Positions 1-34,423 of a DNA stretch of 34,423 nt are shown piece by piece. Positions within the stretch are counted from its first letter, which is position 1. Each line of letters starts with the position of its first letter. Source of the stretch: a virus; IMG/VR virus record IMGVR_UViG_3300012936_000071, positions 1-34,423 of that record, one strand, 5' to 3'. Made by a program: the position numbers and the translations under genes. The notes under the pieces are model-generated. The model was not told the origin of the DNA. It did not search any database and was given only the letters and a program-made list of their open reading frames with translations.

Positions 1-384
1 AGTTCTGCACCACAAGCAAAACAATGTGCTGTATGCCCCCAATCATCTTGGGGTTCACGAATTACACCTAACGGAAAACGTGCTAAGGCTTGTACTGAGT
101 ATGCGACCTTGAAACTTATTGCTTTAGAAGAGTCTAACCGCGCTTTGTTACGTGTACCATCGACTTCTTTACGATCTTTCAGAGAATATAAGAAGTCACT
201 TTCTAGTAGAGGGTATGGTCTTAAGAACGTCGTAACACATATAAATGTACGTCCACTTGAGAACTATAATCTACTAACTTTCAAGGTCGGTCGCTTTCTA
301 AAAGAGATCGAACTTAATTCAATCATTCGTGTGTCTAAAACTGTTCGACCGCAGTTTGAAAAGACAAGCGGATATATTTATTAA
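1..384 (+). CDS. C-terminal part of a phage protein with a CxxC...C cluster; runs in from the left edge
   Basis: The reading frame is open from base 1, so this is the 3' part of a gene (128 residues visible); a TTG at 109 could be taken for a start, but there is no reason to begin there. Visible residues 9-12 are C-A-V-C, followed by P and W-G-S at 17-19, then a G-K-x-x-K-A-C stretch ending at Cys31. From memory, the pattern C-x2-C-P-x(n)-G-S ... G-K-x-K-A-C is shared by a family of phage proteins of unknown function found next to single-stranded-DNA-binding proteins. The cysteines suggest zinc binding. The rest is a mixed, fairly basic domain. Its stop is 20 bases before the SSB start, so the two are probably co-transcribed, and a DNA-metabolism role is inferred from that context only. 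Confidence 0.75.
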   Translation, partial: SSAPQAKQCAVCPQSSWGSRITPNGKRAKACTEYATLKLIALEESNRALLRVPSTSLRSFREYKKSLSSRGYGLKNVVTHINVRPLENYNLLTFKVGRFLKEIELNSIIRVSKTVRPQFEKTSGYIY

Positions 385-404
385 TCACTAAAATGGAGAC
401 TATC

Positions 405-1133
405 ATGACTGATAAAAAACCAAAATATGCGTCTTATATTGTAACTGGAGCCACCGCTCTATATCCTCGAATTGATAAACCTTACAAATTTGAGAATAAC
501 GGACGTATTCCTTGTGCCGCAACTGACGACGGTGCTGAATACACCATGAGCCTTGTTCTTACAAGAGAGCAGGCTGTTCCTTTGTATAACGCTATGAAAA
601 AAGCATACGAGGAGGGCAAAGAGCCCAAATGGAAGGATTTTCCTCCCAGTGACGAGGTTTTTGACATCAACGACAAGGGGGAATATATTGCTAAAACTAA
701 ACTTAAATGTGCGTTCAACGGTGAACCTACATCTATTCTTCAGTTTGATTCAGGCAACAACAAACTACCGAGTGACTTCTTGTTAACAGGAGGGTCTAAA
801 ATCAACGTGCTTGTATCACTTGTTGTTTATGATCCAAAAAATGGTTCTGGTATATCTTTACGATTGCGTCAGGTACAGGTTATTGACTACGCACCACTGA
901 AAGTAAAATCTGCTTTCGATACCATTGAGGGAGGTTTCAATTCTACAGCAGAGGGTTTTGCAACTGATATTGAAACTCCTGCGGATAAAGCTGCTGAAGC
1001 AGAGGAGGTTGATGAACCTAAGCCAAAAAAGGCTAAAACTGCGGTAAAGGCAAAACCGCAAGCTGAAACCAAAAACGTTGAGGACTATGACGAAGTCACT
1101 GAGGCTCTTGAAAACCTTGATTTCGACGAGTAA
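405..1133 (+). CDS. Single-stranded DNA-binding protein, DUF2815-like
   Basis: A 242-aa protein. I chose the second ATG (405), because a TGGAG lies 6 bases before it; the upstream ATG at 393 overlaps that Shine-Dalgarno and has none of its own. The first ~170 residues look like a single beta-rich domain, with basic and aromatic stretches and a late segment reading G-I-S-L-R-L-R-Q-V-Q-V. After this come an Ala/Lys/Glu-rich linker and a very acidic tail ending N-L-D-F-D-E. An OB-fold core plus an acidic tail with an aromatic residue is the hallmark of phage SSBs such as T7 gp2.5, and the DUF2815 family contains the Enc34 phage SSB. It would coat single-stranded DNA at the replication fork and contact replication partners through the tail. 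It lies between a Cys-cluster protein and the primase-helicase, which fits. Family assignment is from sequence style, not a search. Confidence 0.75.
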   Translation: MTDKKPKYASYIVTGATALYPRIDKPYKFENNGRIPCAATDDGAEYTMSLVLTREQAVPLYNAMKKAYEEGKEPKWKDFPPSDEVFDINDKGEYIAKTKLKCAFNGEPTSILQFDSGNNKLPSDFLLTGGSKINVLVSLVVYDPKNGSGISLRLRQVQVIDYAPLKVKSAFDTIEGGFNSTAEGFATDIETPADKAAEAEEVDEPKPKKAKTAVKAKPQAETKNVEDYDEVTEALENLDFDE

Positions 1134-1152
1134 TTAAACTTCAAAATTTCTA

Positions 1153-1177
1153 GGTAGCCGGAGCTTTTTCGGCTACC
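1153..1177 (+). other. Perfect 8-bp hairpin between SSB and primase-helicase genes
   Basis: GGTAGCCG (1153-1160) pairs perfectly with CGGCTACC (1170-1177) around a 9-base loop that is T-rich. It sits 19 bases after the SSB stop. No T-tract follows the stem on either strand, so it is not a textbook intrinsic terminator. It may be a weak terminator, an RNA-stability element or a processing site that uncouples SSB and primase-helicase levels. Confidence 0.6.
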
Positions 1178-1208
1178 ATTAATACTTTAACACATTATGG
1201 AGGTAATG

Positions 1209-4064
1209 ATGGACACCTTAGAATTTTTCGAGTGGCTACTGCCCTCGAAAGGGCACATTGTGCTCGGTGTTCCAGAAACAAATGAGCATGGCAGAGCTTG
1301 GTGGAAGAACAGAAAGTTTACGACGATTGCAAAAGCGGCTTCTGAAGCTGTTAAACTGGATGCGAACAGTGAAGTCTACGTCGCAATCAACTCATTTGGA
1401 GACTGGTACAAAGATAAACAAGACCGATTTAGAATACGTACGCAAGACAATGTTGCGTGGTGCAAGTCCTTGTATGACGATTATGACGTTGATGCTAATG
1501 ACCCAAAAAAATACAAGGATAAAAAAGAAGCCATAGCCGACGTTGCAAAGTTGGCCAGCGCCCTACGACTGACGCCTTCAGTTATAGATAGTGGTGGAGG
1601 ATACCACACATACTTTCATTTAGATGAAGAAGTAGATAAAGCTACATGGATAGAATTAGCAACGCTTAAACGAGATATAACAACATTTCTTAATATGAAA
1701 ATAGATCACGCTGTAGACTTAGACTCTGCGCGTGTACTACGACCCGTTGGCACACATAATAAAAAGTATGGTACACCCATACCCGTAAAGATGCTTAAGC
1801 AGGGAAAACGTTATTCAGTTGAACACTTACGTTCAACTATGTTGAAATTTATAGAAGATAACAATATACAACGAGCCGTTAAAAAGGGCGGATTTGGAGA
1901 CTTTGTTGAGTACGGAGAAAAGTTAGACCGCAATCAAGCACGTGAAGCAATAATGAATGGCGAAGAATGGCACAACAATATGCTAAAGCTAGTAGCTTCA
2001 TGGGTTACAAAAGGTAACACAGACGCAGAGATACATGGACTAGCAAAAGACCTTATACTTGAGGGGTACTCTGAAGAAGATACACGCGCTGAAGTACAGA
2101 AGATGATTGATGGTGCAAGGAGCAAAGGTTTCTGCCCACCAGAGATTGAACCCTCCGTCGCGCAGAATGCGGCCGCAGCAGATGACGACGACGATGACGG
2201 TAAACAAACCAGTAACGCGACAGTGATTGAAGGGCAAACTATACCTTACTGGAACAACCAAATGTTTCGGTGGAACGGCGTCGCGCTTTCCCGGGCCTAT
2301 ACTGACGACGACGGTGTAGTATCTTGGAAACCTTTTTGCAAAAGCTTTGTATATCCAATCAATCGTATTAAAGATAGCGAAGGCACATGGGTTATTCATT
2401 GGAGGGCTAAAGAGAAAAACGGTAGTTGGAGAGAGTTCTTTATGCCAACGGCTGAGTTAGCTATTCCTGCCCAAATGTCTGAGACTTTTTCAAGCCACGA
2501 AGTATTTTTAACAAGAACAAGAAACGCGAGGAATGACATGGCAGAATTTGCTGAAACATTAATCGAAACACTACAAAGGTTTCGCGTTGAGACAAAGACC
2601 TATGGACAGTTTGGTTGGACAGAAGATCGTAAGGGATTTGTACTTGGCACTAAAATGATTACAGAGAAAGGTTCGCAAGAAGTATTATGTGACCCCAACG
2701 TACCTACAGATGTGGCAGTAGACTTTGGACGTAAAGGCACACTAGAAGAGTGGGTTTCAAATATTGATACTTTATACAACAGAAAAGATGCTGAGCCCTT
2801 CCAATTTGCACTCTGTCATTCTATGGGAAGTATTCTTGTAGAGTTGATGGGTTCATCAAACTGGCATGGGCTACCTTTAGCATTTACTGGACATGGCGGT
2901 ACTGGTAAGTCAACAGCCGCAAAAATAGCTTGTGGGTTTTATGGAAACCCCGAATATATGGAAAGGCAAACTGGTGATCAAGGTGCTACACTCAACGCCG
3001 TAATCAAACGTATTGCTATCATGGGGTCTGTTCCTCTTCTCCTTGACGAGTTTTCTGGTAGAACGTCGGAGGAGTTGACACGTACGGGCTATGCACTCGC
3101 CAACGGACGAGACAAGGAAAGACTGTCCTCTAGCGGTCGGTTCGCTACAGTGGGTGGTCAGTGGTTCAAAAACTCTTTCATCACCTCCAATGACTCAATT
3201 TTGGAGTCTATAGCCAAACTTCCGGCGGGATATAAGGTCGAAGCTACTCAGTTGCGCTTTTTTGAGGTATCACTGCCCCAAGACTACAGAACATCTGTAT
3301 TCCCTGATATTACCCAAGAGTTTGTAGAAAACCACATGGACAACGTATATGGAGAAGCATGTCTTCCGTACATAAGGTTCGTCATCAAACACCGTGATTG
3401 GGTTCGTCGACAACTGGTAGCTGCGCGCACCAAGTTCAACCCAAAAAGCGACGACGATAACAAAGAACGTTTCTATCGCGACACGATCGTTACTGCGTTG
3501 GTTGCAGGTAAAATTGCAGAGAAGATAGGACTTGTATCGTTTGATATAAACGCAATGGGCAAGTGGGCATCAGCGCAAGTAATCAAGATGCGTGAGAGTA
3601 GACGTGAGGTAAACACAAGCGTTCAAGAACATTTAGCCGCGTTTATTGCTACTCTGCATGGACGACTCATCGTTACCAAGCGCCTTGGTTCAGCAAACAC
3701 GACCAAAGAAGATACATCTATGCCACTACGTAGCGTACCCGCAGGGCGTCTGTGTACTGAGGACAAGAAAGCATTTATAACGGTCAAGTCTATGACGGAT
3801 TGGTGTAAAGAAAACTCTGTCACGCCTGCATCTATACGTGAAGAACTCGATAACGCAGGGTACTTAATTATGCAACCGACGGGAGAACCCAACAAACGTA
3901 TGTATATTGGTCAAGGTTCTACAATACCAAGTGGTATGGCTCGTTGCTACGAACTGAACTATCACAAACTTATGGACGGTGTAGGTGTAGGGTTGGCTAC
4001 AACACCGATTACTGAAGATGTAGAAAAAAAGCCCCCGACGGAGGAGGTATCGGGGGCAGTTTAG
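1209..4064 (+). CDS. Primase-helicase fusion: AEP-like primase plus DUF927-like ATPase
   Basis: A 951-aa replication protein. Three ATGs are clustered (1197, 1206, 1209); GGAGG at 1199-1203 is best spaced for 1209. The N-terminal third has archaeo-eukaryotic primase-type motifs: D-V-D at 93-95, a G-G-G-Y-H segment with His133, and D170-L-D172 followed by R-V-L-R-P-V-G-T-H-N (175-184). A linker near 325 contains six Asp in a row. The C-terminal half carries a P-loop G-H-G-G-T-G-K-S at 561-568 and a Walker B L-L-L-D-E with Asp613-Glu614, and resembles DUF927 helicases of phages and plasmids. It would prime and unwind DNA at the fork. It is the last + strand gene; its 3' end overlaps a terminator for the opposite operon. 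The primase call is somewhat less certain than the ATPase call. Confidence 0.85.
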   Translation: MDTLEFFEWLLPSKGHIVLGVPETNEHGRAWWKNRKFTTIAKAASEAVKLDANSEVYVAINSFGDWYKDKQDRFRIRTQDNVAWCKSLYDDYDVDANDPKKYKDKKEAIADVAKLASALRLTPSVIDSGGGYHTYFHLDEEVDKATWIELATLKRDITTFLNMKIDHAVDLDSARVLRPVGTHNKKYGTPIPVKMLKQGKRYSVEHLRSTMLKFIEDNNIQRAVKKGGFGDFVEYGEKLDRNQAREAIMNGEEWHNNMLKLVASWVTKGNTDAEIHGLAKDLILEGYSEEDTRAEVQKMIDGARSKGFCPPEIEPSVAQNAAAADDDDDDGKQTSNATVIEGQTIPYWNNQMFRWNGVALSRAYTDDDGVVSWKPFCKSFVYPINRIKDSEGTWVIHWRAKEKNGSWREFFMPTAELAIPAQMSETFSSHEVFLTRTRNARNDMAEFAETLIETLQRFRVETKTYGQFGWTEDRKGFVLGTKMITEKGSQEVLCDPNVPTDVAVDFGRKGTLEEWVSNIDTLYNRKDAEPFQFALCHSMGSILVELMGSSNWHGLPLAFTGHGGTGKSTAAKIACGFYGNPEYMERQTGDQGATLNAVIKRIAIMGSVPLLLDEFSGRTSEELTRTGYALANGRDKERLSSSGRFATVGGQWFKNSFITSNDSILESIAKLPAGYKVEATQLRFFEVSLPQDYRTSVFPDITQEFVENHMDNVYGEACLPYIRFVIKHRDWVRRQLVAARTKFNPKSDDDNKERFYRDTIVTALVAGKIAEKIGLVSFDINAMGKWASAQVIKMRESRREVNTSVQEHLAAFIATLHGRLIVTKRLGSANTTKEDTSMPLRSVPAGRLCTEDKKAFITVKSMTDWCKENSVTPASIREELDNAGYLIMQPTGEPNKRMYIGQGSTIPSGMARCYELNYHKLMDGVGVGLATTPITEDVEKKPPTEEVSGAV
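4024..4057 (-). terminator. Rho-independent terminator of the - strand virion operon
   Basis: Read on the - strand, GCCCCCGA (4057-4050), an 11-base loop and TCGGGGGC (4038-4031) form an 8-bp GC-rich stem, followed at once by seven T (4030-4024). This is a classic intrinsic terminator for transcripts coming from the structural genes. It lies inside the last codons of the + strand primase-helicase gene (stop at 4062-4064). On the + strand the same stem is followed only by AGTTT, so termination there should be weaker. Confidence 0.9.
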
Positions 4065-4121
4065 GTGGCACATATGCAGGCAAGAGCAGTAAAGTGTGCC
4101 AACGTGGGAGGTATTACATTA

Positions 4122-4325
4122 CTATAAGCCGCTTTCTCTAATCTTTGTCAACCTTAAATTCACGGCGTGTTCATTGCATTTATTACAAATTTTGTTTGGT
4201 TTACTAGCTATTGGTTCAGGATCATGAGCGTCCATGATGTTGTTTATTTCTTTATTACAAAGGCAACAGTGTATTGGTTTCGCAAGTTTTTTGTGGGGTG
4301 AAAAACTATTGAAGTGTACTTCCAT
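4122..4325 (-). CDS. Small zinc-finger protein, two CxxC pairs
   Basis: 67 aa, last gene of the - strand array. It has C-x2-C (C-C-L-C) around residue 21 and a second C-N-K-C near residue 50, with a D-A-H-D-P-E-P-I segment between them and R-L after the second pair. From memory, a common phage zinc-ribbon family has the layout C-x-L-C-G-x ... H-N-x-x-P ... C-C-x-x-C-N ... R-L, and this looks like a variant. The start ATG shares its A with the TAA of the giant gene upstream (TAATG), so the two are translationally coupled. Function is unknown; zinc binding and nucleic-acid contact are inferred. The terminator lies about 65 bases downstream. Confidence 0.75.
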   Translation of the reverse strand: MEVHFNSFSPHKKLAKPIHCCLCNKEINNIMDAHDPEPIASKPNKICNKCNEHAVNLRLTKIRESGL

Positions 4326-7300
4326 TAATTATCTACTCCTAATCTAATTCGTAACTTTTGTTGTCGTCGCTCTTGATACCTTGGACTTCTTATTAAATCA
4401 CTTACAGGACTTCGCGTCAAAATATTTGGCGAGTCATTAAAAAATGGTCTAACACGATCTTTAGCTCTTTGAAGGTCACGCCATTCATCACGCAGTGCGT
4501 TCATTTTTGCTGTGTCTCTGCTTCTATTAGCTTGAACGTATTCTCGTTTTAAACGAGATGATGATTCACTAAAATATTCTAGCATTTTAAATTGTTGTCC
4601 TCGTGTAAATTTAAGATTTTGTATTTCTGTAGGAGGTAGCCCCGTAGCCGTCATTAGTAGTTCTGTTAAAGAAATACTACGAGGGTCAAGTATTACGTCT
4701 TTGTTACTAGCTTTATAGCCATCTGTTGCGTAAGTGTACGCGTCCATATAGTGACGGGCTCCTTTTGGTAAAACTAAACTTGCTGCTTTTGATAAATCAC
4801 CCTTAGATATTTCTTCTCCTGCGCCTCCAAAGTTTCGTAAAATACTTGCAGTCGGGCCTGCAAAAACATCAAAAACATAACTCGCTACTCCATCTCTAGT
4901 CCACTCGAGATCACTATAAGGTTGAAAAGCAAAAATGTTTTGATGCCCAATTTTTCCTGAAAAATCTAAACCTAAATATGCAGGCAATCCACGCGTTAAT
5001 AGGTTAGCAATATCTTTGTTTTCTACTTTCTCTCGTATGACTTGTTCAACATATTCTGTGTACCCGTTATTAGCTTTAGCTTTTTCAGCAAATTCAGTAT
5101 CGTCGTCTGCCCCCCATAGCATTAACAGCCCTGCAACTGGTGTTATGATAGGCAAACCTTTTAGGCCTGATACAATTGCTGCATGAGATAGAGTTACCCC
5201 AAGAGTTCTCCACCCGATCATTTTAACTTCTGGAGTTTCTCCCGCCATAGCTTGTTTCATAGCTCTACCATAATTCCAAGCCATCATAACTTGGTACTTG
5301 CGGTATTGAGTTGTTAGTTTAGGTAATCTCTTGAAAGCAAGTGGCGCATCTAAACCGTTAAACGCACCTTGTGTATGTTGCACCGCTTGAATAGCGTAAG
5401 CTACTGGCCCATTAACGTTTAAAGCTCTTAAAACTTTTGGATTCTTTTTTGCCATTTCGTATGCAGCAATTGCTGTTGTAAGACGGTTATGCGCTTCTAC
5501 ATACCTTGCTACCTGATACAATCTGTGCGTCATCCCCGAAGCAAAATCTGTTGCTTCATTAATAAGCCCAAACCCTGTATCAAATCTATTAACTTGATTA
5601 AGGTCTTCTTGTATACCAACATCTGCAAGTTGATGCAGTTCTAACTCCCTAACAAGTTCTTGGTATTCTTGAGGCATAGATTCATCTGTGTTGTCAATTT
5701 CTACATTGTTATTGGTGTTTACCATTCCAATTGTGGCAACTGTTGCTACCTGATTAAAAAACCCACCTTTAATTGATTTATGCGCAATTCGGTAAGCTTT
5801 AAAAATTTCAGCCCAAGCTTTTCCATAAGAAGGTAACACACCTTTACCAAAATCCCCTGCTAATTTGTTATGAGCAATTAGTATCTGCGTATGGTTTTGC
5901 ACATGGTACGCAAAGTTTGTAGTTAGCATAGACACAGTGTTAAATGCTGCAATTCTGTCTTGGATTGCATTAAAAAATCCATCCTCTCTGCGCATCATTT
6001 GAGTATAATGATTGTTCAGTAATTGATATGTTTGCTCTAATTTACCTCTATCTTCCGAAGCCTCTTTTTTAGCAGTTGCCATAGCTTCATTTATAGTGTC
6101 TGAAGTTTTTAAAGTTGCAATTAAATTAGCTCCCGCTCTTGCTTGAAAGATAAAAGAACGAATCATGTCTTTGTTGTACCCTGCTCTGTTTAAACGCTTA
6201 GCTCCTGAAGTACGTGCATCTCTGTAATCCATAGATTCAAAATAATGTTCTAATATCATTTTTCTGAAAGCTTCTTTTGATTGAGAATCAAGTCCTGAAT
6301 TGTCTCCTGCTTTTAGTTTGCCTAACAAAGACTCCAACAATTGAGTAGGAGGAGCATTTTCGTTGTCGTATTGTGTATTTCTAGGAAATGACTCGCTTCT
6401 TGCGTATTTTCCTCCGTTTGCAACATTATTTATTTCTGCAAATTTGTTAGCCGCCCCTTTTGTATCAAAAAACTGTACTACATAATCTTTTTTATTGCCT
6501 TTTAGCTCTTCAAGTTTCTTTCTGTTAAACCCATTTTGATTCTCTTCAAAAGCTTTTTCTGCATCTAAAAGAGCTTTAGATTTAAGGACAACAACTTGAT
6601 CACCAAATCTTTTTAGTGGAGCATAAGGGCCTTGTAATGAAGATGTGCTAAAAAAGTTTCCGGTAATACCTTTTTCTTTTGCTATATCTTGAGTTTCTTT
6701 TCTGCGTTTTTCTCCATAGGCAAATATGTCAGCAATAATTTGTTTTTCATAATCATTAAAACGGTTAAAAGCTCTTTTTAATATATCATTTACTTTAACA
6801 TTTTTGTTTTCAAAAATATCAGGATGATAATCTTCTGGATCGTACCCCCACTGTTGAAAGAATGTAGATTTGTCTAAGAAATCATTAACAAGTGCACGAC
6901 GCTCTGGGCTAAGTTGCATTGAACGCACAGCGATTTTATCTGCTTCTTGTATTAAACGATTTCTAACAGCATCGTGAGACTTTAAAGCATTGTAAGCAGT
7001 TCTGGCTGAAGGCATTACTTTTTCAACGTCAGCTACAAAGTCATATAAAAATTTTAGTTGTTCTTTTGGGTTTTGTATTAGCCCTGTAAGTGCATCATAA
7101 AGCTGTGCTCCATCATCTCCTAAGTTTTTCTTTACCCATGCTCTTCCTTTAGCATTCTGTATAGAAAGCCCTTCATCATATTTTTTAAGAGAAAATCTTT
7201 TTCTTATTGTTTCATAACCTGCAAACCCTTCTCTCCCTAACCCTTTAAGTATTTTTTGAGCAGAATCAGTAGCGCTTGCTCCAGTCATTCTAACCCATTC

Positions 7301-10300
7301 AATATTCGGTACAAGGCCAAATCTGTGTCTAGTTATTCTTCGTCTAAATTCTGTAAGCAACCTTATTAAATCTCGTTGTCTAACACCTTCTAAACGTTTC
7401 CAATCTCCACTAAATTGTATTCCTTTAGTTTCTTTCCCCCCACGGTCTGCGTTAATCATTAATGAAAATGTGTTAGGTAAATACGCAATATTAGCACCAG
7501 AAATAGCAGTCGTTTCTGAGTCTAATTGATCAGCATCTAACGTTAATATAGGGTCTGGGTTTTTATTTTTAGGGCCAGAATATACGTCCATAATTGCTCG
7601 TAGCTTTGGAAGACCTGTTAGGTCATCTGTGTCGTAGTACATGTAAGCTTCAGTTCTTATATCTGTAAACTCTCCAAACTTAGAATTTTTGCCCCATTTA
7701 AACGGTTCTTCTCCTTTATAACCTGACAGACCAGAACGTTCTTTTTCCTTTGTGCTAACTTCTACTTCTGCATCTTCTTCTACTATGTTATATCGGTCTG
7801 CTCCTGCATAATAGTCTTTAAGTATTATTTTGCCTCTTGTCGTAGCTCCTACTTCTCTAACAGGAGCATAATGAGAACCACTTGCTGCTCCTCTTGACAA
7901 AGCTACAAGTTCAGAAGCAGATAGCTGAGGTTTTTTTCCAAGAAAACGAGAAGATAACTCCTCAAAAAAAGATTTAATATCACTTAACCATTTTGCCGCA
8001 AGACTTTCAGAATTAGCATCAGGTTCTACACCTGCAAGAACGGCTTCTTCGACAGCGTAAGCAATTGTTTCAATATTAGCTAGAGATTCGTCCATTCCTG
8101 TTGCGCGAGCAAATACTAAACGTTTCATTGTGTTATCATGTATTTGGCGTTCTACTGAATTTTTAGGACTGTTTTTCCATTCGTTTACAGCATTAGATAA
8201 TAAATCTACTTGTTCTGGGGTTAATATTTCTTCTAGCCCAAGATGGACTCCAACTTCGTGTTGTATAACTGCTTCTTCAGTTCCAGCTTCTATATTGTCT
8301 GCTATTAGATAAGTTTTTACACCGTCTGGAGTTATAAAACCTTGAGAATTTTCGAGGTCGTTTAAAGAATATCCTATTACTTTTTCTGCAATTTTAGGGG
8401 TGTAAGGTAGTTTTTTTCCTTTTACACGAGCATCTTTGTATAGATCTTTATGGGCTTCTTTTGCGGTTTTAACAACTGCCACTCTTCCATAAGGACTATT
8501 GGCGTAAATAGGAAAAGTAAAGTTAACAAACTCGGGTCCGGTATCTGCAATTGTTGAAAGTTTTTTTGCTTCTCTTATAGGTGGATTGTTTCTTGTGTCG
8601 TCTCTAAAAATATTATCTGTCGCTCCTATAGCTTCGTTAACATAATCTTCTAAAGCTTCTACTGTTGTTGCACCTTGGCCCGTAGTTTTCTTGACAGATT
8701 TTCGTAACTTGCTTGTTCTTTTCTTTTCAACATTTACTTTTCCTGATTGGTCTTTGCCTGCGGTGAAGCTGTCTGGGTCGCCTTCTTCGGGCTGTGCCTC
8801 TCGATTATCCTCAGTTCCGACTTGTTTAGTTTGATCCCCGCTTTCTGAGCTCTTATCAGCCCCGGCAGTCTTTCTTTTTGTGTTATCTTTTGGGTCATAT
8901 CTTTTCTCTATCTCCCTTTGTTCTTCTTTTAATTGTATTTCAGAAATATCTCCTACTTCTCGTTCTTCGACTATGGAAATCCATTCCATCATATCTTTTG
9001 TAGACATATTTCTAAAATCTATACCATTATTACTTTTTAATCTGTTCCAGTCTACTATGGCTTTTTGCCCATAATCTTCAACTAATTTAATATTTTGTTT
9101 AGCCCTTGCTCTGTCAGCAATTTCTTTTCGTTTGTTTTCGTACTGATCTTTTTCTTTTGATCGAGCTTTTGTAAATTCTACATCTTCTGGGTCTACGCCT
9201 TTATACGTTCCTTCGCCTACTGACTTTCTAACTCCCATGCCGGGTTGACCAAGTATAGAAATATCTTCTTGACTCGCATCCTCGCTTATTTCGTCCGCGT
9301 CTATACGTTGCCCAACAACATCAGTTTTAGCATCGACTAACTCATCAGACGGAGCTTCTCTACTAGCTTCTATTTTGTCTGCTTGTTGTTGCTTGGCTTG
9401 GTCAGATAAACCTTTTGCAAACTTAGCAACAGCCTGATCTTTTTCGCTTTTTGAGGCATTTGGGTTAAGTGTTCCTTGTTGTTCTACAAACTTAGTTTTG
9501 AATCTGTTAATAGCAGTATTGACATTTTGTTTACCTTTAACTCCTGCAATCTTTGCAATGTTTGTTGGTTGGAATTGTCCGTTTACGTAAACCTGATCAA
9601 TATCAAATTTTTTATCTCCAACGAAATGATCAACCAAAACATCATATATTTTTTGTTGTTCTTTACTTAAACCTTTTAGGTTTACTACTTTATTTTTAGC
9701 TTCTTTTGTTAATGGCTTAACAGCAGTAACTACCTTCTTACCTGTTTGATCAGTTGTTTTTTTAGTTTCTAACTCAACTTTCGCTTTCGCTTCTGCTTCC
9801 CTGGCAGCAAGTACGTCGTCAACGTTTTTCTCCCATTTTGTTTTACCAGCGTTTTTACCTTTTAATGGTCTAAAAATATTTTTATCGTCAGCAAACATTT
9901 GAGATAAAGAACTTGACTGTTTCTCCCAGTCTTCCCCAAGTTTTGCTACTGCATAAGCTCGAGCGTCAATTCTTTTTTGGCTTTCTGGTTTAGGTTGTTT
10001 TTCTATATTTGTTTCTTCTGTATTTGTCTCTTCTATATTTGTTTCAACAACAGGTTTAACAACAGGTTCTTTACCTTTTCCTTTTCCTTTTTTAGCAGGT
10101 TCGTCAACATTATCTGGTCGTTTTTCAATTGTTCCATCTTGTAAACCTTGAGCATAGTTTGCCAACTCAATTTCAAATTCTTGTTTAGCAAGGTCTTTAT
10201 CGTTTACGGGAATAAAATTTTCTAAAAACCCACCCTTTCTTGTTAGCTCTTCTAGGTCTGCTTTATCGGTTTGAGGATATACGCCTGCAGTTATTTTGTA

Positions 10301-11683
10301 GTCTTCGTAAGCAGCTCCAATTTCTGTGTCGGGGTTTAATGCGTCAGTGATACGTTTTTGTCTTCGTGCTTCTTCAAATACGGGTTGCGGTGTAAAAGAC
10401 TTTGCAGCCTCAAACAGAGCTCGTTTTTGCAGTTTTGCTTCTGCATTTGCATTTGCTGCCGAAAGCTCTGCATTTGCTTGATTAAGATTTGCCCCTTTAA
10501 CGTCTTCTTTATCATTTTCCTTTTGTAACTGAACTTCTTCTTCCACTAACTCTTTTTCAAGAAGAGGATCTTTGACTCTAGTTTCAGAGTTTTTGTCACC
10601 TCTGCTTGCAATAATACCTCCAACAGCACCAATTGGCGCCCCTGCAGAAGCACCTAATACAGCAGCCCCTCCAACATTTTCAGATATAGGTTGTCCCGTA
10701 CCTAAGTTAGTAAAAGCTTCTTCACTACCTGACTGTAGAAATTCTTCACCAGATTCTGTTACAAGCCCTTTAAGCGCAGATTTACGAAGTCCTTGACTTG
10801 TTCCTTCTTGAACAAGATCAGTAGTTTCTCCAGATATTTTGTTAGCTACTATTGTATCTATATCTGTTTTTCCTCCGAGAGCAGCTCCCCCTCGACCAAT
10901 TAACGCAGTAGCAGCACCTGCAGGAATACCATACAGTCTATCAGCTGTGTAACCAGTTACTCCTTGATCACGTAAATCACTTACAATTTGTTCAGTAACA
11001 GCACCTCCTGCTATTAAACCTTCTCCTGATGCTGCCGCTGTTCTTGCTCCAAGTCCTGTAGTAGCTGTACCTCTTAGTGCTTGAACTCCTTTTGCAGTTG
11101 CTTGTACACCTTTTGCAGCAATACCTCCCCCAACGATATATGGAATAGCTTGTCCTGCTAACATCAACGCTTGTGAAGGATTCTCAGCTATAAATTTTGC
11201 TGCAGCCCCACCTTGAGATGTAATATTTTTTATATGATCACCGATTGTAGCGTCAGGCCCAAGTTGCCTAGCAGAATCTGCCATAGCTTGTGCCATATCT
11301 TCATTAATATTTTTTTGATACTCAGATAAAAAAGTATCGTCAACCCAGTCCCCTGCATCCATCAAAGCTTCAGCAACAGGGTCGGCAATAACATTTACGC
11401 CGGGAATCAAACTACCAAGTGAAACAAGCCCTCCGGCTGCACGAGGTACTGCACCTACAACACCAGTTACAAAATCACCCGTACCACGCATGATACCTCG
11501 ACTTTCTGGTCTGTCAGGTTCTGGTTCTAAGGGCGCTAAACGAGCTCCAAATGGAGATGTAGAAGAATACTTATCTAAGTCTTCGTTTTGTAAAAGTCGG
11601 CTAACCTCTTCTTCTGTTAAGTCATCATCAGCTTCTATTTCGTAAACTGATCCATTAGTTGCTTCGATTCGATAGGTAGCCAT
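4325..11683 (-). CDS. Giant internal virion (ejection) protein of the polyvalent/PLxRFG type with HExxxH motif
   Basis: 2452 aa, about one fifth of the window. Visible layout: a short beta-rich N-terminus (1-40); Gly/Ala-rich hydrophobic segments between ~70 and 370 that could insert in membranes; a long charged, low-complexity region (~370-1030); a region with H-E-V-G-V-H-L-G-L beginning at His1142, with possible further ligands in E1205 and E1212-E1213; long helical regions; a hydrophobic segment near 2160-2190; and a C-terminal ~100 aa with L-P-P-T-E-I and a basic tail, resembling the PLxRFG/large-polyvalent-protein domains. It occupies the place of T7 gp16 at the end of the internal-protein genes, so ejection with the DNA into the host is the inferred role. 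The motif spacing (HE-x3-H) differs from classical HExxH zincins, so peptidase activity is tentative. No lytic transglycosylase motif was recognised. Confidence 0.8.
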   Translation of the reverse strand: MATYRIEATNGSVYEIEADDDLTEEEVSRLLQNEDLDKYSSTSPFGARLAPLEPEPDRPESRGIMRGTGDFVTGVVGAVPRAAGGLVSLGSLIPGVNVIADPVAEALMDAGDWVDDTFLSEYQKNINEDMAQAMADSARQLGPDATIGDHIKNITSQGGAAAKFIAENPSQALMLAGQAIPYIVGGGIAAKGVQATAKGVQALRGTATTGLGARTAAASGEGLIAGGAVTEQIVSDLRDQGVTGYTADRLYGIPAGAATALIGRGGAALGGKTDIDTIVANKISGETTDLVQEGTSQGLRKSALKGLVTESGEEFLQSGSEEAFTNLGTGQPISENVGGAAVLGASAGAPIGAVGGIIASRGDKNSETRVKDPLLEKELVEEEVQLQKENDKEDVKGANLNQANAELSAANANAEAKLQKRALFEAAKSFTPQPVFEEARRQKRITDALNPDTEIGAAYEDYKITAGVYPQTDKADLEELTRKGGFLENFIPVNDKDLAKQEFEIELANYAQGLQDGTIEKRPDNVDEPAKKGKGKGKEPVVKPVVETNIEETNTEETNIEKQPKPESQKRIDARAYAVAKLGEDWEKQSSSLSQMFADDKNIFRPLKGKNAGKTKWEKNVDDVLAAREAEAKAKVELETKKTTDQTGKKVVTAVKPLTKEAKNKVVNLKGLSKEQQKIYDVLVDHFVGDKKFDIDQVYVNGQFQPTNIAKIAGVKGKQNVNTAINRFKTKFVEQQGTLNPNASKSEKDQAVAKFAKGLSDQAKQQQADKIEASREAPSDELVDAKTDVVGQRIDADEISEDASQEDISILGQPGMGVRKSVGEGTYKGVDPEDVEFTKARSKEKDQYENKRKEIADRARAKQNIKLVEDYGQKAIVDWNRLKSNNGIDFRNMSTKDMMEWISIVEEREVGDISEIQLKEEQREIEKRYDPKDNTKRKTAGADKSSESGDQTKQVGTEDNREAQPEEGDPDSFTAGKDQSGKVNVEKKRTSKLRKSVKKTTGQGATTVEALEDYVNEAIGATDNIFRDDTRNNPPIREAKKLSTIADTGPEFVNFTFPIYANSPYGRVAVVKTAKEAHKDLYKDARVKGKKLPYTPKIAEKVIGYSLNDLENSQGFITPDGVKTYLIADNIEAGTEEAVIQHEVGVHLGLEEILTPEQVDLLSNAVNEWKNSPKNSVERQIHDNTMKRLVFARATGMDESLANIETIAYAVEEAVLAGVEPDANSESLAAKWLSDIKSFFEELSSRFLGKKPQLSASELVALSRGAASGSHYAPVREVGATTRGKIILKDYYAGADRYNIVEEDAEVEVSTKEKERSGLSGYKGEEPFKWGKNSKFGEFTDIRTEAYMYYDTDDLTGLPKLRAIMDVYSGPKNKNPDPILTLDADQLDSETTAISGANIAYLPNTFSLMINADRGGKETKGIQFSGDWKRLEGVRQRDLIRLLTEFRRRITRHRFGLVPNIEWVRMTGASATDSAQKILKGLGREGFAGYETIRKRFSLKKYDEGLSIQNAKGRAWVKKNLGDDGAQLYDALTGLIQNPKEQLKFLYDFVADVEKVMPSARTAYNALKSHDAVRNRLIQEADKIAVRSMQLSPERRALVNDFLDKSTFFQQWGYDPEDYHPDIFENKNVKVNDILKRAFNRFNDYEKQIIADIFAYGEKRRKETQDIAKEKGITGNFFSTSSLQGPYAPLKRFGDQVVVLKSKALLDAEKAFEENQNGFNRKKLEELKGNKKDYVVQFFDTKGAANKFAEINNVANGGKYARSESFPRNTQYDNENAPPTQLLESLLGKLKAGDNSGLDSQSKEAFRKMILEHYFESMDYRDARTSGAKRLNRAGYNKDMIRSFIFQARAGANLIATLKTSDTINEAMATAKKEASEDRGKLEQTYQLLNNHYTQMMRREDGFFNAIQDRIAAFNTVSMLTTNFAYHVQNHTQILIAHNKLAGDFGKGVLPSYGKAWAEIFKAYRIAHKSIKGGFFNQVATVATIGMVNTNNNVEIDNTDESMPQEYQELVRELELHQLADVGIQEDLNQVNRFDTGFGLINEATDFASGMTHRLYQVARYVEAHNRLTTAIAAYEMAKKNPKVLRALNVNGPVAYAIQAVQHTQGAFNGLDAPLAFKRLPKLTTQYRKYQVMMAWNYGRAMKQAMAGETPEVKMIGWRTLGVTLSHAAIVSGLKGLPIITPVAGLLMLWGADDDTEFAEKAKANNGYTEYVEQVIREKVENKDIANLLTRGLPAYLGLDFSGKIGHQNIFAFQPYSDLEWTRDGVASYVFDVFAGPTASILRNFGGAGEEISKGDLSKAASLVLPKGARHYMDAYTYATDGYKASNKDVILDPRSISLTELLMTATGLPPTEIQNLKFTRGQQFKMLEYFSESSSRLKREYVQANRSRDTAKMNALRDEWRDLQRAKDRVRPFFNDSPNILTRSPVSDLIRSPRYQERRQQKLRIRLGVDN

Positions 11684-11694
11684 TCAATATGATC

Positions 11695-13368
11695 CTACTT
11701 AACTCTTTTTATGCTTTTAATCCCACCCGGCGGAGTATTTTCACTATCGTCAACTAAAGTAGGAAAACTACTCCAGAACACAGTTTCCATTGCTTCTTGT
11801 TTTTTACGAGGTGCTGTTAAATAATCTGTACTTGTTTTTAATATTAAAAACGCCTTGCTAACATCCCTAAAGTTTACGCCCCCAGACAAACCTGCAGTTT
11901 CTGCTTTTACCTTTTCAGTAGTAGCTTTTATTTGTTCTATTTGAAAGCCAGTAAGTTCTTGTTTAGCCATGTTCATAAGTTTTTGGCTTGCAGCTAGGTC
12001 TGCATCTGTTTCTGCACGTAGCGTTCCTGCATCAGCTGCTTGTTGTTGTATTTTTACCTTTTCTTTTTCTATCTCTAACTGTTTTTCCTTTGTTACCCTG
12101 TCAAACGCAAGACGACTTTCTTCAAGAGCAAGCCGTTGAGTGTTGATAGACAAGTTACCTTCTGCTACTTCTCCTCTAATTTTAGCAAGTGTAGTATTCG
12201 CAGCAGTAAGTTTGTTGTTAAAATCTGCAGTTTCTTTATTTACTTCAAATTTCTTACCCTCAAGATCGATTGTAAATCTAGTTTTCTCTTGATCAAGTAT
12301 AGTACCTGCTAACTCTACTCCAGCTACAGGATCATTTAGTTGAGCCATAATTTGAGCGTTTATCTCATTTTCATTTCTTCCTTGAAGATACAAAGTTTCT
12401 CCTTGAGGGCTAACTCTAAATAATTTAACACTGCCATCTTCCGCAACCTCTTTTCTTAGAGAGGTAGCGTCTCCATCATCAACACCGTCATACCATTTAA
12501 TTAATGGGTCTAAACCTTTTTGCGCAAATGTTTTACCCTCTGCTACAACTTCTAAAGCTTTATTTTGCAGTTTTGTTATTCCATGTTTACCAAGTGCAGC
12601 ATCAACAGCTAATCGACGGTCAATACCAATATTAGGGTTATTGCTATACATTTTTATAATAGCTTCGTTTCTTTCCTTTTCAGTAGGTTCTCTTGTAAGT
12701 TTACCATCTTTAAATTCAAAACCTTCTTGGGTCGCCCACCAGTTAGGATCGCTTACATTTGTTAAAATTTGTTTTTCTGCCTCACGAGCAGCTTCAGCAT
12801 CACTTAATGTGTTTATGTCAAATTGTGTTTTTTGGTTTAGCAATTCTTGTGCTGTATTACTCAAACCTTTACCTGTATTATCGAACCTTTGTCCTATATT
12901 ACCTAACCTTAAACCTTCCAATACCAACGGAAGTTTTTGTTTAGTAACGTCTATATCAAAATCTATTTTTGAGCCTTGTTTGTCTTTTAAATTTGCAGAA
13001 GCATCTGTGTCCCTAATTTTTGACTCTGCTAACCTTTCAGCCAATATACCTTGAATGTTAACTTGGTTATCAAAAATTTTAGCTTGCAAATCATTTGCTC
13101 TTCTTTTTTCTTCTAAGTTTGCAAGTTGTTGACGAATTGCTAAACCTTTATCAGCATCACCATATTTAGTGTAGACATCGCCAAGAGCTTTATATCGGGC
13201 TTCTTCTAGTTCATCGTCTTCTAATCCAAAACCCAATCCTCCTTCAGCTGTAAATTTTTTATCGTCCATAATACGAGCAGTTTCAATGTCTTTACCAAGT
13301 TTTTTAAACGCCCCGTATACACTTTGAAAATTTTCGGTAAACTCCTGCCAAGGTGATTTACGTGCCAT
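11695..13368 (-). CDS. Predicted internal virion protein, helical and coiled-coil rich
   Basis: 557 aa, no recognised domain. The sequence is rich in Lys, Glu, Gln and Ala and looks almost entirely helical. The stretch from about 395 to 480 has strong heptad character with repeated Leu/Ile every three to four residues, typical of coiled coils. No signal peptide, membrane segment or enzyme motif is visible. It lies between the 341-aa S74-tailed protein and the 2452-aa giant, the position of T7 gp15, so a structural part of the internal core or ejection apparatus is inferred. Its ATG overlaps the TAA of the preceding gene (TAATG at 13366-13370), and the giant gene follows after 11 bases. Confidence is high that it is a gene and moderate for the role. 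Confidence 0.7.
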   Translation of the reverse strand: MARKSPWQEFTENFQSVYGAFKKLGKDIETARIMDDKKFTAEGGLGFGLEDDELEEARYKALGDVYTKYGDADKGLAIRQQLANLEEKRRANDLQAKIFDNQVNIQGILAERLAESKIRDTDASANLKDKQGSKIDFDIDVTKQKLPLVLEGLRLGNIGQRFDNTGKGLSNTAQELLNQKTQFDINTLSDAEAAREAEKQILTNVSDPNWWATQEGFEFKDGKLTREPTEKERNEAIIKMYSNNPNIGIDRRLAVDAALGKHGITKLQNKALEVVAEGKTFAQKGLDPLIKWYDGVDDGDATSLRKEVAEDGSVKLFRVSPQGETLYLQGRNENEINAQIMAQLNDPVAGVELAGTILDQEKTRFTIDLEGKKFEVNKETADFNNKLTAANTTLAKIRGEVAEGNLSINTQRLALEESRLAFDRVTKEKQLEIEKEKVKIQQQAADAGTLRAETDADLAASQKLMNMAKQELTGFQIEQIKATTEKVKAETAGLSGGVNFRDVSKAFLILKTSTDYLTAPRKKQEAMETVFWSSFPTLVDDSENTPPGGIKSIKRVK

Positions 13369-14393
13369 TACGCTACCTCCTTAAATTCAATTCCCAATAG
13401 ATCGTACCGAACAGCTTTAAAACCTAAATCTGTATCTTCGACCGCATCTGGGTACACAAGTTCAACTTCATCAGCCATTACACCACGGAACCGCCTAGTA
13501 GTATCGCCAATATAGTTAAACTCGTAGAGTGTTAATGCTGTGCGTTGATCAACCCCAACTTCCTTTATATTTTCTTTTATTTTTCTGTCAGACGGAAAGA
13601 AAGCAGTTTTTGCTGCGGCTGCTCCACCTAAGAAACCACCTATATCTCCAAGTGGGCTACCAGCAGTATTAATATATGTTTGTGTTTGGTTATTAAGTAT
13701 ATTGCTTAACCCGCTTAAATTCATTTTCTGCCCAGTGGCTATTGTATTTGCGCCCATTCCCATATTTCTCATATAGTTTTGTCCTGCAGATTGAGCACTT
13801 TGTCCTGCTGCACTACCTGCACCTGTCGCTCCACCGTAAGCTCCAAGTGATGCACCTGCTAATCCACGACCAAGTCCTGCTGCATCTAACTGTCTAGCAT
13901 ACCCCATCTGTTCTGCTTGTTGTCTTGTGCCTGTCATGGCATTAGCGCGCATCGCTGCCTGTTGTAACCCTGTTGCATTTTGCATTCCTGCGAATCTACC
14001 ACTATTAGGATTGACACCCATTGACGCCATAGCTCTTTGATTTTGTTGTTGTGATATACCAAAGGCCCGTCCTGCATCAGCTGCTGCCTGACTTGCTAAT
14101 TGTTCTCTATAAGCTTCTGTGTTGAACCTCTGTGCATCTTGAACAATTGATCTTTCAAGAGGTCGAAAAGTATCTGTTTGATAATTATAATAATCTCTGG
14201 CTTGTTGCATCTGTTCTGCTTGAGCAGCCATTTGTTGATCAGCTATGCTTTGAAGTATTGGTGCTGTTCTGTCGTATTGTTCTCTAGCAAACTGTAATTG
14301 TTCGCGGCCTAGCCCTGCTTGAATACGCGCAGCTTCTGCAGATGCTTCCGCTAGTGGAGCGTAGTCGGGAGCTTCAACGGTGTTTTTTCCCAT
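13368..14393 (-). CDS. Internal virion protein with C-terminal S74-like chaperone module
   Basis: 341 aa. I chose the ATG at 14393, preceded by AGAGGAAA on the - strand; extending to a TTG at 14426 would deepen the overlap with the acetyltransferase-like gene. The N-terminal ~250 residues are rich in Ala, Gly, Gln and Met, with helical repeats and no cysteines, like gp14-type internal proteins. The last ~74 residues begin with S268-D-R-K-I-K273-E-N-I and end with R-F-R-G-V-M-A-D-E-V-E and V-Y-P-D-A-V, which matches the intramolecular chaperone of endosialidase (peptidase S74), including the Ser and Lys of the self-cleavage site. In fibres this module trimerises the protein and then cuts itself off; here it sits on a probable internal or portal-associated protein. 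The start overlaps the upstream gene by 43 bases. Confidence 0.78.
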   Translation of the reverse strand: MGKNTVEAPDYAPLAEASAEAARIQAGLGREQLQFAREQYDRTAPILQSIADQQMAAQAEQMQQARDYYNYQTDTFRPLERSIVQDAQRFNTEAYREQLASQAAADAGRAFGISQQQNQRAMASMGVNPNSGRFAGMQNATGLQQAAMRANAMTGTRQQAEQMGYARQLDAAGLGRGLAGASLGAYGGATGAGSAAGQSAQSAGQNYMRNMGMGANTIATGQKMNLSGLSNILNNQTQTYINTAGSPLGDIGGFLGGAAAAKTAFFPSDRKIKENIKEVGVDQRTALTLYEFNYIGDTTRRFRGVMADEVELVYPDAVEDTDLGFKAVRYDLLGIEFKEVA

Positions 14394-14815
14394 AATCGCT
14401 TTCCTCTCATATAGTTCTCGGGCCAAAGCACGAGGATTAACATATCTTGACCGGATGATCCGGCGTTCTTCATTATGGCTTCTATACGAAAACCAATATG
14501 TATGTCTAGGTGGAGTGCTTTAGTATTATCAGCTTCCACCAGTCCTGTAAGTCTTTGGAGCTTACAATCTTGAAATGCATAAATAAAAGCATGATCTAAA
14601 AGCTCTAAAAACAATTTGGTGGGTTTGCTGACTGCAATATGTACGTTTGCATTGTGGCCGTTCATACTTTCAAACACTATACCACTTACTATATTGCCTT
14701 TGGTTTCAGCGCCCATAGCGTAGTAATTATGCCAACTAGCACCGTCAGGCATCTGCTCGGCTACCCATTCACCAACTCGACATTTATCATCAAATATTAA
14801 TCGAGATGTAGACAT
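14351..14815 (-). CDS. GNAT-like acetyltransferase-fold protein
   Basis: 154 aa from the ATG at 14815, which has GGAG five bases upstream; a GTG 18 bases earlier is in frame but overlaps that site. The middle and C-terminal parts read L-x-G-L-V-E-A-D-N-T-K-A-L-x-L and then I-G-F-R-x-E-A, the usual beta4/alpha4 region of GNAT N-acetyltransferases, followed by D-M-L-I-L-V-L-W as the last strand. GNAT-like proteins of this size are frequent among internal-protein genes of T7-like and marine podoviruses, where their substrate is unknown. The acetyl-CoA loop is not classical (no clear Q-x-x-G-x-G/A), so it may be a structural relative rather than an enzyme. It overlaps the following internal-protein gene by 43 bases. 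Confidence 0.65.
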   Translation of the reverse strand: MSTSRLIFDDKCRVGEWVAEQMPDGASWHNYYAMGAETKGNIVSGIVFESMNGHNANVHIAVSKPTKLFLELLDHAFIYAFQDCKLQRLTGLVEADNTKALHLDIHIGFRIEAIMKNAGSSGQDMLILVLWPENYMRGKRLWEKTPLKLPTTLH

Positions 14816-14866
14816 AACTACTCCTGACCACACGTTATCATATTAGATTGCAATTTGACAATCATT

Positions 14867-15010
14867 TTATGTTTTCTTAGTCTTTGCACCTTTTCCACCA
14901 CTTTTCTTCTTTTTTGCTGCTGCAATTACATCACCACGTGTTATTTTCTTTTTGTTTCCATACATCGCAGCTAGTCTTTTTTGTTTCGGGGTATACTTAG
15001 AATATGGCAT
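14867..15010 (-). CDS. 47-aa very basic micro-protein
   Basis: A 47-aa ORF beginning M-P-Y-S-K-Y-T-P-K-Q-K-R-L-A-A-M-Y-G and ending in Lys/Gly/Thr repeats. About 15 of 47 residues are Lys or Arg. Its ATG overlaps the TAA of the DUF5872-like gene (TAATG at 15008-15012), so it is likely translated by coupling. It belongs to a run of four small basic proteins (14867-15775). No known function; nucleic-acid binding is the simplest inference from charge. Confidence 0.65.
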   Translation of the reverse strand: MPYSKYTPKQKRLAAMYGNKKKITRGDVIAAAKKKKSGGKGAKTKKT

Positions 15011-15297
15011 TACTTCTTCCTTTTTCTTTTGACAATAGTTTTTACGTTTGTTGGTTTACCTCCAACTCCTTGAGCTTTTGATCGTTTTCTTGATACTGCG
15101 CTTTTGATTTGAGCTTTAGTCATTGAAGCTGCTTTGCTTCTAGGAACGCACTTAGGGTAAGCCCTCTTAGACTTTTTAGCAGATTTACGCCCGCAAGGTT
15201 GGTACTTACCTTTTTTCTTTGGTGCACCAATATCAACCCAGTCACCTTTGGGCCCTTTACCAAACCAAGCTTTTAATCCACCAGAAGGCTTTGCCAT
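15010..15297 (-). CDS. DUF5872-like basic protein
   Basis: 95 aa, strongly basic. The central part reads W-V-D-I-G-A-P-K-K ... P-C-G-R-K-S-A ... Y-P-K-C-V-P-R-S-K-A-A, then S-A-V-S-R-K-R and K-P-T-N-V-K-T. From memory this is the signature of DUF5872, a small domain seen in marine phages and in large DNA viruses; the two Cys (P-C-G-R and P-K-C-V-P) are part of it. Function is unknown. The protein sits in the cluster of basic micro-proteins, with TAATG junctions on both sides (15297 upstream, 15010 downstream), so all three are probably made in fixed proportion. It could be a DNA-condensing virion protein; that is inference. Confidence 0.75.
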   Translation of the reverse strand: MAKPSGGLKAWFGKGPKGDWVDIGAPKKKGKYQPCGRKSAKKSKRAYPKCVPRSKAASMTKAQIKSAVSRKRSKAQGVGGKPTNVKTIVKRKRKK

Positions 15298-15473
15298 TAT
15301 GCGTACCCTCCTCCTCTTTGCTTATACGTTCTAACCAACCACCCGTTTGCGTAAGCTGATGGGTATACCTTAAACTTACGTTTAGCTTCAGCTTTTACTC
15401 TTGCATACAGTGCAGGATTTGTTGGTCTTGCTCCTGATTTCTTTTTAGTAGATTTTTTCTTCTTTGTAGCCAT
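15297..15473 (-). CDS. 58-aa basic protein with an xYPSAYANGWLVRxY motif
   Basis: A 58-aa ORF. It starts with a Lys/Ser-rich tail, followed by N-P-A-L-Y-A-R-V-K-A-E-A-K-R-K-F and then V-Y-P-S-A-Y-A-N-G-W-L-V-R, ending in a Gly-rich tail. From memory, the 'K-F-x-V-Y-P-S-A-Y-A-x-x-W-x-V' motif recurs in small phage proteins and in giant-virus proteins, often beside DUF5872. Function is unknown. Its TAA overlaps the ATG of the DUF5872-like gene. A purine-rich GAAAGGG precedes the ATG at 15473 and is a plausible ribosome site. Confidence 0.72.
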   Translation of the reverse strand: MATKKKKSTKKKSGARPTNPALYARVKAEAKRKFKVYPSAYANGWLVRTYKQRGGGYA

Positions 15474-15490
15474 AACAACCCTTTCTTATG

Positions 15491-15775
15491 TTAGCACTTC
15501 CACCTTCTTCTTGCCTGTCGTAAACGAGAATTAGGATTCTTTGCTGCTTTTGGAAACTTTTTCATCTGCCCTGCTGATCTTGCGCAGAATGATTTACGCC
15601 TTTTAGCTGCCTTGCTTCCCGGCTTTACTTTGCCTGTTACTGCTGTTTTAAGCTTAGAGCCGGGGTTTTTACGCCTGTACGCAGCAACACCTGCTCGTGT
15701 CATTCCTGCACCTGCTTTGGTAGGACGGAAGTTCTTTTTGTTGCGCTTTGGCATATTATCTCTTTTGCGAGCCAT
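15491..15775 (-). CDS. DUF6321-like basic protein
   Basis: 94 aa, strongly basic (Lys/Arg about one third). The core reads K-A-G-A-G-M-T-R-A-G-V-A-A-Y-R-R-K-N-P-G and S-K-L-K-T-A-V-T, then R-R-K-S-F-C-A-R-S, a P-N-S-R-L segment and a final R-R-W-K-C. This is the pattern I know as DUF6321, widespread in marine and T7-like phages, of unknown function and with the conserved C-A-R and terminal W-x-C. The ATG at 15775 has AGGAGAAGAGG just upstream on the - strand, a strong ribosome site. The start overlaps the preceding 54-aa ORF by 20 bases. Basic charge and position before the internal virion proteins suggest a DNA-binding virion component, unproven. Confidence 0.78.
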   Translation of the reverse strand: MARKRDNMPKRNKKNFRPTKAGAGMTRAGVAAYRRKNPGSKLKTAVTGKVKPGSKAAKRRKSFCARSAGQMKKFPKAAKNPNSRLRQARRRWKC

Positions 15776-15920
15776 CCTCTTCTCCTTTCAAACAAAGCGT
15801 TGGTCGTCGTTCACAACTCCACAATTCAAGACGGTTGAGAGGTTGTGGCATATAAGGTGGTAGTTTCTGTATATACATTACATCCTGTTCCTGTGCGTCG
15901 TTGACTAGAAGTTGCGTCAT
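15756..15920 (-). CDS. 54-aa hypothetical protein
   Basis: I chose the ATG at 15920, because GGAGG lies 8 bases before it; a further ATG at 15938 lacks such a site. The protein has an acidic N-terminal part and then L-P-P-Y-M-P-Q-P-L ... L-W-S-C-E-R-R-P, a pattern of Pro and aromatic residues I recall faintly from other phage micro-proteins but cannot name. It overlaps the start of the DUF6321-like gene by 20 bases, suggesting coupled translation. No function assigned. Confidence 0.55.
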   Translation of the reverse strand: MTQLLVNDAQEQDVMYIQKLPPYMPQPLNRLELWSCERRPTLCLKGEEDGSQKR

Positions 15921-15939
15921 TAAAAATACCTCCAACATG

Positions 15940-16026
15940 TTAACGCGTTATTAGATCAATAACTAGAAAAATTATAAACCCTACTACTAAAAAACGCCCT
16001 AACATACAATTAATACAATACTTCAT
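15940..16026 (-). CDS. Possible 28-aa single-span membrane peptide with CxxC
   Basis: A 28-codon ORF filling the only gap here: M-K-Y-C-I-N-C-M-L-G-R-F followed by about 16 hydrophobic residues and a short polar end. It has one CxxC and one predicted membrane span. No convincing Shine-Dalgarno is visible upstream of the ATG at 16026, which starts 5 bases after the previous stop, so it might be read by re-initiation. It may be a chance ORF. Confidence 0.3.
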   Translation of the reverse strand: MKYCINCMLGRFLVVGFIIFLVIDLITR

Positions 16027-16030
16027 AGAT

Positions 16031-16372
16031 TTAAGCATCTCTATCATAGTGTACTGTCCAATCATCCATCATGTTTGTTTTTATAATTTCTGATTGAGAA
16101 TGTATTTCAGCATCAGCTATATCTTGTGCTGTCATATCTTTAGTTACCCATTTCTCAAGATCAGCATCTGTTACTTTATCAATATCTATAAATGTTTCTG
16201 AGGTACAGTTTAAATTAATGTCTTTACTTAGATCATAATTGTTAAACCCTTTTGGGTATTCGTCGTCTGTTATTTTCCAATATGCTTCTATTCGGACAAT
16301 AGTATTCTTAAATCCATTATAATCCGCCATTTTATAAACTTTGTTTACAATAAACTCTCTTTTATATGCCAT
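16031..16372 (-). CDS. Small hypothetical protein (DUF7936-like)
   Basis: 113 aa, acidic. It begins with a basic beta-like segment (V-x-K-V-Y-K-M-A-D-Y-N-G-F) and has a later F-I-D-I-D-K-V-T-D-A-D-L-E-K-W-V segment. Similar small proteins with 'F-x-x-x-x-x-L-T-x-A-x-V-x-x-W' occur between tail genes of many marine and T7-like phages, and I place it loosely with DUF7936; no function is known. The ATG at 16372 has AGGA about 8 bases upstream and follows the 386-aa tail gene by 8 bases. A tail accessory role is only inferred from position. Confidence 0.6.
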   Translation of the reverse strand: MAYKREFIVNKVYKMADYNGFKNTIVRIEAYWKITDDEYPKGFNNYDLSKDINLNCTSETFIDIDKVTDADLEKWVTKDMTAQDIADAEIHSQSEIIKTNMMDDWTVHYDRDA

Positions 16373-16380
16373 ATTTTTTC

Positions 16381-17541
16381 CTAACTAATTCCGTAGTAAG
16401 ACTTGTCTGTTATCATAAGAACCGCTTTTTGATCTCCAGTATTATCAAATGTTTCATCTTGATCATAAGCTTTTATTGATGGAGTAGTAGTAATTGTCAA
16501 CTCGCCAATAGCAAATCCCGCAAGAACTGCACCAATAACAGTTAATGCAGTGCCCCCTGTAAATACACCAACTATAAACCCAATAATAGCTCCAAGAGCC
16601 CCACCGATTTGACAATCTGAAGCTTGTTCAAATTGATAAGCTGCGCCAGCAAAATCAGCTCTCCAACATGTAATTTGATTTGTACTATTTCTAGGGTGGC
16701 GCATACACCCGCGAAAAGAAGCCCAAGACTTGTACGCCCAAGCATAAGGTCTAGTTCCAATAAAACAACTATTAGCACCCTCATCACTATTTTCATACGC
16801 TAGCCCACCATAAGCAGGAGGTACAATACTGTATAATTTGTTTGAAGTATTAGTTACAGAACTTGTATACGTCTTAGTTCTATCTGGCGTAAAATTAACA
16901 TGCATTCCATTTCCTGCATTAGGATGTGTTCCTCCTGCGTTATATGCAACACTTCCTTTACTAGCAACTCTTATAGGAGCGCCATATTGACCTGCCACGT
17001 TTGGATCTATCAGATCATTGGATCTAGGCCACTTAATGTCTATAGCTTCATCAACGCGAAGCGGACGTTTACTATCTGTAAATATTAATTCAGAATTACT
17101 ATTATACACAGCTATTCCATTGTCATTTAAAGTTACCATAGAACTAGGTAATTCGTTTAATGGAGCAAAACCGTAAACAGTAGGCGCTTGGTTTGAATTA
17201 CCACTAAACAACAAATTAACAACCCATTTTGTTCCTTCATTTAAAACATCCATTATACAAATTTCTTGATTGTTATGATTGGGGCAATAGAAGGGGATAA
17301 AATAATCTACATCTAAAGTCATCTCATATTGTATTATACGCCCCATATGATAATTACTAGCTCGAATAGCACTAGTTAGCGCTATATGATTACTACCTGT
17401 ATATGTTGGTTGCGCTGCACTCGTCGTCGTTGACATCTGGCCTGCATAAACAACGGACGAATAATTGCTGTGGAAAGTAACCTTTTTATCTTCACCAAAA
17501 GCAACAATGCCATATCGTCCTGATGTTGGAGGGTAAGCCAT
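16381..17541 (-). CDS. Tail protein with C-terminal glycine-zipper membrane segment
   Basis: 386 aa. The N-terminus (R-Y-G-I-V-A-F-G-E-D) resembles that of the neighbouring 133-aa protein and of phage distal tail proteins that begin with a [FY]-G-[LI]-Q-V-like motif. The middle is beta-rich with many aromatic residues. Residues ~313-346 form a hydrophobic hairpin with regularly spaced Gly (G-G-A-L-G-A-I-I-G, G-G-T-A-L-T-V-I-G, then A-I-G-E-L), a glycine zipper that could insert in or span a membrane. It is followed by a short polar tail. Combined with its place among tail genes, this suggests a tail component that touches or pierces the host envelope; no domain family was recognised. It lies 28 bases after the 133-aa gene. 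Confidence 0.6.
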   Translation of the reverse strand: MAYPPTSGRYGIVAFGEDKKVTFHSNYSSVVYAGQMSTTTSAAQPTYTGSNHIALTSAIRASNYHMGRIIQYEMTLDVDYFIPFYCPNHNNQEICIMDVLNEGTKWVVNLLFSGNSNQAPTVYGFAPLNELPSSMVTLNDNGIAVYNSNSELIFTDSKRPLRVDEAIDIKWPRSNDLIDPNVAGQYGAPIRVASKGSVAYNAGGTHPNAGNGMHVNFTPDRTKTYTSSVTNTSNKLYSIVPPAYGGLAYENSDEGANSCFIGTRPYAWAYKSWASFRGCMRHPRNSTNQITCWRADFAGAAYQFEQASDCQIGGALGAIIGFIVGVFTGGTALTVIGAVLAGFAIGELTITTTPSIKAYDQDETFDNTGDQKAVLMITDKSYYGIS

Positions 17542-17569
17542 TAATATTGTCCTGATGTTGAGAAGTAGG

Positions 17570-17971
17570 TCATCTTGCCAATACCGTATATTGATGAGTT
17601 ACCATTTGTGAAGTATTCCCACGATAAATTACAATACGATTCAAAGCACTATTTACAAAACCGGCATAAGGACGAAGTTGCTCTTCTGAAGTATCTCGTA
17701 CTTCAATAGGGGTAAATATAACACGAAACTCGCTAAATTCTGGATGATAGGTATACGGGCTCCCCTGCTGCAAGCTACCTTCACCAAGTGGCCAGTAATA
17801 ACCATAACCTGTATATGCATTTCCATTTGCCTGTATATATTTATACACAAGCAGAGCTGTACCATAGCTATAAGGAGTGCCACTGGTTATTGGCGAAACA
17901 GTTCCTCTGGAATGAACGCTAAAAGCACTATACGTTAAATCGTCACCATCAACTTGTATTCCGTACGACAT
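17570..17971 (-). CDS. Tail protein, short paralogue-like of the 386-aa protein
   Basis: 133 aa, rich in Tyr, Gly and Ser, apparently all beta. It starts M-S-Y-G-I-Q-V-D-G-D-D, a form of the [FY]-G-[LI]-Q-V opening found in small phage tail proteins, often at the tail tip. The next gene (386 aa) opens with a related R-Y-G-I segment, so the two may be distant relatives. Its ATG overlaps the TAA of the 934-aa tail fibre (TAATG at 17969-17973), implying coupled translation and joint assembly. Exact function is unknown. Confidence 0.62.
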   Translation of the reverse strand: MSYGIQVDGDDLTYSAFSVHSRGTVSPITSGTPYSYGTALLVYKYIQANGNAYTGYGYYWPLGEGSLQQGSPYTYHPEFSEFRVIFTPIEVRDTSEEQLRPYAGFVNSALNRIVIYRGNTSQMVTHQYTVLAR

Positions 17972-20775
17972 TACGACAATTCTCCTATTCTCACTCGAAG
18001 GGTATTTCCGTCAAATACTTCAATCTTGGTAGAAGTAATTTTTAATCTATCACCTGTGGCTGCATTAGATACATCTAGTGTCCCACGAAAAGTTGCATCA
18101 TTTGCCTCTATCTGTCCTGTTTTATCTATTTTCCAACCTGCAGTCCCTGCAGAATAATTTGATGATTGTATGACATTGCCAATTTTAGCATTATCAATTG
18201 ATGCATCTTGAATCATAGCGCTTTTAATAAAAACAAAATTATTGGATACTGTAAAAGGCTGAGTGCTTCCTAACGTTTGACCAGCAACACCTTGAGTAAC
18301 TGTTATTGTCGCCGCTTGAGAATTATTAGGTCCGCTTGTTACCCTAGTAGTACTTACACCTAAATTATTATTTCCTAAGTCAACTCTAGTTACCAAATTA
18401 ATATTTGAACCACCTGTTATAGCGCTAGAATTTGTAGATGTAAAACCAGACATTGCGTCAATAGCATCCTCTATATTCTGGGCAGTTACAGAATTACCGG
18501 AGCCACTTATATTAAAATTGTGCTCAGGCCTAAAAAAATGAGTTGCATCGTTAAAATTTGTAGTTGTAATAAGTGATTGACCGTTTACAGTTACTTCTCG
18601 ATTTACTACTGTTTTTCCACTAGATGATGCAGTATCTCGTTTTACCCTTATGATGTTATAATGAGCTGCGCCGTTACTGCCGTTATAACCTTGCTCCTCA
18701 TGCGTAGCAGAAAGGCCGGGTATTCCATTTATAGCAGCAGCTAAATTGCGAGCTGTATACACTAAATTGTTATATTCAGTATCTTGAGTGTTTCTCCATG
18801 CATAATAAGGGTAGACTCTATATGTTGCTATTACATTACCCATATTGTTACCGTGTATAGCACAAGAATATCTTAAGGTATTATTAAGATCGGTATTATC
18901 AGGAAAACCATCATCAGAACTAGCTGCCCCTGCCCAACTATATTGATTGGGATCGTCAAAGTCCCACTGTTTAAGGAAACCTTGTGGAGCATCTGTCGCA
19001 ACTGTTAGTTCAATTTTTCTATCACCAGAACTTCGACCAGCATTAAATGTAGTTGTGTTAACATATTGAGCTCTTGTAACTTCTGATCCATTTAAAAAAT
19101 ATTTAACGCCATCTTCATAATTCGATTCATTTCCAGAAGTAATTTTTTTAAACACTAAGGGGTGCCCATCATTAGTTGCGTTATTTTGGTTAAAAGTATA
19201 AGTTTTACCTACAATAAAACGAAGAGGAGGAAAGCTGTCACGATGCGGCACTCCTTGCTCCCCCCTATCAAGAGAAAAAGCATTACCAGAATAACCCCCA
19301 GAAGAGGTATAGACAACTGTAACTGAAATTGTAGCACCAGTCATATATTCGGATGGAGTATACACTTTTTTACTATTAGAACCTGAGCCAGTAGCATTTA
19401 CGGAACCCCAAGCTGTTGTTCCTGTAGTTTGCCCGTAAGACTTTGTTCTATTTGTAGGATAACCTGCCTGATCATATGGAGTGTTTAGGGGATCATGTGA
19501 AGGTAATTTATTAGTAGTTGCACCACTACCGCCACCAAAAGGTGCATTTGCAGTAATAACTCCAAAACATGTTACAACGTAAGTCTTTCCTGCTACTTCA
19601 AACTCTATTTGATGTCTGTTCGTATATATATCCCAAATAGAACTATAAGAACCACCTCGTAGTTGACGTGCATTAGACTCACTGGCTGTTATACTTTCAT
19701 CTAGTAAAATGGTAGAAGTGTTTCCAATAAAAGCAGAAGTAGGAGTTACATTAAATTGATTGGAGTTAGAGTTTTTAGGGTCGGCCTCTAAAGTTATTTC
19801 TTCTCCATTATTTTTAAAAAATCTAATTTGCGCACCTACTGGGATGTACTCCCAGTTATTTACTGTTATCGTAAAAGTAGCCCCTGATGTGGAAGTACGA
19901 ATACTAAACACATTTACATCAAATAATGCGCCTGATCCATCTCCAAAAAGAGATATACTTGGATCTGAGACTGACGCTATACCAATATTGTTCCCGTCTG
20001 AATCTGTATTATAATTGACAGTTCCGCCAAGATGTATATCTGTTCCAGCGATTTTATTACCATAAAAATCAACAGTACTTAAAAGACTAGATGTAATTTT
20101 ATCTGCCGTTAAATCTTTAACTTTTGCGTTTGTTATAGAAGCATCATGAATAAAAGCACTTTTCATATAAGTGCCTGCTGGAACAGATACACCATTAATT
20201 GTTGTTGCTGAACCTATCTGAAAAAAAGGTGATTGAGAGTTAGTTCCATAAGTCTCAGCTAACAACTCCATAAGAAAGTTAGGGCTAGTTGAAGTTGCGC
20301 CTTGTGTTCCTGCTGTTTTATTAAATGCGCTTGCTTCTCCATTTTGATTTATATTTCGTACCCAATAGTATCTTGTACCTGACCCACCTACAGCATGAGA
20401 AAAATTGTTACCAGATGTCATACCAACAAGTACAGCGTCACCTATAACATCAGAAGTATGAGCCCAAATTTCAGTGTAAGCATGTCCTATATAAGCTGGA
20501 GCATTCCAGCTAACTATTATACTTGCATGTGCTGCTGATACAGACAAATTTGTAGGAGGTCGTGCAGATTCAATTGTTCTAATAATAGAATTTACAGAAG
20601 GTGATGGTGTTATATCTCCTGTAGACGTACCTGTTACTATTCCAGTAGCAATAAGTTTTCGTGCAGTTAAAACGCCATCAACTCCTCCACCATCAAGTGC
20701 CTCACGAACACGTTGCACAAACTGTTGTAAATCACGTGGAAGAGGAGACGAGACGGTTGGTAGATTATTAGCCAC
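17971..20775 (-). CDS. Tail fibre/tail-tip protein with FN3-like and cupredoxin-like domains
   Basis: 934 aa, GTG start with GGAG 8 bases upstream; it overlaps the nozzle gene by 8 bases. Visible parts: an N-terminal helix; an FN3-like domain (~72-160, with I-I-V-S-W and aromatic strands); a segment ending A-F-I-H-D-A-S-I-T-N-A-K (~209-220); a beta-rich stretch; a cupredoxin-like domain (~480-655) with H538-P-L-V-F, then Y-S-C638-x2-H641-x3-M645; two Ala-rich alpha/beta modules (~675-830); and a second A-M-I-Q-D-A-S-I-D-N-A-K segment (~855) running into the C-terminal G-T-L-D-V region, like the end of lambda gpJ-type central fibres. The repeated '[IM]-x-D-A-S-I-x-N-A-K' segments flank the insert. 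It would bind receptors at the tail tip. Copper binding is inferred from the motif only. Confidence 0.75.
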   Translation of the reverse strand: MANNLPTVSSPLPRDLQQFVQRVREALDGGGVDGVLTARKLIATGIVTGTSTGDITPSPSVNSIIRTIESARPPTNLSVSAAHASIIVSWNAPAYIGHAYTEIWAHTSDVIGDAVLVGMTSGNNFSHAVGGSGTRYYWVRNINQNGEASAFNKTAGTQGATSTSPNFLMELLAETYGTNSQSPFFQIGSATTINGVSVPAGTYMKSAFIHDASITNAKVKDLTADKITSSLLSTVDFYGNKIAGTDIHLGGTVNYNTDSDGNNIGIASVSDPSISLFGDGSGALFDVNVFSIRTSTSGATFTITVNNWEYIPVGAQIRFFKNNGEEITLEADPKNSNSNQFNVTPTSAFIGNTSTILLDESITASESNARQLRGGSYSSIWDIYTNRHQIEFEVAGKTYVVTCFGVITANAPFGGGSGATTNKLPSHDPLNTPYDQAGYPTNRTKSYGQTTGTTAWGSVNATGSGSNSKKVYTPSEYMTGATISVTVVYTSSGGYSGNAFSLDRGEQGVPHRDSFPPLRFIVGKTYTFNQNNATNDGHPLVFKKITSGNESNYEDGVKYFLNGSEVTRAQYVNTTTFNAGRSSGDRKIELTVATDAPQGFLKQWDFDDPNQYSWAGAASSDDGFPDNTDLNNTLRYSCAIHGNNMGNVIATYRVYPYYAWRNTQDTEYNNLVYTARNLAAAINGIPGLSATHEEQGYNGSNGAAHYNIIRVKRDTASSSGKTVVNREVTVNGQSLITTTNFNDATHFFRPEHNFNISGSGNSVTAQNIEDAIDAMSGFTSTNSSAITGGSNINLVTRVDLGNNNLGVSTTRVTSGPNNSQAATITVTQGVAGQTLGSTQPFTVSNNFVFIKSAMIQDASIDNAKIGNVIQSSNYSAGTAGWKIDKTGQIEANDATFRGTLDVSNAATGDRLKITSTKIEVFDGNTLRVRIGELS

Positions 20776-23344
20776 TAGCTAGCTCCGACATAGAATTTGC
20801 AATAGAAAGTGAAAAAACTTCTTTTGAGCCTTCAATTTGCATTTCCCAGTCGCGCCCAACTTTAGAAGGAAGTCTGAAGGGATCTCTATTTTGCACAGTT
20901 TGTGTATGTATCAACGCGTTATCTGCATAAAATTTTACTGTCATGGGATAAGCTTCGGCCTCAAGTTGAGCACAAGAAAACCCCATTATTTGTGGCATCG
21001 TAAACTTTTTAGATTTCCAAGTGTAATTTTTTTCTGCACCTCCACTAAAAGGTTTTACTTTATTGCCACTATCATTAACAACAACAAAAAGCTGATCTAA
21101 AAGCAGGTCGTGATACCCAGCATCAGCGTAAATGTCATGAAGAATAAATTGACCACTTCTTACATCAAAAATAAAACCCCCACTTTGCGTCCCATTATTG
21201 TAAAATGCTATGTACTGGTTATCTTGTTGATAAGCATGTATTGATTCTGGTTTGAAGAAAGCTTGCCATTGACTAAAATCAAAAAGATTTTCAGTAACAA
21301 TCCTAGAACCTCCGGGCGATAATAACATTAACCCATCAGGTGCTGCATAAACAACTCCCCCCATAAGACTTACAATACTTCGTTTAGATACACAGGCTTG
21401 CTCAAGATCAGATTTAACAATTGCCATATTTGCAGGATGTGTACCCTGAATTAAATACGGCGTACCTTTAGTTAAAACAGCAAGCGTAGTATCCATTCTA
21501 CCAAGTCCAACAACTGGGAAATCGACTGTTTGTATATAATTTTCAGGCCAAGCATGAGGATGATATGGATCGCAAAAATATATATCACGCCCAGAAAAAC
21601 CAGCCATAATTCCATTAGGTAAGTTTGTTAAACCAGAAAGTGTTTGTGGCGGTTCACTCCAAGTTAAACTTGGAAGTTCTTCTGCTAAATCTTCTGCTTT
21701 TACGTCATCAGTAAAACTTGCAGCGGAAGCTGCTATTTCTTTTACAAATAAAAATGTACCAGAAACAGAACGATATATTCGTCGGTGAGAAACCACATAA
21801 CTATTTGGGATAGAAGCAAATCCTGATAACGAAACAGTTTGACCAACCCTAACATCAACAGCATTTGAAGCTTCAGCAGGAGCTGATTCAAACTCAAAAC
21901 CAGATTCCTTATTTACATTTGTATATGTATAAACACGTGTTTCTAAAGTTTCATCTTCATCTGCAAATCCAACATTCTGTTGTAAAGTAAATATAGCTTG
22001 ATTTGGGTAATCTCCATTTCGTATTGATAAACTTGCACCTGTCCCAACAGCATTAGTTTCGACAACCGCAAAAGGTTCAACAGATCCATATATCTGAGTT
22101 CCTATACCAAGATAACTATATGCGCTGAACAAACTTACATAAGCCTGATTAACTACAGGAAATATATTTTCAGTACCATTTACAGTTATTTTAAGATACT
22201 GGTTCTCCATCGCATCGATGTTAGCTTGTGTTACAAACAAACGAGCAGGACTATCAGAATCAGAGCCAGTACCACTAAGTTCAGTTACAACAGTGTTCCC
22301 AACTTTTCTTTTATAATTAATAAACCCATTAGCACCAGTACCAGCTGTATCTGGAGTAAGAACAACACACGAACCGTACACTGTTGCTTCTACTTTATTT
22401 CCAAGGTTGGAACTTGCATTTAAAAATCCTGCAAAAGCAGCAGCTGTCAAAGCCCCACTGAACGTATGCGTTACAAAATCCATATGAGTTCCGTCTTCAG
22501 TACTTACATGTATTTTATCTCCTGACGATATTGCATTTATCTCAAAATCCTCAATTACAACATAAGCAGAGGTAGTGGCTGCTCCAGTTGAACTTAAGTT
22601 AAGTGAGCCATTTGTAAATGTACCGTCTGTATTTGGTTCTGTTCCAGTTTGAAACTTTACAAAGAGTTTAGCCGTTGGACCAGTAGCAGTTGTGTTTATT
22701 TCAATACTGCCACTTTTTTCTGTAGCTGTAACAGCTAAAGTTGACACCGCATTTATTGCAGCTGTAACTGAGGTAGAAGTTAGTGTTCCAGTCAAATTAA
22801 CAGTTTGGTAATTGTTGGCATTATCAGCTACAGTACTGATTAACATGTTATGCGTGGTGGTTAAACTAGCAACGTGTGATTCAGTAAGAGTAACTGTAGC
22901 AGGGTGATTGGTAGCAGAAAAAGTATCTGCCGAAGCAGTTGCAGGAATAGTTGGAGCAGGTAGACCTAGTGGTCGCGTTTCTGTAGGATAACTTGTGCCT
23001 GACAAAGCAAGCGAATTGTATGTTGCTTTTGGGCCGCCATCACCTGTAAAAAATGTCCACTCCGACACATCTCCTGCTATTTGACTCCGGCAAACATCAA
23101 CATCAGAGTTCCAATGAAACCAATAGTTATTTTCAGATACACTATCTTGCCCGAAACGGTATATAGATTGAATAGTTCCAGTCTTTTGTAAATCAGCAAC
23201 TTTAGCTCCAACATCTGTTAATGTTTGTATACTACCTTGAAATACAGGACAGTTCAAAGCTGTTTGGGCTTGATTATCCTGAAGATATCTAGCTGGAACA
23301 ATAGGAGCTATTCCTCCAAAACTTTTTATACTGAAAACTGCCAC
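20768..23344 (-). CDS. Tail nozzle protein (T7 gp12 / tail tubular B-like)
   Basis: 858 aa, GTG start with GGAGG 5 bases upstream. The N-terminus opens with S-F-G-G-I-A-P, then A-Q-T-A-L-N-C, typical of podoviral nozzle proteins. The second half has the propeller-like features: R-R-I-Y-R, F-S-G-R-D-I-Y-F-C-D, H-A-W-P-E-N-Y, a G-T-P-Y-L-I-Q-G stretch and A-P-D-G-L-M-L-L-S. Between ~140 and 440 lie Thr/Ser-rich beta modules with A-A-I-N-A-like helices that look inserted, enlarging it relative to T7 gp12 (794 aa). It would form the tube-like nozzle below the head-tail connector and interact with the fibre protein encoded just downstream (8-base overlap). Family membership is judged from motifs, not a search. 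Confidence 0.78.
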   Translation of the reverse strand: MAVFSIKSFGGIAPIVPARYLQDNQAQTALNCPVFQGSIQTLTDVGAKVADLQKTGTIQSIYRFGQDSVSENNYWFHWNSDVDVCRSQIAGDVSEWTFFTGDGGPKATYNSLALSGTSYPTETRPLGLPAPTIPATASADTFSATNHPATVTLTESHVASLTTTHNMLISTVADNANNYQTVNLTGTLTSTSVTAAINAVSTLAVTATEKSGSIEINTTATGPTAKLFVKFQTGTEPNTDGTFTNGSLNLSSTGAATTSAYVVIEDFEINAISSGDKIHVSTEDGTHMDFVTHTFSGALTAAAFAGFLNASSNLGNKVEATVYGSCVVLTPDTAGTGANGFINYKRKVGNTVVTELSGTGSDSDSPARLFVTQANIDAMENQYLKITVNGTENIFPVVNQAYVSLFSAYSYLGIGTQIYGSVEPFAVVETNAVGTGASLSIRNGDYPNQAIFTLQQNVGFADEDETLETRVYTYTNVNKESGFEFESAPAEASNAVDVRVGQTVSLSGFASIPNSYVVSHRRIYRSVSGTFLFVKEIAASAASFTDDVKAEDLAEELPSLTWSEPPQTLSGLTNLPNGIMAGFSGRDIYFCDPYHPHAWPENYIQTVDFPVVGLGRMDTTLAVLTKGTPYLIQGTHPANMAIVKSDLEQACVSKRSIVSLMGGVVYAAPDGLMLLSPGGSRIVTENLFDFSQWQAFFKPESIHAYQQDNQYIAFYNNGTQSGGFIFDVRSGQFILHDIYADAGYHDLLLDQLFVVVNDSGNKVKPFSGGAEKNYTWKSKKFTMPQIMGFSCAQLEAEAYPMTVKFYADNALIHTQTVQNRDPFRLPSKVGRDWEMQIEGSKEVFSLSIANSMSELASG

Positions 23345-23399
23345 TGCGCCTCCTTAACTTAATAACACGTTGACATATTAACTAATTATATTAAAAACC

Positions 23400-23867
23400 T
23401 CAATTCTTTTCAAAATGTGGCCCATCAATGAATGGACGGCGCCCTTGTGAACGACGTAAATCTATATATTGATTCATAGCGTCTTCAGCTGTGCCCGCGA
23501 AATCTCGAAGGTCATCTATTTGCCATGCGGCGCCCCAACGAATTTTAGTATCTGTGCGTACTGCAGCTTCTTTCATAGCATCTGCTATTTCATCATAGAC
23601 CTGAATTTCCCAACATGGCTCTCCGTCTTGGTACGCCATTAAATCGACGGCATGAGCTTTACCATCTTCTTGAATGAGGTGTTTTGATTTCATAGTCTGG
23701 GATCGGCCCGAATTAAAAAGCTTCTCCTGTTCTGCCAAAGAACGGACCCCATAAATCACTCCAAAGTCGATTTTCGTTAATTCAATCGCTCTTTTTACTG
23801 TTTCTACCAGATCCTCGTGTACGTCCACCAGTTTCTGAAAACTTCTCTGAGATAGTTTGAACGGCAT
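23400..23867 (-). CDS. Endolysin: M15-family peptidase (L-Ala-D-Glu / D-Ala-D-Ala type)
   Basis: 155 aa. I chose the ATG at 23867, preceded by AGGAG at a spacing of 6; an in-frame start at 23894 has no such site. Zinc ligands of the M15 family are visible: S61-K-H63 ... G69 ... A73-V-D75 and a C-terminal D-G-P-H151-F-E. An I-R-W-G-A-A-W segment (109-115) corresponds to the W-G-G-D-W region of phage L-alanyl-D-glutamate peptidases. It would cut peptide cross-bridges of the cell wall at lysis. No signal peptide or wall-binding domain is present, so export depends on the nearby holin. Relative to the canonical S-x-H-x2-G-x-A-x-D, the segment between His63 and Asp75 is longer. Confidence 0.88.
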   Translation of the reverse strand: MPFKLSQRSFQKLVDVHEDLVETVKRAIELTKIDFGVIYGVRSLAEQEKLFNSGRSQTMKSKHLIQEDGKAHAVDLMAYQDGEPCWEIQVYDEIADAMKEAAVRTDTKIRWGAAWQIDDLRDFAGTAEDAMNQYIDLRRSQGRRPFIDGPHFEKN

Positions 23868-23997
23868 CTTTTTTCTCCTTTTGTTTGTGGACAAAGTTAA
23901 CCCACTCTAAGTTCATATCATAAAAGTATTGACAGTACTTACACTGCATACTTCCTCTGACGTACTCCATGTCGTGCCCGCATACCTCGCACTTAAT
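23782..23997 (-). CDS. Zinc-ribbon protein overlapping the endolysin; start codon unclear
   Basis: An open frame with C-E-V-C-G-H-D ... C-K-Y-C-Q, that is C3-x2-C6-x12-C19-x2-C22, a four-Cys zinc ribbon, then a basic tail. The first ATG in frame (23970) lies after the first CxxC, so an ATG start would destroy the ribbon. The frame is open up to 24021; an ATT at 23997 or an ATA at 24006, the latter with GAGGAAG upstream, could serve as rare starts. Alternatively, ribosomes finishing the holin gene could slip back one base on its AAAAAA run next to the stop and enter this frame. The 3' part overlaps the endolysin by 86 bases. The listed start is a best guess. Confidence 0.5.
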   Translation of the reverse strand: MKCEVCGHDMEYVRGSMQCKYCQYFYDMNLEWVNFVHKQKEKKDAVQTISEKFSETGGRTRGSGRNSKKSD

Positions 23998-24002
23998 GGA
24001 GT

Positions 24003-24365
24003 CTATTTTTTCTTCCTCATGTTAAATAGCTTAGATGCCGACCGTGTGGCGAAACTCGCACTTACGATAGCTCCTAACGCTATTTGATACCACTGAGGCA
24101 TACCCGCAAGGGCTTCAAACCCATCTGCTACTATGCCTCGGCCCCACTCCCCACAAAAACTTAGCACAAGAGGAATACTGAAGAGCAGGGTCAACCATTC
24201 GTCTTTCCACGAGGACTGTGATGCGCGCATAGCAGCAAGATCCCAATCAATCTCACCTGTTGCTTCTTTCATGCGTATAGTAGCTTCAGCTTTTTGTATA
24301 GCTGTCTTACCCTCTAAATATGAAGAAGCAAGACTGCCGACAGAACCTATTAGTGCTTGTATCAT
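24003..24365 (-). CDS. Holin (GTA-type 3TM holin family)
   Basis: 120 aa. The N-terminus is a short hydrophobic helix (I-Q-A-L-I-G-S-V-G-S-L), then a charged helix with K-A-E-A and E-I-D-W-D. The key part reads S-S-W-K-D-E-W-L-T-L-L-F-S-I-P-L-V-L-S-F (residues ~51-70), followed by a P-Q-W-Y segment and a second membrane span (~92-112), ending in a basic K-K-K. 'SWKDEW' followed by a span and 'PxWY' is the signature I associate with the GTA_holin_3TM family (holins of phages and gene-transfer agents). It would form membrane lesions timing release of the endolysin encoded downstream. Its ATG overlaps the stop of a 26-aa peptide (ATGA), and its own stop lies in an A-rich stretch, see the zinc-ribbon ORF. 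Confidence 0.82.
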   Translation of the reverse strand: MIQALIGSVGSLASSYLEGKTAIQKAEATIRMKEATGEIDWDLAAMRASQSSWKDEWLTLLFSIPLVLSFCGEWGRGIVADGFEALAGMPQWYQIALGAIVSASFATRSASKLFNMRKKK

Positions 24366-24442
24366 TTCTTTTTAGGCCTTCCTCGTTTAGCTTTCTTTTT
24401 GGGAAAAATAACTGCCCATAGTTTTTTAAGGTACTTTATCAT
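24362..24442 (-). CDS. 26-aa basic peptide upstream of the holin
   Basis: A 26-codon ORF: a short amphipathic start (M-I-K-Y-L-K-K-L-W-A-V-I-F) followed by P-K-K-K-A-K-R-G-R-P-K-K-K, which is AT-hook-like (G-R-P). The ATG at 24442 has AGGAG 7 bases upstream, one of the better ribosome sites here, and its stop overlaps the holin ATG by 4 bases. It starts inside the end of the EF-hand gene. It could be a leader peptide controlling holin translation or a small membrane-active lysis accessory. Confidence 0.65.
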   Translation of the reverse strand: MIKYLKKLWAVIFPKKKAKRGRPKKK

Positions 24443-24767
24443 CTTTAACTCCTCTTTTTGCAAGTTGGTTAAATCCAATGAAAGAAGCCAAAACTCCCAT
24501 ATTACTAATAACCCAAATTTCAGCAATACCCGAAAGATGTGAAATTCTATCTACAGGTACTAACGGTGTCATTAACACGATTATGAATAAAGTTACAGTA
24601 ATAGCAGAAAACCATACCAAGTGTCTTTGTTGATCTTCTTTTTTGTCTCTGTTTTCTAATAGCACCATGCGCTCTTTAATAGCCATTTCTCTATCAGTAA
24701 CAACACCGTCACCATTAGTATCTGCTTCTTCCCAGACTGAACCTTTTTCTAACGTTTTTTGTGCCAT
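24426..24767 (-). CDS. EF-hand membrane protein in the lysis block
   Basis: 113 aa. Residues 16-27 form a canonical EF-hand loop, D16-x-N18-x-D20-G-x-V-T24-x-x-E27, all coordinating positions filled. A charged helix (R-E-M-A-I-K-E-R) and a Q-Q-R-H segment follow, then two hydrophobic spans (about 50-68 and 81-99), and a basic end. Similar short proteins with N-terminal D-x-N-G-D-G and two spans are known to me from marine phages near lysis or tail genes, without a function. The calcium loop would face one side of the inner membrane. Position right before the holin suggests a lysis accessory, such as a pinholin-like or antiholin partner, but this is inference. Start ATG at 24767 has only a weak upstream ribosome site. 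Confidence 0.75.
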   Translation of the reverse strand: MAQKTLEKGSVWEEADTNGDGVVTDREMAIKERMVLLENRDKKEDQQRHLVWFSAITVTLFIIVLMTPLVPVDRISHLSGIAEIWVISNMGVLASFIGFNQLAKRGVKDDKVP

Positions 24768-24769
24768 AA

Positions 24770-24940
24770 CTAGCTTTTTGCTTTCTTTTTAGCTGTAGCA
24801 CTTAAGTCTTTAAAATGAAATAAGCGTTTGCTGTTTTTACCGTGGGTCTTTCCAGAATGTAACTGACCGTTTGGCATTTTATGTGTTCCGCCTTTGTATT
24901 CAGTACCATCACGAAAATAATGTTTTACGCCTTTAGCCAT
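24770..24940 (-). CDS. 56-aa basic hypothetical protein (KHYFRDGTEYKGG type)
   Basis: A 56-codon ORF: M-A-K-G-V-K-H-Y-F-R-D-G-T-E-Y-K-G-G, then H-K-M-P-N-G-Q-L-H-S-G-K-T-H-G, S-K-R-L-F-H-F-x-D-L and a Lys-rich end. From memory, proteins of this kind, with H-Y-F-x-D-G, M-P-N-G and S-K-x-L-F-x-F, are common in marine phages and unnamed. The four His and regular Gly give it a distinctive look. It overlaps the upstream micro-protein by 8 bases and is followed 2 bases later by the EF-hand gene, so this is one coupled unit. Confidence 0.72.
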   Translation of the reverse strand: MAKGVKHYFRDGTEYKGGTHKMPNGQLHSGKTHGKNSKRLFHFKDLSATAKKKAKS

Positions 24941-25061
24941 AAGATTTACCTTTTTTACCTGACTTCTTAGTCTTTTTTGCCATTTTCATTGGTTTTTTGT
25001 TAGTAGTCATCTTCATAGATTTTGGTTTCTTTTTCCCCATTGTGTATCCATATCCCGGCAT
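24933..25061 (-). CDS. 42-aa Met/Lys/Gly-rich micro-protein
   Basis: A 42-codon ORF starting M-P-G-Y-G-Y-T-M-G-K-K-K and rich in Met, Lys and Gly (M-K-M, P-M-K-M). AAAGGAAA lies upstream of the ATG at 25061. It overlaps the next gene by 8 bases. Micro-proteins beginning M-P-G-Y-G followed by Met/Lys repeats occur in many marine phages near lysis genes. No function is known; a composition this biased could also reflect an unstructured DNA- or membrane-binding tail. Confidence 0.62.
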   Translation of the reverse strand: MPGYGYTMGKKKPKSMKMTTNKKPMKMAKKTKKSGKKGKSYG

Positions 25062-25062
25062 A

Positions 25063-25218
25063 TCATTTCCTTTCTTTTGATTTCATAAAAGTTTGAGCGA
25101 CACCTCTGTCACACGTTATTACAACAACTCGATTTTTTTCATTATACACTACCCATACGCTACCTGATCGTCTTCGTACTTCTTCAAGTTTTACTCCTTT
25201 CTTTTCATAAGTTTCCAT
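25063..25218 (-). CDS. 51-aa hypothetical protein
   Basis: A 51-codon ORF: a charged start (M-E-T-Y-E-K-K-G-V-K-L-E-E-V) followed by a short beta-like core V-W-V-V-Y-N-E-K-N-R-V-V-V-I-T and a helical basic end. It looks like a small folded beta-hairpin domain rather than noise, and it exactly fills the gap between the 42-aa gene (one base away) and the 161-aa gene (26 bases away). The upstream ribosome site is weak (AGAAAG). Not recognised. Confidence 0.55.
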   Translation of the reverse strand: METYEKKGVKLEEVRRRSGSVWVVYNEKNRVVVITCDRGVAQTFMKSKERK

Positions 25219-25244
25219 CTTTCTACCATTAGAATACCTCTGAG

Positions 25245-25730
25245 CTAACGTCTGTCAAGCAAGACAAGCCCATAAGTAAAGGCAAAAAGAATAGCAGTAC
25301 CAATACCAACGGTAAGTATACCGATGCTCCACATAATAATCTTCTCTCTTCTTTCTTTTGCTTCGTATATTTCTTTTTGTCTACGTTTACGAATATCACC
25401 TTCCATAGCTAATAGTTCATCCCATGCTCTTGTTCCGTGGGTAAACATTATGAAAGTTTTTAGTTCGTCTCTCTGTGCTTCTAATTTTTTCTTAGCAGCG
25501 AATGCTTCAATTGCTTCTTGTTCTATAGATTGCCCACTAAATACTTTCCTAAACAGCGATGGATTCTTAGCAGATTTATGCGCTGCATCTACATCAGAAA
25601 CTGCACCCATCCATCTTGAGAGGTCTTTTGACATACTTTCAAGATCGCGGCCTGCTGCAAAAGCGCGCTTAATCCCTCCGAAAGCCGCCGTTGCCGTAGA
25701 AATAGCCGCGCTAATTGTGAGCGGGTCCAT
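25245..25730 (-). CDS. 161-aa phage protein with C-terminal membrane anchor
   Basis: A hydrophobic N-terminal helix (I-S-A-A-I-S-T-A-T-A-A-F) is followed by a long helical region with E-A-I-E-A-F-A-A-K-K-K and F-I-M-F-T-H-G-T-R-A-W, then a basic segment and a clear membrane span (about 134-157) ending L-L-D-R-R. The pattern 'E-A-I-E-A-F-A-A-K-K-K-x-E-A' recurs in a family of unnamed proteins of cyanophages and other marine phages. It stands one base from the 78-aa anchored coiled-coil protein, so both could form an envelope complex at lysis or entry. It is not a recognisable spanin: no lipobox or periplasmic proline-rich region is seen. Confidence 0.68.
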   Translation of the reverse strand: MDPLTISAAISTATAAFGGIKRAFAAGRDLESMSKDLSRWMGAVSDVDAAHKSAKNPSLFRKVFSGQSIEQEAIEAFAAKKKLEAQRDELKTFIMFTHGTRAWDELLAMEGDIRKRRQKEIYEAKERREKIIMWSIGILTVGIGTAILFAFTYGLVLLDRR

Positions 25731-25731
25731 A

Positions 25732-25968
25732 TTATTTTGCCTCCAGTATTCTATCTATTTTTGAGTCAAGCGCATCAAGACGAGCAAGTACTCGGTCTAT
25801 TGAAGCATTACTTTCAACTTTAGTAGAATACTCTTTAGCAAGTTCTTCTCTTGTTTTGTTTAAAAGAATAGAGATACGCTTAAGTTCATCATGTTGGCTT
25901 TTAACCCACCAAATAAGAAAACCTAATCCACCTGTTAATATAGAACTCCAAAGCGCATCTAATTCCAT
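25732..25968 (-). CDS. 78-aa membrane-anchored coiled-coil protein
   Basis: An N-terminal membrane span (I-L-T-G-G-L-G-F-L-I-W-W, ~10-22) is followed by a helix with heptads through the C-terminus, ending R-V-L-A-R-L-D-A-L-D-S-K-I-D-R-I-L. This N-in membrane anchor plus periplasmic or cytoplasmic coiled coil is a common small phage architecture, shared by i-spanins and some holin-like proteins. No outer-membrane partner with a lipobox was found, so I do not call it a spanin. Its ATG overlaps the TAA of the next gene downstream in sequence order (TAATG at 25966-25970), implying coupling with the 71-aa protein. Confidence 0.65.
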   Translation of the reverse strand: MELDALWSSILTGGLGFLIWWVKSQHDELKRISILLNKTREELAKEYSTKVESNASIDRVLARLDALDSKIDRILEAK

Positions 25969-26183
25969 TAATTATCCTTTTCGGGTGGCTTTTCAACAGC
26001 TTGTGTTAGCATTCTAACAAAGGCATCTCTACCAACGCTCAGTTGATCAAGGTTAAATTTAGTAGAGCCAATTTTTCTATCGAGATCAGCTATATGATTT
26101 ACCATTTGTTTTTGCTCGTCATTTAATTGATCTTCGGTATATTCAGTTCCGTTAATCGTAATGGTGTTTTTATTTTCTGCCAT
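25968..26183 (-). CDS. 71-aa helical hypothetical protein (DUF6447-like)
   Basis: It opens with a beta hairpin I-T-I-N-G-T-E-Y and continues as an acidic helix (Q-L-N-D-E-Q-K-Q-M-V-N-H-I) and a second helix. The opening I-T-I-[ND]-G-x-E-Y-x-x-x-x-L followed by helices matches a small marine-phage family that I believe is DUF6447. Function is unknown; fibre or chaperone association is conceivable because it lies close to the 1408-aa fibre. The TAA overlaps the ATG of the membrane coiled-coil gene. Confidence 0.62.
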   Translation of the reverse strand: MAENKNTITINGTEYTEDQLNDEQKQMVNHIADLDRKIGSTKFNLDQLSVGRDAFVRMLTQAVEKPPEKDN

Positions 26184-26213
26184 TTTGATTTCCTTTTTAG
26201 TTTAGTTTAATTT

Positions 26214-26450
26214 TTAACTTTTCCAGTATGTTCTACCAGTTTTTATAGTGTCGTTTATTCTTTTTAAGTCTTTGCCTTTATACTTATCGTCAAGAATTTC
26301 CATTTCTAAGTGCATAACTATATTACCGACTTGTTTCTTTTTCTGTTCATCAGTTTCGTTTTCCATTTTCAGTCCTGCAATCACATTCTCTATCATGTCG
26401 CATTGGTGCAACAGTGCTAGATAATCTCTCTCAAGTTCATTAACCGCCAT
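26214..26450 (-). CDS. 78-aa hypothetical protein downstream of the fibre
   Basis: A helical, charged protein without membrane spans or cysteine pairs (one Cys). It starts one base after the stop of the fibre gene and ends 30 bases before the 71-aa gene. Small helical proteins placed directly after long fibre genes are sometimes fibre-assembly chaperones, but nothing in this sequence shows it. Not recognised. Confidence 0.58.
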   Translation of the reverse strand: MAVNELERDYLALLHQCDMIENVIAGLKMENETDEQKKKQVGNIVMHLEMEILDDKYKGKDLKRINDTIKTGRTYWKS

Positions 26451-26451
26451 A

Positions 26452-29400
26452 TTACGCTCCTTTTAGTTTGGTTATTTCTGCTTGTAAACTATCAACTTTT
26501 GCTGATAGTTCTTGTATTGCTTTAACTAGAATAGGATATGTATTCATCGGTTGTGCCTCTAACCTTGATGGGTTTTCATAATTAACCAATCTAGTCCTTT
26601 CAGTAGAACTAAAATCCATTTCAAGTTCATGCAATTCTTGAGCAATAAAACCTAGTTCTTTCTTCCCAACCCATTTACCATCTCTTCTGTTCCAAGTAAA
26701 CTTTCTTGGTTTCATTGCGTTTACAAACTTTAGACCTAAGTCTAAATCTTCTATATCTGTTTTGTCTCTTTGATCTGACAATGCAGTTATGCTAGTAACT
26801 TGACATCTTAATGTAGCAACGCTTGAATTACCTAACGTAATTTCGTTGCTTACGCCAATGGCAGAAGGTATTGCTTTATATCCAATACAGGTAAGATTAT
26901 CTCCTGAATAAGCAGTGCTAGTGCTGTCATTATACAAAGCGTAAGGACCAATACCCGTATTATCATCTCCGGTAATCTCATACCCTGCTCTATATCCTAT
27001 AAGAACATTAAACGTAGATGTGTTGGAAGAGAAAGTATCACCACCTGCCTGAGTGCCTATACTGACGCCCCACTTACACGCGCGTGGTTGACTACCTATA
27101 GCAACCGCCAAACTCGCTCCATTAGGCGATGTTGCCTGATAACCTATATATACAGAGTTACTTGTAGTTTGTGCACCAGTTCCTGCTTGTCGTCCAATCC
27201 CAACAACCTTATCAGCACTAGTAATACTACTTAAAGCACTGTTACCAATGGCAGCATTATCTTCTCCGTTTGAAAGATTCAGCAACGCACCGTCGCCTAT
27301 GCCAACATTATTGTCACCATTACTTGATTGACTACTACCACCACCTCTTCCTGCGTTACCCCCAATAAAAACATTACGATCGCCGCTTACTTCCTGTCCT
27401 GCACGAAATCCTATTGAAACATTTGACTGTCCTTGACTACCACTGTCCTTGGCAGCCTCATACCCAATAGAAATACTCCCACTGTATGCTTTGGCATAGA
27501 AACCCATAGCAATATTATTATCACTATTGCCACAATTAGCATAATGACCTACCGCAATATTATAGCTTGCTGTGCTGACTCCGTCGGCACAGTGATGCCC
27601 AAGAGAAGTGTTATAATCACCTGTAGTAACATTAAGTAGAGAGTTATAACCGAATCCAGTGTTACCTGCACCTCCTCCTGTTATTGCCTTTAAAGATTCG
27701 TACCCCACACCAGTGTTAGCGTTAGCGGGATTGCTAGCACCTAGTCCTGCGTTGTACCCAATAAAGACATTATTTTCTGCTGTGGTAATATTCTTTCCCG
27801 CTTGATACCCAATAGCAGTGTTATTATCGCCACCAGTTATCTCATATAGACTCTGGTATCCCAATGCAGAGTTATTTGCGCCACTATCTAAATCATATAA
27901 AGTTCGGAATCCAATACCGACATTATTGTTACCAGTTCCTCCTGCGTATCCTGCTTGAAACCCAATAAAGACACTGTTATCTCCTCCATCCATGTCATAT
28001 GCTGCTTGGTGTCCTATTGAAACCATATTATAAGAAGACGAGCTTCCAGAGTCTTGTGATTGGTATCCAATAGACACGCTCCAACCTGCTGACTTTGCAT
28101 CCGCACCAACAACAACGGCATAATCTGTATCAGTAGCTAAACCATCTGCAAACCAACCTATATGAGTACTGTAATCACCCTGCCGATTTGTATGTCCTGC
28201 TTGATAGCCCACATCAACATCATAACTCCTATAATAACTATAGTAATTACCTCCTGCCACTGAGCCTACAGAAGTAGTTTCCAACGCGCCACCAGAGGAA
28301 TAGTATCTTTGTGATCCGGCCATATGTCCAATAGCAGTGCTATTTGCACGAGCGCGATAGCCTGCCTCATAACCCACAGCAGTTATATTTTGTTGGCCAC
28401 CGCCGACAGCAAGAAAACCTGCTCGATACCCAACATAGGTTGCCAGACGATGGTCTGCTGGAACTCCATCGCCTGCTTCGTAGCCTATAAACGTATTGCG
28501 AAAACCAGTAGTTATATTATCTCCTGCACGAGCTCCTATAAAGGTGTTATCATAACCAGTTGTTACTGACTGTCCTGCACCCGCTCCTATAATCACACTC
28601 TCATCAGCAGTTGTTGCTGTTTTTCCTGCGTTGTTTCCAATAAAAACATTGTTTACAGCTTGAGTTCCAGTTCCATCTAAATCTGGTGCAGGTTCATAGA
28701 CACTGCTCCCTGTATCCATGATTATATTAAAGCGATCATTTTTAAAGAATAATTTAGAGTCATTAGCTGAATCCGAATCCAAAGATGCGCCCCACGTTTC
28801 ATCTGTCAAGGCCCCACCACTACCACCACCAGAAATAGTTATAGTTTTAGTCGAGCCTGTTCCGCTTGCAGTAACTCCTGCGCCTACAAAATTAAGAGTT
28901 GTACCAGTTGTAGATAATGCACTTCCTTCGTCTTGTACTGTTACGCCATCGCTCCCCCCTGCGATTGTTATAGTTTTAGTTGCGCCAGTACCAGAAGCAA
29001 TAACTCCAGCTCCTACAAAGTTAAGAGTTGTTCCTGCGGTGGATAAAGAACTTCCTTCATCTTGGACGGTGATACCACTAGTCCCACTACCTATACCTAG
29101 ATTAGCAGGAGTAATCTTTTTCATTACTCCACCATCATCCACCAATACAAAATCAGCATCGCCTGATGACGTTGTTGTAGTTGGGGCATCTGAATTACTC
29201 GTAGAAAGTATTATTCCATCAGTTGAAGGCAAAGTTACTGTTACATTACCACTAAAATCAGCATGAGCAGGAGCTTGTAAGGCAACATAGTGTGCATTAT
29301 TAGATTCACAATATAATCTTAACTGGGATTGCGACCCTGAGTTTTTAAGGCTAAAGACACCACCTTCAATAGTTAGATTACCTACGTCACTAATATCATG

Positions 29401-30678
29401 ACCACCAAAAGTTGTTCCACTTGAAGCATCAAAAGCTATAGTATCAGGTGTTAATGTTATTAAAGTATTTGCAGAACTATCCCACGCAGGAGTACCGTTT
29501 TCTGCAACTCTAAATATTAATCTGCCATCTTCTGTACCATCTGTTACATCAACAGTTTGTGATCCAATAAACCCATAAACAAAAAATTCACCTGTCGTTT
29601 CACTGGCTGAATTGTTTCCTGCAAAATAAATAGCACCAAGCTGATCATCATCAGCAGGACTTGCTGAATTTCTAAATAACTTTAAACTAGGGTCAGGATT
29701 AGCATCTGTATCATATCCAATTAACTCTAAACTACCTTCATGCTCTAATCTCATTCTTTCAGTAGCCGCACCGCTTTCTCCTAATTTAAACACAAGGTCA
29801 GTTCGATTATCTGAGGAACTAAAAACTGTTGCATCTGCTTCTGCTACAATGGAAGCCGCAGTTGTAATAGCGTCAGTTCCACTAGCTTCATCAGGAGCAG
29901 AAAACTCTATCGCGCCTATAGAGTCTCCATCTGCTACACTAGTATCAGACGTTTGCAATTTAAGTATGGCTCCATCATTTGTCTTGGCTGTGATGTCACC
30001 TGTGATCGCAACACCATCAGTTTTGGTTGCAAGTTTTGAGCTACCATAATGATAAAGTAAAGATTCACCAGTGCCACCATCAGCTTTAAAATACAATGCT
30101 GTTCCACCACTGCCATTGTCTGAAAAAATAACTACATCTTCATCATCAGCGTTATTTGTAATAAGTAAAGAACCAGTGTTATTAGTGATCCCACTGTTTG
30201 CAGTGTTATGAAAAAGCTGTAAATCCTCTGATGCACCTAACTTTAAAACGTGATTATCACCTAAGGTTAAATGACCACTAAAAGTTGCACCACCATTTAT
30301 TTCAACGCCAGTAGATGTGGTTTCAAACTTTTTAATATTGTTATGTCTTAACTCAACTCCAGCATCTGCGTAAAATATAGCATAAAATTCAGTAGCGTTT
30401 TTCTTTGATAGATATATATTATTATCTGTTTGAAGCCAAAGACGATGACCAGTAGTATCTCTTATAATACTATCAGTAGACTCATGGTGAATAGTTAAGT
30501 CGCCAGCATCACCAAAAGCAATTTTATGGTTGTTTGGAAACGTAAGATCCCCATCAATACTAACATCTACTGTTATAGTTGACTCTAGCTTGTCAGTATT
30601 TAAATTTGTAAAATTTGAATCTACTTCAGTATTTGTTAGTGGGGAGCCTTTACCAGACCTTGTTACTATTGTAGCCAT
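26452..30678 (-). CDS. Large tail fibre with YadA-like repeats and S74 chaperone
   Basis: 1408 aa. N-terminus T-R-S-G-K-G-S-P-L-T-N-T-E-V-D-S-N-F, the typical start of T7-type and marine fibres. Next, fibre repeats with L-x-L-G-D-x-x-x-L-x-L-x-x-N (~45-235). Two tandem 43-aa units ([IV]-T-V-Q-D-E-G ... F-V-G-A-G-V, residues 536-621) come before a long run (~672-1295) of short repeats of the type N-x-A-I-G-Y-x-A-G, like the head domain of YadA adhesins, a trimeric left-handed beta-roll. At the end S1301-D-Q-R-D-K1306 opens a 108-aa S74 intramolecular chaperone, with the Ser and Lys of the self-cleavage site and a G-F-I-A-Q-E motif. It ends in a coiled coil. The mature trimeric fibre would be ~1300 aa and bind the host receptor. 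ATG at 30678 with AGGGT upstream. Confidence 0.85.
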   Translation of the reverse strand: MATIVTRSGKGSPLTNTEVDSNFTNLNTDKLESTITVDVSIDGDLTFPNNHKIAFGDAGDLTIHHESTDSIIRDTTGHRLWLQTDNNIYLSKKNATEFYAIFYADAGVELRHNNIKKFETTSTGVEINGGATFSGHLTLGDNHVLKLGASEDLQLFHNTANSGITNNTGSLLITNNADDEDVVIFSDNGSGGTALYFKADGGTGESLLYHYGSSKLATKTDGVAITGDITAKTNDGAILKLQTSDTSVADGDSIGAIEFSAPDEASGTDAITTAASIVAEADATVFSSSDNRTDLVFKLGESGAATERMRLEHEGSLELIGYDTDANPDPSLKLFRNSASPADDDQLGAIYFAGNNSASETTGEFFVYGFIGSQTVDVTDGTEDGRLIFRVAENGTPAWDSSANTLITLTPDTIAFDASSGTTFGGHDISDVGNLTIEGGVFSLKNSGSQSQLRLYCESNNAHYVALQAPAHADFSGNVTVTLPSTDGIILSTSNSDAPTTTTSSGDADFVLVDDGGVMKKITPANLGIGSGTSGITVQDEGSSLSTAGTTLNFVGAGVIASGTGATKTITIAGGSDGVTVQDEGSALSTTGTTLNFVGAGVTASGTGSTKTITISGGGSGGALTDETWGASLDSDSANDSKLFFKNDRFNIIMDTGSSVYEPAPDLDGTGTQAVNNVFIGNNAGKTATTADESVIIGAGAGQSVTTGYDNTFIGARAGDNITTGFRNTFIGYEAGDGVPADHRLATYVGYRAGFLAVGGGQQNITAVGYEAGYRARANSTAIGHMAGSQRYYSSGGALETTSVGSVAGGNYYSYYRSYDVDVGYQAGHTNRQGDYSTHIGWFADGLATDTDYAVVVGADAKSAGWSVSIGYQSQDSGSSSSYNMVSIGHQAAYDMDGGDNSVFIGFQAGYAGGTGNNNVGIGFRTLYDLDSGANNSALGYQSLYEITGGDNNTAIGYQAGKNITTAENNVFIGYNAGLGASNPANANTGVGYESLKAITGGGAGNTGFGYNSLLNVTTGDYNTSLGHHCADGVSTASYNIAVGHYANCGNSDNNIAMGFYAKAYSGSISIGYEAAKDSGSQGQSNVSIGFRAGQEVSGDRNVFIGGNAGRGGGSSQSSNGDNNVGIGDGALLNLSNGEDNAAIGNSALSSITSADKVVGIGRQAGTGAQTTSNSVYIGYQATSPNGASLAVAIGSQPRACKWGVSIGTQAGGDTFSSNTSTFNVLIGYRAGYEITGDDNTGIGPYALYNDSTSTAYSGDNLTCIGYKAIPSAIGVSNEITLGNSSVATLRCQVTSITALSDQRDKTDIEDLDLGLKFVNAMKPRKFTWNRRDGKWVGKKELGFIAQELHELEMDFSSTERTRLVNYENPSRLEAQPMNTYPILVKAIQELSAKVDSLQAEITKLKGA
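26796..28665 (-). repeat. Short tandem repeats coding the YadA-like region of the fibre
   Basis: In this stretch the fibre gene encodes a long series of imperfect 14-30 aa units ending in variants of I-G-Y-x-A-G or I-G-x-x-A. At the DNA level the units are divergent, so they are old repeats kept by protein structure rather than recent duplications. This type of repeat gives fibres that can change length or receptor by recombination. Boundaries are approximate. Confidence 0.7.
28816..29073 (-). repeat. Two tandem 129-base units in the fibre gene
   Basis: Units 29073-28945 and 28944-28816 each encode 43 residues with the same frame: T-V-Q-D-E-G-S-x-L-S-T, F-V-G-A-G-V, A-S-G-T-G, T-K-T-I-T-I. 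DNA identity is clearly visible over much of the length (for example ATAGTTTTAG at 28841 and 28970, 129 bases apart). It is probably a collar-like beta-domain duplicated in the fibre shaft. Confidence 0.85.
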
Positions 30679-30695
30679 AATTTACCCTTTAACTA

Positions 30696-31154
30696 CTAGC
30701 TCGCCGATAGTGTTATTGTCCAAGTTACAGACATTGTATCGTCAGCAGCTTTATTAACAACACTAAATACAGTTCTGCAAAGCATATCACCTCCAGAAGC
30801 CGCGTTAAATATACCTGCTTCAGTCACTGCTCCAGTTGCATCACCTGCTTCAAAAGAAGAAACATATACAACTTTTTCGTTATTAGACCCTGAGATTGTT
30901 GTGCTATCAAGCGCCTCTCTTGAACCTAGTAAAGTTACTAAATCGGTTTGAGAAGCAGCTGCAGCTGTTGTACCAGAACCAAGTCCCATATGCGACATGA
31001 CGCTTTTAGAAGCATCTTTCATACGGGAAGTTATATACTCTAATCCTTTGTTAACAACGAGATTTTTTACTTCTCTTTTGTCTTTGATGTTCCCGGCCTT
31101 GTCCTTTAGAACGATGTTAAGCTGACCGGAGAGCTTTAAATTTTCTTTAATCAT
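30696..31154 (-). CDS. Phage structural protein upstream of the fibre
   Basis: 152 aa. The sequence shows K-D-K-A-G-N-I-K, then V-K-N-L-V-V-N-K-G, followed by a M-G-L-G-S-G-T-T-A-A segment and T-E-A-G-I-F-N-A-A-S-G-G and W-T-I-T-L at the end. This order is characteristic of an unnamed marine and T7-like phage family placed directly before tail fibres; I infer it is a fibre-associated or adaptor protein. ATG at 31154 with GGAG upstream (GGAGATCGTT). It stands 9 bases after the 318-aa repeat gene and 17 bases before the fibre gene. Confidence 0.7.
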   Translation of the reverse strand: MIKENLKLSGQLNIVLKDKAGNIKDKREVKNLVVNKGLEYITSRMKDASKSVMSHMGLGSGTTAAAASQTDLVTLLGSREALDSTTISGSNNEKVVYVSSFEAGDATGAVTEAGIFNAASGGDMLCRTVFSVVNKAADDTMSVTWTITLSAS

Positions 31155-31163
31155 AACGATCTC

Positions 31164-32120
31164 CTAAAAGGTTCGGGAAGCACCGACATAATCTCCCTCA
31201 AAGTAAGTGAAGTCGCAATAACCTTGACTTCTTAAAGACCCCGCGTCGGTTATCGGGATCGTATCTAATGGTCGTTTTCCAAAGTTTAAAACGTCTCCAT
31301 CAGTAACTCCAAAACTATCAGAAAATGTTCTGCTATACGCAGTTACTATAGCAATAATTTCTGCAACAGTTGCAACATTTGTAGTATTTTTGAAAAACTG
31401 CATTTCTTGGTCGTCAAGTATTGAAGCTTCTCCATCTACATCGTCTGTTGCGTCAACACTGTTAGCAAGAGCTTTTGTTAACGCTCGAGTATTAACCTCG
31501 TCTGTAAAAGCAGCAGCTTCACTCAAACCTTTACCAAATAATGGCACTGGACTATCGGTAACTGATGGTGATTCACTAAGAGGTTTGCTTATATCAAAAG
31601 CTGCTCCATCTTCAATAGCTAAAAGATTATCTGCAAGTTGCTGTGCAAAAGTTTTAATTAATGGATCGATTATACCGACATCATCTGTAGGAACTTTACC
31701 AAAAGAAATAACGTCATCGTCGGTTATAGCTGCTGCATCAGAAAGTGTTTTATTAAATTGTATGACTGCATTTTCTGCTATAGCAGCACTATCAGTAAGA
31801 ACTTTAAAGAAACTAAATACAGCACTATCAATACCGCCAACTGTATTATCAATCTCTTTGAATATTACAAACTCACCTTCCTCCATTTGTAGTTTTATTT
31901 TAGCAAGTTGCGCAGTAATCATTTTAAGTTGCTGTGTAAAAACTGCAGCATTATCAACACCAATACTGTCTGTTTTTATCTTTAACTTAGCAAGTTGCTC
32001 AGCAATCATCTTAGTTTGTTGAGTAAAGACTACAGCATCATCAGTACTACTCATGTTAGTTTTGAGTTGAGTAAAAGCTACCTTAAGTGCATTTATAAGT
32101 ACTGCTGATTTTAGTTTCAT
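31164..32120 (-). CDS. Repeat-rich tail/fibre protein
   Basis: 318 aa. Residues 31-82 hold two near-identical 29-aa units (V-F-T-Q-Q-x-K-M-I-x-x-Q-L-A-K-[LI]-K). After that come at least six degenerate ~18-20 aa units of the type F-x-K-x-L-[ST]-D-x-x-x-I-x-D (e.g. F-N-K-T-L-S-D-A-A-A-I-T-D, F-G-K-G-L-S-E-A-A-A-F-T-D). The C-terminus is different, with a Q-G-Y-C-D-F-T-Y-F-E-G-D-Y-V-G-x-S-R-T-F end seen in marine phage tail proteins. This looks like an elongated fibre or spacer built of small repeats. Its ATG overlaps the previous stop by 4 bases (ATGA at 32117-32120). Confidence 0.68.
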   Translation of the reverse strand: MKLKSAVLINALKVAFTQLKTNMSSTDDAVVFTQQTKMIAEQLAKLKIKTDSIGVDNAAVFTQQLKMITAQLAKIKLQMEEGEFVIFKEIDNTVGGIDSAVFSFFKVLTDSAAIAENAVIQFNKTLSDAAAITDDDVISFGKVPTDDVGIIDPLIKTFAQQLADNLLAIEDGAAFDISKPLSESPSVTDSPVPLFGKGLSEAAAFTDEVNTRALTKALANSVDATDDVDGEASILDDQEMQFFKNTTNVATVAEIIAIVTAYSRTFSDSFGVTDGDVLNFGKRPLDTIPITDAGSLRSQGYCDFTYFEGDYVGASRTF

Positions 32121-32452
32121 GCAAAATCCTCTCGTATTCTAAATTTGAGGATTTCAAATATTGTTTCTCTTAGACCTGTAGACTTAACAATTTCTATTTC
32201 ACCTTCATACGTACCGGGCTCTTGATTGAGATCATTAGTCTGCCATTGAATAACTGCAACACCTGTATTAGCAGTAGCTGGATTTATGTACGCCTGCCTA
32301 GAAAATAATACTGTAGATTCTCCAGCAGCTCTAAAATGAAGTGTTACTGTAGCTCCTGTTAAATTAGTAGCTGTGTTGGTATCTTCATCTGTGAAAGTTA
32401 ATTTTATCTGCGGGCCCGTATCACCTTGTACGTAATTAAATGAAGTGCTCAT
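32117..32452 (-). CDS. BppU-like Ig-fold tail protein
   Basis: 111 aa. It reads F-N-Y-V-Q-G-D-T-G-P-Q-I-K-L-T-F-T-D, then L-T-G-A-T-V-T-L-H-F-R, and later P-G-T-Y-E-G-E-I-E-I ... F-R-I-R-E-D-F. The Q-G-D-T-G-P, L-T-G-A-T-V-x-L and Y-x-G-E-I-E-I pattern is that of the BppU N-terminal (Ig-like) family of baseplate and tail proteins. It would be a small structural module of the tail or fibre base. It is coupled on both sides: TAATG at 32452 and ATGA at 32117. Confidence 0.75.
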   Translation of the reverse strand: MSTSFNYVQGDTGPQIKLTFTDEDTNTATNLTGATVTLHFRAAGESTVLFSRQAYINPATANTGVAVIQWQTNDLNQEPGTYEGEIEIVKSTGLRETIFEILKFRIREDFA

Positions 32453-33099
32453 TAGTATGCCACCCTTTTTGTTGCACTACCAGTAAAGTTTGGACCTCTA
32501 ACACGCGTTCCAACACGACGGTAGTCTCGTCGTTTTGCAGCGTCTGCGTCCTTCTTAAACTCTGTCTGATAGTAAATTGATAGCTCTGGACTTGTCCACT
32601 CTTTGTTAGGTATAGAAGTCAACATACCGATAGCTCCGTAAGCAATACAACGTCCATAAGTCTCAAAAATCCAATCTTCAATACCTGTTGCTGTAAGCTT
32701 AGTTTTTAAAACACCAGTACCTGTAAATTCATATTTTTTATCAGGAGTAGGATAAAATTTTATAGAAGTATCTTGATAGATTGCATAATACTTAGGACAA
32801 CCTTTTTCATTAAATGCAGTGGTAGTTAAATGTCTATCTGTAATACGAGGAATACATCTACCATCAAGCACAATTTCATATACATTTTCTAATACAGCTT
32901 CGCTAGAAGGTAGAAATATAGAATAATCCGCAACATTTTTAACAGCAAAGTCCTTTTCTATGTCAAAACGCCATATTTCGCTGCGTTGAAGAAACTTTGC
33001 TGCTGCTTCTTGCAGGTGAGACTCCATGACAATTTCAGGACATCCCGGCACATAAGGCTGTATGTAAGGGTAGAGTTTATCCCATAAAACCGTTGCCAT
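32452..33099 (-). CDS. Head-tail connector/adaptor candidate (T7 gp11-like position)
   Basis: 215 aa, mixed alpha/beta without membrane spans. It includes P-Y-V-P-G-C-P, an E-A-A-A-K-F-L-Q-R-S segment, I-K-F-Y-P-T-P and a late helical, Arg-rich C-terminus (D-A-A-K-R-R-D-Y-R-R). The P-x-C-P ... F-x-x-R-S ... W-R segment is typical for tail-adaptor proteins of marine podoviruses, roughly the size of T7 gp11 (196 aa). It lies between the DUF6682-like adaptor and the tail genes. TAATG junctions on both sides (33099 and 32452) imply tight co-expression. The assignment is positional and stylistic, not proven. Confidence 0.68.
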   Translation of the reverse strand: MATVLWDKLYPYIQPYVPGCPEIVMESHLQEAAAKFLQRSEIWRFDIEKDFAVKNVADYSIFLPSSEAVLENVYEIVLDGRCIPRITDRHLTTTAFNEKGCPKYYAIYQDTSIKFYPTPDKKYEFTGTGVLKTKLTATGIEDWIFETYGRCIAYGAIGMLTSIPNKEWTSPELSIYYQTEFKKDADAAKRRDYRRVGTRVRGPNFTGSATKRVAY

Positions 33100-33797
33100 T
33101 ATGCTACCGCCCTTCCTGTTGTTGGTGTAACAGCTTCATCTGCCTGTGTTTTAACACCGATTGCATTGTTAAATGCTTGATATGCAGCCACAGCACGAGC
33201 TTCATTTGCTCCATATTCTGCATCTTTTGAATAAGCACGATATAGTATCCAATCTGTAATTGGACTTAAGTATATATCGTCTAACAATATTACTGTAGCA
33301 TTATTATTCGCTGGGTCTAACTGACTTTCAGTTAAAGCATGTGCCCCCGGAGCATCAGTATAAATAACTTCTAGCTCTGCAGTAGAAGTAGCTGGAGGAT
33401 ACACATAAAACTCTTTCGGTATTCTAGGATCATATGTGTAATGCTGTATATTATCAGTTTGTGTCTCAGTATGCCAGCTGGGACGCTGATCATCTAAAAC
33501 AGCTCGATCAACAACCCTAACCACTTTTTTTAGCGATCCAGATTTAAGATTACGAGTTATATCTAACAAACGTAGGGCTGAAGGAAATCCCCCGCTTGAG
33601 GCAGTTAACTCTTGTTTTGTCCCAGCTGCACATGTGAATGTTGCACATTTTGCGTTCGCATCAGGTCTTAAAAGAACAATGCTCAAGTAAGATTCGTTTA
33701 ACCACTTTTGAAGTTCTAAACGAGGCCAACGTGTTCCTGTGTCTTGTAAGATAGCTTCAACGCGTGAAATTATATCTATTACTTTGAATGTTGCCAT
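33099..33797 (-). CDS. DUF6682-like head-tail adaptor
   Basis: 232 aa. Motifs known from the DUF6682 family are present: R-V-E-A-I-L-Q-D-T-G-T-R-W-P near the start, then L-N-E-S-Y-L-S-I-V, L-R-P-D-A, R-V-V-D-R-A-V-L-D, W-H-T-E-T, H-Y-T-Y-D-P-R and F-Y-V-Y-P-P, and a late L-Y-R-A-Y-S-K-D-A-E-Y segment. Members of this family sit directly after the capsid gene in podovirus-like phages and probably form a ring under the portal, where they join head and tail. It is the first gene after the capsid gene and its hairpin, 60 bases apart. ATG at 33797 has a purine-rich site upstream. Confidence 0.82.
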   Translation of the reverse strand: MATFKVIDIISRVEAILQDTGTRWPRLELQKWLNESYLSIVLLRPDANAKCATFTCAAGTKQELTASSGGFPSALRLLDITRNLKSGSLKKVVRVVDRAVLDDQRPSWHTETQTDNIQHYTYDPRIPKEFYVYPPATSTAELEVIYTDAPGAHALTESQLDPANNNATVILLDDIYLSPITDWILYRAYSKDAEYGANEARAVAAYQAFNNAIGVKTQADEAVTPTTGRAVA

Positions 33798-33831
33798 TTT
33801 TCCAACCTATTACAAGTTTCCAATAAAGGTA

Positions 33832-33849
33832 GGGGGCCGTCAGGCCCCC
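33832..33849 (-). terminator. GC-rich hairpin just after the capsid gene
   Basis: GGGGGCC (33832-33838) and GGCCCCC (33843-33849) form a 7-bp stem with a 4-base loop; it begins 7 bases after the capsid stop (TAA at 33857-33859). On the - strand the following bases are TACCTTTATT, so the T-tract is poor. It is likely a partial terminator that lowers expression of downstream genes relative to the capsid, as the Tphi terminator does in T7, or an mRNA-stabilising stem. Confidence 0.75.
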
Positions 33850-33856
33850 CTTATTG

Positions 33857-34423
33857 TTAGGAAGGATCACCTACTAATGCAGTAACTAAAGCTTCATTTT
33901 TAAGAACTTTTCGGCCATATACCGCTAGTCCTCTAACTTTGTCACCAAAGTCAGTTTGATTACGAAGCTGTTCAGTTTTACTGATTTGTGAGGCAAATGA
34001 ACAAGCAGCTTTAGTACCTGCCACCATCATTCTTCTAGGTTTTGCACCTGAAGATGATCCACCAGCTGATGTTGCTGTCAAACCGTTAACAAGTGCCTTA
34101 CCAGTAGTTCCCTTAGGAAGAAGGTTAGACACATAAACAGTAAACCTATCTAGCATACCAACTTTACCTGTTCTGATGGTGCTAGCTGCATCACCAGTAA
34201 AGTAAGCTTGCGCAATATCAGTCTGCATAAGAAGATGACGATCCTGCGGACTCATAATTAACCAACGACCGTCCTCTGGAACACTCTGCTCATCAAGAGC
34301 AGCAGACATTTTAAGGATAGTGTTTAGCACATTTTTTGGAGTCGCCTGATCAATCGGCGCACTATCTGACCCTAAGTTATAAGCTCCAGATTTTGCACCT
34401 GCAGTAGTACCTTTGTTTGCTGC
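33857..34423 (-). CDS. Major capsid protein, C-terminal part (starts beyond the right edge)
   Basis: 188 codons are visible and the frame is open to the edge, so the N-terminus lies outside the window; a GTG at 34330 is not needed as a start. It has D-G-R-W-L-I-M-S-P-Q-D ... L-L ... A-Q-A-Y-F-T-G, then R-T-G-K-V-G-M-L-D-R-F-T-V-Y-V-S-N-L-L-P, the core pattern of HK97-fold coat proteins of podovirus-like phages ('W-x-x-x-x-P ... G-x-V-G-x-x-x-G/R-F-x-V-Y-x-S-N-x-L-P'). The end holds F-A-S-Q-I-S-K-T-E and G-L-A-V-Y-G-R-K-V. It is the main head-shell subunit. The hairpin and the adaptor genes follow directly. Confidence 0.82.
   Translation of the reverse strand, partial: AANKGTTAGAKSGAYNLGSDSAPIDQATPKNVLNTILKMSAALDEQSVPEDGRWLIMSPQDRHLLMQTDIAQAYFTGDAASTIRTGKVGMLDRFTVYVSNLLPKGTTGKALVNGLTATSAGGSSSGAKPRRMMVAGTKAACSFASQISKTEQLRNQTDFGDKVRGLAVYGRKVLKNEALVTALVGDPS

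Follow-up and report, generated by a model that had tools for sequence, protein, structure and literature searches.

A predicted cupredoxin domain with a putative copper site in a phage central tail fibre protein, and its relatives in marine tail and cell-surface proteins

Introduction

Type-1 copper proteins of the cupredoxin class carry their ligands in the order His...Cys-x(n)-His-x(n)-Met, and in blue copper proteins the first histidine is usually, and classically, followed by an asparagine. In amicyanin, the ligands C92, H95 and M98 correspond to the loop length C-x2-H-x2-M (PMC12723479). Type-1 copper domains also occur as parts of larger enzymes, such as the Hyphomicrobium CuNIR (2dv6) and the Nitrosopumilus multicopper oxidase (9cck). 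Concerning cupredoxins in phage tails, nothing was found in the open-access literature searched, which did not cover subscription journals and preprints.

The DNA analysed here, called the window, is an IMG/VR virus record of 34.4 kb (34,423 nucleotides). A first-pass annotation, made from sequence alone, had proposed a cupredoxin-like domain within a tail protein encoded by the window and had suggested that a copper site on a tail could sense or use metal or redox state at the cell surface. The domain is described below as a member of a large family of cupredoxins, not described so far, that occurs in marine tail and cell-surface proteins and is unnamed in Pfam and NCBIfam, although its absence from the literature is not proof of novelty.

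The carrier gene and its viral record

The domain is carried by a protein of 934 amino acids, encoded at 17971..20775 on the minus strand with a GTG start. The protein belongs to the J-like central tail fibres: PF09327 (Phage_Tail_Tip) matches residues 828-904 in Pfam with E = 2.4e-22 and 79.6 bits against a cut-off of 22, and the PHROG matches include 496 (tail fiber, 1.1e-31) and 31 (central tail fiber J, 2.8e-15) among several tail-fibre PHROGs. Other genes of the record encode a protein matching major head proteins, an internal virion protein, an endolysin and a DUF927 primase/helicase-like protein. For the internal virion protein encoded alongside, the closest annotated phages have Aeromonas, Achromobacter and Vibrio as hosts; because identity there is only about 35%, the host of the virus remains undetermined.

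Two further genes of the record may be mentioned. A reading frame of 2452 amino acids (4325-11683, minus strand) gave no significant Pfam match, and its C-terminal third matches PHROG 10089, DarB-like antirestriction, at 8e-22. An Acyl-CoA N-acyltransferase-like gene (14351-14833, minus strand; PHROG 4470, 8e-26) is sited among the virion genes.

On comparison with orthologues, the tail protein divides into two conserved arms and a variable centre. The N-terminal arm (residues 1-247; 20035..20775, minus strand) is common to all orthologues and is 89% identical to that of L087 and 62-70% identical to those of L088-L090. The C-terminal arm (residues 850-934; 17974..18228, minus strand), a DUF1983-like tip region where the PF09327 match ends, is likewise common to all, with 91% identity to L087 and 80-81% to L088-L090. 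The central insert between them (residues 248-849; 18229..20034, minus strand) contains the cupredoxin-like domain (residues ~476-660; 18796..19350, minus strand), which is supported by an AF2 model, PDB fold matches and a leave-out profile. In L088-L090, which are only 354-355 amino acids long, the whole centre of about 600 residues is missing and both arms are joined directly via short repeats; L091 and L092 are likewise without the cupredoxin domain. L087 keeps the centre, with all four ligand residues. Compared with L087, the window protein has arms of about 90% identity and a centre of 47-67%; the module is thus evolving quickly, yet it keeps its ligands. The domain thus lies within a module of about 600 residues that separates the two conserved arms of the J-like central tail fibre, and from this position it is probably displayed at the surface of the virion, close to the tail tip.

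Predicted fold and relation to known families

The AF2 model of residues 476-662, built with an alignment of 55 diverse copies (A2, non-redundant at about 70%), had a mean pLDDT of 81.4 and a pTM of 0.79, with a core above 90; the only poorly modelled parts were one loop and the insert that precedes the Cys strand. A compact relative of the domain gave a better model (pLDDT 88). When the window domain was compared with the PDB by Foldseek, CueO, CuNIR, AcoP and laccases came first; the E-values were modest, at best 7e-3 for this domain and 1.5e-3 for the compact relative. VIA-align placed the window domain with the A domains of factor VIII (Z 8.3), the N-terminal domain of 2dv6 (Z 8.0) and two-domain laccases, and the compact relative best with the same 2dv6 domain (Z 8.8, rmsd 2.6 over 104 residues). 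For both models, the rows shown by VIA-align were cupredoxin folds only. The models thus present the Greek-key beta-sandwich of cupredoxins, as a prediction and not as a solved structure.

At the level of sequence, a single-sequence search of the PDB with the window domain gave chance matches only, and a family profile was needed. With the A2 profile, five plastocyanins of cyanobacteria headed the PDB sequences, at 5e-4 to 1e-3 (5.4e-4 for 3cvb), and their ligands fell in register with those of the family. Antibody domains also appeared as weak matches; they were set aside, as the ligands are missing from them and the best plastocyanins score higher. In hhalign, the Cys-loop half alone of the domain was aligned with the plastocyanin stretch (probability 89). 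A leave-out profile, from which the window and its nearest relative had been excluded, recovered the window domain at E = 7e-12, which argues that the domain is not a chance finding.

Existing family models do not cover the domain. In Pfam, PHROG and NCBIfam, nothing above cut-off was found for the domain region of the window protein or for the compact relatives, apart from PHROGs for some relatives. The commonest weak match in A2 was PF00127 (Copper-bind), found for 13 of the 55 members at E up to 1 (best 0.0062); it did not match the window copy, and in one relative it reached 13.2 bits against a cut-off of 21.2, so that the domain does not qualify as a member. The same holds for TIGR02657 (amicyanin, NCBIfam), with 14.4 bits and 0.036 in one relative against a curated cut-off of 110 bits. 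Weak matches of a few members to CBM_4_9 (carbohydrate-binding) and to other Pfam families were taken as noise arising from a shared beta-sandwich. As a separate observation, the plant family PF25489 (At5g54830-like) was weakly matched by 7 of the 55 members, the best at 1.9e-6, and may point to a eukaryotic relative of the family.

The putative copper site

The four putative ligands are His538 in GHPLVF, which starts at residue 537 (19162..19164), Cys638 in YSCAIHGNNM, which starts at residue 636 (18862..18864), His641 (18853..18855) and the axial Met645 (18841..18843), all on the minus strand. Each is invariant in A2, where they occupy columns H63, C163, H166 and M170 in model numbering. The mean column identity in this alignment is 25%, and the four ligands are its only invariant columns. 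In an earlier alignment of seven sequences, the H, C, H and M columns were likewise the only four without variation. The type-1 ligands are hence present in order and conserved, as in cupredoxins; their role as ligands in the window protein is inferred.

As many members had been chosen by C, H and M, the unselected ligands were tested with a profile in which the four ligand columns were masked. In copies selected on C, H and M, the first histidine was present in all 213 that aligned, and five more were truncated there. In copies selected on the N-terminal half only, C, H and M were present in 93 of 93 complete copies, and two ran off the contig.

The behaviour of the four residues as a unit was seen in the gp7 set, which was drawn from the tail clusters of three cyanophages and from 57 contigs selected by a degenerate gp7 copy. 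Here, 111 copies were intact (107, and 4 whose alignment ends before the loop), 57 copies (35 of them non-identical) had none of the four ligands, and no mixed copy was found. The degenerate copy is the second cupredoxin of cyanophage gp7 (S-SSM5 gp7, L331:24111-28268; L414-L470), from which the four ligands have gone together. Since the 57 are largely one orthologous copy, they represent one or a few loss events and not 57. All-or-none retention of this kind argues that the four residues are maintained together, as a single metal site.

The window loop reads C-x2-H-x3-M, and 100 residues separate H538 from C638; among relatives, the His-Cys distance has a median of 50 and a range of 40-115. 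An insert in the domain at residues ~598-633 (18877..18984, minus strand), just before the Cys loop, is absent from compact relatives and shorter in L087. The stretch preceding the Cys loop was modelled with low confidence (model residues 138-150) and differs in length in the closest relative. The spacing C-x2-H-x2-M was found in all 216 copies of the motif-picked sets, a count largely fixed by the search pattern itself, and C-x2-H-x3-M is used in the window's branch and in the L003 group. The first histidine is directly followed by proline in 200 of the 216 copies (Pro539 in the window). With proline in the place of asparagine, the site may be atypical and its spectroscopy perhaps non-classical. 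A tyrosine two residues ahead of the cysteine is kept in 98% of copies and a tyrosine adjoining it in 87%; the window copy has serine at the latter position.

The first-pass annotation had given these four residues, the GHPLVF strand, the C-x2-H-x3-M loop and a His-Cys distance of about 100 residues, and had suspected an insertion; all of this was confirmed, the insertion by the shorter median distance and the extra stretch before the Cys loop. The marine-phage motif that it had mentioned is real, GHPLRF...YYYCxxHSGMGG being very common. Two of its expectations for a cupredoxin, the fold of residues ~476-660 and homologues conserving H, C, H and M, were also borne out, the former in prediction by AF2, Foldseek and VIA-align. 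The likeness to plastocyanin that it had drawn proved apt and inexact, as most loops of the family have the amicyanin length and proline replaces asparagine.

Distribution among phages and cells

With the 138-aa domain core as query, tblastn matched 252 phage records (E up to 10), which are almost exclusively cyanophages, and many of the matches fell in gp7 baseplate wedge proteins. In S-SSM5, P-HM1 and S-B64, the equivalent region ends in C-x2-H-x2-M. In IMG/VR, the compact stand-alone relative (L002/L003) has 375 relatives, and a scan for YYCxxHxxMGG returned at least 120 stretches, in nearly all of which iterated profiles place the domain. Relatives with the same four residues are present in hundreds of IMG/VR contigs. 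Among 50,697 annotated phage records, 120 carry the consensus-like domain at 1e-4; all are of marine origin where this is stated, and they comprise phages of Synechococcus, Prochlorococcus, Pelagibacter and Methylophilales as well as marine single-cell viruses. No relative of the compact or consensus-like domain was found in plasmids.

Besides the J-like fibre, the domain is fused in phages to T4 gp9-like connectors (PF07880), to T7-like fibres (PF03906) and to gp7 with YHYH (PF14240). In one cyanophage gp9-like baseplate connector (L331:22878-24104), PF07880 forms the N-terminus and an intact cupredoxin lies at the C-terminal end. The cupredoxin domain maps to the C-terminus of PHROG 677.

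The same cupredoxin family is found in cells. Lipoproteins of SAR86 and other gammaproteobacteria carry it behind a Gly-rich linker; loci of this kind, including L214, L227, L237 and L244, encode short lipoproteins in which a lipobox Cys is followed by poly-Gly and then the cupredoxin. Marine Group II archaeal lipoproteins combine it with a collagen-like stalk (PF01391, tested on L326). In L326, of Marine Group II / Poseidoniales type, as in L245, L272, L282, L291, L295 and L310, a lipobox and collagen-like stalk precede a C-terminal cupredoxin with all ligands. The domain was also observed inside very large frames of Flavobacteriaceae (L225, L215, L248, L252, L313) and Photobacterium (L234, L242, L256). 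These exceed 2600 amino acids within 8-kb loci and are likely to be giant surface proteins.

In a small tree, virus and cell copies interleave, with 10 label changes, at least 2 of them forced by starred branches; the tree rests on few columns and has many unresolved forks. The window copy groups with viral copies only. From the interleaving, it was concluded that the module probably moved between viruses and cells more than once, the direction being undetermined.

Interpretation

The reading preferred here is that the domain in the window protein is a genuine cupredoxin and that it bears a copper site at the surface of the tail. The probability of this reading is put at roughly 0.6, without metal data or inspected ligand geometry behind it. 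The complete type-1 ligand set H538, C638, H641 and M645 is present, and copper binding is likely, by inference and without a metal measurement, because exactly the metal ligands are retained and because they are lost all-or-none.

As for function, the copper domain would serve mainly as a surface adhesion module and not as an electron carrier, the metal site shaping or making the contact with the host. The virion-attachment modules to which the domain is joined are unrelated to one another, and its partners in cells are giant proteins and lipoprotein signals with a stalk, either Gly-rich or collagen-like. Host contact is inferred because the domain sits in fibres, connectors and stalked surface lipoproteins. 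As this rests on location and architecture alone, without host-contact data, the role could as well be wrong as right even if copper is bound. It is still ranked above redox, host mimicry, another metal and metal-free use, all of these functions being inferred. The copper sensing or redox role offered in the first-pass annotation remains conjecture for want of functional data, while its overall interpretation is supported.

A bolder reading joins several claims: marine phages of several tail types would use copper-loaded type-1 sites at the host surface, with redox or coordination chemistry serving either to dock on a partner, itself a copper or redox one, or to trigger infection, and the module would have been exchanged with the surface cupredoxins of marine bacteria and archaea. 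Taken jointly, this falls short of an even chance. If it were true, viral metalloprotein receptor-binding modules would be a class not described before.

Among the rivals, the first is a working redox centre, in which Cu(I)/Cu(II) cycling senses redox state or exchanges electrons with a surface or periplasmic protein of the host, for instance as an infection trigger. In its favour, the type-1 sites of the characterised relatives plastocyanin and amicyanin are those of electron carriers, the two tyrosines near the cysteine are kept (98% and 87%), and the cyanophage copies are located in the baseplate proteins gp7 and gp9-like connector. However, no partner, electron donor or acceptor has been identified, the window copy has serine in place of the adjacent tyrosine, and a free virion has no electron supply. 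This rival is considered unlikely.

Host mimicry, by which the phage domain would copy the surface cupredoxins of marine microbes and dock on their partner or uptake route, has less standing still. The occurrence of the family in SAR86/gammaproteobacterial and Marine Group II lipoproteins and in giant proteins of Flavobacteriaceae and Photobacterium speaks for it, as does the interleaving of virus and cell copies (10 label changes, at least 2 forced). Against it, the supporting tree is weak in columns and resolution, the window copy lies among viral copies only, and neither its host nor any partner is identified.

It is also improbable that another metal is bound, or that copper is merely carried, for metal buffering or Trojan-horse delivery. 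An H-C-H-M set can bind other thiophilic metals in vitro, and the Ferrojan Horse literature proposes iron-bearing tails, but the ligand order and loop spacings here are those of type-1 copper proteins.

The last rival, a metal-free structural spacer like the Ig-like domains of phage structural proteins, with the four residues serving for folding, can draw on the fact that cupredoxins can fold without metal and on the persistence in cyanophages of degenerate gp7 copies lacking all four, but it is considered about as unlikely as host mimicry: those copies show the fold to be independent of the residues, and elsewhere exactly these four are invariant while the rest varies.

Under the preferred reading of a copper-binding tail domain, the presence of a complete set of blue-copper ligands where many marine phages face their hosts suggests that copper has a part in infection at sea, an environment in which copper and iron are limiting or toxic to microbes; carriers may possibly hold copper on the part of the virion that touches the host. 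Such a role would also assign a function to a domain that is among the more frequent unnamed ones in marine tail fibres, and would connect it with surface lipoproteins, likewise unnamed, in SAR86 and Marine Group II archaea. Cultured carrier phages exist for Synechococcus, Prochlorococcus, Pelagibacter and Methylophilales, among them S-SSM5, P-HM1 and Pelagibacter phage EXVC032P.

Comparison with known systems

Cyanobacterial plastocyanin (3cvb, 1baw, 2w88) gives the best PDB sequence matches, with H, C, H and M in register, and its His-Cys spacing resembles the 50 residues typical of the tail and surface family. It differs in that the present domain is fused within tail and surface proteins, and the E-values are only about 1e-3. 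Plastocyanin has C-x2-H-x4-M and asparagine after the first histidine, whereas the window has C-x2-H-x3-M and Pro539, so that the domain is not a plastocyanin proper; the plastocyanin loop is 1-2 residues longer than the C-x2-H-x2/3-M of the family. Amicyanin shares the loop length C-x2-H-x2-M with most of the family. Unlike the tail domain, amicyanin works as an unattached electron carrier of the periplasm; its loop is one residue shorter than that of the window, and the weak match of one relative to TIGR02657 stays far under the NCBIfam threshold.

Among the closest structural matches is the N-terminal type-1 Cu domain region of Hyphomicrobium CuNIR (2dv6; Z 8.0 and 8.8). In the Nitrosopumilus multicopper oxidase (9cck), the cupredoxin at the C-terminus has C-x2-H-x2-M in YICTLHPWMKG. 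In both of these, the cupredoxin serves a linked catalytic domain, whereas none was recognised in the tail protein. The cyanophage gp7 baseplate wedge and gp9-like connector (PHROG 708 and 677) possess the same domain with the four residues, and their annotations do not mention a copper domain. These are contractile-tail baseplate proteins of T4-like phages, whereas the window gene encodes a J-like fibre.
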